Shown here: one piece after another, positions 1 through 64,000 of the stretch
Position numbering within the stretch: position 1 is the stretch's first letter
Layout of the letters: the number at the start of each line of letters is the position of its first letter
Assembly (NCBI GenBank): GCA_012932865.1
Contig: SAXG01000028.1
Span: forward strand, 1-64,000
Length of the DNA: 64,000 nucleotides
Direction: 5' to 3'
Origin: Amylostereum areolatum
Taxonomy: Eukaryota > Basidiomycota > Agaricomycetes > Russulales > Stereaceae
Notes under the pieces: generated by a model
The model's database searches: none
The model's input: only the letters and a program-made list of their open reading frames with translations
What the model was told of the DNA's origin: nothing
Position numbers and translations under genes: made by a program

Positions 1-1430
1 GAGGCCGCGGGCGATGGCGCTCGTAGGACTCGACGCGCCTTCCGTTCCAAGTTCGCTTCTCCGACCGTCGACCGTCGACCGCCCCCCCCGCTCTTCGTCG
101 CATGTTGCTTTCGTCGGGTCTTCCATCCTTCGTTCCCTTCGCTCCCTTCGTTCCCTTCGCTCCCTTCGCTCCCTGCGTCCCTCCTCTCCCTGCGTCCCTC
201 CTCTCCCTGCGTCCCTCCTCTCGCTCTGCCGTCGGTATACCTTCGGACGGTGCAGTCTCGGCGCGGTCGCCCCGTGTCTTTCTCCCCTTTTTACTTGTAC
301 GTTTTTTATTTCACGACGTTTTCCGCTTTTCTTTTTGGGTGCGGGACGTGAGGGCGTGGCGGGCACGGGCACGGGTCCGCGATCGGTATGCTATTCGTAT
401 TACTTATGCACTCGAACTCGACCTCGGACTCGGACTCGGACGCGCTGCGAATGCGCGGCGCCGCGTGGAAGGCGCGTTTGGTCATAAGTATGTTATGTAC
501 GTCTGCACGCACCCGAACCCGCGTGCATCGTTTCGATTCTCCCAGGCGGACATCACGCTTCCAGCTTCAAGGAGGTCGCACGACCGACACACCGTCTCTC
601 AGATCTCAGCGGTCGGCGCCTTGTTCGTGAGCCGTGGGAGACGAGACCCGGTGCTCCCGCATACGCCGTCGCGGGCGGCGCTGGGGCATTACGCACGTTC
701 TTTCGGCCGTCCGTGCGCCAGACAACGCGCCCGGTAAGGAGTGCCCGGGGTGGGGGTGGGCCGAGCACACATACTTAAGTATGGCGGGGGATTGTGGCAC
801 CGTGGCGCCGCGCGGCGGCGAGCTCGGGAGCGCGCTTCTAAGGGATCTTCGGACGGGGATATTATTAGACAAGTAAGTAGGGATCGTGGCACTTTCCGAG
901 AAGTCGGGAGGGCGAAGGGCGCGCGCGCGGACGCTGGAGATGGAGATCCATCGGTCAGCGAAGCGCGGCACGTTGGGAACATGGGCGACCGGCACGCTGT
1001 ACTTACTTGGTAGGGCGCACGATCCGGGCGAGGCGAGGGTTCCGCAGTATACTTACTATGTATGCTGTATTTCTTGGGGGTGCGAAGGCGTCGATTGAGG
1101 GCGAGGAGGGCACGTTCGGGTGGGCGGAAAGGATCGGGGGCGCGGCGAGGGGGATGACGATGGAGGGATTGGGAGCTTGGACGATGGCCATGCGTCGCAG
1201 GGTTGGTTGCGGACATCTGGACATGATCTGAGGGGGGGAGGGGGGCAGATGAAAGTGGAGGAATGGGCCGTAACAACCGCGTCAGCGCAAGGCCTGCGTG
1301 CCCATGGTTCCTGGCCACCTTTCCGTCAACCACCGGATCTGAGCGCTGGGTGTCCAGTTCGTTCAGTGAGAGCAAGACGCCGATACGTACGTCGATCGGC
1401 ACGGGCTCCATGTGCATGAGGAAAATGCGG
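1..1430. other. GC-rich stretch without a supportable gene
   Basis: Several overlapping open frames exist on both strands, but they are low-complexity (Arg/Ser/Pro-rich) and typical of chance frames in GC-rich DNA. I see no domain and no consistent exon chain. A short tandem repeat lies near the left edge. Nothing else is supportable. Confidence 0.5.
131..224. repeat. short tandem repeat (CTTCG / CTCCCTGCGTC units)
   Basis: About five copies of a 10-base unit (CGTTCCCTTC / GCTCCCTTCG) run directly into three copies of a 15-base unit (CTCTCCCTGCGTCCC). The array makes the Ser-Leu-Arg repeats seen in overlapping frames, so those frames are best treated as non-coding. Confidence 0.8.
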
Positions 1431-1439
1431 GTGCAGCGG

Positions 1440-1850
1440 CGTCATCGGCACCCGCTTCCTTCCAAATCGGATGGATGCAGCTTGCCGGGGGCCTTGACTT
1501 GAAGACGAGGTCGCGCCGGGGGAGACCGGTCCTCCCTCGTCCCCGTCCTGTCGGCCTCGCGAGTCGCCAGCGTCGAAGATCGGGAGAGGAGGCGGGCGCG
1601 GGGGACGCGTGCCAGCGATCACGCGCACGGCGGGCCTCCGCCCAGGAAACACGGACGGGCCTGGACCATCCCGATGTCCTGCCCCATCTCAGCGGGGAGG
1701 AGCTTCCCGCTTTCGCTCTGCGGGTCCTTCTCCACCACACCGTCGGTGTTTCCGGCTTCGGTGGGGAAGGGGAAGGGGACACAGGGAGGGTGCGCTCAGA
1801 CGTCAGTGCCGCGGCAGAAGACTGCAGCGCGGCGGGTCGTCGCGGAGGCT
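1440..1850 (-). pseudogene. decayed fragment of the PUS9/RIB2-like gene
   Basis: This segment repeats, in the same order and orientation, blocks of the 3' part of the intact pseudouridine synthase gene at about 4300-4680. Three blocks align by eye: 1480-1540 with 4310-4370, 1660-1700 with 4500-4545, and 1798-1840 with 4633-4675. The frame is lost between blocks and no catalytic region is present. It looks like an old partial duplication of the neighbouring gene. Similarity is clear in the blocks, but I could not compute overall identity. Confidence 0.6.
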
Positions 1851-1879
1851 GCTCGTGTAGATGTGAGCGACGATAAGGG

Positions 1880-2429
1880 TTAGGGATTGTCACGGTAGAC
1901 TGACGAGGACAAGGACAAGGACAAGGACAGGGGAACTTGAAGGACAGCGTCGTTGCTCTCTAACACGTCCTGTATCTGTATCGCGGCGTTCGAAGACAGG
2001 AGGATCGTATATTTATATTGCACTCCCTGGGGCAGAAACAAGGTGCAGACGCACTCCTCACTGGCGTGACTGAGCGGCCTGGTAAGTAGGTATTCGATCG
2101 CGTGAGGTGCATCGTCGTCGCCGTCCGTGAATCCAGCACGCATGGGCCGTTGCTGAGAGGGTCCGCGGGTCCTTCTCCAGGTCGGGAAGGGGACGTCGAG
2201 GCGGGCTCTGTGAAGGTCATCGTGGGACGTGGAACGGCCATCGAAGAAAGGAGCCGACCGGCGACGGGTCATCGACGACAAGGATATCGTCCTCAAAAGG
2301 GATATTGTTCCCACGCCGTTCAACGCCACGCCAGCGGCCCTCAAACTTAACCAGCGACCACCAACTCCAAGCCCGACCCTCAACTTACAACCGCCTTTGT
2401 GCCCGTCCCCTTCCTTCCCGCCTACCTCC
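1880..2429. other. intergenic; unassigned open frame on the minus strand
   Basis: A 199-codon minus-strand frame spans 1880-2479 without a recognisable domain. It partly overlaps the start of CWC15 on the other strand, so I do not call it a gene. A short GGACAA repeat lies near 1905-1930. The stretch just before 2430 should hold the CWC15 promoter, but no clear TATA or CCAAT site stands out. Confidence 0.3.
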
Positions 2430-3604
2430 ATGTCCACCGCCACAGACCGACATGGGACCCCGCCCAGGCGAAACGTCAAGGGCGGCTCCCGCCAATTCTC
2501 CCGTGCGCGACATGGCCGCGCACACCAAGCTCAAGTTCCGGTGCGTGTCCCGTCTTCCCCTCCCCTCCCCTCCCCTGCCCTCTCCTCCCGTTCCACCCTG
2601 TGCACTCACAAACGAACACAGACAACCGGGCCAGACCTCCGTCTCCGACGTCCAGAAGCGCGACCTGCGCGCGGAGCTGCTCGCCGCGGAGGCCGACGCG
2701 CGCGCGCGCAAACGCAAGGCGCAGGGGCTCCCCGGCGCGGAGGCGGCGCACGCGCCCTGCGATCACCGCCGGGGACGAGGAGGCGCACAAGCGGCGCAGG
2801 GTGCTGCAGGAGGCGCTGGAGATGGACAAGGACGCGGACAGCGACGCGGGCAGCGGGGATGAGGCGGGGGAGGGCGGCGAGAGGAAGATGGACGTCGATG
2901 GCGGAAGGACAAAAAGGACGACGAGGAGGACGAGGATGATAGGTGCGTTCTCTCGCTCTCCCTCTCCCTCTCCCCTCTCCCCTCCCCTCCCCTTTCCTTT
3001 CCTTCCCCTCCCTTTCCTTTCCTTCCTCTCCCCCTCGATATCTGACGCACGAAAATCGCAGCGACGACGAAGACGAAGACGAAGACGACACGGCCGAGCT
3101 CCTGCGCGAGCTCGAGAAGATCAAGCGCGAGCGCGCGGCGGACAGGCGCGGCGCAGGCCGCTGAGCGCGAGCGCGCAGGCGGACCGCGACGCGGAGATCG
3201 CGGCGGGCAACCCGCTCCTCAACCTCGCCGCCGCGCTCGGGCAGGCGCCCGGCGTCAACACCACCGCGCCGGGCACGTTCGCCGTCAAGCGGCGCTGGGA
3301 CGACGGTGCGTGGCTCTCCATTCCCTCCTCCCCTCTCCCATTCCCCCTCTCCTGCCACCTCCCCGCCCCCCTCTTCGTGGCGCCACGGTTCTGAATCGTC
3401 CTTTTTTTTTCGCAGACTTGATCTTCAAGAACCAGGCGATGCACGACAAGGACAAGCCGCAGGGCCAGTTCGTGAACGACCTCCTCCGCACCGAGTTCCA
3501 CAAGTGCGTCCGGCCTTGCCGCTCCTCGGCTCCTCCCGTGCTCACCATCCCCCCACCACCACCCCCCCCTCCGCAGGAAATTTATGTCTCGCTTTGTAAA
3601 ATAG
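2430..3604 (+). CDS. CWC15: CWC15/Cwf15-family pre-mRNA splicing factor
   Basis: CWC15 belongs to the NineTeen (Prp19)-associated spliceosome and acts in the nucleus. The product shows the family landmarks in order: an N-terminal HRPTWDPAQ segment, then AHTKLKFRQPGQ, an Arg/Lys/Glu-rich middle, an acidic stretch, ELEKIKRERA, GNPLLNLAAALGQ, RRWDD, LIFKNQA and the C-terminal KKFMSRFVK. Introns with good borders lie at 2541-2621, 2943-3061, 3306-3415 and 3504-3576. The ATG at 2430 is followed at once by family-conserved residues, which supports the start. The N-terminal 40 codons use three frames in turn, and another slip lies near 3160. Either the assembly has single-base indels here or the gene is damaged; I favour indels because every conserved block survives. 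The 3' end lies 69 bp from that of the convergent pseudouridine synthase gene. Confidence 0.85.
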
Positions 3605-3672
3605 TCTGTCGTCGCATGTACGTAACCCCCGCGGCCGCTTTGCACCCACGTTCCGTTCTGTACTCCATCTAT

Positions 3673-6480
3673 CTATCCACCTGTCTGTCTGTCTGCCTCC
3701 CTACTAAGAGCACGATGTCCATCGATCCCCGCCGCTCCGCCTCCGCCTCCGCCTCCGCGCGCGCGCGGCCCCTCGCCTCGCCTTCTGCCCACGCCCACCC
3801 CGCGCCCGCCCTCCGGCATCCCGGTCTCGAACACACCCAGACTGGTCGTGTACCGGAGCGCGTGCAGGAAGATGTAGAGCTTCTCCGCGGGCGGGTCCGG
3901 GTGCAGCGGCAGGTAGCACTCCGCGCAGAACAGCACCCCGCCGTTCTGCGCCTGCACCGCGGCCTGCTGCGCGGCCTGCCTCGCGCGCTGCGCGGCCGTC
4001 GGCGCGTCCGGCGGCGGCGCGCGGCGCAGGGCCGGGTCCGCGGGGCCGGGGGGGAGCGCCGCGAGGCGCGCGAGCGCGTCGGGCTCGGTGAGCTGGGGCA
4101 CGGCGTCGGCGTCGGCGTCGGCGTCGGTGGGACGGGGCGCGTCCGACGGCTCCGGCGCGCCCGCGGGGGGAGGTGGCAGCGGCGCGGTCGCCGTCGCCGT
4201 CGCCGTCTGCGCGGTCGCGTTTCGGCGCCGAGGCTTCGTCCCCGCGTACGCGGGCCCGCCGCGCTCGCGCCTGTGCGGCAGCGGGAGCGGCTTCATCGTC
4301 ATCCCCGTCGGGTGCAGCTTGCCCTTGGCCTTGAAGATGACGTCGCGCCAGCGGGACCAGTCCTCGTTCCTCGTCCTGCGCGCCCCCGCCCGCCCTCAGC
4401 ACCCAACGACGCAGACGGCAAGGGAGGAGGAGACGCACCTTCATGTTGCGCAGACGCGTGATCACGCCCACGGCCTCCGCCGAGAGCGGCACGGGCGAGC
4501 CCATCCCGATGTCCTGCCCCGTCTCGCGCGGGAGCAGTTTCGCGCCGGCGGGCTGCGGCGCCGGCTCGGTCGCGGCGGGCGTGGGGAGGGCGTCGGGAGG
4601 GCGAGGGCCGGAGGCGGGGAGGGGGGGGTGCCTTCGGACGTCAGCGCCGCGCCGGAGGACTGCAGCGCGGCGGGCTGGACGGGCGCGGGGCGCGCCTCGG
4701 ACGGCGTGGTGTCGATCCCGCCTTTGCCGAGGTTGGGGCCCTGGGAGGGGCGTTCAGCCGGCTGAGAGGGGGCGGGAGGGAGAGGAGAGCGCGCGCACCC
4801 ATATTCGCGTCTCGGAGTACACGGGGTCGTTCGCGACGGGGAAGCCGAGGTATTGGAGGTGGACGCGGATTTGATGCGCTGCGGAGGGGGTAGGTGAGCG
4901 TGGGTGCGAGCGGGAGAGCGAAGGGCGTACAGCGGCCTGTGAGCGGGCGGCCTGGATCGGACGTGAGCATCGGGTCGCTCGGGGAGCGAAAGGGGGATGC
5001 GCACAGTGCAGGACGCTGCTGTCCGTGTTCGCGTCGTAATGCAGGCGCGTGAAGATCGTCTTCGCGGGCTGCGCGTCGACGGAAGAAGGCGGGCGTCGGG
5101 TCAGCGGCGTGCGCCGAACCGAGCGGGGGAAACGCGTGGCCGCACCTTTCCGTCCGGGTGGACGATGTTGAGGCCCATTTGACGGTCGACGGTGAGCAGC
5201 GGCTGGTCGACGACGACTTCCTCTCTACACCCCGCCGCGCGGCCGTCAGACCGAGCGCAAAAGAAAAGCGGAGGAACCACCCACGCGGGGAACTCGCCCG
5301 CACACGGGCGATGTACTCCTTCTTCACCTCGCCGGCCATGAACTCCTGCGTGAGGAGGTTTCGCGCGCTGGGAGGAGAGGCCGATGATCATGAGGCCGGA
5401 CGTGAGGCGGTCCAGGCGGTTCACGGCTGGGCCCTCTCAGCGTGCGGGTGGAGAAGGGAAGAAAGAAAGAGGACGCACTGTACACTTTTCCGTACGAGAA
5501 CTCGCGCTGGAGGATCTCGACGAGGGACAAAAAGTAGTAGCGTCCGGTTGCGTGCACGGGCTGATGGTGAAAAAATATGGACGTGAGAGGCTGATGTGCG
5601 GAAGGCAGGCGAAAGCGGCAAGCAAGGGCCTGGTAGGGACATGTTCACCCCTGCTCCCACTCGGACTGGGGCAAGGGAATATGTCGTATTCACGGGCCAA
5701 CTACCCCTGACCGGACCCAGGGCGAACCGGTCTTGGTTCAGCACAGTGAGAGGGACGTACGATGCTACCGGGCTTGTTGATGACGATGAACTCGCGGTCA
5801 GCGTCGTGGTGGAGGATCTTGACGGGCGTCGACGTCACGGGCGGTTCGTGTCGGTGGACGATATTTCTGCGCGGGGGGCGGTCAGGAGAGAAAGCCCAGT
5901 GGATCGTACAGAGCGAACGCACTCCATCCGATCGCCGTTGCGCACGATGGTGTCGGGTTTGGCTACCTTGCCGTTGATGGTCGTGACCCCAGAGTCCAGC
6001 GCGTATTTCTGTCGTGCGATGCCCATCAGCCGCTGGTCCTCATCGCGCGAGCGAAAGAAAAAAAAGCAAGAAACGCACGTAGTACTCCACCGACCGATCC
6101 CTGAACTCCGTCGACACGATCTCCAGAATCTCCCTCCCCACCCCTCTCCCCTTGGCCATGGTCGTGTACGGATACCAATACGGCTCGATCCTCTCAGTCC
6201 GGGGCGCGGGGGTGGGCGCGGGGGCGCGGGGGCAAGGTCGGGGGCCATTGCGGCGAGGAGGCGGCGGCGGACGACGTGTCTGAATGGTCGGCGGCGGGGA
6301 GGAGGATGAGCGGGAGATGGACGCGGTTGGAGAAGAAGGGGAAGGAGGGGACGGGGTGCGTCGGCGGTGGGTGCGGGTGTTGGGAGGGCTTCGACTTGGA
6401 CGCGAGTCCTGGGGAAGCGGCCACTTGAGGAGACAGGAGAAGAGGCGGGACAGCGTGGGGCGGGACGAGGCGGGAGGCAA
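3673..6480 (-). CDS. RluA-type pseudouridine synthase (PUS9/RIB2-like)
   Basis: RluA-type synthases convert a specific uridine in RNA to pseudouridine; the Pus9/Rib2 group acts on position 32 of tRNA. In order the exons encode an S4-like N-terminal part (YPYTTMAKGRG, then ALDSGVTTINGK and IVRNGDRME), the catalytic core with HHDADREFIVINKPG, VHATGRY, and the active-site block NRLDRLTSGLMI containing the catalytic Asp, then GEVKKEYIARV, VDRQMGLNIVHPDGK, and the C-terminal Cys-containing CAECYLPLHPDP followed by LYIFLHALRYTTSLGVFET. This tail is typical of fungal Pus9/Rib2 proteins. At least eight short introns interrupt it. I chose the Met at 6480 because its frame runs into the first recognisable exon; the proline-rich leader is poorly constrained. 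No deaminase domain is visible, unlike yeast Rib2. Confidence 0.8.
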
Positions 6481-7010
6481 CGGCGAGCGGCTTCAACGGC
6501 GAGCGGCTTCAATGGCGCGTCGCACTTTTTCGTTGGAGTCGTGGAGAAATGCGTGGTGCAGGGTGTCCTTTTTTTCTTGAAAAAAGCCTTCAGACGATGC
6601 CGGGGACTCGGAGGTAATGTCTGTGCTCGTCGTGGAAGACAACGACGACGACGACGACGACGACGATGCGAGGTCACACGTCATGTGACTCGGGTTTTTT
6701 CGATTGCCGACTTCAAACTTGTTCAGACTTCAGCCACTCGGTCCTCGACTCCTTCTCCATATTCATCACTCCCAGCCGCGCCGTTTCCGCATCTTCACTT
6801 CCTTCCGAAACAGAGCCATAGACTCGCGAGTTCCTCAGGCTGAATCTAGTGTGGGACCACTGTGCAGTCTTTAGCGCGCTGCCGCCGTGGCCCGTCGCCA
6901 TCCAAAAGCTTACTGGTGGCAACCTCGTTCCCTCTCCAGCTGTACGCCACACCTCTACGCTTTCTGAAAGGTGCATATCGGGCGCGCTACAGCTGTATCT
7001 TGCGTCCACA
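6481..7010. other. intergenic between divergent genes
   Basis: A GAC/GAAGAC trinucleotide run lies near 6640-6670. No gene is supportable. The segment should contain the divergent promoters of the pseudouridine synthase and of the hypothetical gene starting at 7011. Confidence 0.3.
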
Positions 7011-8026
7011 ATGGATGTGGCCTCTGAGTCCGAGGGCTGCGCGCCACCGTCAGAGTTCCTCCCGCACATAAAAGGTGCGTTCGCACACCCAGCAGCTCAG
7101 ACCCGACAATAGCCCCGGCTCCAGAATCAAGTGAATCTCTGACCCATCTCCGTCCGTTTCGTTCTCTCAGAGGTACGTGGATCACCCTCACCCCTCCCAA
7201 AGGTCGATCATCTGCGTCGCCTTTATATCCTTCGATTTCACGCACTTGTCCTTCAGCTCACCCGCGTTGTCAGATGCTCCCGCGAAACCATTATAGCCCA
7301 GGCTACGAAGGATACCTCCTCCCTTCTTCCTCCGTCGTCATCTCCGTCGCCGCCAACCCCTCCGATCCCTCACCCTCCCTTGAATGGTCCCTCCTGACCA
7401 CAAGCCCCTCCGGAAAAACGATAAAATACACCATCTCGCCATCAGTTTATTCCGCCGTGCAGCCCCGCCCACCCTACGCCAGCACGACCTACCACGTTCC
7501 GGGCGACAAAACGCCCCACTGCTCTCCGGGCCCGACCCGCTCTGCACGCTCGCGTACTTCGTTCCTCCTCGCTGGCGTTTCTTCCGACGCGCTCTCCTCC
7601 GAAACCCTCACCGCGCTCTCCGAAGAGGCCGTCGCCCGCTGCCACGCCGGCGTGCCAACGTATCTGATCCCTGATTACGTCGCGCGGGGCGCGGGCGCGT
7701 CTCGGCCCCCTTCGTCTGGCTCCTGCTCATGCTCGATGGAATCGAGAAACACACCTTTCCCGCGCGGCGCAGACCCAGGCGCAGGAAGAGCACTCAGGGG
7801 AACGTGCAGCGCTCCGTGCGCTGAACGTGCTCGTGTGCGTGGAAAGCTTGCAGGCGAGAATGATTGAGCTCGGCGTGAATGTTTTAAACGCCCGAGGGTT
7901 CGAAACGGCATTTCTCTGGGTACAAGACAACGATGGTGCGTGCTCCGATGTTTCTTTCGCTGTGCGCGCCGGCTGAGCGCAGGTATGTGGGTGGGCTTTC
8001 TTTGGGGGATGCAGAGCAGGCCCTAA
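7011..8026 (+). CDS. hypothetical protein, multi-exon
   Basis: I do not recognise this gene. An ATG at 7011 opens MDVASESEG...PHIK, followed by an intron from about 7072 to 7170 with GTGCG...CTCAG borders. A last intron at about 7936-7981 joins FLWVQDND to GMWVGFLWGMQSRP and a stop at 8024-8026, which is good splice-frame evidence that the 3' end is real. Between 7270 and 7790 the best-looking sequence changes frame at least twice, so exact exons cannot be set. The readable parts include a helical stretch (LRALNVLVCVESLQARMIEL). It may be frame-damaged or contain assembly indels. Confidence 0.4.
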
Positions 8027-8439
8027 TGAATGCTGCATCGGGGGTCCACGGATTGCGCAAGGTCGTCGTCCCGCGCTAAGCAGTCGAGCGGCTCTGAACA
8101 CCGTGACTCTTTTTCTTTCGAGCTCGATGATGCTTTGGTCTCATCTAATCATACTATAATCTCTGTTCAATACATGCAATAGTTTCCCTAATCAATCGCT
8201 GCAATTCGAGGTGGGCGACGCGAGCATACGTTGTAACCTGCCAATCAGTTGTGTTAAATTTACTTCTAGTAGCTTTCCTAGAATCCGACTGCAAGCCACA
8301 TACTTATGCCATCGCTTCTCGGGCAGTAGGGTGGACACTGGAGGGAACCCTATTATCTTGTATTTGAGTACATACTAGCCACTGCCAACTGGTCAGATAG
8401 TCAGTTATGCATTTATAACTTATGACTCATGACTTTGAA
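8027..8439. other. AT-rich intergenic flank
   Basis: Base composition falls sharply compared with the gene upstream. No open frame or RNA gene is visible. This is the left shoulder of the nested transposon block. Confidence 0.4.
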
Positions 8440-8754
8440 GTAGTGTTGCACAAAATACAAATAAATATCTTGAGGAGCCATATTATAATGGATACGAAAA
8501 AATGAGTATGGAGAGAAGAATTTTATTCATATCCGTATTTAATCATATTTACTTTGTATTTACTACCCACATTTCCTGTCTCTAAATCACTCCAAATCAG
8601 GTCTATTCTCGGACTGTAATCGATGATATGACAGTACATGATTGTATATCAGTGCTTCTGAAGTGTCATATGTATACAAGCTCTCATTAAAGCCTCCCAA
8701 GCTTGTTAACATGCTTTGGAAAATGCTGAGATGACTGGGAGATGGCTGTCCACA
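8440..8754 (+). mobile_element. left part of an AT-rich TIR element (MITE-like)
   Basis: The 15-base sequence GTAGTGTTGCACAAA at 8440-8454 is an inverted copy, with one mismatch, of TTTGTTCAACACTAC at 16106-16120. The DNA between is very AT-rich on both sides of the chromovirus insertion. Removing the chromovirus leaves about 580 bp, a plausible size for a non-autonomous DNA element. The TIR resembles hAT ends, but I see no matching 8-bp target duplication outside the repeats, so the class is uncertain. Confidence 0.45.
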
Positions 8755-8759
8755 GTGTA
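8755..8759 (+). repeat. target-site duplication GTGTA (left copy)
   Basis: GTGTA at 8755-8759 directly precedes the 5' LTR and recurs at 15856-15860 directly after the 3' LTR. A 5-bp duplication is the normal mark of LTR retrotransposon integration and fixes both ends of element 1. Confidence 0.9.
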
Positions 8760-9179
8760 TGTCACGGATCGCTCCATTTCTCTCTTCGTTTGCAGACCTC
8801 GTACACGCGACGTGTCACGGCACATGACTTCCCCTTGCATCACATGCTTCAACGACGTCATTGCCCGGACTTCCGAGCGGGGTTCCGCATCCTTATCTAT
8901 GACATCACTGCTCCGGACCTTCGTCCTCCGCCCCATGACTCCTTTCCTATTGTTCCCCCCACTCGCACCACTATCGCATCGCATCGCACCATCGTTCCCA
9001 CTTGTATATAAGGACAGTGTTTCTCTTCCCTTTTCCCTAGACTGTCCATCTCGTCATACGGTACTGTAGCGCACGTTGCACTACCCTAGACCCCGGCACT
9101 CTCGAATCTATTTTCTTCTCGCTCCTCCCATCGTCGCGACTTAGGCGGTTCATCGGTCTCATAAACTGCGTTTCTGACA
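8760..9179 (+). repeat. 5' LTR of element 1
   Basis: 420 bp starting TGTCACGG and ending CTGACA. A TATA-type site (TGTATATAAGG) lies near 9003-9013 and would serve as the element promoter. The differences from the 3' LTR that I can see are one lost G in a G run and three transitions. Confidence 0.92.
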
Positions 9180-9261
9180 CCTGGACAGTCTACCCCTACG
9201 CCTACCTCGCACCCCTCTCTCCATCTAACTCTGCCGTCTCTACGACGTTAAAAACTCCCAC

Positions 9262-10345
9262 CAGACCTCCCGAACGCACCGGTCTTCCCCCCGTTCAACG
9301 GAAAGCCAATCACCCCCCGCGATGACGCACCACTCCCCTACCCTTGGTCCGACGCCGTCACCGTCAACTGCCTCGTCCCCGTACAGAACCTCTGCAAGAA
9401 AGATCCCTGGACCGCGCACGGCCTCAACTTCCGCATCTTCGAGTGGAGGTGGCACAAGGACCACGGTACTGTCGTCCTCGCCCTATACGTCCGGATCACT
9501 ACGTGCATCAACATAGATCTCGAACGCCTTGAATTCACCCTCTACGCCCCCACCTACCACACATACCTCATCCAAGACGCCCCCAACCCGATCCTCCAAA
9601 CCAGTTTCACCCTCCGTCTCCCAGTTTAAACCGCCGGACCCCGAATCCACCCCGCCACCAGTCCTCCGTCCCACCATCAAGGGTAAGACCCTTCGTCGCC
9701 GCCACCACGAACATAAGATCCGCCAGGCAGTAAAAGCCGGCTCTACCTCACCAAGAAACTCCTCGGCCGTCCGTCGCCCCATCGCGGCGGACTTCTTCTA
9801 GACCATCATCACGTCCTCCACAGCCCCTCGTCCCCCCACCCCAAACCTTCCCCCAGGCGTCTTTCGAGACTACTGTCCCGAAGAATACTATATCCTCATC
9901 TCGCACAGACTAAGGAATCCGTACGTTGGCTGCACGACGAACCAAACCGGCAACGTCGAGACTGGTACTTCGACACGACGACCGCCACGAACACCCTACG
10001 TCGAAGAATTGGATTTTGTCACCGCTGCGGACGTCCTACAGCGCTTCCTGAACCCCCCTCCGACCAACTCACCCCCCACCCCGTCGACGTACTGTAATCG
10101 AAGTCCCAGAAGGATCAACCACAACGACACAACTGGGAAGTGGTACGCCTATAGACGGAACAAGAACGGAACCCCAGGATGATCAGTAGTTGAGTGGCAG
10201 CCCACTTCGTTCAGTCCCGTCCAAGATCACTGGTCGTGGCATCATAACCAGCAATTCCTCACCCCCGCTGACTTCCTTGTCGCAAAACAAGTTGAGGACG
10301 AAGTTGAAGAAGCAGAAGAACGCCGACGAGAAACCCTACGCGCCG
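9262..10345 (+). CDS. element 1, long region upstream of the canonical gag capsid
   Basis: Two readable blocks precede the usual gag. The first (about 9310-9627) contains CKKDPWTAHGLNFRIFEW and ends in a stop after LRLPV. The second (about 9860-10050) contains EEYYILISHRLRN, DWYFDTTT and a following acidic helix. The corresponding part of element 2 has SKDPWAWHNWKVALG, WYFANESQDDLTEADF and GGTWNIVIG in the same order. The resemblance argues that both elements carry a conserved Gag-linked domain. I do not know its function. Frames are broken, so this is a remnant in this copy. Confidence 0.5.
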
Positions 10346-10347
10346 CC

Positions 10348-11428
10348 TTGATCAAGAACTCGCCCAATCCCTCACCGTCCCCCCTCCCCTTCGACAAGAT
10401 GTCCGACGCCGAATCCAAACCTGCCGTCTCCAAGCGGGAGATCGGCCCCAAGCCAAAGCCATTCAAAGGCGATAGACGCGACACCCTCCGGTTCTCCCTC
10501 GAGCTCCGCATGTTCCTGCGCGTTAACAAGGATGTTTATGCCACAGATGACGCCAAGATGATGCTCCTCCTCAGCCTGATGGAGGACGACACGGCGAAAG
10601 CCTGGGCCATGCATCGCCGCATGGAACTCTTCGCCGATGAAGCGAGAAGGAAGACGCCGAAACCCTCGACCCCACGCCCCCAACACTCCACTATAACTCA
10701 TACAAAGAGCGCTTCGAGAGGTTTGGCAAAGACTTCGTACCCGTCGATCCGAAGATAGAGGCTCAGCGTAAGATCAACGAGCTCGCAATGACCACCCGGG
10801 ACGTCACTGACTTTATCACCGAGTTTGAGATGCTGGCAACCATGTCAGCGTACGACGACGAGGCGCTAATCCACTTTTTCAAGAAGGGACTTGAGCGTGA
10901 CCTCGCAAGCAGGTGGCCCGGTCGTACCCGTTCCCCAGCAAGCTCGCGGAGTGGAAGGAGCGCGCCCGCCGCATCAACCACCAGTGGCTCGAAGAGAACC
11001 CGAGAGGAAGAGCAGTCAGTCCAAGGGGGCTGTCGCGCTCACCTCGAACGGTTCGACCAACGACTCCTCGTCGCGCCGAGTCGGCGCCTTCACCAACACC
11101 TCGACCCGCCCTGCAAACTGACGGACGACGAGTGCGCAAAGATGATGCGCGAAGGCAAGTGCTTCATGTGTCGACAAGCTGGTCACGTCTCTCGCGACTG
11201 CCCCAACCGCGACTCGAGCGCGCGACGGGTGGGCGCAGTAGAGACTGGGTCCAAGGCCCCTCCCCTGCCGACGAACACGGCTCTCCCCACTGCGAAAGCA
11301 GCTCCCGACCCATCCAAAACCATTGCACAGCAGTCAGCGATCACTCGCCAGCTGAAGGATCTGGACGCGGAAGGCAAGGAGCAGGCAGTAGCGCTGTTGA
11401 AGGACATCCTGGAATCGCAGGATTTTTG
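10348..11428 (+). CDS. element 1 gag (capsid and nucleocapsid), frame-broken
   Basis: The capsid-like part (KPKPFKGDRRDTLRFSLELR, then LLSLMEDDTAKAWAM) is followed, after a frame slip near 10680-10790, by VTDFITEFEMLATMSAYDDE and FFKKGLERDL. A second slip near 10900 precedes a CCHC zinc knuckle (CFMCRQAGHVSRDC, about 11160-11205) that would bind the element RNA. The frame ends QDF-stop at 11426-11428. The Pol frame continues in the -1 register across this stop, as in element 2, but without a perfect slippery heptamer. Confidence 0.75.
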
Positions 11429-11559
11429 AAACGCCCCCCAGTCGCGTCGTCTGGTGGAGGCAAAGGACTTTTGGTATCATCGTCGAATCGTTTCGCTGTA
11501 TTATCATCCTGCATACCTGTGAGCAATCGTATCCCCCGTGTTTGTATCTGTCTACTGTC

Positions 11560-14500
11560 ACCAGAACAGGCAAACACCATTGATCACGCTCAAAGTCAAG
11601 CTGATCGGACGAGTTACCAAAAGAAATCGACGCAGACGCGCTGCTTGATAGCGGCGCAGAAGGATTATCCTGAACCGAAGCTTTGTTGAACGCAAGAAGC
11701 TCACCACAAGAAAACTAGAAAACCCGTTCCCCGTGCGTACTGTGGATGGCACCGAGAACGTCATGGGCTGGGTACGCGACACAACGACCCAGCGGATCCG
11801 GATATACTCGCAAGATTCAAAGGCGTACCATGAGGAAGAAGCTGAGTTCTTCATCACTGACATCGGCGATCATGACATGATCCTTGGAACAGACTGGCTC
11901 GACGAGCACAATCCCACCATAGACTGGCAACGAGACCGTGTTGACATGCTCCGCTGCCCTCCCTCGTGCACTCTGTGCAACCTCCTGTGACGAACCTCGC
12001 AACCAAGCCACGGAAACCATCATCGGTCCAATCACAGCGTAAGGTTGAAGCAGGTAAAACCCCGAGGACACCTCTCGTCGTGGACGATCCCTTCCCAGAG
12101 CCGACATGTGTGTCCTGGACCCCAGTCCCCACTTATGTCATTCCTGCACGCAGAGTCAAAGGTGTTCGCGTCCGCACGGTCCATCGCTCCCCTCTACCCA
12201 CCCACACGACTCTTCACTGAAGACGACGACGAGCGTCCCATGGTATTCCGGACTGGGAGATCAATGGACTACGCCGCGCCGGAATCCTCCCTGAAACCGA
12301 TGGTCCTAATCCAGATGCAGTACCCATCCGCGCGGGCTTTACAAAGCGCAGGAGCTTGCAGAGCATTCAAAAGAGAACGCACGCCCGCAAACCTTTGAAG
12401 ACTTAGTCCCCCCCCGCCGTAACCGCGACTTTGCGCCTGTATTCGACAAGAAAACCTCCGAGCGACTTCCTGACCGACGGCCATGGGACCATGCTATCGA
12501 CATGAAAGACGGCTTTGAACCCAAACCGTGCAAGATCTACCCCCTCTCACCTTCCGAGCAGATCGAACTCGACACCTTCCTCGACGACCACCTGAAGAAG
12601 GGCCATATCCGCCCATCGAAGTCACCTCAGGCGAGTCCATTCTTCTTTGTGAAGAAAAAGGATGGAAAGCTGCGTCCCGTACAGGACTATCAAGAATTAA
12701 ACAAGGGCACTGTCAAGAATGAATACCCCTTGCCACTGATCTCTGAAATTGTCGACCGTCTCAAAGGTGCCAAGATCTTCTCCAAGATGGATGTTCGCTG
12801 GGGATACAACAATGTCCGCATCAAGGAAGGCGACGAGTGGAAGGCTGCGTTCAAGACGAATCGGGTCTCTTCGAACCTACGGTGATGTTTTTTGGGCTTA
12901 TGAACTCCCTGCGACGTTTCAGGCGATGATGAATGAACTGTTCAAGGATCTCATCGACTCGGGCAAGGTCATCATCTACATGCGACATCTTGGTGTTCAC
13001 TCGCACCATGGACGAACACCGCGCCATAGTGCGGCAGGTTCTGCAGCGTTTGCAAGACAACGACCTCTTCCTCAAACCGGAGAAATGCGTCTTTGAGCAA
13101 GACTCTGTCGAATACCTCGGACTCATCATCTCGCACGACAAGATCGCTATGGACCCCGTCAAGGTAGCAGGTATTCAGGACTGGCTGACACCACGAACGG
13201 TCAAAGATGTGCAATCCTTCCTCGGCTTTGGCAACTTCTACCGACGTTTCATCAAGGACTTCTCCAAGGTTGCACGGCCCCTATTTGATCTGACAAAGAA
13301 GGACTGCACATGGACTGGTCGACGGACTGCCAAACTGCGTTTGACGCACTGAAAGCTGCGTTTACTTCCTCCCCCGTCTTGGTCATGCCTGACCCAAAGA
13401 AGCCTTACCTCGTTGAAGTCGATGCCTCGGACTTTGCTACTGGAGGTTACTCTCGCAGAAAGGCGATGACGGTCACTGGCATCCAGTGGCGTATCTGTCC
13501 AAGGCCCTATCGGAACCGGAACGGAACTACGACATCTACGACAAGGAGCTGCTTGCGATCATCCGTGCGCTTGAAGCCTGGTGCCACTACCTCGAACGCG
13601 CCCCCGACACCGTCGAAATCTGGACAGATCACAAGAACCTGGAGCACTTCAAGACGGCACAGAAGCTGAGCTGCCGACAGGCACGTTGGGCTCTATTCCT
13701 CACTCGATTTGACTTCTCGCTTGTTCATAAACCAGGAATTTCCCACCGCCCGGATCCAATGTCTCGACGACCCGATCACAAGGATGGTGTTGAAAACGAC
13801 AACAAGGAGCACGTCTTGCTTGACCCCAAGTACTTCCAAGTACGCGCAACAAGGCCAGGAGCAGTACCTCCCTCGGTGATGTCGAACTCCGACGACGTAT
13901 CCGCGACTGCAAAACCAAGGACATCGAGGTCGTTCAAGCCCTGAACGCCATCTTACGAAACGGACCACGTACACTCGTCAAGAACCTTCAAGAGTGGAAC
14001 TACGAAGAAGGCCTGGTCCTATTTAGAGGAAAGGTATATGTCCCTGCAGATGACGAGTTGCGACGCGACATTGTCAAAATGTACCATGATCGCCCCTGGC
14101 TGGACACCCCGGTCGCTTCAAGACTTACAAGCTTGTGAGTCGTGAATATTGTGGCCTGGCATGTCTGTCTTTGTCCACACTTTTGTAGCAGGATGCGCAA
14201 CCTGCCAGCGAAGAAACACAGAGCAGCCGACCCCACGTCGACATGATCCCAAACAAAGTACCCGATCGACCATTTGGCGTCATCTCCACCGACTTCATCG
14301 TCGAACTCCCTGACTGCGAAGGCTATAACACCGTCAATGTCGTGGTCGATCACCTCACCAAGATGGTGGTTACCACCCCATGTACAACGAAGATCACCAG
14401 CGATGGCACGGCCGACATTCTCTTCGATAAGGTTATACCGACACTACGGCTTAGCAGACAAGATCATCTCGGATCGTGGACCCCAATTTTCTGGACAGGT

Positions 14501-15436
14501 GATGCGTACACTCAACGAGAAGCTCGGGATCAAGTCCGCCCTCAGCACAGCGTATCACCCCACAGACAGACGGCCAAACCGAACGCGAGAACCAGAACCT
14601 CGAGCAGTTTCTGCGAGTATTCTGCAACTACCGTCAAGACGACTGGGTGAAGTGGTTGCCCTTCTTCGAGTTTTCTCACAACTCTCGCACCCATGCAGCT
14701 ACTGGAAAAGCTCCCTTTGAAGTCCTCTATGGCTTCCTCCCCAAGATGTACCCATCCGTAAACCCGTCCTCAAAAGTCCCTGCAGTTGAAGAATGCCTCC
14801 GTCAACTTGAAGAAGTCCGACAAGAGATCAAAGCCAGCCTTGCCCTTGCATCTGACTTGATGAAGCACTACAATGGTGACACGATCAGCAAATCGACACT
14901 GTTCGCCGTTGGAGACAAGGTCTGGCTCGAAGGCAAAAACCTGAAGACGACGAGGCCGAAAGCTAAGCTTGCTGCCAAACGATTTGGACCCTTCGAGATT
15001 GTTGACGTCATTAGCCCAGTGAACTACCACCTGAAGCTGCCGAAGACGTGGAGAATCCACCCAGTCTTCCATGCTTCGCTGCTCACGCGTACAAGGAGAC
15101 AACGGCACATGGTCCAAACTATGAACAACCGCTGCCTGACCTCGTTGATGACGAAGAAGAATATGACGTTGAAGACATCATTGACTCGAAGCCGACCCGC
15201 AACAAGAAAGGCATACAATACCTCGTCAAGTGGGCAGCTATCCTGACTCCGAGAATACCTGGCTCCCTCGCTCCTCTCTCTCAAAGGTCACCGACATGAT
15301 CGACGCCTTCCACAAACGCCATCCAAACGTGCCCCGCCCTGTGCATTCCCTCGGCATCTCCTTTGACGATTTTCTCGCATCTACCCTTGTAGATGACATC
15401 GCGCTCCAGGCGAAAGAGCGTCTTAAGGGGGGGTAA
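11560..15436 (+). pseudogene. element 1 pol (protease-RT-RNase H-integrase-chromodomain), multiply frameshifted
   Basis: Readable pieces in order: protease with LLDSGAEG (about 11640) and HDMILGTDWLDEHNP; reverse transcriptase from about 12500 ([40 protein letters not shown]); RNase H (about 13400-13720); integrase core (ISTDFIVELPD about 14280, ISDRGPQF about 14465, and a frame-shifted TDRRPNRTR block with the expected Glu); and a chromodomain (EEYDVEDIIDS then YLVKW, about 15140-15240). Frame changes occur near 12870, 12980, 13330, 13450, 14440, 14570 and 15240. The RT catalytic Tyr-x-Asp-Asp is lost because two bases are missing at about 12982. A polypurine tract lies directly before the 3' LTR. 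Confidence 0.85.
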
Positions 15437-15855
15437 TGTCACGGATCGCTCCATTTCTCTCTTCGTTTGCAGACCTCGTACACGCGACGTGTCACGGCAC
15501 ATGACTTCCCCTTGCATCACATGCTTCAACGACGTCATTGCCCGGACTTCCGAGCGGGTTCCGCATCCTTATCTATGACATCACTGCTCCGGACCTTCAT
15601 CCTCCGCCCCATGACTCCTTTCCTATTGTTCCCCCCACTCGCACCACTATCGCATCACATCGCACCATCGTTCCCACTTGTATATAAGGACAGTGTTTCT
15701 CTTCCCTTTTCCCTAGACTGTCCATCTCGTCATACGGTACTGTAGCGCACGTTGCACTACCCTAGACCCCGGCACTCTCGAATCTATTTTCTTCTCGCTC
15801 CTCCCATCGTCGTGACTTAGGCGGTTCATCGGTCTCATAAACTGCGTTTCTGACA
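15437..15855 (+). repeat. 3' LTR of element 1
   Basis: A 419-bp copy of the 5' LTR, preceded by the polypurine tract AAGGGGGGGTAA and followed by the GTGTA duplication at 15856-15860. It supplies the element's termination signals. Confidence 0.92.
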
Positions 15856-15860
15856 GTGTA

Positions 15861-16120
15861 AACATGAGAAAGTTGATGTCAATGTTATGTCTGCTGACTC
15901 TATTGGGGAATTGACCTTAGAGAACAGATGTATAGCCAAGGATTGACTCCTTGTAAGCTGTGATCTAGCTGCAATGACCTAGGAGTAGATATATTATATT
16001 ATGTAGCCCATATCTAATCATATCTTGTAATTACGATTATGGGCAGCCATCTATTTAATGGTATTTTTGCATATTATTATGATTATATTTGAATATACTC
16101 TATAGTTTGTTCAACACTAC
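15861..16120 (+). mobile_element. right part of the AT-rich TIR element
   Basis: This continues the AT-rich element interrupted by element 1 and ends in TTTGTTCAACACTAC, the inverted partner of the left terminus at 8440. It has no coding capacity. Confidence 0.45.
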
Positions 16121-16337
16121 ACGGCCAACCGGAATTATAGTTGATTCGTAGATATCTGCGTGATAAGGATTTCTTACCCATCATTCGTAAGATTGTGAAA
16201 TGATTTCTTAAGAAATCCCTCAGTGCAGGGGTCCGCAGCAGGTATCCTCAGTCAGTCCATGCTCCTCCAAGAAAATCGTAAGAACGACATTCTTAAGAAA
16301 TGTATCTCCTCTCTCTCGCCGCCTTCCATGCGCTTAT
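16121..16337. other. short spacer between two transposons
   Basis: It contains two copies of TTCTTAAGAAAT, each a short palindrome, at about 16203-16214 and 16289-16300. No gene is visible. Its right edge is the left boundary of element 2. Confidence 0.4.
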
Positions 16338-16801
16338 TGTCATGAACGGTCTATAATTTTCTTTTTACTTTACATCGGTTACACGCTTTAGGACTTATCG
16401 ACTTATCACCGGTCCGGCTCCACCTTGGCCCGGACCCGGCTCATCTATATCCCCGCCCGGACCCCACGTGACTCATCTCGGTCCGGTCTGACGTCCTTTC
16501 TCTTGACTCATGCTGTACGATACTGGACTCATGCTGTGCTCTTTTACATACGACTGCTTACTTATACTTGGTCTGCTTACTGATCGCCGTGTATTAGTTG
16601 CTTACCTAAGTCTCTCTCCTCTTGTGTATATAAGGCTCGCTCTCGCTGTACATATTCCCTTATCTCGAGCTAGTCAATTCTACCGACTTTGCTTGCTTTC
16701 CCCTCGTCTGTCTCGCCGTGTCTGATCGGCTCCCCTCTGTCGTCCTCATCTTCTAGTCAGCTGTGTCGTACTTGGTGCGGTTGCACTAGTCGTTGCTGAC
16801 A
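16338..16801 (+). repeat. 5' LTR of element 2
   Basis: Starts TGTCATGAACGG, ends GTTGCTGACA, and carries a TATA-like GTATATAAGG near 16625. The CCGG-rich central part differs from the 3' LTR by several one-base length changes in C and G runs. Confidence 0.9.
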
Positions 16802-17275
16802 TAAGCTCGAGATCTGTTACTCTTGCACCACCCTCGACCGTCCCTACGTACTGTAGCGTAGTAGTAGTAGTACCCGTCTGGTACTGACCTTGTTCTTCCC
16901 CCGTGCCGCCCTATACCGTTTGCCCCCAGAGTACGCGACTCGTTACCCCTGACATTGTGGTCGTGCGCACGTATACCGGTGCCGGCTTGACGTTCCTTCC
17001 TCGAAACGTTACACCTACTCGAGACTCTCCAATACCAGGAGTTGAAAGCTCAGAGGTGACAGTAGAAGGTGCACCTTCGGTGTAGGAAACGAGTAAAAGC
17101 GGCGAAAGGAAAGCGGTTTAGGAAGTCTTTGGGCTCGTGTCCCCTAGACGAAGAGACAGCCAACAGGTCGAGAAGACTGAGGCAGACCGTCTTGCGATCT
17201 CATAACAGAACCACCTTCCCTCGACAAAATCTTCCCTTGCCGCACAGAGTAACCATTTCGACTGGGGGCTTGTGC

Positions 17276-18190
17276 ATGGAAGATTGGCGCTCGCAAGTAC
17301 AAGAATTCATCCCCATCAGCCACGACGCTATCATCTCCCTCATCAACGAATCTAAAGACCCCTGGGCCTGGCACAATTGGAAGGTCGCCCTCGGCGTAGA
17401 AGAACTTGAAGACTCCATCATAGACATCCACTTCTATCGCCTCAAAATAAGCGAACAAGGAAACGGAAACCTCTACGTCTACTCCTGCCCATATGTCACC
17501 TACCGCTACAAAACTCGAGCAACCCCCAAAGTCCTTCTACGCGCCCAACGAGAAAATACCAGTGGACACTCGACACAGCCCACCGCCTCCTTACACCAGG
17601 CAACACCCCCAGCCCCACACCAGAGCCAGAGGTCATCGACCTCACCCAGCCAGAGGTCATCGACCTCACCCACTTATAAACAATTCCCTCGTTCGGACTC
17701 AACGGCTCCGACTCCAGTTCTGACTCCGACACCGACGTTGAGGACGAAAACTGCTACATATATCCCCTCCCTCTAGGCTTCACTGAACGAGGAAACGACT
17801 TCTTTGTCCAACTCGGAGACACCACTGTCGAAGTCGCCTTCGTAGCAACCCAAACAAGTGGCATCAGTTGGTACTTCGCCAACGAAAGCCAAGACGACCT
17901 CACTGAAGCCGACTTCAACCTCATCGCCGCCTCCGCCCTACCGCCTGTCACCGACGAAGACTTCTCCGACCTCGACGAACCAATCATGGCTGCCCAGTGG
18001 ATCCGCACCGACCCTCAACCCCCTCTCCCCGCCGAACTTACCAACTGCACCGAAATCGGTGGAACATGGAACATCGTCATCGGCCAAACTGGCTCTCCCA
18101 TCCAACACATGAATAACGGCACCGACAATGCCTGGCTCATGGAAGTAAATGGCCGATGGGTCGCCATCCCTGCCGTGCTTGTTGCTGCCC
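17276..18190 (+). CDS. element 2, gag-linked N-terminal region
   Basis: Readable blocks are EDWRSQVQEFIPISHDAII with SKDPWAWHNWKVALG (17276-17540), then FTERGNDFFVQLGD and WYFANESQDDLTEADF (about 17780-17930), then TEIGGTWNIVIGQTG and WLMEVNGRWVAIP (about 18045-18170). A slip in the C run at 18201-18208 joins this to the gag frame below. Element 1 has a recognisable counterpart. The domain is not part of classical Gag and I cannot name it. The low-complexity stretch at 17540-17700 contains a tandem AGAGGTCATCGACC repeat. Confidence 0.5.
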
Positions 18191-19243
18191 TCAACCTGCC
18201 ACCCCCCCACCATCAACGTCACGGCCCCCCCCATCACCGTCAACCCCCCTGCGGTCACTGTTAGTGCCCCAGCCGCCGCCGCCGCCAGACCCCCCCGAAA
18301 GAAAGTCCACGCAAAAACTCCTGAAGGCTTCTCTGGGAAACGAGAGGACTTCAATGACTGGATGCGGTCGTGCGAGGAATACATGCGAGCCGCTGAGGAT
18401 GACCTCGTGACGGACAAGGACAAAGTCCTCTTCATTCTCACCTATATGACGGGGGAGGCAGCACGCACCTGGAAGGCCGAATATGAGGATGCACACTTGG
18501 CCAATGGAGCCATGGTCGCCTGGGTGGACTTCCACAAAGCACTCAAAGGGGCCTTCACCGACGTCAATGAGCAGCACCGTGCCGCAGTCGAACTGGACGG
18601 GTTCAAACAGACGAAGGGTACCACTGCCCATGAATACTTCGCCAAGTTCGAGCAACTCGCAAGGAAGGCAGGATACTCCACGGCGCAGGACCCTATCCAC
18701 CTCATGCAGCTGCTCAAACACAACGTCTACTATCGGACCATTGACTCCATCTACGACAGCGGCCACGTTCCTCAGAAATATGAGGACCTCAAAGAGCGCA
18801 TCATCCTGATCGACGGTCTGCGACAGGAGCGGGAGGACCTTAAGACCCAGCGCAGTGGACCCGTGCAGAACCAAAAACCCAAAGGACAAGGATCGTCCAA
18901 TGGGCAGCAAGGGGGGCAGGTCCCATGGCGCCGCGATGGAACCGGCATGGTGCACGGTGGCAAAGGTCAGCCGATGGACGTCAACCGTGTCGACATCAAG
19001 GGGCGATGCTTCCGCTGCGGACAGAATGGCCACCAGGTGCGGGACTGCAGGGTGGACGTGAAGAACATCCGAGACATGTGGGGGAGGGACCGGTACACGG
19101 AACCACCAAAGCGGGAGGCTCGAGCACAGACGTTCGAGACACCCACTGCCTGGGCTAGGAGCCTGTCGGCCGAAGATCGGAAAAGCGTGATGGACGCGCT
19201 TCAAGCTCAGCCGAAGGGGGAGGAGAAGAAGGAGGGTTTTTGA
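18149..19243 (+). CDS. element 2 Gag polyprotein
   Basis: This frame encodes the capsid-like retrotransposon gag fold (KTPEGFSGKREDFNDWMRSC, YMTGEAARTWKAEYED, VDFHKALKGAFTD, GTTAHEYFAKFEQLARKAGY) and a CCHC zinc knuckle, CFRCGQNGHQVRDC, at about 19007-19048. Gag forms the particle and binds element RNA. The frame stops at 19241-19243. The seven bases just before the stop, 19234-19240, are GGGTTTT in the phase needed for -1 ribosomal slippage, and the pol frame is open in exactly that register. Confidence 0.85.
   Translation: MADGSPSLPCLLLPSTCHPPTINVTAPPITVNPPAVTVSAPAAAAARPPRKKVHAKTPEGFSGKREDFNDWMRSCEEYMRAAEDDLVTDKDKVLFILTYMTGEAARTWKAEYEDAHLANGAMVAWVDFHKALKGAFTDVNEQHRAAVELDGFKQTKGTTAHEYFAKFEQLARKAGYSTAQDPIHLMQLLKHNVYYRTIDSIYDSGHVPQKYEDLKERIILIDGLRQEREDLKTQRSGPVQNQKPKGQGSSNGQQGGQVPWRRDGTGMVHGGKGQPMDVNRVDIKGRCFRCGQNGHQVRDCRVDVKNIRDMWGRDRYTEPPKREARAQTFETPTAWARSLSAEDRKSVMDALQAQPKGEEKKEGF
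19234..19240 (+). promoter_or_regulatory. candidate -1 ribosomal frameshift site GGGTTTT
   Basis: The gag codons read GAG GGT TTT TGA. The heptamer G GGT TTT fits the X-XXY-YYZ rule, and a one-base backward slip reads through the stop into pol. A stem-loop downstream was not established by eye. The element 1 gag also ends in TTTTTGA with pol in the same relative frame. Confidence 0.55.
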
Positions 19244-22200
19244 GGGGGCTGACGATGTACACGGCATCTGAAGCCCAAGTTTCTGTTTCTCGCTCGTCTG
19301 GGTTTGTTGCGCCACGGTGGCCTGGTTCTCGTTTACATATGCGCATGGTTGATTCGGACTGTACTACTACGGGGGATATCCCCATTATGACTTCTCTTAC
19401 GGACTCTATCGGTACGGGCACGCGTCCCGTTGTTATTTTAGATACTCAGGCTTCGATTTGTGAGCCTTCAGCTTTGGATACGGCATCGGTTTCGGCTTCA
19501 GTTTTGGATACGGCTTTGGATACGGACTCGGTTTTGGATATGGACCCTGTGAAGTCAGGGACAACGCCGTGCGATGGAAGGGGCACGGCGCCCAAATCAT
19601 GTTATATGGCACCTGGAACGGCTCAATGGACGCTTTGTCGCTTAAGGGAAGACAAACCCGAAAGTGCGATTGCAATCCTTCGCATCTGGACACACCACCG
19701 ACACCGTGACGAGGCTACTTATGAAGCCATCAAGGAAATAACTGGCATGGGAGACGAGTTAGCATGTCAAGCTCTACTAGAGCTCGCCACTCCTATGCAG
19801 TTCATACGCTCCTCCAGCGCCAAGGAACAAACGGTCATTCCCACACAACTGGTGGTAGATTCCAAGCGCATTGTCAAAGCTCTCGCACTCCTGGACAGTG
19901 GTTGCACTGGCTCGTGTATCAACACGAAGTTTGTACAGGAAAATCACATCCCCACGCGGCGGACTGCTCGCCCAATCCCAGTACGAAATGCAGACGGCAC
20001 TCTCAACACAGGAGGTCCCATCACGGAATATGTCACACTTCGCCTAAATATTCAAGACCATGAAGAAAACATTGACCTGGCGGTCTCCAATCTAGGAGAT
20101 ACGGACCTTTTCATTGGACATGAGTGGCTAAAGAAGCACAACCCTCACATCAACTGGAAATCCGGGTCAATTGAATTCGACCGATGCCCTATCAGCTGCT
20201 CTCGTCCCCCTCCCCTCCTCAATATTGATGACGATGAAGAGGAGGAGGAAGAGCCAGTCCACATGGAAAAGGACGAGCAGCTGTTTGCTTTCGACTGGGA
20301 TGGCTACAAAGCAACATACTACATCCGGACCCATGCATCGGACATTGCAATTGAAGAGCACGCTAAGAAAAAGGAACAGACCTTCTCTGAGCGAGTCCCA
20401 ACGGCGTACCACGAATTCAAGGACATCTTTGACAAAGACGACTTCGACAAGCTCCCTGAGCGACGCCCATGGGACCACGCCATTGAGCTCACTCCTAACT
20501 TCAAACCGGTCGATTGCAAAGTTTACCCCCTCACATTGGACGAGCAGAAGCAACTGGACGCCTTTTTGGAAGAGAACCTGAGATCTGGCCGGATCCAACC
20601 GTCCAAATCACCCATGGCCTCCCCATTCTTCTTCATCAAGAAAAAAGACGGCTCGCTATGTCCTGTGCAGGACTATCGAAAGCTCAATGAGATGACAATA
20701 AAGAACCGTTACCCGCTCCCGCTCATCCAAGAGTTGGTTGACAAGCTTAAGGGAGCACGGCACTTTACCAAGCTCGATGTCCGATGGGGATACAACAATG
20801 TTCGGATTAAAGAAGGGGACGAATGGAAAGCTGCGTTCCGCACAAACAAAGGTCTCTACGAGCCTACGGTCATGTTCTTTGGACTCACCAACTCCCCGTC
20901 TACGTTCCAAGCCATGATGAATGACCTGTTCAAAGACTTGATCCACCAAGGAGTCGTGGTCGTCTATTTGGACGACATCCTCATCTTCACACATACGCTA
21001 GAAGAACATCGTCGGATAGTCAAGGAGGTCCTTCGGATCCTGCGAGAAAACAAACTCTATCTAAAGCCAGAAAAGTGCGAGTTTGAGAAGGCAGAAATCG
21101 AATACCTGGGCATGATTGTTGGCGGAGGAAGGGTTCGCATGGATCCAGCAAAGGTCGCGGCAATCACCAATTGGCCAGCCCCCAAAACGAAGAAACAACT
21201 CCAATCGTTTTTGGGCTTTTGCAACTTCTACCGTCGCTTTATCAAGGACTTCAGCGGCATTGCTCACCCAATGACTAAACTCACTGGGAAGACGGAATGG
21301 GTCTGGGACACCCCACAGCAGGAGGCTTTTGAGGAACTCAAGCGACGTATAACATCACAGCCAGTTCTAGCAATCCCTACAGACGATGGGCAGTTCCGTG
21401 TCGAGGCGGACTCCTCTGATTATGCCACGGGCGCGGTACTTTCGCAACAACAGGACAATGGCAAATGGCACCCCGGTCGCCTTCCTCTCAAAGTCCCTCA
21501 GCGAAGCTGAGAGGAACTATGAGATTTATGACAAGGAATTACTGGCTATCATGACGGCGCTAGAGGAATGGAGACAATACCTCATGGGAGCACGACAGGA
21601 GTTTGAAATCTGGTCGGATCATCGCAATCTCACGTACTTCCGCAAGGCGCAGAAGCTAAATCGGAGACAAGCACGATGGTTAACGGAGCTACAAGAGTAT
21701 CATTGTACGCTACTCCACAAGCCTGGCAAAACAATGGGTAAACCCGACGCTATTTCCCGACTAGCGGGCCTTGAGAAGGGGGAGAAAGACAATGAAAACA
21801 TTGTCCTCCTGAAACCGGAACTCTTTCGCGCCCTCAACCATGCAGGAATTATAACCAATGGACCTGACAATGTCTTCATTGAGCGGATTCAGGAGGCTAC
21901 CTTACTCCGAGACCATGCAGTAGAACGCGCCTTAGCACTCAAGTGAAGGGATGGCTGGAACACGCAGATGGAACGATCACCTGGCAACACAGACTCTATG
22001 TCCCAAGAGACAAAGGACTCCGTGCAGACATCATCCAAGCTCATCATGATGGCCCGCTTGTCGGTCATCTAGGACGATACAAGACCCATGAGCTCATCAC
22101 GCGCAACTACTGGTGGCCTGCCATTAGAGACGATGTCCGGAAATATGTTGAAGGATGTGAGACCTGCCAACGTACCAAGATTAGACATGATCGCATTGCC

Positions 22201-23415
22201 GCTCCACTCCACCCACATGACCCGCCACAAGCGCCTTGGGAGCATGTATCCATCGACTTTGTCATGCCGCTCCCAGTCTCGGATGGAAAAGACGCCATCT
22301 GCAACGTGAACTGCATGGGTACCAAGCAGGTTGTATTCTGGGCCACGACCAAAGACCTAACGGAGGACGAACTCGCCTTCGAGTACCTACGCGAGGTGGT
22401 CCCCCATCATGGAATTCCTAGAAAGATCGTCAGCGACCGTGGCAGCGTGTTTGTCTCCAAATTCACCACGGCATTGTTCCAACTGTTAGGCATTGAAGGG
22501 AACCCGTCCACGGCGTATCACCCTCAGACGGACGGACAGACCGAACGCTCCAACATGACCATGGAAAACTACCTTCGCATCTTCGTCAATCAACGACAGG
22601 ACAATTGGACACGTTACCTCCCACTTGCCATGACTGCGCTCAACAACATGGTCCATAGTTCGATTGGGATGTCTCCCAACTTTGCCAACTATGGTCGGGA
22701 ACTCTACCTGGGGACAAACCCTCGACGTGAAACAGACAACCCATCGGCGAACGAGTTTGCACAACGCATGCGAGACATCTATGAGGAAGCCCGCTCTGCG
22801 CTAAAGGCAGCACAGGACGATCAAAAGCGCTTTTACGATCGCAAGAAGGACGAACCAATAGATTACAAAATTGGCGACTTCGTCTGGCTGGAAGCCAAGA
22901 CCAGAGATGGCCAAACCGTAATCAAAACGGCACGTCCTATGCAAAAGCTAGATGACAAGCGCTTTGGTCCTTTCGAAATCCTGGAGAAAGTCGGAGCATC
23001 GGCTTACAAGCTTCGCCTCCCTACATCCTGGTCACGAAAACATCCGGTCTTCAACGAGTCCCTCCTATCTCCACACAACGGTCCCGCCTTTGACAATCAG
23101 AAAGCACCTACACCTCCACCGCCAGAGTTAGTCCAAGGAGAGGAAGTCTATGAGGTCGAAAAGATTATAGACTCCAAGAAGGTTGGTCGCGGCTTCAAGT
23201 ACCTCGTCAAATGGAAAGGCTACCCAGACAATGACAATACTTGGGAGCCTCTCACAAATCTCCAGAATGCCAAGAAACGCATTGACGACTTCCACCGTGA
23301 ACATCCGGGTGCCCCGAAACCTGCACGCCTTAATCGTTGGAAACTTCTGTCGGAGGAAGAAACTGGATCTGATTACGACGAGGACGTCGAATCTAAGGAA
23401 GGGGTGATGTCATGA
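19240..23415 (+). CDS. element 2 Pol polyprotein: PR-RT-RH-IN-chromodomain
   Basis: Domains in order: aspartic protease (LLDSGCTGS about 19890, LFIGHEWLKKHNP); reverse transcriptase ([25 protein letters not shown], and the catalytic VYLDDIL at about 20965); RNase H (VEADSSDYATGAVL, SDHRNLTYF); integrase with the HHCC zinc site (HHDGPLVGHLGRYKTHEL...CETCQRTK) and the D-D-E triad (SIDFV, SDRGS, TERSN); and a chromodomain (YEVEKIIDS, YLVKWKGYPDNDNTWEPL) that in chromoviruses directs integration to marked chromatin. Two slips break the frame: one extra G at about 21474 and one near 21940. With these the copy is inactive; if they are assembly errors it may be complete. The stop lies a few bases inside the 3' LTR. 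Confidence 0.9.
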
Positions 23416-23865
23416 ACGGTCTATAATTTTCTTTTTACTTTACATTGGTTACACGCTTTAGGACTTATCAACTTATCACCGGTCCGGCTCCACCTTGGCC
23501 CGGACCCGGCTCATCTATATCCCGCCCAGACCCACGTGACTCATCTCGGTCCGGGTCTGACTCCTTTCTCTTGACTCATGCTGTACGATACTGACTCATG
23601 CTGTGCTCTTTTACATACGACTGCTTACTTATACTTGGTCTGCTTACTGATCGCCGTGTATTAGTTGCTTACCTAAGTCTCTCTCCTCTTGTGTATATAA
23701 GGCTCGCTCTCGCTGTACATATTCCTTATCTCGAGCTAGTCAATTCTACCGACTTTGCTTGCTTTCCCTCGTCTGTCGCCGTGTCTGATCGGCTCCCCTC
23801 TGTCGTCCTCATCTTCTAGTCAGCTGTGTCGTAACTTGGTGCTGTTGCACTAGTCGTTGCTGACA
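23408..23865 (+). repeat. 3' LTR of element 2
   Basis: Preceded by the polypurine tract AAGGAAGGGGTGA. It ends GTTGCTGACA and abuts a truncated minus-strand gene. It is about 6 bp shorter than the 5' LTR. Confidence 0.9.
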
Positions 23866-24131
23866 CCGCCTCCTTTGTTGGGCAGACCGGCCTCTCCCGC
23901 ATCTACCGTCCCGCCCTTCCCCACCTTGTTCTCGTCCTTTTCTGTAGGAGCTCTGGTCCACCGATCACCAATGACCTCCCCTTTGCTGACGAGGATGCTG
24001 CAGACATCATCAAGGACGACTGGGAGGATGGCTGGAAGCAGGGCGTCAAGCATAGATTCGAGCGTTGCTCCATGGACATTAGCCAGATCTTCACGGAGAG
24101 CAGTGTCGGTCTTCCTAGAAGGTGACGACAT
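23866..24131 (-). pseudogene. 5' fragment of an unknown gene, cut by element 2
   Basis: An ATG at 24131 opens MSSPSRKTDTALREDLANV, then a hydrophobic-acidic helix (MLDALLPAILPVVLDDVCSI) and KGEVIGDRW, and the frame runs into the 3' LTR. I do not recognise the protein. No continuation is visible left of element 2 (16337 and below), which fits a rearranged junction. A splice donor near 23905 could also end the exon. It is divergent from the kinase gene, about 185 bp apart. Confidence 0.5.
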
Positions 24132-24316
24132 TTTGAAGTGGGAGACCGCAAGACATCATCGGCCCCGAGGGCCCGACTCCCGTGTGTTTGGTTATATATA
24201 CGCGCACCCGTGACTTGGGCCACCGTATTTCCCATCACGTGATCCGTCCCCGCGCCGGCGTCGAAGTGAAGTCGGACTCGGATTCATCTCAATCCTAACT
24301 TCTAAGCACAGACCGA

Positions 24317-25453
24317 ATGGCATCCTCTCCTCCTCCTAAAATGACCGTCCTCCCCCTCTCTTCCCTCATGAGTTACGATCTCCTCTTCACCGCCCTCCAC
24401 GGTGCCGTACGCGGTAAGCACCCCTATCTGTTCCCCGGCGTAGACTCTTCTAATGAGCAGTATTCTTCATCTATAACATACTGATTAATGAGCACCGTAT
24501 AGGCCTCCGCGCCCTGCACGCCGAGGGCCTTACTCACGGTGCCGTTGACCTCTCAAACGTGCTTCTCCTGCGCCACACAGACGAGGACGCCTACGCGGGT
24601 GTCCTCGTCGACCTCGAGCAGGCCATCATCCCACACGCTTTCGCGCCGCGGCGGAGTTCGCCCCGCGGTGCGCGAGCGGCCGCTCCTCAAATTCACCACT
24701 TCCCGCAAAACGCGACCCGTCCTCGTTCTTCCCACACAGTGCGTACCCGTCCTTTCCTCAGGCAAGTGCGAACCACAATCTCACTGGATCGGCACTGGCA
24801 CGGCGGTGCACAGGGCCAGTGGCCCTTCGTGCCAACGGAAGTGATGGAGAACGCATACACCGACCGTCCTATCGACCCCAAGCCAGCTCTGATGAAGCCC
24901 GCACCGGGCGGGAACCCGACGCAGCCCCCGGAGACAGCCCCCTTCCGCCCCAATGCCTTCCACGACGCCGAATCCGTGTGGTGGCTCGCGGTCTGGTCCC
25001 TGCTCGTCGTCGTCCCGCGCGGCCACGTGCCCCCGCAGGCCCGCCACGACGCGTACCGTGCGCTCTTCCCCGAACCAGGCCGCCCCCGTTCGCACCGCAC
25101 CGCGGCGTGGCGCGACATCCGCCTCATGCAACGCTTGCTGTGGTCGAGCCTGCCCTCGAGCGACGTCGCCGCGATCCTGGTGCAGGCCCTGCACGCGTTC
25201 CGCGTGGAAAAGACGCTCGCATACAGCCGAATCGACTGGCGGGCCCCGACCGAACATGTCCACGCCGCTGCGACGGACATGGTTCCGGAGGCGACCGCGC
25301 ATCTTCTGGATGCCATGCGCCAGTGCTTGGAAGTTGTCGGCGACGGCGAGCTGGTCCCTGTTCCGCCACAGCCTGCGGTCGCTCTGGACGTGAGTGCCTC
25401 CGTCCATCTATACCTCTGCACTAACCCTCAAACTTCCTGTCTAGGTCGGCTGA
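24317..25453 (+). CDS. FunK1-like fungal protein kinase, C-lobe only, atypical catalytic loop
   Basis: FunK1 kinases are an expanded family of mushroom-forming fungi. The product matches their C-lobe: GLRALHAEGLTHGAVDLSNVL (catalytic loop), GVLVDLEQAI (in place of the DFD/DFG motif), GQWPFVPTEVMEN (in place of GTWPFMA-type), HDAESVWWLAVWSL. The usual HRD-type segment is replaced by HGAVDLSN and the magnesium motif by DLE, so activity is doubtful. The N-lobe with the ATP loop is missing; the first exon encodes only 32 residues. Introns lie at 24414-24502 and 25390-25444, and the stop is at 25451-25453. The segment near 24640-24790 reads unlike the family and may hide a slip or an intron. Confidence 0.7.
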
Positions 25454-25724
25454 AGCGGTGGAGGACCGTGTCACTCCGGAGAATTCTTTTGCGAGTGTGG
25501 TATGTAGCATGATACTGTATAGACTGCGTCCGTCAGATCGGTGGTGTACGGAAACAGGACTTACGGCCCATGCACAGTGGCACGACGGGTGCTTCGAGCG
25601 TAAGTAGATGGAGCAAATTACATGAATAACGCAGCTCGACGGTCGCCCCAGACGAGATATACAAAAACACCTGTTGAATCACAGCACCGATCCAAGACCA
25701 ACCCCCCCCCCCCTCAAAGGGACC

Positions 25725-27162
25725 TCACAGCCTCGCCTTCTCCCGCACGAGCGCGCTCCCGCCCTGGAGCCGCTCGACGGCCTGCGCGACCATGTTGTCC
25801 ACGATCGTCTGCGCGGGCAGGACCTCGTCGATGACGGCCGCGACGTTGCCCATGAGGAAGGTGACGGCCTGGAGGGATTTTTCGGGGTGCTTGTCGACCT
25901 CGTGCTGGTTCGGGATGATGCCCTTGGACGTGAGCTCCTTGATCTCCGCCTGGCGGTTGAGCTCCCTGCGCGGACGGGAGGCAGTTAGGGCACGGGACGG
26001 GCAGGCGGGGACGGAGAGGGAGAGGAAGAGGAGAAAACGCACCAGTCCTCGACGTACGGCGTCTTGCGCACGCGCAGCGGCCGGCCGGTGTAGATCAGCG
26101 TCTTGAGCACGTCCCCGTGCCCGGCCGTCAGCACGGCCTTCTTGTGCGCGGGCGACGCGCCGGCCTCGACCGAGGCCACGAAGCGCGTGCCGACCCAGAC
26201 GCCCTGCGCGCCCCACATCAGGTTCGCCGCGAGCCCGCGCCCGTCGTACACCGCGCCCGCGCCGACGACGTAGATCGGCTTCCCGGTCAGGGGCGAGCGC
26301 CGGCCCTGGACGGCGTCGACGCAGGCCGGGATGAGGATCGAGGCGGGGATGTCGCCCGTGTGCCCGCCGCCCTCGCCGGCCTGGGCGCAGATGAGGTCCG
26401 CGCCGGCGTCGAGGGCCTTGGGGACGTGTTTGGGGTGGCCAACCATCTGGTGTGATGGGAGGGAGGGCGTGAGCGGGAGCGGGGAGGGGGAGGGAGGGCG
26501 GAACGCACGTTCATGACGAGGATGCCCGCGGCGTGCAGCTTGTCGACGACGGCCTTGGGGGGCACGCCGATGGCGGAGACGAAGAGCTTGGCCTTCTCCT
26601 CGATGATGATGTCGATCAGCTCCGGCAGCTGGCCCTTGGTGTAGTCGTACTGTTTTCGCGCGTGAGCACCGTGCGCCGAACGAACGAACACGGCAAGGGG
26701 GGGAACGTACGTTCGTCTTGCGCGCATTCCCGCCGACCTGGGGCAGCAGCAGGTCGACGCCGAAGGGCGCGTTCTTGTCCTTCAGGTCCTGTTTTATCGC
26801 GCGAATCTGCGCGTGCCGGGGGCGGGGGGGGGAGGTACGGGTTCAGAGCGCTGCGCGAGGGGTGGTTGGGGGGAAAGGGAAGGGAAAGGAGAACGCACCT
26901 GGGCGCGCAGGACCTTGGGCGTGTACCCGACACCGCCGATGACGCCCATCCCGCCCGCGTTCGTCACGGCGGCGGCGAGTTCGGGGCCGGCGGCGACGTT
27001 CATGCCTGTGGTGAGCCCCGGTCGTCAGCAACGCGGTTCCTCCTCGTCGAACGGCCGGAGCCTGCGTTCCGGTGCAGGCGACGAAGAGGGGAACGCACCG
27101 GCGAGCAGGATGGGGTGTTTGATGCCGAAGAGCTCGGTGAGGGGAGTTTGGAGGACGGACAT
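25725..27162 (-). CDS. nitronate monooxygenase (2-nitropropane dioxygenase family)
   Basis: These FMN-dependent TIM-barrel enzymes oxidise alkyl nitronates to carbonyl compounds and nitrite. The exons give TPLTELFGIKHPILLAG, NVAAGPELAAAVTNAGGMGV, FGVDLLLPQVGGNARKTN, VSAIGVPPKAVVDKLHAAGI, MVGHPKHVPKALDAGADLIC, AQAGEGGGHTGDIPAS, YVVGAGAVYDGRGLAANLMW, GAQGVWVGTRFVASVEAG, and a C-terminal helix region ending ALVREKARL. Glycine-rich FMN-binding turns and the GGHTGD motif are intact. About five introns of 60-100 bp separate the exons. The start at 27162 is fixed by the conserved MSVLQTPLTELFG. Length (about 350 residues) is normal. A decayed copy of its C-terminal exon lies at 39400. Confidence 0.9.
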
Positions 27163-27902
27163 GGGAAGAATGTGGGGGAGAGGGAGAGGGGAGGGAGAAA
27201 TGTGGGGAAGGGCGGGTGGTGTCAGGGGGAGGACATATAAGTAAGTCAGGACAGCCCCGGCATCGGCGACTGCCTCCAACCGTCTTTCATCAGACACGAA
27301 ACATGTGATGCGCGCTTTTTGATTTCAACTTCGACGAGTTCAACTTAAGCTTGACTGCACTTGCCCCCGAGTCTCGACTGAGAGGCTTTACGTCAAGTGG
27401 TAGACCGAGGTTACATGCGCGACCTTACACGTCCGCTCTAAGGGCGCCTCCGACGACTTTCCATGCTCGAGCATGATGCCTGTACCGTCAATTTGTAGAC
27501 CCAAGCCGCAGCTGTCCACCGCCGTGTTTTCCCCCGGCAACGCGTATAAGCGACCCCCTCTCTTAACGTTTAACGTTTAACCCCTATGTACGAGACCGAG
27601 ACGGACTGAGATTGGATTCGACTGCAAAGCGAGCGTGGGATGCCAGACGTGGGCCGCTGGCGAGAGGCGTGGTATGGTAACGGTACGGTATGCAACACGA
27701 AGCTGGAGCCAGGGCTTGGAACCGAGATATAACTGACGAAACTAGACACAGGCGTAAAAACAAAACGGGAAACTAGATCGTGGTCCGAAAGATCGCGTGG
27801 TTGCTGTAAGATGGGAGGTGGGCGGGGAGAGGAGAGGAGAGGAGAAGAGAGAGGAGAGAGGAGAGGAGAGAGGCGAAGACGAAAACCGAAAACCGAGACT
27901 GG
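27163..27902. other. intergenic, no gene seen
   Basis: It holds the promoter side of the monooxygenase gene and the 3' side of the coiled-coil gene. A GAGAGGAGA purine run occupies about 27810-27875. A direct AACGTTTAACGTTTAAC repeat is at about 27566-27581. No RNA gene is visible. Confidence 0.4.
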
Positions 27903-30129
27903 TCACGACGGCGCGTCGTCCGGCGGAGGCGCAGACTGCATGAGCCGCCGCAGCCTGGCCAGCTCGCCCGCGAGATGTCTGCAACGCCCGTGGTCAGCAT
28001 CCGCCACCCACCGAATAAACACAATGACAGGACTCACTCCGCCGTCCTGCCCGCCTTCGCGTGCTCCTTCTCCGACCTCTCCAGCATCGTCCTCAGCCCC
28101 TCGATCTCCGCCCGAAACGCGTCCTCGACCGCCTTCTCGACACGGCTCGCCTCCCCCCTCAGCCCCTCCGCCGTCTCCACCGCCGCCCGCCGCCCCTCCG
28201 CCTCCTTCCGCAGCGCGTCCTTCATCCCCCGCAGCGCCTCCACCTCCGCCCGCCACCGCTCCTCCCGCGCGCGCATCTCCTCCTTCAGCGCGCCCACGTC
28301 CGCCGCCCACCCCTCCTTCAGCGCGCGCACCGCGTCCCGCAGCGTGACGTACTCCCGCTCCGACTTGGACGAGAGCGCGCTCGACTCCGCCAGCGCGGCC
28401 TCCATCTCCTTCAGCGACTTTTTCGTGCTCGCGCCTTCGGTCTTCACCTGCGTCTTGAGCGTGGCCGCCTCCGCCTCCGCCTTGCGCGCGCGCTCCAGGA
28501 CCTGCAGACCGCACGCGTCAGCTCCCTCCCCCGCCCCCAAGCAAACGGGGCGCCCAAAAGGCAGGCAGGCAGGAAGGAAGGAAGGAGGGAGGGAAGGAGG
28601 GAAGGGCGCACCTCCTGCAGCAGCCGCTCCTTCCGCGCGACCACGTTGTTCAGCCCCTCGTTCTCGAGCCGCAGCCGCTCGCGCACGTCCTTCAGATCCT
28701 CCGTCTGCCGCGTGAGCTGCGCGACGCTCCGCTGGGAGAGCCGGAGCTGCGCCTTGGTGTTCTCGAGCGCGTTGCGGGCGTTGATCACGCCCGTCTGGAG
28801 GTCGGCGAGGACCTTGGTCGTGCCGCCGGGGGTGAGGGACATGCGCTTGACGGTCGTCGGGGAGGGGATGCCGCTGCTGTTGGCGGAGGGCGAGGACGGC
28901 GGGCGGAGGTTGTCGGCGGAGGCGGAGGAGGAGAGGGAGAGCGAGGTCGAGTTGGAGTTGGAGGAGGAGAGGGAGAGGGAGGTCGAGTTGGAGTTGGAGT
29001 TGGAGTTGGAGTGCGAGTGCGGGTACCGCGGCGGCGTGTTCACCTCCTCCGCGAGCGCGCGCGCGTTGCCTGTGGAGAGACGGGGGACGACGTCAGACTC
29101 GGACGGGCCTGAGAAAGGTGAGACGAAGGCGTCTGCATGACCGATAGAGAAAGAGAAAAAGAACGCGGGGCACGTACCTACGGAGGAGACCGGTATTCCT
29201 GCAAGTGACGAAAGAGGAGGCGTCAGACATGCGACGAAATGAAAGAGAGAGGGGGAGGGAGAGAGAGAGAGAGAAAGGAACGCACGGCTGAGGGTGCGTG
29301 TCGGACTGGACTGCCGCTTGTAAGCGTACTCGTATCCCTCCCTCGACGGGCCCGCGCCTCCGAACTCCATCGGGATGCCCTCGCGAATGGACGAGCCCAT
29401 CCCCTGCTCGCGCTCGCGCTTCGGCAGCGGCAGCGGCAGACTGGACTCGGGCCCCGCGAGGCTCGCGAGCGTCTCGAAGCTCGACCGCCGCCTGCTCGCC
29501 TTGAGCGTGAGCGGGCTCGGGGAGGGCGGGGAGGCGCCGGTGCCGTTCGCGGCGGGGGGCAAGGGCGAGGAGGGCGGGGAGGGCTGCATCGGGGTGATGG
29601 GCCGACGGGGCGCGAGCTGGAGGGCGGATTCGAGGTGCTGGAGTTGGGCCTGTTGGTGGCGGATGGAGTGGCGGAGGGTGGACATTTGGTTGCGGATGAG
29701 GACTGGTGGCGAGAGCGAGGTTAGAGGGTCGGGCGAAGGGAAGCGAAGGGAAGTGAGGGGAAGTGGATGAGAAGGCGCGCACCGGGGTCGTCGGTGGACA
29801 GCGAGGGGCTGTAGGAGCGACCGATAGGCGTCGTCGAGCGGAAGGAGTTGACCGAGGACGGTCGAGAAGGCGGACGGCCGGGGGATATGAGCGACATTCG
29901 ATGGCGCGGTCTTGAGATGAGTTGATGTGGACTCGCTTGCGGGGCGATGCGCTGGTGCGACGAAGGGAACGTGTTCGCGGACTGTGCTGGCAGCCGTGCC
30001 CTCAGTTTGAACCAGGAGTACTCGAGATGCGATCTGCGTAGAACGGGGAGGAAGTGCTGCCCCCTGTGTCAGAGTGGGAGGCGTGCGCTCTGCAGCGGCG
30101 GAAGTGGAACTGACGACTGAGGAGGTCAA
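27903..30129 (-). CDS. SHE3-like long coiled-coil protein
   Basis: The C-terminal half is a long coiled coil: TTKVLADLQTGVINARNALE, TKAQLRLSQRSVAQLTRQTE, DLKDVRERLRLENEGLNNVV, ARKERLLQE, then VLERARKAEAEAATLKTQVK and on to EHLAGELARLRRLMQ. The ARKERLLQE segment and the preceding heptads resemble basidiomycete proteins annotated as SWI5-dependent HO expression protein 3 (She3, an adaptor for myosin-driven mRNA transport). That match is from memory and untested. The N-terminal part is Ser/Pro-rich with an Asn-Ser repeat and a Ser-Leu-Ser repeat near 28930-29010. The last intron (about 27976-28036) joins GRTAE to HLAGEL in frame. The Met at 30129 opens the first exon, but the true start could lie further in. 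Confidence 0.55.
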
Positions 30130-30634
30130 AGGTCAAACAAAGCACGGGCCTCGTTCTCTATCTTCTGCGCAGCTTTGACGCTTTCCAGCGCCTCTTCTTC
30201 TCCTTACGAGGTGTATGGCCCGTCGACCGGAGACAGTAGGTCCAAGTGGGCGGATAGGGACGAGCGTGGCGTCCGGCCTCGTGCTGCAACGCTGTGACCT
30301 GTATAAACGGACGGCGGTGCGGGGTGTCGCGCCAGCCAGGGGGCGAACAGTATCCAAGAAGGGTAGAAAGAGCGGGTTCTGCTCTGCGCGCGGTCGAACG
30401 AGAAGTGGAGGAAAGAGCGAGGCGGAAGGGAGGTCAGATTTATTTGCGTCGCCCGCCGATGTGTCGCTTGCCCCGCGATAAGTAAGGCACCCCCCGGTCA
30501 CGGTCACGTGGACTCTCCGTATTATGTAACGAACGAGGGCGCCGCCGCGTGGCCTCGTCCGATTGCAACCTGTCCTCAGCCTCTTCCCCGTCTCCATCGA
30601 TCCCCTCCGCGTCCCACCGCCCTCACCTCCCGCC
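30130..30634. other. divergent promoter region
   Basis: About 500 bp separate two divergent genes. No open frame with family features is present. A TCACGTGAC-type E-box palindrome lies near 30504-30510. Otherwise I see nothing. Confidence 0.35.
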
Positions 30635-31858
30635 ATGTCCGACTCCGCTGGACTTCAGTGCCCCATATGCCTCGACAGGCTCAAGGACCCCGTGGCGACC
30701 CCCTGCGGTGAGTCCGCGCGCGCACTCGGTTGAGCGCTGGCATACGGAACGTGGGCTGACGACGACGACGGTGGATGTATGCGCGCGCGCGCGACAGGAC
30801 ACATGAGCTGCGACGGCTGCCTCAAATCCCACATCCGCGCCTCTTCCGATCCGATCCACTCCATATGCCCCACCTGCCGCGCCCCCTTCCCCATCGGTAC
30901 GTCCTCCACCTCCGCCTGCGCGTCCCCCGCCCAACCACCCCGCTCACCCCGCGCATACAGTCACCCCGGACCTGCCCCTCGTCCCCAAAAAGTACCGCAT
31001 GTTCATCGCGCCCGCCGTCCGACGCGTCTACCTCGACGCGCCCGCGCCCGCCGCATCCCCCGCCGAGCTCGACGCGCTCAAGACCCAGCTCGCCACGCTC
31101 CAGGCCCGCGTGAACGCCCTCCACAGCGACAAGCTGCTGCTCCTCGACCGCAACGAGGCCAGCATCGCCGCCGCGCGCGAACACCAGGCGGGGGAGCAGC
31201 GCGCGCGCCAGGAGGCGGACGCCGCGAGGCGCTTGGCGGGGGACATGCGCAGGAAGTACGACGCCGCCAAGGGCAAGTATCTCGATCTGAAGGAGCGGTG
31301 CGTGCTCTCGCTTTCCCAGCCGCCTCTTCTCGACATCCATCCTAACTCGCCCCCCAGCCTCGCCAACCTCGCTCTCCCCTCCCCCTCCCCATCCAAACCC
31401 GCTCTCCGCCCCTCAACCTCCGCCTCCACCTCAACCTCCACCACCTCCGCCTCCTCAAACCCCGCCCCGACCAAGCGCAAAAGCAGCCCGCTCGACCTCC
31501 CCGACTTTCTCAGCTCGCCCTCCCGCGCCGACCGCGTCGAGATCGTCAACAACAGACCCATGCTCCGCATCCCCAAACGTCCGCGCCTCGCCCCCTCTTC
31601 TTCCGCCGCCGCCGCCGCCCCGATCCCCAACCCCTCCCCTCACGCGCCTCCTGGCAACCCAACCCGCAACCGCGGCATCTCCGCCTCCTCCGCCTCCTCC
31701 TCTTCTTCTTCCGCCTCCTCCTCCATGGCGTCGTCCTCCCCGCTCGCCAACAAGACCCCCGCCGACGCCCCGCCCATCTTCCGCGGGCGCCGCCTCATGC
31801 GCGGGTGCGCGCCCCCGCCCCCGCCGCCGATGCCGCGCGTCGTGCTGGTGTCCGCGGA

Positions 31859-31893
<35 letters not shown>

Positions 31894-32012
31894 ACGGGGA
31901 CGGGGACGAGGACGAGGACGAGTCGGAGGACGAGCTGATGTTCCTCGAGCCGGACGTGCGCCCGTTCGGGGGCAGGCTGTTGCATTCGCCGGGGCTCGGC
32001 GCGCGCCGCTGA
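30635..32012 (+). CDS. RING-finger protein with coiled coil and acidic tail
   Basis: A C3HC4 RING domain opens the protein: CPICLDRLKDPVATPCGHMS, CDGCLKSHI, then CPTCRAPFPI. Such domains recruit E2 enzymes for ubiquitin transfer, so an E3 ligase role is likely. A coiled coil follows (AELDALKTQLATLQARVNAL and EAGEQRARQEADAARRLAGD-type helix), then a Ser/Pro-rich linker and a Gly-Asp repeat (about 31857-31920). Introns: 30708-30797 (CG|GHMSC joined in frame), one at about 30899-30960, and one at about 31299-31357. The ATG at 30635 lies 20 residues before the RING. Substrate and partner are unknown. Confidence 0.75.
31857..31920 (+). repeat. coding hexanucleotide repeat GACGGG / GACGAG
   Basis: About ten tandem 6-base units encode alternating Asp with Gly or Glu near the C-terminus of the RING protein. 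Such in-frame units can vary in number between strains. Confidence 0.7.
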
Positions 32013-32399
32013 GCGGGACGTCGCCGGCGCGCTGCTCCAGCTGCCCTTTTTCGATTTGTTTGGTGCTTATGACGCTGCGACGCGCGCGCGTGCGGGGAGG
32101 GTTGACAGTGCTGTTGTGACTCGTGTGGCATACATAGACGTGCGATAGTCGAGACTCACGCGGATGGGGTATGTACGTACCGTACATGGATAGCGACGAA
32201 GGTTTACTTACGCTTGTGATACGTGATACCGTACCGCACTTCGACCCCGCGCAGGGGCAGTGGGCGGACGTCTCCCGCGCGGCGCCGGAGCATCGCAGGA
32301 CGGAGCGGTAAACATGCGCATGGGAACGAGGACGCGCTCCGCCGGCGAACGAGGACGCGCTCCGTCGGTGATGTGGGTGATCAGAGCGACGAGGGAAGT

Positions 32400-33121
32400 G
32401 GTATGAACTAAGGGGGAGGTGCGCAACGACCGGGTCCCCGACGGACCACTGCGTCCCGTTCGGATCCACGACGGTCCCCGCGAGCTCGTACTCTGCGATC
32501 GCGGGACGGTTGGCGAGGACATTATTGGGCTGGAGCTTCATGAGCTTGTATCCGCTGCAGGACCGAGCCGGGCAGCCGCGCTCGTAAGCCTCCGTTTATT
32601 TGACCTCCATGACCGAGGAGGTCGACGCCACGAGGGAAAAGACGCACATCGGGTTGAGGGCGGCGGCTTGGACCTTGAGCAGGACATGGCCCAGAGGCAA
32701 GTCCCGCGGAACAGGCAGGTCCGCCTCGAAATTGAGCGCGTCCCGCGGCACGCCTTTGCGCACGACGCGCCACGCGTGATGCGTGAGTGGGATCCCTTCG
32801 GAGTCGACGTGCGAAGTGGACGGCGGAGCCGCTGTGGTGGAGGGAGATGTTTTATTGCACAGCAAACAAAGGCGAGTTAGCCCCGACAGGGATAGTGTCA
32901 GGGATAGTGGAACGGGGATTTGATAGATATCCCTACCATATTCCGGGCCGGAATAAGCTCCAAAGTTAAAATATCCCTACACTATCCCCAAATGGGGCGG
33001 GGATAGGGAGGGGATAGTCAAAAATATCAGGAAAGGGATATTTATCAAATCCCTGTTCCACTATCCCCGTGCCTATCCCGGCCGGGGCTAACTGGCCTTT
33101 GTTTGCTGTGTTGCAAAACAT
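32400..33121 (-). pseudogene. MDR-type oxidoreductase fragment, split by a MITE and 3'-truncated
   Basis: The readable exons encode the N-terminal part of a medium-chain zinc-type/quinone oxidoreductase: HHAWRVVRKGVPRDALNFEA, LGHVLLKVQAAALNP, and after an intron (about 32552-32640) GYKLMKLQPNNVLANRPAIA and EYELAGTVVDPNG...VGDPVVA. The NAD(P)-binding domain is absent; the adjacent DNA is the end of the convergent RING gene. A 253-bp MITE separates an upstream ATG (33121-33119) from the rest. Removing the MITE and one CAA repeat joins ATG TTT TGC AAT directly in frame with the downstream exon. I infer a gene that was once whole, hit by the MITE, and has lost its 3' half. Confidence 0.65.
32858..33110 (+). 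mobile_element. 253-bp MITE with long terminal inverted repeats
   Basis: The ends are CACAGCAAACAAAGGCGAG and the inverted counterpart at 33092-33110. Inverted similarity runs about 70 bp in from each side, including GGGATAGTGGAAC. TTG flanks both sides (32855-32857 and 33111-33113) as a 3-bp target duplication. The interior is AT-rich with GGGATA-type repeats and no coding capacity. The 3-bp duplication and long TIRs would fit a Harbinger- or CACTA-like parent, which I cannot identify. Confidence 0.8.
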
Positions 33122-33568
33122 GATTGATGGAAAGACGAAGAGAAAAGTGCAGCTCTCGAGCTCGCGGTCGATCATGACCCTTATACCATGGAGAAGGGTC
33201 AGTGTGTACAGCCTGGTGACCTGGCCAGTGATGGAAATTTATCAAGGTCTCGTTCCCACTGTATTGAATATAGCGCAGTGATCCTTAATCGTGACGGCGG
33301 GATCCAGATCGCTCCGCCCTTCGCCTGAAGATGTTATTACTGGCATCACGACAAGAATATATGCACGCAGACCGCTCGGCGCGAACCCACCAGCTGACGA
33401 TGCGATTTTCACTTCTGTTCAACACTGATTCTGAGTTAAATAATGGCCGAGGGCGTGCACCTGCCTTGCACACCGCACACCATGCTGCATCAGACAGATA
33501 TTGAAACGATCAGCATGGTATGTGATTCTGTGAAGTAGCGTGCACTCACCACCGCGTTCACCTCCGAT
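33114..33568. other. intergenic, no gene seen
   Basis: AT content rises here. Apart from short chance frames I see no coding or RNA feature between the MITE and the 3' end of the reductase gene. Confidence 0.35.
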
Positions 33569-34278
33569 TCACGCCCGGACCCACATCTGAAACTCGTACC
33601 GCACCCCCTTCTCCTCCTGAACCCCCTCCGGAACCTCGAACCCCACCCACGCCCTGAGCTCCTCGTGCGACGACCTCTTCCACGACCCGTCCACCGGCGC
33701 AACAACGCCCACCGTCGCGCCCCCCACCATGTGTGCGAGCTCCGGAACGAAGACATCGCAGTCGTCGAAGGCGGGCGCGAGGACGCGTGTGAGCAGCACT
33801 CTGTCGACGTACGGCGAGCCCTCGGAAGACGGGGGTCGGGGAAGAGAGAGGGACTCGGAGTAGAGGGATGCGCCTCCGATGATGAACCAGCGATGGGTCG
33901 CGCTCGGCTGAGTCGATAGATGGCTCAGGGTGTCCGTTAAACTCTGTCGCACCACGGCACCGTCTGCCCCATCCATCCCTTGCGCCCTGTACACAGTATA
34001 AAACATGCATTCCGTATGAATCGACGGGCCCTCGCGCACCTATACTCCTCGTTCCGCGAGACGACGACGTTCGCGCGGCGGGGTAAGGGACGGAACTTGG
34101 GCGGGATGCTCTCCCAGGTGTTGCGTCCCATAATGACCGCGTTCGTCGTTCCCTCTGGGGCGTTCGTCGTCGCCCGAGCGAAGTAGGCCATCTCTTTGGG
34201 GAGACGCCATGGCAGGCCTGCGTTCTTGCCGATGCCGTGGGTGGGGGTGGCGGCGACGATGAGGGTTAGACGGGACAT
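33569..34278 (-). CDS. DFR1: dihydrofolate reductase
   Basis: DHFR reduces dihydrofolate to tetrahydrofolate with NADPH, feeding thymidylate and purine synthesis. The protein starts [20 protein letters not shown], then [20 protein letters not shown] with the conserved Trp and acidic active-site residue, [30 protein letters not shown], and after one intron [15 protein letters not shown]...[14 protein letters not shown] (the GG NADPH-binding turn), [20 protein letters not shown] and a C-terminal YEFQMWVRA. The intron is at about 33986-34045, with AG|G joining EYR to AQG. The length of about 220 residues is normal for fungi. The start at 34278 is the first Met of the conserved N-terminus. Confidence 0.93.
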
Positions 34279-34832
34279 TGTCCTTGAAGGTGGTTGTTGT
34301 GACAGCCAGTGGGTCGAGCTCGCTCGTATCCTTTGAGAACGGAATGGCACGTACGAATTTGTTTCAGTCCTGAATATCCAAAGGCTGAAGCAAACGACTC
34401 CAATTTCGCGACGCGGCTGGTTGCAAATGGAATTTTTCCCATCACGTGCGCTACCCTTCTGACATTGAGGTTCGACTCAAGGTCGGGTCGAAGTTTCCTT
34501 CAGACCTCGTAGTGCTCGTACAAGCCTTCAAGCTTCAAGCTTCAAGCTTCGAGCTCCAAGCATCCGAAGCATCCGACAAAGGTGGCTCTCAAGTACATGA
34601 AACTCTGATGCTCACTGATTCTGCTAGTAACCCTAAGAACGTACAAAGAAAGACCGCGGGGATGAACGCCTTTGAATACTAGGCCCAGCTTTGCCTCTCG
34701 TGCAGAACATTGGATATTGAATGGTCACGACGTAAATTCAAGCATCGCAAAACAGACGCGGAAATAGTATAAGACGACGTCAACTGTCCGAGACCTACGA
34801 TATCCCCCCCCCTGCTCCTACACCGTCGTCGG
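34279..34832. other. intergenic with short CTTCAAG repeat
   Basis: Tandem copies of CTTCAAG occur at 34526-34550, a motif that recurs at 63182-63205. No gene is visible. The left part should carry the reductase promoter. Confidence 0.45.
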
Positions 34833-36983
34833 TCATGACGGGATCCTGTACTTGATCGAGGTCAAAAGCGATTCGGCCGCGGCCGCGGTGCCCACCTGCA
34901 TCGACCATCAGCACGACGCACAATGTAGGAAGGGGTGAAAACAAAGTACACGCAGGTTGTAATGAGTCGTCCCTCCCGCCTCGATGACGCTGAATCGGAG
35001 ATAGCGCGGGTCCTGCGCGATCGAGCAGCTCATGCCGCAGAAGAGCGGGACGTTGAGCAGCACGGTGTATACCGCGTCTTTGCGCATAACTATCCCCACG
35101 TGAATGAGAACCCCAATCAGACGAAGGACGAGGAGGAACGTACCAAGGCGTGCGCCACCATCGTCGGTCTCGCGAACATTCAAACGGAGGGTGCCCGTGC
35201 CCTTCTCTCGCCACTGGTTCTGCTCGAGCACGAACAGCTTCCCGCGCACATGATGCACGGTCTTCTCGCCTTCCTCCCCGGTGAGAACTGCACGAGAGGA
35301 GACATGTCGCATGAGTCCACCAGAACCAAGGAAGGAAAGAAAAAGAGAAAAACGCACCGTCCTGCTCTGACAGTTCCGTCGCCTTGCGCGCCTCGCCCCA
35401 TATCGCACTCTCCGCCTCCCCGTTTTCCTCGCCTCGTTCCGCCCGCAGCCGTTCCCCGAACGTTTTCTCGCGGCCGCTGTCCTCGCTGCTGTCGGAGCTC
35501 CCGTCCTGGCTGGGCGTCTCGCTCGCGGCCTTGCTCGCCTCCTCACTCTTGTCGAAGACGTCTCCTGGGCTGCCCGCGCGTGCGCGCTTCGCGGCTGGGC
35601 CGCTGTTGCTCCCGAAGAGACCCTGAGCGCCCCCGGAAGCGTAAGTGGAGAACACGTTCATGTTGGATTGACTCGGCCCCGACCGACGGACGGGCGACTT
35701 GCTCCGCACAGGCGACTTGGAACGGGCGGCGGCGGCGGCCGCGAAGGGAGAAACATTGGCGAAGGCTTCGAAGCCGGTGCGCTTGGCCGGTGTCTGGGCG
35801 ATCGCGAAGGCGGGCTTTGGAGAGGCGGGTGGGCTCTTTGCCGAGGGAGACGTGAGGTTGGGCGTCGACCAGGGAGACGGCGACGGCGAAGGGGGAGGCT
35901 TGGAGCCGAAGAGGGAGGGGCCCTTCGTTGCAGCGAAGGGCGAGGACGCGGAGGCGTAAGCGAGGAAGCCGCCGCCCTAAATCAGGACAAGGTCAGATCG
36001 AAGTCGGGGAACACAGCAAGAAGAATACTCACGAAGATCGGAGTGGGCGCGGGTTTGGTCTGGGGAGGAGACGCGGACCGTTTGCGCGGGGGTTTCGAGG
36101 GCCCAGCCACGTCGGCGGGGGGTGGCGTCGGCCGCTTCGTCACCCGCGGGTTGTCGTCTTGATCGGCGTCGTCGCGTGGCCGTTTGGCCACCACAGCGTC
36201 CGTGTCCGGGTTGTCGGACGACGGCGACGGCAGACGAGTGGAGTTCTTGTTCTTGCAGGCGTTCGTGGTCGGATCGTCTTGAGAGAGGTCCATGAGAGAC
36301 GATTTCGGACGAACGGTCCTTATCTGGTCTTGGTCGTTGGGGGAGGATGCGTGTTCGGCGTTCTCCTCCTGCGATATGTCCATGATGGTCGGCTTGGGGC
36401 TCGCAGCCGCGGGCGGGTGTAAGGGGGCGTGCTCGGTGTTGGGAGTCTTGAGCAGGTTGTCCTGGAGGGAGGTCTGACGGTTGCGCCAGTTGATGTCCTC
36501 GACGCCCTGGCTGATTTGGCGCATCTTGGTCTCGTGCGGCGGAGACTCGCTCAGTGGAGCGTCCTGGCCCCCATCGCCCGCAACGTCCTCGTCATCCTCG
36601 GGAGCATCAGAGGGGTCGACCTCGATCTCGGTGTCAACCTCTTCTGCGGTGGTGGACAGATGGATTCGGTTCTTCTTGGCCGGCGCGCGCGAGTCCTTTT
36701 CTCGCGAGTGTTTCGTTTCGGCGTCCTAGTTCGGACCTTAGTAAATGGACGTTGAGGCCAGCGTGGACACGTACATTATCGTCGGGGTGTGGCGTGGGTG
36801 GTTCGAGGGACACCTCGCGTTCTCTCTTCTGAGGGATGGCGACGTCTGAGAGGAAACGATTATCGTCGGGCGTTGGCCACCGATAGATGGAGACACACCA
36901 GAATTGTTGTTATCAGGGATATCGAGCGTCGGGGGAGTTGGTGACTTGGATGGGGGGTCCACGGGGGAGCGGGTGTCGGCCAT
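34833..36983 (-). CDS. Ran-binding protein, Yrb2/RanBP3 type
   Basis: Proteins of this type bind Ran-GTP and help Crm1 export cargo from the nucleus. A long disordered N-terminus (MADTRSPVDPPSKSPTPPTL, Ser/Pro-rich, with KRSASPPQ and KRARAGSP basic patches that could be nuclear signals) contains FG-type spots (SLFGS, LFGSN). A RanBD follows: TGEEGEKTVHHVRGKLFVLE, QNQWREKGTGTLRLNVRE, then VMRKDAVYTVLLNVPLFCGM and SIAQDPRYLRFSVIEAGG. The last exon reads ESLLTSIKYRIPS with a stop at 34835-34833. At least five short introns are present. The ATG at 36983 is the first in a frame that splices into the next exon. The neighbouring F-box gene is divergent, 306 bp away. Confidence 0.85.
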
Positions 36984-37289
36984 CGTGGATGACGTTGAGG
37001 AAGGGGAGAAAACGAGGTCGTGGTAAGAGACAAGGGGCTTATATTCTGTTTGTCGGCGCCGCGTCGCCTCGTGCCCCGACATCTTTCCCGCCCCCCCGCT
37101 TATTTGTCCCCAATTGTTTCTTTTCCTGGCACAACAACATTCAACACTCGTCGTCAAGACACGCCAGCCCGACAAGAGCGTGCAAAATCGTCCCCGACAT
37201 CGCGAACATTGCCCAAACACTAATCTCGTCCTCGGGGTCACATTGCTCAAGCCCAACTGCGGCTCATCCCTGCTGCTACACGTTGCAGC
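36984..37289. promoter_or_regulatory. shared divergent promoter of the Ran-binding and F-box genes
   Basis: Both genes are transcribed away from this 306-bp spacer. It contains ATTG (inverted CCAAT) at about 37111 but no convincing TATA box. Confidence 0.35.
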
Positions 37290-39046
37290 ATGCCCCAACA
37301 CGAGGGGAATGCGCTGCTTCAGCTCCCAGCGGAGCTCATTTTGAAGATTTTGGGGTTGCTGGACGTTCAGACTCTGCTATCGTGCCAACTGGTGAGCACG
37401 CCGTGCGAACGATCTCTACTCCAGGTTGACCACAGCCATCTCAGACGTCGCATATCCTTGACGATCTAATCCGGAATGACGTCTCTCTCCAATACTCTAT
37501 CCTTCTCTTCGCATGCGGCATGCACCGTGGCAGTGGATCGAGCTCAAATCTGAAAGAATCCCTGGAACGACTGAGAGCGCACGAAGAAGCGTGGCGGAAT
37601 CTGCGCCCGACGGCGAAAGTGACTTTGGACCATCCCCTTGAACAGGACATACCATGGCCCCAAACTTTTATGGTGTCTACTTCAAATGCATGGCCCATGC
37701 ATTACACGATCACCCAACTCCCGTCAGCTCTGCGCTCCGTCCCCGAGCGACAATGGAGTTTTACAACGGACCTAGACATTCTCCACGTTGATATCTCCCA
37801 AGATTTGATGGTGTGCGCGGATCGGATCGGGTGAGTAGTGGTTTACCCTCATGTACCTCGTCTGACGACGGCACAGGAATGTGCGACGGATGTATTTCCT
37901 GACGCTTTCTGCCGCTTCACCCCATCCGCTAGCGACACATACAACTTCCCCCACTATTGAAAGCCCTCTCCATTCCACACGCTATGGGAGCCGCATTTTT
38001 GGAGATTTTTTTTGCTTGGTCAGTATTTTGGGTAACACCATTAAGATCTTGGATTGGAGATCTGGTTCCATCGTAAACGTGAGCAGCACTTTCTCGTTCA
38101 AACAGACATATTCACTCACTCCGGACGGGACTTCGCAATTTTTTACATAGAACCTACCGACGAGAGGGATTGGGTTCACCTTCCTCTCTGGGTTCACCTT
38201 CCTCTCCCCGGAATACATCTTATTGTCGCCTTCCCCGACGAGCAACGAGGACGCCTATCTCGATGTATACCACATACCGAGTGGCAGTACCCATCCCGTG
38301 CTCAAGTTCGCGCTACCAAACATAATGCGATATGTCAGGCTGGCGGTCGAACTTGGAGGTCTTGCCCGTCCTTGGTGTGGTTCAAGCCTACAACCGCTGG
38401 GCGATTTCTCCGAAGACCCCGACGATGGAATACTCGTTTGCGTCCGGATCCAGACTGACAGTGACACCAACACGTACAGCCTTGTTTTCCGATCCCAGTC
38501 GCTTTCTCCTTACATCAAAAACGGGGCTAGCAATCCGGTTCAAGTTGTTCCCTGGAATGAGTGGGGCCCCAAACACACCCGCTTAACTGCGGTACCACTC
38601 AAATATCATAGTCCAGAAAGAATGCTCGATCAGCGTCTGTTTGGTTCACGTCACCTGACATTCTCTCAGGAAGGTGACGGAACATGGTTTCTCGAATTAT
38701 ACGATTACCATCCGCGACGTGTCGCTCGCGCGGCACGCATTGAAGCTGACGACCCCCACGGTACACGGCCTTGGAGGGTCATCCACGAGACGTCTATCCA
38801 TGGCCCATGGGAGGAGGACACGTCCATCGTGACGAAATTACCATGCATCGTCACCACGATGACGCTCCCGGACGACTTCGTGATGAACAATGTGAAAGGG
38901 TTGCGCCTCTCGCTTGGAGAGGATAGTATCGTTGCCACGATAGCGAGTTTTTATGCAATCTGTTTTTTCAAGTTGGCGCTGACGACAATTGTCGCTAGAA
39001 GGATAGAGTTTCCGGAAATGCGAAGGTGCACATATGGAAGTTCTAG
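37290..39046 (+). CDS. F-box protein of the mushroom type
   Basis: The first exon encodes an F-box, LLQLPAELILKILGLLDVQT followed by LLSCQL, which would dock onto Skp1 in an SCF ubiquitin ligase. The intron at about 37392-37444 leads to ILDDLIRND, then ISLQYSI-type strands, a segment with HVDISQDLMVCADRI, and later exons (DVYHIPSGSTHPVLKFALP, PWRVIHETSIHGPW). The last intron (38945-38996) places AKDRVSGNAKVHIWKF at the end with a stop at 39044-39046; this C-terminal VHIWKF is usual in such fungal F-box proteins and confirms the splice. The region 38150-38230 changes frame and includes a direct repeat (GGGTTCACCTTCCTCTC twice). The target protein is unknown. Confidence 0.7.
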
Positions 39047-39400
39047 AGGCGGTAAACTTGAAGGATCAGTTGCGGGAAGTAAGGCGCGTCCTCTGTTTGC
39101 ATCGGTGGGTCTCTCGTTCAATATTCAATCCCCGCAAGGGTTGGTCGACTGAATGAGCCTGGGGCATTGCCATTCGTACTTACACTAGATCATTCTTCTT
39201 CACTACTTATGCAACCCCTCTCAAGAGAATTTCCCGGGTTTTATGAAGAGACCTCTGGCCCTCATTTCATCTCCCGCTATGGCTGCATGGATTATTAGTA
39301 CCGCCTCCATTATCTCATCATGTTGCCCCCATAATTGAATCTTGATCCCTTACTTTCAGTTCCAAATAAGCCATGTGTTCGAAGCCTGGCCCATATTTAC
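39047..39400. other. intergenic, no gene seen
   Basis: 3' flank of the F-box gene. No features beyond AT-richer sequence. Confidence 0.35.
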
Positions 39401-39401
39401 A

Positions 39402-39525
39402 TACATGGGATCTTTACTTGCGATAGGTAATGTTACCGCACTGATTGACGAGGTTCTTCCCGCTCTCGCTGCCATCGACTCCATGGTGCCGGGCGCGGTG
39501 AAGCGGATGTGGCACGGGTCGTTTA
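39402..39525 (+). pseudogene. relic of a nitronate monooxygenase C-terminal exon
   Basis: The plus strand reads IGNVTALIDEVLPALAAIDS then MVPGAVKRMWHGS, which matches GNVAAVIDEVLPAQTIVDNM and VAQAVERLQGGS from the gene at 25725-27162. No upstream FMN-binding exons accompany it, and there is no start or splice context. It is an isolated, decayed exon-sized copy. Confidence 0.65.
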
Positions 39526-39907
39526 TCATGATGATTTCTATAGCGAGCTGATTCTTCACGGACCAGAATTGGCTATTTTGATGTTGTAATTGTAAAGGAC
39601 CTATACAGAAAGGTGTTCAAAACATTTTATGTGGGATGCTTTAGGAGAGGATGCTGGCAGGGGATCCGGAAGCCTGAGTGCTGTCACACGTACGGTGTAT
39701 GCTATAAGTTACTTCTCCCGAGTGTCCACGTCAACCTGTTCCATGGTTCAACCAAGGTTCAACAAATGCAATTTGCACCGAGATCAAAGCATGCTACTTG
39801 TGGTACATTGAAGGACATCAATGAGACTTCTTCTTAAGATCTGACATGCACTCATCCAAGTCACACGTCCTCTCACTCGCCCTCTTCATCATCTCCATCT
39901 TCCCTCC
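39526..39907. other. intergenic, no gene seen
   Basis: No coding signal apart from chance frames. The right side is the 3' flank of the minus-strand F-box gene. Confidence 0.35.
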
Positions 39908-39924
39908 TCATCCTCGTCCTCGTC

Positions 39925-39990
39925 CTTCATCCTCGTCATCCTCATCCTCATCCTCATCCTCATCCTCATCCTCATCCTCATCCTCGTCTT
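39925..39990 (-). repeat. coding hexanucleotide repeat (Glu-Asp tail)
   Basis: About ten tandem TCATCC/TCGTCC units (plus strand) encode the acidic C-terminal repeat of the interrupted F-box protein. Confidence 0.75.
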
Positions 39991-40594
39991 CGCCTCCCAT
40001 GCCACCATCCAAAATGCCCATCGCTTGGTCTCGCGCCACACGTTCAGCCATATCCCTCCTCCTTGCTGCATCTTTCTTTGACCACGCCGTTTGCTGCCCG
40101 TCCCACATCACCATCAGCATGGCTTCCCCCGCCTGCTCGAGAGCCTCCACCCGTGCCGGCGTCACGTCGCATTCCTCGATCATGAATGCAACGGGCGGAC
40201 ACCTGCGTGCCACCTGTCGCGCGATGGCCGATGCGAGCACATCGATCACCGGAACCTCATCATCCATATCATCGTCGTCGTCACTCGGGAGGTCAGCATT
40301 GAGGTCGGCGCCTTTGATGACCAGGACGGAAAGCTCGGGGAATGGCGTGGTCTAGTCCTCGCCGCCCAGCACCTCAGCGAGCCCATAGACCGTCGGGCCC
40401 TCCAGCTTGACCAGGGTCACGCTCCGCCACGCCTCCGCGACGCCCCGCCAATGCTCACCCCTTGTCATCAAGGAGTACTGGTGCACGATGACGGTCTTGG
40501 GGCCCACGAGTCCCGGAAGGCGGGCGAGCATCTGTATGATGGGTATGGACAGGTGGAGATCCACTGTGTTTCGTCTGAATGCGTTCACGGAGAA

Positions 40595-41004
40595 CTTGTT
40601 AAGGACGGTCCTTATCACGTGACAAGCGGCTCAGGCTACAGTACTCGTATGTATGAGAAGTGGGATCAGGTGATCCAGACGTCTCGGTTATACGAAGGTT
40701 GAGGTCGATAAGCAAAGCAGTAAGTCTTCACGGAAGACTTAGGCGAGCTTTCGACTTAGTTACTTTGAGTTCTCTTTAATAGCTTCAAGAGGAGGTTCTA
40801 TCTAGAACAGTCCTGTATTTACAAAGAGAACGAGCTGGGGAATAGCTCGTTCGTTGAGCCTCCTTTTATAAGAAAGGAGGTCGAGTAAACATATGTACAT
40901 TGAGCGACGGTTGTATCAAGTATCTACGGGGACGAGACTGTGGCACCGTCGAGGCTATGCCGTTGAGACGGTGACGATCTGTGGCACCGTCGTGACTAGG
41001 CTGC
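40595..41004. mobile_element. 410-bp hairpin-rich insertion flanked by a 16-bp direct repeat
   Basis: ATGCGTTCACGGAGAA occurs at 40579-40594 and again at 41005-41020, and the disrupted F-box gene reads in the same frame up to each copy. The insert is full of short inverted repeats: AAGTCTTC/GAAGACTT (about 40731-40751), GTTCTA/TAGAAC, ACGAGCT/AGCTCGT (about 40830-40855), CCTCCTT/AAGGAGG (about 40859-40881) and ACGGTG/CACCGT. It has no open frame. A 16-bp target repeat is longer than LTR elements make and would suit target-primed insertion (LINE/SINE type), but I see no tRNA-like promoter or poly-A tail. The class is open. Confidence 0.5.
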
Positions 41005-42162
41005 ATGCGTTCACGGAGAAACTCAAAACGGTGGGGCAGAGGGTATGGGCGGGACGGCTACGTCGGGACCGCTGCCGGGGTGGGGCAGGGTCAAGGTGAA
41101 TCCTCCTTTCGTCGTGGCCTTCGAGGAGTGCGAGGGCGAAGACGCCGAAACTCCCGCCTTGTGACGAAAGCAGAGATGAGGTACGGCCGGAGCCCGATAT
41201 TGAACATGTCCACGAGGACCTGGGGAGTAACATCCAGGCGCCCGTTGATCGTCCACTTCGATGGCCACGGCGACGGTGGGGTGGAGGGTGAGATGGCGGA
41301 GGATGTGGCGCAGTGACTGTGATGTTCTCCTTGACGTCCAGGCGAGTGAGATTCGGGAGGGTGACGGGTGGTCAGGATCGGGTGGTGATAAGGGTCGTTA
41401 TCAAGCTTCCGTGGCGCGTGCGGGCTTCAGCGTAATAGACGAATGTTTGCAAGGTTGAGAGTTGGGAAAGAATGTCGAGTAATCCGTCGATCGACGTCCA
41501 CCCTTCGCAACGAGTGAGCTCGAGATGGATGAGTGGCACCTTGAAGAGATGGAAGGGCTGAGGCACGACGCAATCACTCAATTCCAACCGGCGAAGGTCG
41601 AGAGGAGTAGTGTCGAAGAAAATGGAAGGAGAGAGGGGGTCCTTGGTAAATAATGATTTTCCAAGGGCAATTTTGAGGAGTGCAGCATGGGCATGGGGAC
41701 CTTGTTGAGAGCCACAAGCAGGCTGCGTTTACCACGCAAGTGGACATTATCCGCCATGTGAACGAACACGAGGTTCAGCTCTTCGGTGCGGGGAAGCGCT
41801 TGAAGCATGAACTGAGCTTTTTCATAGGCTTTGGGATGTGTATCAGAGTCGCATGTGATCCACATGCGGAGAGGGGCGGGGTCCGAATGTTCGAGGAGGA
41901 CCTTGATCCAGTCGATCTGGCGTCGGTGGGCGATGATCGTCCATAGTGCCTTGAAGTTCAATGCGACTGCACGCCAGTGCTGGCAGACATGGGATACGTA
42001 ACGGTAAGATCGGTCTGTGGGTCCTCCGGGGCGTTCAGGGAGATGAGCGAAGATACGGGTCAAGATCTCAACGGGCAGTTGACCAACAGGTGAAAAACTG
42101 TGGATGCGGGAAGAAGGCAAGGCCATCCCGTCTGTAAAAACCATCAGACGAGGTTTCGGCAT

Positions 42163-42659
42163 AGTTTCATGGTCACTCACCAAGATTATCGAACCGAGGG
42201 AACACGCCAATAGTGAAGATGGGTATAGTGAACCAAGTTAGGAATAGGTGACAGACGAAGTCCAGCGACACTGAAGCTCTTTCTTATAATCTCAAGGCCG
42301 AGAAAGGCGGGAGGCCAGTTGTGTGGGGACTTGATCTATAACCATACGGTAAAAACTAAGGGAAGTGGCTCTCCCGCGAAACAAATGCCTTGAACCCCGT
42401 GTCTGCAAGTTGTTTAGGATATTCAAGAGCTGCCCTGTGAGGGTCAACACCGAACATCGCTATCATTTCGTCGATACAAGACGTACTAGACAGCACAATC
42501 CTGACAAGCGAGGCGATGGACGAGATGAAGCAGTGTTTTGAGTTGTGGTTGGGAGCAAAGGCCCGCCGGCACGACCATTGCCAAGAGCATTGTAGTTCCT
42601 TGGACCTGCTGGGAGTAAACTGCTATGTATACCTAGCTCCTTTTCAGGGTACAATGAAG
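42163..42659. other. intergenic, no gene seen
   Basis: 5' side of the interrupted F-box gene. No gene is supportable. The right end abuts the 5' half of a tRNA-Glu gene. Confidence 0.35.
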
Positions 42660-42695
42660 TCGGATATGGTGTAACGGTTAACATTGCCGCCTCTC
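42660..42695 (+). pseudogene. 5' half of a tRNA-Glu(CTC) gene, cut at the anticodon
   Basis: The segment begins with acceptor strand TCGGATA, has the tRNA-Glu D-arm GGTGTAACGGTTAAC (also the pol III A box), the anticodon stem strand GCCGC and loop CTCTC, so anticodon CTC is at 42693-42695. Sequence after 42695 no longer fits a tRNA. The missing half (stem strand GCGGC, T-arm CGGGG-TTCGATT-CCCCG, acceptor TATCCGA) is found 6.5 kb downstream and beyond. The acceptor strands TCGGATA and TATCCGA are perfectly complementary. Confidence 0.85.
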
Positions 42696-42732
42696 TGGCG
42701 CCTGCGTGCCGAGCCTAGGCGAGGCACCAGGC

Positions 42733-42774
42733 CGCCCGTGTCAGCGGGCGCCCCCCGGTCGTGTCAGCGACCGG
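42733..42774 (+). repeat. twin stem-loops with identical TGTCAG loops
   Basis: CGCCCG-TGTCAG-CGGGCG (42733-42750) and CCGGTCG-TGTCAG-CGACCGG (42755-42774) are two perfect hairpins of 6 and 7 bp with the same 6-base loop. Their centres are about 23 bp apart, near two helical turns, and they start 38 bp inside the left end of the tRNA-targeting element. The stems differ while the loop is kept, which suggests selection on structure or on a repeated protein-binding core. They are candidate recombinase-binding sites. Confidence 0.7.
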
Positions 42775-43553
42775 TCCGTTTTCTGCCGAGCCGCAGGCGA
42801 TCGAGGGCGCGGGTCCTCTTTCGTGTGCAAGGCGAGCCTGGCGAGGCGCTCGGGCGCTCTTTCGTTTTGCGATCGGCGCGGCCGGTCTGTTCCCGCCGTC
42901 GTCCCGATAGGTCCCGATGCGCGTCCACCGCCTCCCGCCGTTCCCTCCCGTCGAACCACCACCTCTCGTCCCGCCCCACCGCAGCTGCTACCCGACGTCG
43001 TCTTTCCTATGACCCTCGCCCGCCATGATGCATGATGGCGCTCCCATCCCAGTCGCTCAACCCAACTCGCGTCATCCCCGAGCTCCCCGATGTTCCTTCG
43101 TCGACAAGTACTTCCTACCGTCCGCTTTGAGCATTGTCTCGGCACTCCACGAGCCCAGGCCCATTCTGCACGTCGGTCGAGCCCTCTGGCCGCGTCGGTC
43201 GCCCGCTCCCTGCCAACTGCAGGCAAGGAGTTCGACCGTGTCAGCCGCCAGTGTTTCGCACTCAACATAGCCCTCCCGCCGAACTGCACCCACGTCCCGC
43301 CCATCCCGCTGGTCGGCGCTCTCCCGTTTTGTCCTCGTTCTCAAGGCCTCACCCACCCCCAGCTATGCGCGAGGTCTGCCCGAGCCCCCCGCCCTGCACC
43401 TGCTCGCGATCGACATGCACTTCCCCCGATCGGGTCCCCTCCCCCGTCTCCGTCCACGTTGAGCGATGGCCCACCCTCTCCATGCATCGCACGACAGCGC
43501 GCTCCTGGCCTTTAAAGACCTCCCGCTCTCGCCTTGCCTCCCCACGTCATCTC
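42775..43553. other. GC-rich leader between left end and recombinase gene
   Basis: It is rich in GCGAGGC-like motifs, especially at 42800-42870, with one more GTGTCAG-like copy near 43236. Open frames exist, but none has clear features. It presumably holds the recombinase promoter, and it could contain additional 5' coding exons. Confidence 0.35.
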
Positions 43554-46500
43554 ATGGTCGTCTCGCCCCCCCGCAAAAAGCGCCAGCGCCAGTGCTCCCC
43601 GAAGCGATCTTGCGAAGAGCTCGTTCGCAGTCACAAGGCCGGCCTCTCCCCTCGCAGTCGCCAACTCCTCCAGCACACCTTCTCTGATCACCACTCCAGA
43701 GCTCTCGTACGTAGCACGATCGCCAGTCACGACTTCCTCAAACGTGCATGGAAACGATTCCTCGAATGTCCCGAATCTGACCCCGCCCCTGCCCCCGACC
43801 TCAGCGCCGAGATCGTCCCGGGTGTGGCACGTCTGCCCAACCCCCGTACGTTTTCCTTCCTCTCGTTCCATTTTTTTTTCGCTCATGTTCACGCTAGCCG
43901 AGGTCAAGGCATTCGCCTACTGGCTCGTCGCCAGTCGCAAAGGCCTGTTCGGTCGCTTCATCACCCCCAATACCCTCCGCGGCTACGTCTCTGCGTTCCT
44001 CGGCCTCTGGCCCCGCTACGCCCACTGCTACTTCCCTCCTAACGACATCAAGCAGGTCAAGGCTTTCCTCCTTTCGGAGGAGTTCCACACAATCGTCCCC
44101 CTCACCTCCGACTCCCGCAAAAAGAACGTCTTTGGTGTTTCCGTCCTTGATCTCCTCGTTCGCGTAGCGTTCGAAGATCTCTCCCATTTTTGCACCAACC
44201 GCATGCTCCTCCAAGTTGTCTTCACCGCCACCCTCATGGCCTTCACCGGGGAGCGCATCGGATCCATTGTCGAGAGTGAACGCTACGCCGGCTCGAACCA
44301 GGGGATTGAATGGGCTGACACCTCCTGGTGGGTAGTTCCCAACCCCCAGGATCCCGCTCACCCCCTCGTCCTCGTCTACCTCCGCCTTCGCCTCCTCAAA
44401 CGCATGCGAGCCAACGAGTCCAAAGTCAAGTCGATCGTCTTGGTTGTGGACGATCCCAAGAACCGTGCCACGTGCCCCCTCACCGCCCTCCTTGCCCTCG
44501 CCCTCGACGACAATATCTTTGTCGACGTCTCCTCCGTCCACGAAATCTTCAACCCGGAGCATCCCACCTCTCGACCTCACGTTCTGGCCATACGCCCCAG
44601 CATGCAACATATCTCCATCCTCCGCGAGGAGGTCTTTGACCCCGCCACTGCCACCTGGTCCATCTCACCCGACCGCACGTTCAAGTACTTATCTTTCGCC
44701 GCACATCTTCGCTGGCTCAGCCTTCACGCCGGTCTTCCCGGTACGTCTTCCCCCACCCTTCCCCCTTCCTGCTGACCCTTTTTTTCAGATCCCGTCAAGG
44801 CCATGGACGCCCGCACCACTGCCGCCAACTTGTTCGGACAGGAGCTGTCCGTAGACGACCACGCTGCGCTCCAGGCCCACAATCCGATGTCCTCCACTTA
44901 CTTTGTCCGTGTTCCCACCCTCTCCCTGCCCCCCTGCTGACCTTGACCTAGAAAAATTACATCAGCCACGTGTCCACACACGACCTTCAAGGCTTGGCTC
45001 GCGATCGCACCCAGGATCCGAAGCGGCGAGAGCTTGCGAGGGTGAGCGCTACTTGCCCGGTCGGTAGGTGCACTCGTTGACCGCCTTTTCAGTCTGTGAT
45101 ACAAGCTTCCGTGCTTGCCGAACGATCCGCTCCCACCCGTCTCTCGCTGGAGGACGAGGCCGAAGTGTTGGCGATCGACGAGCTTGAAACCATGCGCGCT
45201 CGCAAGCAAGTCGTATGTCCCCTCCTTTTCCTGCCTCGCGTTACCTCACCGTGTTCGCAGGTTTCAGCCAAGATCAACGCACTCAAGTCCGACGGTCCCA
45301 GCCAGGCCAAACACATTCTCATCGCCGCCCTTCAAGCCGAGTTCGACCAACTCGGGCGCGACCATGCGAACATGTATCGTCGGGAGGGGCGCGTCGTGCT
45401 TGAGCAAGCCCGTCGAGCGCACTTTGATACCGCGTCCAAGCGTGTGTTGGCCGGGGACTCTGAAACCGACGTCGTGCTCACCCAACCCATGACCGCCGCC
45501 GCCACGCCCTCGGGCAGTCACGTCTGGGGCCCCGCCGCCCAACCCGTGCCTCTCTTCGACGCGCTCACAAAGAACGGCGTCCCGTCCCACCTCGAGCAAC
45601 CCATCATCAAGGCATCTCGGCAGTTGCTCTGCCTTCTGTACGGCGAGGACGGCGTGCTCACGTCCTATTACGACCTCCACATCTTGGTCATCGAGGCCTT
45701 CCTCGCGTTACCCCCCCCGTCTCGGCGTCACTTGCTACCCGGGCGAGTATCCCAACACGGATGGAACCTGCCCTTGGTGCGGGACACCCTGCACGTCCGT
45801 ACCGCCGTTTCCCTTGGCTCGTCCCGCGCTCATTCTCTTTCCTAGGTCACTTGCGTCCAAGCAAAGCAGCGGCGGGACCGGTACCCACGTTCACCGATGC
45901 CTGCGCGCCCAGATCAAGCACGACGCCGAAGCGGCCCTCGACGGCGCGTACGTTCCCCGGCCCTGCACCTGGCACCATTGCTCGTCCTCCAAGAGCACCT
46001 TTCCCACTCGACAAGCGCTCTCCGAACACATCGCCGTTCATGTCCAGTATCTACTGCGCCACCCCGCAAGGACCTGCCTCTGGACGTTGGACGACGGTAC
46101 CACGTGTGACGGTCACCGAGAGACCTGGTGGTCCGAACACTGGGCCTCGGCGCATGGCGTGTACGTCCACGTAGACGTCAATGTTCAGTATTGTGCCATC
46201 TGCGCGACCTGGTACGTTCCCCGAGCCACAGACTTGCGCCCCCGCTCACGCTCCCTCTGCAGGATGACGGACGAGGTTGGCAATCGTGCGGTCTGGACGC
46301 TTCACTGCGCTGAACATTACAATACCCTCTTCCGGCCGTTCGAGTCGCGCGCCGGCGACATCGACGTGCGGCCGCAGGGCGTCGCCATATCCGAGTTTGA
46401 GAATCGTGTACGCTTCACTCCCGGGTCCGGATTCGGTGGCCAGTTGCCCGAATTCCACGGCCATATCACCCAAGGAGTCGCCCTCACCCCCGCCTTCTGT

Positions 46501-47694
46501 CCTTGGTGTGTGTTCGACACGTCCCTCCCCATGCAAGCGAGGATGCAGCAGTGAGTCCCTTGTTGCTCTCGCACTTTGGTTTCTCATTCTCCGTGTGCAG
46601 GTTTCATCTCTATCAGGACCAGTCACAGCACCTTCAGGCGCACGTCGACGCACTCCCCGACACACTCACGCCCTGCCCGGTGCCGTCGTGCGGGACCCGC
46701 TCGCTCTCTCGCTTCGACCTTCTCCGCCACATGGTCTCCGTCCACCGCCTCCCCGTTTGTGGCAGCACTTCCGCCTCTCGGACGCGAACCTTGTGCTTGC
46801 CCGAGCTCGTTCCCTCCTCTAAGCGCAAGGGCAAGGAGCCGTATCGCACGCCCTCCCCACAGCCCGGACCCTCTCGCGATGTGATCATCATCGAGGACTC
46901 GGACGACAAAACTCCCGCCGCGAGGTCTGTGATCGAGCTGGATTCGGAGGGGGAGGTTGCGCCTCCTCCCAAACGTCCACGTATGAACATTTTGGACCTT
47001 CAACCCCAGGTACGATACCCGCGCCTTTTGACCGACCGTGCCTGATGTTCCCCGCAGATTCAGGGCTTTTGCCACGGCTGCTCTCACTACCTCTTGGACA
47101 TTGACCTTCATCTCGCCGCTGTCCGGCCGCTGAGCCGATGCGCGACCAAGTCGTCCTACAGTCCCGCGGACTACAAAACAAAAAAGCGGTTGTCTGGTCC
47201 AGTCCGCTGGACCCGTCCTGCAGCCTCCGAGGTGAGTGAATGAAACCCGGACCCGTCGTCGATCATTGACCATGCTTTCCAGGTCATGCCGGGTTCGACC
47301 TCCAAGGGCTCTCGTCAACACCGGTGCCCCGTCTGTCGTCGCACCTTCCACGACATCCGCGATCACCTGCCCAACGACGCTTGCGACACCAACATATTCT
47401 ACGACGCAAGCGGTACGCGTCGCCAGCTGGAAGAGTGGTTACTCGAGGCCCCATCGCCCACAGACATCTTCGCTCGCGTCCGTCACTCACTCTCCTCGCT
47501 TTGCACCGGCTGACCGCATACCCCAGACTCACAAGTGCTTGGACTGCCGAAAAACATTCCCGGACATTCTTGAGCACGCTGACCGCATCCAGCGGGAATC
47601 GACGCGTTGCCCCGCCACCCGATTCGTCTCCAAGAAGGCGGACGGTTCTTGGTCGGATCCGACGCTGGTCGCAGATTACAAGCAGAGTGGCTGA
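43554..47694 (+). CDS. DUF3435-like tyrosine recombinase with C-terminal zinc fingers
   Basis: The N-terminal basic stretch (PPRKKRQRQ) is followed by EVKAFAYWLVASRKGLFGRF, TPNTLRGYVSAFLGLWPRYA and a helical core. The catalytic part has FTGERIGSIVESERY (first Arg), DPKNRATCPLTALLALALDD, LSFAAHLRWLSLHAGL, MDARTTAANLFGQ (second Arg region) and HNPMSSTYFVRNYISHVSTH with the candidate nucleophile Tyr, then HDLQGLARDRTQDPK. This order resembles DUF3435 recombinases; the usual RRG and GHS motifs are replaced by DAR and AHN. The C-terminal third carries C2H2-like fingers (CTWHHC...HIAVH; CPVPSC...HMVSVH) and CxxC fingers (CPVCRRTFHD, CLDCRKTFPD). Introns are 43846-43897, 44741-44788, about 44904-44950, 45034-45092, 45212-45260 and others. 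Slips at an A run (44951) and a C run (about 45712) break the frame. The start at 43554 is tentative. Confidence 0.7.
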
Positions 47695-47813
47695 AAGTGT
47701 ACATTACATCTGCTTCACCAATAAAAGTACAAGTGTTCTGCTTCACCAATAAAAGTACAAGTGCTCTGCTTCACCAAAAAAAGTTCAAGTGTGTCATTGA
47801 CACATCGTACAAT
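47695..47813. repeat. three-copy tandem repeat between the convergent genes
   Basis: A 29-bp unit, CTGCTTCACCAATAAAAGTACAAGTG with small variants, occurs at about 47709, 47738 and 47767. The first two copies contain AATAAA, so the array may act as the polyadenylation region for the recombinase gene. The stop codons of the two genes are only about 120 bp apart. Confidence 0.7.
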
Positions 47814-49060
47814 TTACGCTATGCCCGAGCCCGCGGTGGTGGAGGGTTGATCGTCGAGAAAGCGAACCACGTACTGCTCCACCAGCGGCCCTCCCAGAAA
47901 GTGTGCCAGAGACAGCAGGGCCTTGACAGTATTCGTATGCCCGGCGCTCAGAGCATGCGCATCGTCTTCCGAGGATTGAACCTCCTCGTAGAGATCGTCG
48001 AGGAGGTATCGGAACGGTTTTGAGCGGTGGTGGTAGCACGAGCCGCAACGCCAGGCAGGATCCAGGAGGACGGCGGGTCCAAGCTGATAATAATCAGCGT
48101 CAGCATCCCGACCGCACCCAAGTTGAGACTAACCGCATGGTACATCTCCCGCAGTCGTACGCGTTCCCTGCCTTGCTCGGTGAACCAGAACTTGAATTTG
48201 TCGCGTTCCGCGCGATAGGTCGGGTCCTTCTTGTCTCCGATTTCGGCAACGTGTTTCTTGTCCAGCGGAAGCCAAGCCTCGAAGAGATCGTGAATGAACG
48301 CGGCCTGGCGCACTTTTCCGCCGTTGCCGGCACGCTTGGCCTCGTAGTTGTGTTGAAACCGGAGAACCTCAATCTTGCGATAGAGCTCGAACAGCCAGAC
48401 TACGCCGTTCGGTTCCTTTTGGAGCGCGCCCAGACGTTTGACGATGCGGACATCTAGGGACTCGTCTTGCAGCTCGATCGACTCCAGACAGAGTGCAGAT
48501 AGGTCGTGAGAGGTGGGAGGAGAGACAAGATAGCCCCAACTGTCCCCGCGTCCGTCTTCGGGCTGTTCGTATCCACGGAGGGCACGCGCCAGTGCAGGGT
48601 CCTCGACGAGAGAATAGTGTCTGGCCATCGGGGGTTGGATGACCAGTGCCGAAAGCTCGTCGGCGCTGACGGGCTCATCGGAGGGGAGAGCGAGAAGGGC
48701 CTGTAGACGTGTCTGTCCTGCAACTTGATCGGTGTTCTGCTTCCTTCCCTGTGGCTGCGTGTCGTTTTGGTCGTACGCGTCACCTCCCCCTGCCTCTGTC
48801 GTCCCTTCAAGCCGCTGTTCGTCCCGACGTCCATCTGGTTCGGCCTCCTCCTGAACAGCCTCCTCGTCGGAATCCACAGGACTTGATGCGTCCTGCCTTG
48901 CTAGATCGCCAATAGTGCCAAGTTCGGCGTGAATCTTCTTCCGGGCTTCACGGTCGTACGGTGCACCAGATGCGCGGCGGTTACGCTGAAGGTAGCGGCG
49001 CAGGGCTCGTGCGAGTTTGACCGTGTCAGACTCGGAAAGCTTGTCGACGTCAAGTCCCAT
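47814..49060 (-). CDS. unknown protein carried by the tRNA-targeting element
   Basis: I do not recognise this gene. From the ATG at 49060 it reads MGLDVDKLSESDTVKLARAL then RRYLQRNRRASGAPYDREAR, an acidic/Gln-rich linker, SALVIQPPMARHYSLVEDPA, VVWLFELYRKIEVLRFQHNY, and a conserved-looking block FIHDLFEAWLPLDKKHVAEI followed by RDKFKFWFTEQGRERVRLRE and a hydrophobic helix GAVGMLTLIII. After a frame change near 48020 the tail FRYLLDDLYEEVQSSEDDAH, LLSLAHFLGGPLVEQYVVRF ends at a stop at 47814-47816. The frame change may be an unseen intron or an indel. Size is about 415 residues. A role in the element's mobility or its persistence is only guessed from position. Confidence 0.65.
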
Positions 49061-49171
49061 CTTGATACCAGGGACAGAGACAAGATGGAGGGCAGAAACA
49101 AGAGATGCAGGCTCACTCACTGGCAGACGTCATCCAAGTGGCAACCACCACGTGACCCTGATTCGGCTCTT

Positions 49172-49245
49172 TCTGTCGACTCTCGACTCTCGAGGATGTA
49201 AGCTGTAAGTACTAAGTACGATTCTACGGTACGGAATGCTGTTTT
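49172..49245 (+). repeat. right terminus of the tRNA-targeting element (copy 1)
   Basis: TCTGTCGACTCTCGAGGATGTA-type sequence, here with an internal CTCTCGA duplication, followed by GATTCTACGGTACGGAATGCT and then GTTTTC at the tRNA junction. The same terminal sequence recurs at 50023 and 50187, next to further tRNA-Glu 3' halves. Confidence 0.7.
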
Positions 49246-49280
49246 CGCGGCAGCTCGGGGTTCGATTCCCCGTCTCCGAA
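49246..49280 (+). pseudogene. 3' half of a tRNA-Glu gene (copy 1)
   Basis: C38, stem strand GCGGC, AGCT, T-arm CGGGG-TTCGATT-CCCCG (B box), acceptor TCTCCGA and a final A, followed by a T5 pol III terminator at 49284. Its acceptor strand has one mismatch with the 5' half at 42660. Everything 5' of the anticodon loop is replaced by the element end. Confidence 0.85.
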
Positions 49281-49915
49281 TTCTTTTTGCCCAATTTTTG
49301 CCATTGGCCAAAGCCACACTCCGAGCGCCCGCGACTCGCGAGGACTCAGGAGTCATTCCGAGTCAAGACTGACTTCAAGCTTGATATATGAGATCCTATT
49401 CTTTCTGCTGTAAGTTCTTTTCCTAGTGACAATACTATGAGTCCCGTGCCAGCTGACGGTGGCACAGAAGTACTGGACTCGATCGACGGTACAACATTAA
49501 TGTCGTACTTGTATGATCTTTCTTGAATCAAATGGTAGCACACACACTAACACCGTTTTTTCAATAGGTTTATGTATCTTCCAAAGTCCTGTCCCATCTC
49601 GCATGTGTTTTCTCAGAAATCCATCCATCCACGGTTCACCCAAGCTTCCGATAGCGCCATTCTCATAAACTCTCACCCAATCCACCCAGTTACGCTATCT
49701 CGCGGGCCCCGTCCATGCTCGACTGCCCCGAAGACGCCAGAACCCTCTTTGGAGACGCCAAAGCGGCCGACATACCGCGGGACCGACGCGATGTTTTGTC
49801 GCTAAAGGGCTTCGTCGCATTTACCCTTTTTCCGATTCCTGTGAGCTCTCATCTGCTCTCATCCCTTCTTGCTGGTCAGGGAGCATCAAGGTTTGTTGCG
49901 TTTGGATCGAGTTTT
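49281..49915. other. segment between two tRNA-Glu 3' halves
   Basis: About 635 bp with no recognisable gene. An open frame from 49715 (MLDCPEDARTLFGDAKAADI) is short and unassigned. The last 30 bases before 49911 (AGCATCAAGG...GGATCGA) resemble the inner part of the element's right terminus at 50232-50262, so this may be a degraded second element end. Confidence 0.4.
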
Positions 49916-49950
49916 CGCGGCAGCTCGGGGTTCGATTCCCCGTATCCGAA
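49916..49950 (+). pseudogene. 3' half of a tRNA-Glu gene (copy 2)
   Basis: Stem strand GCGGC, an intact T-arm and acceptor TATCCGA, which is perfectly complementary to TCGGATA of the 5' half at 42660. It is preceded by GTTTTC as in the other copies and followed by its own T runs (pol III terminator). Confidence 0.85.
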
Positions 49951-50230
49951 TATAGCGTTTCTTTGTGGCTTTTTGGATTTTTTTGACTCCCCACCAGACA
50001 CATGAAGTAGTATAATTTATTATCTGTCGACTCTCGAGGATGTACGAATCTACGATTCTACCTTGGCGAGATATCGAGTTTTCGCGGCAGCTCGGGTTCG
50101 ATTCCCCGTATCCGAATATAATGTTTCTTTGTGGCTTTTTGATTTTTTTGACTCCCCACCAGACACATGAAGTAGTTAATTTATTATCTGTCGACTCTCG
50201 AGGATGTACGATTCTACGGTACGAAATGCT
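49951..50230 (+). repeat. tandem array: tRNA flank plus element right end
   Basis: A unit of about 167 bp is repeated: tRNA-Glu 3' half, then a flank (TTTCTTTGTGGCTTTTTG, GACTCCCCACCAGACACATG, AATTTATTATC), then the element's right terminus (TCTGTCGACTCTCGAGGATG...). The flank copies at 49955-50022 and 50119-50186 are nearly identical. The last terminus (50187-50262) is not followed by a tRNA half. Confidence 0.8.
50083..50116 (+). pseudogene. 3' half of a tRNA-Glu gene (copy 3)
   Basis: As copy 2, but one G is missing from the T-stem (CGGG-TTCGATT-CCCCG). Acceptor TATCCGA is complementary to the 5' half at 42660. Confidence 0.85.
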
Positions 50231-50262
50231 CAAGCAGCATCAACCTTGGCGAGATATCGATA

Positions 50263-50695
50263 TATCGAAGCTGGAGCACGCTCGGCGCTGTGAATCTGGT
50301 CCAATGGTGAAAAGCGACAACTTCGTCCTCAAGTCCCGCTTTGATTGAGTCTTAGGCCGGGACCACTGACACAGGAGGAGTAATCTGTAAATAACACATA
50401 TCCCGACCCGCAAGCATTAGGGACTGTACATGAGTCGTGCCGGCATGGGCACCACCCGTCATCGTCAGCCCCCTCTCGAGATGCATCCGACAGACGCTGT
50501 CGATTGCTGCAGTAACGCGAGAGTATACAACAACAGAAGTAGAAAAAAAGTGAATCACTGACACAGCACAGAAAAAACAACGTCCAATCTAACCCTGTGG
50601 TATAACCGAACAGATAAGTGATAACCCTCCCCCCTCGCTTCTCCCCCCGCCCCCGCCCCTCCTTCTACAAACGCCTCAACTCAACTCAACTCAAC
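50263..50695. other. intergenic, no gene seen
   Basis: Mixed composition. A five-fold CTCAA repeat is at 50676-50700, directly at the 3' end of the next gene. No RNA gene is visible. Confidence 0.35.
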
Positions 50696-53600
50696 TCAAC
50701 CCTCAAACCACCATCGCCGCACCTCGACCGCCCACCCGGTCCGCGCCCCGTTCTCGTCCGGCGCCCCCACGATGCGCACCTCGTCCGGCGCGAAGTCGAA
50801 GCTCGACGCGCTCAGGTCGCGCAGCATGACCTCCTCGACCGGCTTCGACGGCGCGCCGTCGCCGTGGATCGATATGGACGGCGTCGGCGTCGGCGGGGGC
50901 TCGGAGGCGGAAAGCGGCGCGGGGGGGCCCGCGCGCGCGACGTCGATGACGGGGCCGCGAAACGGCGGGGGGAGGCGCAGGCTCCTTGATGGATCGGGTG
51001 GGCGAGGACGGGGTGTCTTCGACCGCGTTGGCCTCGAGGGGCGTGGCCGTCGCAAGAGGGGGGATCGGGTCGGGCCCGGATTTAGTGGCGCTGGAAGGGG
51101 TGCAGGCAGGTCCTTCATTTCGACATCGACCGCGGCCGCGGGAGGAGGCGAAGGGGGCTTCGCCGTGGGTGCAGCTGCAGGGCCTGAAAGTGCTCCTGAG
51201 GTCGAAGGTGCCGCGGCAGGCTCGGCCGGGGCTGGCGTAGCTGCAGGTGCATCCGATGGTGCTGCCTGCTGATTGCGGCTCCGCGACCCCTTCAGCTTGT
51301 GGTCGAGCGACAGGTGCTTCCGTGGACGGCGCATCGGGTGACGGGTCAGGTAGGGGGGCGATAAGTGGGTTGCTGGGAGGTCCAGACTCAGCGGTCACGC
51401 CCACACTCGATGGTGTCTCGGACAGTGAGCCCTCGAGAACGGGTGCAGGAGGCTCATCGAGAGGAGCTGATTGAAGCAGTCGCACCCGACAACGGTGCAG
51501 GTGCAGCTCTCTGGCTACGGCCTCTGCCGTAGGTGGCACATCTGGCGAGGTCTCCGTAGCCGACACGGCTGGAGGGGCGTCCGAAGGCTGGCCGTGTCGC
51601 ATCTCCGCATCCGCATCCTTCTCCGCCACCTCCCCATCTTCCGGAGGAGCCTCCACAGCGATCTCCGGGGCCGCCAGCCCCCGCCGCGCGTCCTCCGGTT
51701 CCGGCGACCGACTCGGCAGCGGCGACGCCGTCCCGGGCCTGCGATTCACGATCGCAAACTCCCAGCGCCAGCGCGGGCCCGCGCCGTTCTCCTTGCCGTC
51801 TGGGGCCGCGTTCGGGGCGTCGTACGAGCGCACGACGAAGCGCTCGAACCGCGTCTCGAGCACGATCGTGCGCGGCTTGGTGTGGGCCGCAGGCGGCGGC
51901 GGATGCGGACGCGGACGAGGCGTCCGGGTCGGCCCCGCGTTTTTGGCGTTTGCGTGGAGGGTTGGGGACGGGAGGGGTGGCCGACGTGGGGAAGAGCGCC
52001 CCTCGAAGGGTGTAGGGATCGTACAGGAACCTGCACATCACAATGAGCCGAAAGAAGGGGGCCGAGCGCGTGGAGAAACTTACACAGGCTTCTCGCCCTT
52101 GACGCCGCAGAGCGTGAAGGTCGTCGCTTCGCCGCATCCGGTCGGCGAAGGTACCGAGCAGAGGCTCGTCGGAGGGCGAGTCGAAGTTGTCTTCGAACTC
52201 GGTGAAGGGGAGCTTTCGCTTGGGGGGCGGTGGCAGAAGCTGAGCGCGCCGTTGGGCGTACTCTGCCAGGCGACGTTTGCGGTTTCGGATGCCTTGGTGG
52301 GCGGTCCCTCCCTGAAGAGAGGGCGGGGGTAAGGGCCGATGAATACAGGCTGACGAGAGGCAAACTTACAGGAACGAGCTCCACCGCGAGCACCTCGAAG
52401 CCCGCGCCGTCGTGGCCGCTTCCCCAGCTAGGCGCTCTCGAATCCGCGCCCGTCATCCTCAACCTCGTCCTCCTCGTCCGCCGCGCGCCCAGGCTCCTCG
52501 CCCTCCTTCCACCCTCCCACGCCAGCTCTCCGCCCGGCCCTTGCCCTTCCCGTGATGCAGTCGCGCGCCCTGTCCTCCAAAGAACCGCGTCCACCCGCCG
52601 ACGACGCCCACGTCGACCTTGAGATCGCTGCCGTCCGCCTTGGCCTGCGCGAGCGTGCTCCAGCCGACGAAGCCCGCATGGACGGCGCACGCCAGCACGT
52701 CGCTGTCGTCCGTGTAGACGCGGCGGGGCGGGGCTTGCGGATGGAGGCCGCCGCCCCATACGCGGGGGTGTTTCGGGCGGGGAGAGGGGAGGCAGCCCGA
52801 GGGAAATAAAAGCGTCGCGCGGAGCTCCTGCTCGCGTTCGCGCGCCGCGTCTTTGGCGGTGAAGGGGTAGGGGAAGGGCGTGGCGGGCCAGGTCCAGACC
52901 CCGAGATAAGCCGCCGGTTTTGGGGGAGGAGGGGGGGGAGGGGGATTGTAGGCGGGCACACGCTGAGCGTGCGGGTGCGGGTAGGGATGCGGCTGGGAGG
53001 GATGTGGCGGCCCGGGATGGAGATGCGTGGCATGCGTCGGGAACGGTCGAGGCGGCGGGCGGCGGGGGCGGGGGCTGGTGGTACTCGACGGGATGTATGC
53101 TCTTCGCCGTCTGGGGCGGCGCAGGCGGCGGCGGGGGGGCCGCGTGCGTCGGGTTCGTCGACGACTCTGCGGGACGCCTTCTGACGAATGTAGTCCATGT
53201 CTTCCATATCCCGTTCGTGCGCCCTTTCCCGCTGGCGCATGACGTCCTCCTCGTACATCCTTATCTCCCGCTCCCGCGCGCGGTGCCGTTCCGCCTCCCG
53301 CTCTTCGCGCTCTTGATCGATCGAGGCGCGCGCCGGGTGGCCGTGCGGGTGATGTTGGGGATGCGCGCGGGGGGAGGGCGGGTAGGACCGAGGCGGGGGG
53401 AGCGTAACGTTGGCGCTCCTTCCTCTCCGCACGCTCGCGTTCGCGCTCCCTAGCGTCCGCCACCTCGCGCTCGCGCTGCCGCTCCCGCCCCACCTCGCGC
53501 TCTCTGTCCGCCATGCGGTCGCGTTCGCGCCAGCCGTCGCGGTCCCTGACGGGGAGACCGATCAAAGGTGGACCGACGTTGGGCGCGTTGAGTACGGTGG

Positions 53601-54457
53601 GCATGCCGTGGCCGACGAGGGAGTGATCGCGTTGGGGGTGCTGCTGTTGTTCGCGGTCGGGTCTGAAGCTGGCACCGCTCGAGGCGGAATTCCCACGGTC
53701 ACGGCCGCGGTCGCGTTCCGGCTGGAGACTTGCCATAACGGGGGGTCCGGGGGGTCCGTCCGGCTGACGCCGGCGAGGGCCTTCTGGGGATACGGGTGCT
53801 GGGTGCTGGTGTCGGGAGACTGTGGGCGGGGGCGCCGTACATCGAGGAGGGTTCGTGGAAGGCAGGATGGCCGGGGAGATATGTGGTGCGTGGAGGGGGC
53901 GGGGGCGGGGGCGGGAGGTACATAGGCGATGGTTGAGCGTGGTGGGGCGGCGGGGGCGGCAAGGTGCGGGCGAGGGGTGGAGGGTGCATCGCGCGCATGT
54001 CTCGGTCTCGGTCTCGGTCTCGTTCTCGTTCTCGCTCTCTCTCGCGCTCTCTGTCACGCTCGCGTTCCCTGTCCCTATCTCTGTCCCTTTCCCTGTCCCG
54101 CTCTCGCTCGCGGTAGTCGTACGGGACCGGCTGTGGCGGATAGTGGTCCCTGCGTGGCTCGAACGAGGGCGGAGGGTGGTAGTCCGGAGGCGCATGATGG
54201 TGTTGTGGCACATAGTTGGGTGGTTCTGGGTATGGATAGCGTTGAGCGGGGGGCGGGACGGGCGGGGTGTGGGGGTGAGCGTGTGAGTGGGCATGAGGGT
54301 GAGGATGAGAGGGCGGGTGTGGGGGCGGGCGATCGCGGTGGTCGGTGGCAGACTGGCGCAGGTCGTTGGAGGGTTGCCGGTGGTGGGCCTGCTGAGCCTG
54401 TCGGCGTCGGGCGTGGTCGTCGGAGGGACTGTCTTGAAGGAGGGCGGCGACGTTCAT
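50696..54457 (-). CDS. RXT3: RXT3-like histone deacetylase complex subunit
   Basis: Rxt3 is a subunit of the large Rpd3/Sin3 histone deacetylase complex, acting in the nucleus. The N-terminus (MNVAALLQDSPSDDHARRRQ) is followed by a long low-complexity region with His/Pro runs and Arg-Glu-Arg-Asp repeats. The conserved block is AYLGVWTWPATPFPYPFTA, ELRATLLFPSGCLPSP, RVWGGGLHPQAPPRRVYTDD, SDVLACAVHAGFVGWSTLAQ, DLKVDVGVVGGWTRFFGG. Later exons give EFEDNFDSPSDEPLLGTFAD, FLYDPYTLRGALFP, LETRFERFVVRSYDAPN, WRWEFAIVNRRPG, and a Pro/Ala-rich tail ending in WWFEG with a stop at 50698-50696. The frame changes several times in GC-rich repeats at 52930-53430, which may be introns or indels. The start at 54457 is the Met before LLQDSPSDD. 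Confidence 0.75.
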
Positions 54458-55048
54458 GGCGACGAGGACGAGGACGAGGACGAGGACGGGGGCAGAGGCA
54501 AAAGGGATCGCTTGCTGTTCCAATTGATTTCGTCTTCGCACAGGCACGATCGAGATCTGCCGTCATCCTCTTCCGAGCTCCCGTCTCACGTGCACGCCGG
54601 ACGTCGGGCTCCCAGCCTCCTCTCACCTCCTGCCTCGAGGCTCCTCCTCCTCCTCCTCCTCGTCGACGGTGCACCAAGTGGCGGTGGCGGCGGCGGCGGA
54701 ACCGTCCTCTCCAGACGTGTTACAAAAAGGAAAGCTCGGATTCGGGATATTTATGACATGGATCCCGATCGAAAACAGGTTTTTCCTCGATCTCGGTGCC
54801 GATCTCGGGAATACTTCCGGGGTTCCCGCCGCCTCGGACGGCCGCGCTCATCCTCCCGGCGGCCGGAATCGCACAACGCTGTCTCACAGTCTCAGACTCA
54901 GCCATCCTCTATTCAACATTGATGTCATAAAGCTATCCCAACATCCTCGAATCCTCGACAACTAACCTGTAAAAATTCAAGTAAAGTGGAATAGTCTGCT
55001 CGGGATCCGTGACCCATGACCACTGCCGTCAACAGTCAACACGTCGAA
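54458..55048. other. promoter side of RXT3; no other gene
   Basis: A CTCCTC microsatellite lies at about 54640-54662. A weak frame at 54760-54920 is rich in Arg and Ser and is unassigned. Confidence 0.35.
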
Positions 55049-56290
55049 CATGGGACCTCCGAGTGAGTCCTACCGTCTTTTCCCTCGTCTGAGTATCCCA
55101 CATACGGGCACTTTCTTTACAGGCTTTTCCATTCACCGAGGATTAATTGGATGCAGCTGGTCTTCAGGGCGAAGGCGAGTCCCAGTTCATCTTTTTGCTT
55201 GTCCATCCCACCCTTATAGGCGTTTCCGACTTCGTCATTCAGGCAATGAAGACGATGAAGGACTCGCACCCCGAACTCCTATGCGAGTCCCTTACCTTCT
55301 TTCCGCGTCTGTACCACACTTACCGCTTCGCGTTTAGATCTGTCTCTGTTCACGCTCGAGTGCATCATCCACCCGGGCCATCGCACGTCCTTTTCCTCGC
55401 CCTCGCCAACCCTTAGCCAGCCGGCTTCGCACCGCTCTGCACCCCCATCGCCTCGGATGCCACCGCCGCCGTAGCCCCTTATATTCTCTCGGACTGGGAG
55501 AGGGCCACCTACGTACTACAACGGTACCTCTCCCGACCATCCTGAGCCCCTCTGCCGCTCGGATCTCCTCGAAAATCCCTCCTCAGTCCCCAAGGGCAGA
55601 CACCCTCATCTCCCCACCAAGACCGTGTATGGAATCTTCAACACGCCGCTCAACGCCGCCCGGGACACCGTCGCTCCCCAGATCCGCGAGCTACTGAAAG
55701 CTCGGAAGATTCGCTACTCAGCCGTCACGCCAGCCCGGTTCGTCGGTGGTCACCCACGGCGAGGACCAAGTTTACTTCCCGGCAACTCACCGACACGTTC
55801 TGCCCTCGAAGCGGCGGCAGGACGGCGTTCGAGTAAGCATCCCACGCATCGCCAGTTCAGGATCAACGGCTGTGTCACGCGCGAGCTCCTGGCTGTTCCC
55901 GATTGTTTCTCGACAGCCACGGCCGGCCCTGCCTCATCGTCATGAAGGACGGTAGCACCACGGTTGGACGCTACGCCGGCTTGGAGGCCTACCTTCGCGA
56001 TGCCCGCGGCGTCGAGTCCGTCGAACTCGCCATCGACGACTACGATCCGCGGTCCGGCCCGTTCTCCGCCAAGCTCGCTCATCTTCGACGGCGAGGGCCG
56101 TACGGTCGGTATTCCCCACTCTGGGATGCCGAAAGGCGGGAGCAGCCACGTCCCCTACGCCACCCCCGCCTGGTGGGCCACCGACCAGCTCAAACTCAAG
56201 TATCCGCACGCCGACTTCGACCGCGTCGCCTTCGAGACGTGCGAACACCATCTGCACTCCCGCCTCCCCGCTTCCTTTCCGTCTATGCCT
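55049..56290 (+). pseudogene. serine-protease-like fungal gene lacking its GDSG motif
   Basis: Readable blocks in three frames: SDFVIQAMKTMKDSHPELLC, ESLTFFPRLYHTYRF, PYILSDWERATYV, VYGIFNTPLNAARDTVAPQI then RELLKARKIRYSAVTPARFV, THGEDQVYFPATHRHVLPSK, and LDSHGRPCLIVMKDGSTTVG, RYAGLEAYLRDARGVESVEL, SGPFSAK. At 56074, directly after SGPFSAK, the sequence jumps to SLIFDGEGRTVGIPHSGMPK in another frame. Related mushroom proteins have GDSGS exactly here, so an 11-base gap has removed the nucleophile region. This family assignment is from memory. With earlier frame changes, the gene looks dead. Confidence 0.55.
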
Positions 56291-56729
56291 CGTTTGCTTC
56301 CTCTGCGCTCGGTCGTCGATTGGTGGGGTCTTGGAACAGACAGATGCTTTGATCGGTCCGGGTGGCTACAGAGGTTCGCTTGTTTCTTCCGCCTCATCCT
56401 TTCGTAGCACATAGCTGATGACGTCGAAGCCTGTGCATTGGCGAGCCGCTCCCCAGCGTCTTGTCGGAAAATCAGACGCGTCCAGAGGACGTTCATGACT
56501 CAAGCTCATCGCCAAGCTCCCCCTTTCAATTTCCGCGATGCACTGTGCTCACGAGAGGATGCAACCGGTGTCCTGGCTATGGCACCTTGGATGCGGTATC
56601 ATTTTTCCCAAACAATGTGATCTGCTAGTGGAAGGGCGGGATGTGTTATGTGGGCGTTCGGTTACCGATAACTTCGACCTGGGATGTACTATGTACATGG
56701 ATGTGAATATGATCTGAGTTAGCTGATAG
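56291..56729. other. intergenic, no gene seen
   Basis: No coding signal or RNA gene is visible; chance frames only. Confidence 0.3.
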
Positions 56730-59700
56730 TCAACCCCAGTGGGAAGTCCGTCCCACGACACTGGCCCAGGGAGACGAGGGATGAGAATGGGTTTCGCGAG
56801 GAGGTGTAGGAGAAGAGGGATCAACCAAGGGGGCGGGTGCGCGGTGTGCTCCAGTGCCACCTTGGCTTGCGAGCCGCAGCCGAAGACGGGAGGGTGCCGA
56901 TTTCCCGAGCGAGAGAGAGCGTCCGCGGGAGCAAGAAACGGAGGAAAGGTATAGTACGAGGAGCGGTGTCAAACGCATCCAAGATAGATAGAAGAACAGA
57001 TATGCGAGCAGGGTATAGATCGCTGAGAAGCGTCCGTGGAGAGAGCAGAAAAGAGTCCGGGATGCGCCAAGAGAGCGTCCGTAAAATGGAAAATGAAACT
57101 ATGTCGGAAAAGATGCAAAATACGAATCGCTGATTATGAGAGCGCCCATCATGTGGAAGAGCCCGAAGAAGTCCGTGTAGCAGAGAAGGAATAAGTTATG
57201 CTGGGTATATCGCGTAGGAAGGCGTCCGTGCAGAGAGAAGGGATGGAAATGGTGTCTATGCGTGCGGAAAAGGCGCGAGCGCAGAAAGGTCCAAGGGTAA
57301 AGGGTCAAGTCTAGTACGCCACATCGAGCCCTCTAAGTACTAGACGTCTAGAAGGTGGGTCCGGAGGAAAAAGCGGGGTATCCAAGTGGGCTCCTGGAGG
57401 GGCGTCCGATGACGGGGGAGAGAGCGTCGACACGCAGCTCTGGTTTGCCGTTGGGCGAGGCCGAGGGTAGCATCGCGAGGCCGTTGTCGCGAGAGGGAGG
57501 TCTCCCTCGATGCATAAAGCCCCGGATCTGCAGAGAAGCTGGGGTCGAATGCCGTGCGACGAAAGGAGTGCGAACGGCCTACCTTGCGGAAGACGAGATG
57601 TCGATGGATCGCAAAGAACGAACGTGCCTGTCGTTCAACCCGCCGGTGTGGGGCACGCCATCGCCGAGCTTGCGAACGGGATGGCGACGTCGGGGTACGT
57701 CCGCTGCGTCAGCTCTGGCGCCGGAACACCGACGGTCGGGCTTGAACCCGGGGAGCATTTCCGCCAGAATGTTCGTTCAGGCGTTGAGTGGCTGAGGAGG
57801 CGGGTAGTCGCGTCGGGCGTCGAGGAGCGGTCGTTAAAGCCGGAGAGGGTTTGCGCCAGGACTTGATTCAGATACCGAGTGGCCACGGAGGGTGGAGGAG
57901 TCCCGGCTGAGGGACATGTGCGCTGGTCGGAGACGGCGGAGTCGACCTCCTCGCGATATGAACTGGTTTCTGACACCTTCCACTCGGGCTTCCCGCTGGT
58001 GTCGAGCGCCTTGGTAGCGAAGTCCAAGTAGTGCAAATGGGCGAACTTGCTGGAGGCAGTCGCGGTGTCGAGGACGCTGCGAACTTGTGCGAGGTCCAAA
58101 GCCTGAAACGTGCCGTCCATCTCGATGGAGACATGTTCATCGACGACGACGTCCATTGGCGCGGACATCGAAACAGCGATGGCGTCTGGTATTGAGGCCG
58201 CGTCCCCGACGTGTAGTTCTGAAGGTGTGGTGAGTTCAAAACGAACGCGTATCTCGAGAGCCGACGCACCGTTGGTTAAGGTATCATTTGAGTCATTGTG
58301 AGGTTGGTGCATTTCTAGGCCTCCTACGACCGCGGCTTCAAGGAGTCTAGACGTCTCATCGCCCTCGATCAAGGGAAATGCGTCGTCGTCGATACCCGGG
58401 GAGCTGGCTATAGGCAGGCTAATGGCAGACAACCTGGTCGCCGCTTCCGCGTCTTCGTCTATAGATTGCTATCAGGCTCAAACAATCGCACGTCTCGAAA
58501 GTGACGTACCGTCTGCCGTGGCAGTGCGCCGATCGTCTTCCTGATGTGTAGAGGAACCTGATTCCGAAAGAACCTGTGGTATGTAGTTGACCTCGACCTC
58601 ATCATATCTATCCGCGACGATGTCTGGGGAGGAAGTGCGAGAGGGTGGAATGATTCTGATGACCGGGATATTCTCCGCATCAAGGGGTTGCTCTACAGAG
58701 GACATGAGTGGGGGAAAGTACATAGTATTGGGGAGCAGACACACCTATGACATCGACGGCAGCATCGGTCATGTCATTTTGAAGGTTCTGGTATTCCTAA
58801 CCCTGGCTCGTCTAAGACAGGGTGCGGGGAGCTCGGGCGAGGAGCGAGAGTATCAATGGAGGCTGTGTGAACGGTCGGATCGACAGGTCGTTCTACTAAG
58901 ATGGTGAGTTTGAGAAAGCCTCCGTCTCGAGAGCCAACCTACCATCCGCGTTACTACTGGTCAAATCTTCTATACGACGGATATCGACGTTCGGTTCACC
59001 ATCCTCTATGGCATTTATTAGCGATGAAAGAATAGACTTGCATTGCGGACGTACGCAGTGACCGAGGGACTGTATCGCGCGTGCGAGGCATATCCACGGC
59101 AGAAGCAAGGATGGCCTCCGTGGCGCCGATATCCTCTTCGAGGGAGGATGGTTCCCGAGGCCGAGGTGGAGACGAGGATGGTGATGATGATGGTCCCGCT
59201 GGCTGGGTAAGGCCTTGCGATGGGTTGGATGAAAGGAGACTTTGGGCTTGGGTATCCGATGGTCCGGCTGTTGAGCTTGCAGCATTGATGTCAGGACCGA
59301 AACCGAGTGACACCTCTCCGCCAGTGAGGTCGGCGTCGGCGGAATACTCTGGGAGCCACGCGGAATAGCTTCCTGGGTGTGGCGGCCAGCCATGGGTGTT
59401 GACCGTACGTCGATGAGTAGTAGAAGAAACAATGCAACGGCGGGAATCTAGTGAACCTGTACGGGGTGTACGGCGGAGCTGGGGTAGTATAGACCACATG
59501 ACTTGAAAGCCCTTCTTGACGATCGAAATCGTGGAGATAGCAGACTCCTGCACCGTGGACGAGGCTACGAGAACGCGATCCTTTGACAATGTTAGGGAAA
59601 TGAAGTACCGTCAGATATAATCACTCACCCATACAATCTGAGGACCGTGCTTCGATCCCGACATCCTGAAGAAGACCTGCATCCCGATTGTTAGCACGAA

Positions 59701-60104
59701 GTCACTTGGGAGACGATGTGGCGTACCAATGGGACCGTGATGGCGACGAGCGCGAGTAGATACACCCAGACGAGCGTTTCCGAGGTTGCTTCGTCAGGGT
59801 AGACAGGCTGAGGCCACGCGGTGCCGAGGGTTGGGCTGTAGTGAGCTGCGACTGTTCGGGTGGGCAAGTTGATCGTTCGGGCAGGTGTGGCGACGGGGGT
59901 GGGTGGCAGAGGGTCGACGAGTAAGGGAACCAGGAGGTACAAACGCCTGATCTCGGTCACGATGCCAATAAAATCGCGAGCGCAACCAACGACGGTGGCG
60001 GGCTCGACATGTCGCCAGTAATCGGGATAGAGGAAGTCGGCCGGGGCACTGAGTATGTTGAGGACACATCCGAGGACATGAAGCAGGACGAAGGGATTCG
60101 GCAT
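56730..60104 (-). CDS. putative membrane protein, multi-exon, unassigned
   Basis: The first exon, from the ATG at 60104, encodes MPNPFVLLHVLGCVLNILSA, a likely signal anchor, then an extracellular-type stretch and a membrane helix ETLVWVYLLALVAITVPLV. Further minus-strand exons give ILASAVDMPRTRDTV, a Ser/Pro-rich segment (59150-59400), RIEDLTSSNADG, ENIPVIRIIPPSRTSSP, DMSAISLPIASSP-like and FEWKVSETSSYREEV segments. Near 57110-57200 hydrophobic HNLFLLCYTDFFGLFHMMGA suggests another membrane helix, and WLIPLLLHLLAKPILIP lies near 56800-56850. I see no domain. The splice map and the 3' end are uncertain, and this could be two genes. Confidence 0.4.
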
Positions 60105-62429
60105 CCTGAGGACGCAAAAGTATGGAGCTTTGTGGTACGGTGGTATCTGGCTTGTTAGACGGGGAAGTGGGTTTGGAGAGGGGGGAGACAATTGTGGACG
60201 GCGAATATAAGGGCCAAGGCTCTCCTTTCGGCATTTGCCGCTCGAAATTTGGCGCCGAAACCCAAGGAGCAGCTTTGCTGGACCCTGGACCCGTCCGACA
60301 GCTCGAGCTACCAGGCCATCAGTATTCACGCGGTTTCTAGAATGGGTTGACGGTGGATTCCGATCCACGAAAACAACGCTGAGAGAACGGGGGCTGTGCG
60401 AAGGAACCGCGCTTGTAAATCCCTAGATAATAAGAAAGCAACTACGCCTTGTTCTCTCCCCTAGCAGCAGCTGATTCCTTCAATTGACAAGGTTGCTACG
60501 ACATCGTGAATAAAAGACACACACGTAGACCAGAGAAAAAAACCGAACGAGCGGATGTCCTTGACATTGCTTGACTTCCCCTGCGACCGTACGCGCGAAC
60601 GAACTTTCTCCTAGTCCCATCCGTACCTGTTGATACACGAGGCGAGCACGAAGCTTGCCACAACGGTCACCTTTCCTCAAATGGGACAGCTGGTGGCAAC
60701 CAGGTGCAAATCCGAGGGGCGCGTGGTGTACGTCGTGCGGAGCTCCATATCGCATGCCTATTCCAGCCGTGGTGGCAATCGAGTGACACTGAGATAGTAG
60801 GTTCCTGGACGTGGTGGCACAGATGGAAGGCCAAGAAGTTGATGGTATTCTGCGATACGGGAAGGAAAAGAACACGAGGACGGAGGTGGTACATGAAGCT
60901 GTAGAATACGCTGTTGGCCAGGAAGTTTGGATTAGCGGATAACGCAGGAAGACGGTGTCAATCTTAACGCACGTTGCAAACGATTCCCCCAGTGTGATAC
61001 TTAGAAACTCCGTTTCGCCGCGCCACGATGATGCTCGGTCCACACTCAATGGCCATTCGAAGGTGACCGCTTCACTCCTATCCCGCACAACCTGAGCAAA
61101 AGATGATATATACGCACTTGAAGTTATGGATGTGACCGCGATATATGACATTCCTGTGCTTCTTCGTCCTCGTGTCAGCTTTTGGGAGACAGGTTGACAA
61201 CAGCGTCGAAGCTTTGGCCGCCTTGCGTACACCACCAGCAGTTGCCTCAGCATCAATCTATGATGGCCAGTTGGGGTGAGTCGAATGGCGTGACCGGAGG
61301 TTCACGCTGGCTTCACGTCAGCTTGAATCTAAACCCCTGATTCGAGTTCCATCCCGCTTTTCCGTCAGTGTAAGCCAATTCCACGCCAAAGTCAGCGTGA
61401 GCACAAGCTGGTCCGTCGGTTTCAAGCCCATTTCACTGGCATTTGTAAGAAGTGGAAAGAACGGAGTCCCCGCGCGATGAGTCTGAAGTCGATTATGTAA
61501 GCAATGTCAATTTTCGTCGTCGCGCGGTGTCGTTCTTGTTTCCTCTCACCACCTCCACCGCTCAACGTCAACTCCCTCCACCTGGCCACAGCATCTCATC
61601 TACCACTGGAGACCCCGGTATAGCTGATTTCGAGACCGGAATCACATATCGGAATCTCCTCAAAGAGTGGGCTTTGACCACCCCACCCTTTCCCCTTCGC
61701 TCACATCAATGTCGAGGTCTCCAGCCCGCTCTCTCATGAGCATGAGTAGCATTGAGACAACAGCCTGGGTGCGTGTTAGTATCTCTCACTTCCTGCTCGT
61801 CTGTCTCACCACGCCACTCATGCATAGGCCCTACTAGTACCCCTGGGGATCTCTTGTTGCCGAGGGCTCTTTCGCACTTATGGGCTTTGCTCTCGGTCTT
61901 TCCTCGTGTTCTTGGTCTCTACTCGCGGTCTCGGTCTTTGCTTGCAGTCTTGGCCTGTGGTTGTCGTCTCGCTCCTCGCTCTCGGTCCCCCTGGGTCTCT
62001 GGTTTTTGCTCGCTGGCACTTGCTAGGTTATCTCAATCCCGTTTTGCTGGCATGCCAGGTAACACACTCTAATTCATTTTTCATTCCTCCTTTTGGACCC
62101 GTAGACATCCTGTAACACCCCCCATGTACTTTGTATGGTAGTTCTCGGAATGATATATATATTACGATGCTTTGTTTGCTTCCACATTGGGATGATAAGA
62201 TTGCGATAAGCATGATTTGAGCCAGCATCCCGCCGATTGCTCCTTGACGAGCTTAGTAAGATAATTGGATTGAATCCGAAGGAACTCAGCTTCCGACCCA
62301 AGGGAGCCCGTTGAGTCTGATATCAGCATGACATTTTTGGATTCCATCCGGTGTCACGCTAGCATCACACTCAGGGGCATGATATCGGAATGAAGCTGAA
62401 GGATCTGCTGGTGGTGTAGTCTACTTTTA
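60105..62429. other. gene-poor stretch with one unconvincing long frame
   Basis: A single 258-codon minus-strand frame spans 60480-61256 (TAVTSITSSAYISSFAQVVR-like and YSTASCTTSVLVFFSFPYRR-like segments). It has no domain and Ser/Thr-rich composition, so I do not call it a gene. At 61880-62000 a degenerate CTCGGTCTTTGC-type repeat is present. A GGCACTTGCT...TTATC...CCATTC-like segment near 62010 recurs near 62770. Confidence 0.35.
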
Positions 62430-63455
62430 CTCGCGATAGCCTTGTCGAGAGTTCGGTCAGCCGGTGGTCGGCATATCATGTGACATCTCTTTTCGAACAC
62501 CGACCGCCCTACAGCTACAGTGCTAACCTGCAAACATAATCTTAGTATATTCTTTCCTGAGGTCTCCTCGTCCTTCTACATCAGCATCAGCGTCGTTTGG
62601 GATCCACCGAGGGTGTACAACGATGTACATCGCTACTTCCGGGTCAGGATCCCAGGATTCTCGTCAGCAGAATCAGGATGACTTTTAGTACTAGTAAGTT
62701 CTCTTCGTCTGTATGCATCCCTCGCCGCCGTTTCCTCCTCTTCCAAACACGTAACATTGGCACCAGGCCCTCTGGCACTTGCTCGTTTATCCCATTCTTT
62801 TGCTGATCCTCACGCAGTCATGCTACACGCACTTTCTCCTCCAGCTATCAACCTCAAACCCTGTCCGCCTCCCTTGGCCCCATCGACAGGACTCACCCAC
62901 TCGGGACTCACTTCTTCCACCCTCTTCGAGGAGACATCGGTCGGTGCGGACCAACACGAGCTCGTGACATAAGCCCACGTGCGGGACATACTCGAGCAGA
63001 ACCTTGTCGAGAGGGTTACCCCGCGCTCTACCAGGTGAACCCATCCCTGGGTCTCTCGACGTGACCGTTCGTGCGCGCAAATGCTTGTTTCTCCTGCAGC
63101 ATCGCTTCCTCCTCGTCCCAGCTTATTCATATCCGAATCGAAGAAAGTTCCCGCCCATCAATTTCCCTGCAAACATCCCGCCTTCAAGCTTCAAGCTTCA
63201 AGCTCCAGGATTCAAGGTCGATGGCTCAGCCTCTACTACTAATTTAGCGGCATCTGTCACCGCACCCTTCGGCTACTACACAGACACCTCAGCTCATTGT
63301 GCAGGCTGTGAACCCACTGTAGACACCACCTGTACTGTAGATATCAAATCATATTTTCATATTTTCAGGTTATCGTTTGGATAAGCCTCAACATTTCGTG
63401 AGAAGTTCGGCAAAGCTCGGCTGACCGAACTCTCGACAACGACGCGCGAGTGATA
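62430..63455. repeat. ~1-kb segment bounded by inverted repeats
   Basis: TTGTCGAGAGTTCGGTCAGCCG at about 62445-62466 is inverted at about 63418-63439 (CGGCTGACCGAACTCTCGAC), and a further ACTCGCG pairs with CGCGAGT just outside on each side. The interior has no supportable gene. It could be a non-autonomous DNA transposon, but I do not see a clear target duplication. Confidence 0.45.
63182..63205. repeat. short CTTCAAG tandem repeat
   Basis: CCTTCAAGCTTCAAGCTTCAAG repeats the motif at 34526-34550. Each unit pair contains the palindrome AAGCTT. Confidence 0.6.
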
Positions 63456-64000
63456 GCAGACGTCTGATGAGAGGATCCCGAGGTACGAGGGTTGACTCCA
63501 TCGACGTCTGCTTTAGGAGACTAGCCTTGCGCGCCAATTGACGCGTTTGATCCACGTGTTTCTAAGCTTCGGACGCAGCAATCGCGTGGGCTAGTTCTCG
63601 TTGGAGGAGGTCCGAACTAGAATTGAGCAGAGGGGGAATGAACCGCATAAACCGCTGGGCATCGCGGGAGGGACGGAGGAGTGTCGATGGATGTCGATGG
63701 TGGGTGAGAAAGAGGTCCGGCAAACGCCGCACGATGAACACGATCAACTGTGGTTCAGCGGCCCACGTTCAACGTTCGACGACCATTTTGGCCTCTCACA
63801 TCCGAACCATCCATTCCATCACATTTCTTCGTAAACAGCAGCTGGACACAGCAAAGCTCCCAATCCCTCCCAAAATCTGCTCATAAAGTCGTCTACAGCC
63901 CCAACCTCCAAGGCGCGTTCCATGCGAGTTGCATTGTCAGACAAGTCCGAGGCCAGGCTCAGCTCAACCATCAACCTAGACATCTCAGCGGCACAACCGA
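63456..64000. other. window end, no gene seen
   Basis: Short frames on both strands lack features. A gene starting beyond the window cannot be excluded. Confidence 0.3.

Follow-up and report, generated by a model that had tools for sequence, protein, structure and literature searches.

The window, the whole 64,000-nucleotide stretch of Amylostereum areolatum DNA analyzed here (contig C104), carries a tRNA-Glu(CTC) gene that is interrupted in its anticodon loop by an insertion encoding a recombinase and one partner gene (Table 1). An earlier note on the same DNA had placed a tyrosine-recombinase element inside a tRNA-Glu gene whose 5' half ends at anticodon base 36, and both claims are borne out: the 36-base 5' half is identical to the corresponding bases of intact tRNA-Glu(CTC) genes on C2 (two genes) and C50, and the same split recurs on a second contig, C177. 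Three genes on C117 differ from this half by 1–2 bases, and a C1 gene differs by one base and one indel. As a control for chance resemblance, a 21-mer of the 5' half gave nine matches with up to two mismatches in the 57-Mb genome, a 26-mer of the 3' half gave 12, and the reversed patterns gave none. Rfam and ARAGORN detected no tRNA in the window, as expected of a split gene.

Table 1. Features of the interrupted tRNA-Glu locus (window coordinates).
Feature	Position	Strand	Basis or remark
tRNA-Glu(CTC) 5' half, bases 1–36 (A box, D arm, 5' anticodon stem, anticodon CTC)	42660..42695	+	identical to intact C2 and C50 genes
Whole insertion, C104 haplotype, 7,210 bp, between tRNA bases 36/37	42696..49905	+	joined halves and junction check
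Element core, 6,551 bp (6,548 bp in second haplotype); right end uncertain within about 49235–49246	42696..49246	+	99% identical C177 copy between tRNA-Glu halves
Left-end segment (first three bases are tRNA); also after orphan tRNA-Glu(TTC) 5' half on C101	42693..42739	+	alignment, shuffle test, genome-wide pattern
DUF3435 tyrosine-recombinase (captain-like) gene, N-terminal and catalytic part	43554..45794	+	Pfam PF11917
Inferred captain exons	43554–43845, 43898–44740, 44789–44904, 44952–45041, 45093–45212, 45261–45794	+	
C-terminal cysteine/histidine-rich (possible zinc-finger) region, same gene	45712..47694	+	piecewise homology to P0001 residues 465–967
Partner gene, 398 aa, two inferred exons, no known domain	47817..49060	-	convergent to recombinase
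Foreign tRNA-Glu 3' half, acceptor TCTCCGA	49242..49279	+	read as carry-over from donor tRNA-Glu gene
626 bp of flanking DNA	49280..49905	+	read as donor flank carry-over
Host tRNA-Glu gene's own 3' part: A37, 9-nt intron, C38, bases 39–73	49906..49949	+	
Tandem copy of 3' part with intron, T arm one G short	50073..50115	+	self-match 49906–50054 vs. 50073–50218, 96%

On the right side, a first tRNA-Glu 3' half begins at 49246/49247, 6,551 bp past the 5' half, where the earlier note had put it, but a better partner lies ~670 bp further on. The accompanying claim that the two halves pair as one tRNA needs correction: the 49247–49279 half leaves one mismatched acceptor pair and, unlike the 3' part at 49906–49949 and the tandem copy of the latter, has no A37 or intron, and it was rejected as the partner. 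Joining the 5' half in silico to 49906–49951 restores a tRNA-Glu(CTC) whose acceptor stem pairs throughout and which has a 9-nt intron; the tandem copy likewise supplies A37, the intron, and no acceptor mismatch, but with the shortened T arm. We chose 49906–49949 because of the acceptor pair, A37, and the intron, and not because of the verdict of ARAGORN, which calls tRNA-Glu for all four joins of halves tried and, when run with long introns, reported a questionable tRNA-Cys on C177 and overlooked some copies that the sequence shows clearly, as in L048 and L049. In intact tRNA-Glu genes, the intron (10 nt in CTC genes, 16 nt in TTC genes) follows base 37, and the insertion point therefore adjoins it. 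With both parts intact and the intron kept in the 3' part, the gene might be taken for a functional split or trans-spliced tRNA gene; this is hardly credible for a gene whose A box (5' part) and B box (3' part) lie 7.2 kb apart around an insert that encodes a recombinase, in a genome with other intact tRNA-Glu(CTC) genes. We read the gene as broken: the insertion between the two boxes should silence this copy, a loss that several intact tRNA-Glu(CTC) genes elsewhere in the genome make tolerable for the host.

The recombinase gene is the first at the 5' end of the element and points inward, its ATG (43554) lying 858 bp inside the left junction. The spliced model matches Pfam PF11917 with 88 bits (profile positions 16–351 of 418; cut-off 25.8) and exon 2 alone with 43 bits, in agreement with the inward DUF3435-like recombinase and single partner gene that the earlier note had recognized between the halves. 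A tyrosine-recombinase fold is predicted from the family match and the literature, with residue 420 of the gene model as the putative catalytic Tyr; a sequence comparison of the related protein P0001 with the PDB gave no match. The homologous reading frame shifts at a run of eight C residues (45711–45718) present in both haplotypes (C104 and C177), where the captain frame may be broken (or misassembled), so that the window copy is possibly dead. No function is claimed for the partner gene, because it has no match in Pfam and its relative P0002 none in NCBIfam, its AlphaFold model from two sequences is of poor quality (mean pLDDT 54.9), and Foldseek offers no match better than E = 2.1.

The database relatives found for both genes all belong to Amylostereum chailletii (Russulales), where P0001 and P0002 come from deposited contigs of 7.6 kb and 1.4 kb. 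P0002, a partial protein, is 83% identical to the window's partner, which has no other close copy in its own genome; P0003 is ~99% identical to a DUF3435 copy on C1; and the best match of P0001 in the window's genome reaches 85%. Such identities would fit copies that differ between assemblies.

Besides the 6.55-kb core, the 7,210-bp insertion contains the 3' half of a foreign tRNA-Glu gene and, next to it, 626 bp of flanking DNA. The sequence from 49387 to 49905 is ~90% identical to DNA downstream of an intact tRNA-Glu gene on C1, and this homology ends at 49905, exactly at the tRNA 36/37 junction. Apart from C104, the carried-over flank was found in one place, beside that C1 gene. From these matches, the foreign 3' half and its flank are read as a probable transduction in a jump between tRNA-Glu genes. 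The two right ends observed differ, one falling before 49247 and the other before 49906. With right ends varying, the two ends of the 7,210-bp insertion have only TGG in common, and no direct repeat longer than 3 bp was seen. The border of the third 3' half, a tandem copy, shows ATCGA microhomology.

C177 has the same split, the same flanks, and 99%-identical element DNA and is apparently the other haplotype (allele) of the C104 locus. Non-CpG divergence between the two is 0–0.2% per kb in the element vs. 1.4–1.9% in the adjoining 1.7 kb. Independent insertions in the two haplotypes were considered and dropped: in a flank comparison reaching 13.5 kb, the flanks at 37–40 kb are likewise only 0.1–0.3% diverged. 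Chimeric joins at short tRNA repeats could also have produced the split in assembly, given that the tRNA halves are repeated sequence, that the segment 49247–49905 is present on C104 only, and that C177 begins only 274 bases before its 3' half. Such an artifact is nonetheless very improbable, as the repeats measure just 33–41 bp and the two contigs differ by SNPs yet have in common the left junction, the entire core, and the border between core and 3' half. Intact tRNA-Glu genes with the same flanks, for which the earlier note had recommended a search, were not found: across the 57-Mb genome, the 5' flank is present only in C104 and C177, with no natural empty allele, and we infer the empty site from the joined flanks and the intact paralogs.

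The search for other split tRNA-Glu genes, also recommended in the earlier note, was positive in part, yielding C177 (with recombinase), an orphan half with the element's left end on C101, and an orphan half by itself on C56; in the 57-Mb genome, a full recombinase inside a split tRNA-Glu was found only at the C104 locus and its C177 allele. A pattern for tRNA-Glu 5' halves gave 14 matches, one of which (C1:2143793) was rejected as an orphan half, being an intact tRNA-Gly(CCC); among the 13 tRNA-Glu halves, four (on C104, C177, C56, and C101) have no adjacent 3' half. Each of the two tRNA-Glu(TTC) genes found lies closely downstream of an orphan 5' half. On C101, a diverged version of the element's left end comes after an orphan tRNA-Glu(TTC) 5' half whose anticodon stem is degraded; the left-end alignment scores 43, against a maximum of 32 among 2,000 dinucleotide shuffles. 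A left-end pattern derived from C104 and C101 matches only C104, C101, and C177 in 57 Mb (reversed control, 0), a result in which only the absence of others is new, since the pattern was built from copies it then found. On C56, the orphan 5' half matches the neighboring gene at 32 of its first 35 bases and diverges after base 35, with no recognizable element DNA following it.

Elsewhere, C1 holds a further DUF3435 copy (60% amino acid identity over residues 35–417), 6 kb from an intact tRNA-Glu(CTC); the host flanks are tandemly duplicated around this captain remnant, and no clean 5'-half junction is left. A complete tRNA-Glu stands downstream of the C56 and C101 scars and of the C1 remnant. 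The earlier note had tied specific targeting to where other recombinase copies lie, and on this point the result is divided. The C1 copy lies near a tRNA-Glu gene, whereas the 10 kb examined at C137 and at C111, each with fragments matching captain DNA at 88% identity, contains no tRNA-Glu half, and the 9–10 kb examined at the DUF3435 relatives on C150 and C124 contains no tRNA.

Finding the recombinase in a split tRNA-Glu gene, together with scars at about the same position elsewhere, suggests that the element is mobile and targets a single kind of tRNA gene. We favor, with a probability of roughly 0.8, a small basidiomycete DNA element with a 6.55-kb core, mobilized by its own DUF3435 tyrosine recombinase and site-specific for the tRNA-Glu anticodon loop, at bases 36/37 next to the intron. 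Directly visible in the DNA are the junction, the split on two contigs, scarring next to two further tRNA-Glu genes, the left-end position of the recombinase gene, and the internal 3' half with its C1-like flank. The same arrangement could have arisen from a single entry into one tRNA-Glu gene by any means, with the remaining scars and the patchwork of 3' halves made by later homologous or microhomology-mediated recombination and tandem duplication among tRNA-Glu copies. The 3' halves are direct repeats able to recombine, the third of them is tandem with microhomology at its border, the C1 host flanks are duplicated, a deletion between 3' halves would turn the C104 form into that of C177, and the C56 half has no element DNA after it. 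This course of events is unlikely, however, as it leaves unexplained the exact 36/37 junctions on both sides of the insertion, the diverged left end after the C101 tRNA-Glu(TTC) half, and the end of the C56 half at base 35.

For a site-specific element, the recombinase would recognize the dyad-symmetric anticodon region, either the anticodon stem or a CTCTC-ATC-GAGAG anticodon/intron helix. The element would travel in circular form, the circle being opened at the left end of the element, and on at least one occasion the right side would have been imprecise, with a 3' half and 626 bp of flanking DNA coming along from the donor. The circular intermediate, the crossover details, and present activity are parts of this scheme that we infer. 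A bolder version, possible but held only tentatively, is an element equivalent, in a eukaryote, to the tRNA-borne integrative elements of prokaryotes: a DUF3435 lineage dedicated to the tRNA-Glu anticodon loop would shuttle as circles with donor tRNA halves and flanks and, in some insertions (C56, C101, and C1), rebuild a complete, possibly hybrid, tRNA at one border, making tRNA genes both the target and an exchanged cassette.

Tyrosine recombinases landing in tRNA genes are a hallmark of bacterial and archaeal elements. If the favored reading is true, targeting of the anticodon loop by a fungal DUF3435 protein represents either convergence or deep conservation of target choice, and the Starship captain superfamily widens to small, RNA-gene-homing elements in Agaricomycetes. 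The compact two-gene system would also suit tests of captain target recognition. Orphan tRNA halves ending at the anticodon loop provide a search rule for such elements or scars in other eukaryotic genomes.

The closest known kind are Starship captains, among which some break up 5S rRNA genes. Enterprise-family Osiris Starships insert into 5S rDNA, with an inward DUF3435 captain as the first gene at the left end, and Starships are counted from a length of at least about 15 kb (PMC12153272, PMC12134995). The window element resembles them in its inward first gene at the left end and in the fragmentation of a multicopy small RNA gene. It differs in length, in having one partner gene and no large cargo, in its target (tRNA-Glu vs. 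5S), and in its basidiomycete host. Starships have terminal direct repeats and sometimes terminal inverted repeats; at the ends of the window insertion, of which the right one varies, no direct repeat of more than 3 bp was seen. Captains, described in the earlier note as known from Pezizomycotina, are not confined to that group; Starships are reported in the basidiomycete Tremella fuciformis (PMC13066641). Cryptons, fungal tyrosine-recombinase DNA transposons with proposed circle movement (PMC3212892), are alike in being tyrosine-recombinase DNA elements in fungi; the window recombinase is of the DUF3435 type, however, with no GCR1_C (the fungal Crypton group) among its Pfam matches. Cryptons have short terminal direct repeats of 4–6 bp (6 bp in most published fungal ones); the repeat seen at the ends of the window insertion is 3 bp at most.

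Among the literature matches listed, no report describes a DUF3435 element in tRNA genes or a tyrosine-recombinase element inside fungal tRNA genes. Dada DNA transposons enter tRNA genes, some families around the anticodon, but they form another superfamily with 6–7-bp target-site duplications, and the portions of the source drawn on here mention no tyrosine recombinase (PMC8869645); no such 6–7-bp repeat is present at the ends of the window insertion. Cryptophyte polinton-like viruses are likewise eukaryotic elements with a tyrosine recombinase; in the cited portion of their description, no tRNA genes lie within 1 kb of the insertions (PMC12220804). Prokaryotic tRNA-targeting integrases cross over in the anticodon loop, where the palindromic stem resembles core sites, and related archaeal integrases target two tRNA-Glu genes (PMC8371274). 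The window element shares with them a tyrosine recombinase and, at bases 36/37, an insertion in the anticodon loop. Intact tRNAs are restored by the prokaryotic elements, whereas the tRNA stays broken in C104 and C177; at C56, C101, and C1, a complete tRNA-Glu stands downstream, where an intact gene may have been reconstituted.

The tRNA-Glu(CTC) gene is interrupted in its anticodon loop by an element that carries a DUF3435 tyrosine-recombinase (‘captain’) gene and one convergent partner gene. As the earlier note had it, the 5′ half is exactly bases 1–36, and the inward captain and its partner were both found within the insertion. The half matches intact genes on contigs C2 and C50 of the same genome. 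TGGCGCC directly follows base 36, and 6,551 bp foreign to the tRNA lead to a tRNA-Glu 3′ half. That nearer half, proposed earlier as the match, does lie there, but it leaves an acceptor mismatch, and a second 3′ half pairs better: with 42695 linked directly to 49906, the result is a tRNA-Glu(CTC) whose acceptor stem pairs throughout and whose intron follows base 37. ARAGORN reported tRNA-Glu for all four joins tried (3′ halves at 49242, 49906, and 50073, and that of contig C177), and thus cannot by itself pick the partner. On sequence grounds, the likeliest form of the interrupted gene is 42660–42695 plus 49906–49949, with an insertion of 7,210 bp (42696–49905) between bases 36 and 37. Intact tRNA-Glu genes of this genome also have an intron after base 37, of 10 nt (CTC) or 16 nt (TTC); when folded, that of the CTC genes is able to pair with the anticodon (CTCTC-ATC-GAGAG). 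Sequence resembling the element's right end (TGTCGACTCTCGAGGATGTACGATTCTAC...) occurs twice in the tRNA 3′ flank (50026–50083 and 50190–50234), ~75 bp beyond the 3′ halves.

Features of the split tRNA-Glu gene and its inserted element (window coordinates)
Feature	Position	Strand	Remark
tRNA-Glu(CTC) bases 1–36 (5′ half)	42660–42695		no difference from the two intact genes on C2 and that on C50
Captain gene model	from 43554		six inferred exons
Partner gene	47817–49060	−	without Pfam match
Element right end	about 49235–49246		
Nearer tRNA-Glu 3′ half	49247–49279		acceptor strand TCTCCGA, one mismatch with 5′ half
Second tRNA-Glu 3′ half	49906–49949		starts with A37 and 9-nt intron; acceptor TATCCGA
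Third tRNA-Glu 3′ half	50084		part of tandem copy of 49906–50072

From the left, the insertion comprises the left end, in which GTGCC/GGCAC was recognized by eye as an inverted repeat, the captain gene, the partner gene, the right end, the foreign 3′ half, and 626 bp. Positions 49387–49905 share ~90% identity with the stretch downstream of an intact tRNA-Glu(CTC) gene of C1. Across the whole genome, this flank turned up there and in the window's own contig (C104) and nowhere else, and the homology to C1 stops at 49905, the final base before A37. The simplest reading is that a previous copy resided in a different tRNA-Glu gene, one whose flank was C1-like, and that the move here would have carried along that gene's 3′ half and flank.

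C177, probably the other haplotype, shares the 5′ flank of C104, is likewise split after base 36, and has a core (42696–49246 in C104) 99% identical. Its 3′ half reads TATCCGA with the native flank directly after, and it has neither the TCTCCGA half and its flank nor the tandem copy. A deletion between 3′ halves would convert C104 into C177, an order favored by ATCGAGTTTTC preceding both later 3′ halves in C104. Changes from CpG to TpG/CpA account for 26 of the 32 substitutions in the core, every one on the C104 side, while the near flanks (41.0–42.7 kb and the 3′ half) differ by 71 substitutions, of which 25 are CpG-type and run in both directions; the bias resembles what methylation-linked or RIP-like decay of a single copy would leave.

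The captain's match to PF11917 scores 43 bits before splicing and 88 bits after it, when it extends to profile position 351 of 418. By comparison with tyrosine-recombinase motifs, we take R217, R387, H409, and Y420 to be candidate catalytic residues; at the R387 position, the C1 relative has His. The Cys/His-rich C-terminal region runs to 47694, but in another frame beyond a run of eight C (45711–45718) that C104 and C177 both carry, so the captain gene may be broken. The partner has two distant paralogs (31–33%; C122:360679–361527 and C45:839151–839777) with no tRNA in the 3.6–3.8 kb examined, so it may derive from a host gene.

Against 5.8 billion proteins, the captain matched only Amylostereum chailletii and the partner only A. 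chailletii P0002 (83%), among the best 7,995–7,996 candidates by common words scored per search, which may miss rarer relatives. P0001 shows 48% identity over 84% of the captain query, and a profile search added P0003, which differs from the C1 copy by three mismatches over 299 residues, a 17-residue gap aside; this likeness makes A. chailletii or a very close relative the probable source of the window. The top match of P0001 within our genome is 85%, and a search with the partner found no other close copy there, which suggests that element copies vary between assemblies.

A whole-genome pattern search, covering tRNA-Glu 5′ halves only, gave 14 matches, one being a tRNA-Gly; 4 of the other 13 lack an adjoining 3′ half (C104, C177, C56:710449, and C101:346092). 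The expectation of further split genes carrying the recombinase held in part: C177, apparently allelic, has it, and C56 and C101 have orphan halves and no full recombinase. Each of these two orphans sits upstream of one of the two intact tRNA-Glu(TTC) genes identified, at a distance of 181 bp (C56) or 472 bp (C101), and copies its 5′ half. The C56 orphan matches its neighbor at 32 of the first 35 bases, diverges beyond, and is followed by no recognizable element DNA. The C101 orphan matches at 26 of the first 28, its anticodon stem degraded after, and the DNA that follows, selected following a BLAST match and then shuffle-tested, resembles the element's left end (score 43; none of 2,000 dinucleotide shuffles of the segment exceeded 32). 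A left-end pattern built from C104 and C101 matched C104, C177, and C101, all known beforehand; what is new is its absence elsewhere in the genome, including away from tRNA-Glu, the reversed pattern also giving none. On C1, a captain relative (60% amino acid identity over residues 35–417) lies 6 kb upstream of the intact tRNA-Glu(CTC), its left junction decayed as judged by eye; tandem host-flank copies lie on either side of it (97.7% identical over 430 bp, 78–79% in longer blocks). Several kb of host DNA around both (C1:2075560–2090000) are tandemly duplicated, 78–98% identical in blocks. Elsewhere on C1 (2143300–2144100), a repeat after a tRNA-Gly(CCC) is 93% identical to DNA ~65 bp downstream of a C2 tRNA-Glu and 76% identical to DNA immediately 3′ of the C56 tRNA-Glu; a 58-bp piece of this region matches window 16062–16119. 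The repeat is perhaps a separate family landing beside tRNA genes.

The anticodon region is dyad-symmetric and is described as a crossover site of prokaryotic integrases (PMC8371274); by analogy, we infer that the DUF3435 enzyme also uses it. A circular form of the element, opened at its left end, would be joined by the enzyme to the tRNA gene at the bond between bases 36 and 37. C104, C177, and C101 share a constant left end, and the right end varies (49246, 49905), as would be expected if excision were imprecise on that side. Hypothetically, a move that instead brought along an upstream flank plus 5′ half would yield, in order, a 5′ half left as an orphan, the element, and a hybrid tRNA that is complete; this is the layout at C56, C101, and, decayed, C1.

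Recombinase copies at unrelated sites, which the earlier note said would count against specific targeting, do occur as fragments and relatives. For the captain-DNA fragments (88%) on C137 and C111, the 10 kb examined contains no tRNA-Glu half, DUF3435 relatives on C150 and C124 have no tRNA in the 9–10 kb examined, and the C56 captain fragment (722.8 kb) is 12 kb from the local tRNA-Glu on the opposite strand; the case for specificity therefore comes from a single full locus together with its allele, plus two scars. Further relatives, on C85 and C101:579k, are about 35% identical.

In our literature search, no DUF3435 element of such small size was reported from tRNA genes. Unlike Cryptons, the element shows no GCR1_C domain, and the tRNA is not restored in its two complete copies (C104 and C177). 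Its probable mode of action is that of a captain-driven element; in size and cargo, it falls short of a Starship. DUF3435 recombinases are Starship captains, and Starships are reported from the basidiomycete Tremella fuciformis (PMC13066641). A captain targeting an RNA gene is already known in kind: in Aspergillus fumigatus, Osiris Starships integrate into 5S rDNA and break it up (PMC12153272).
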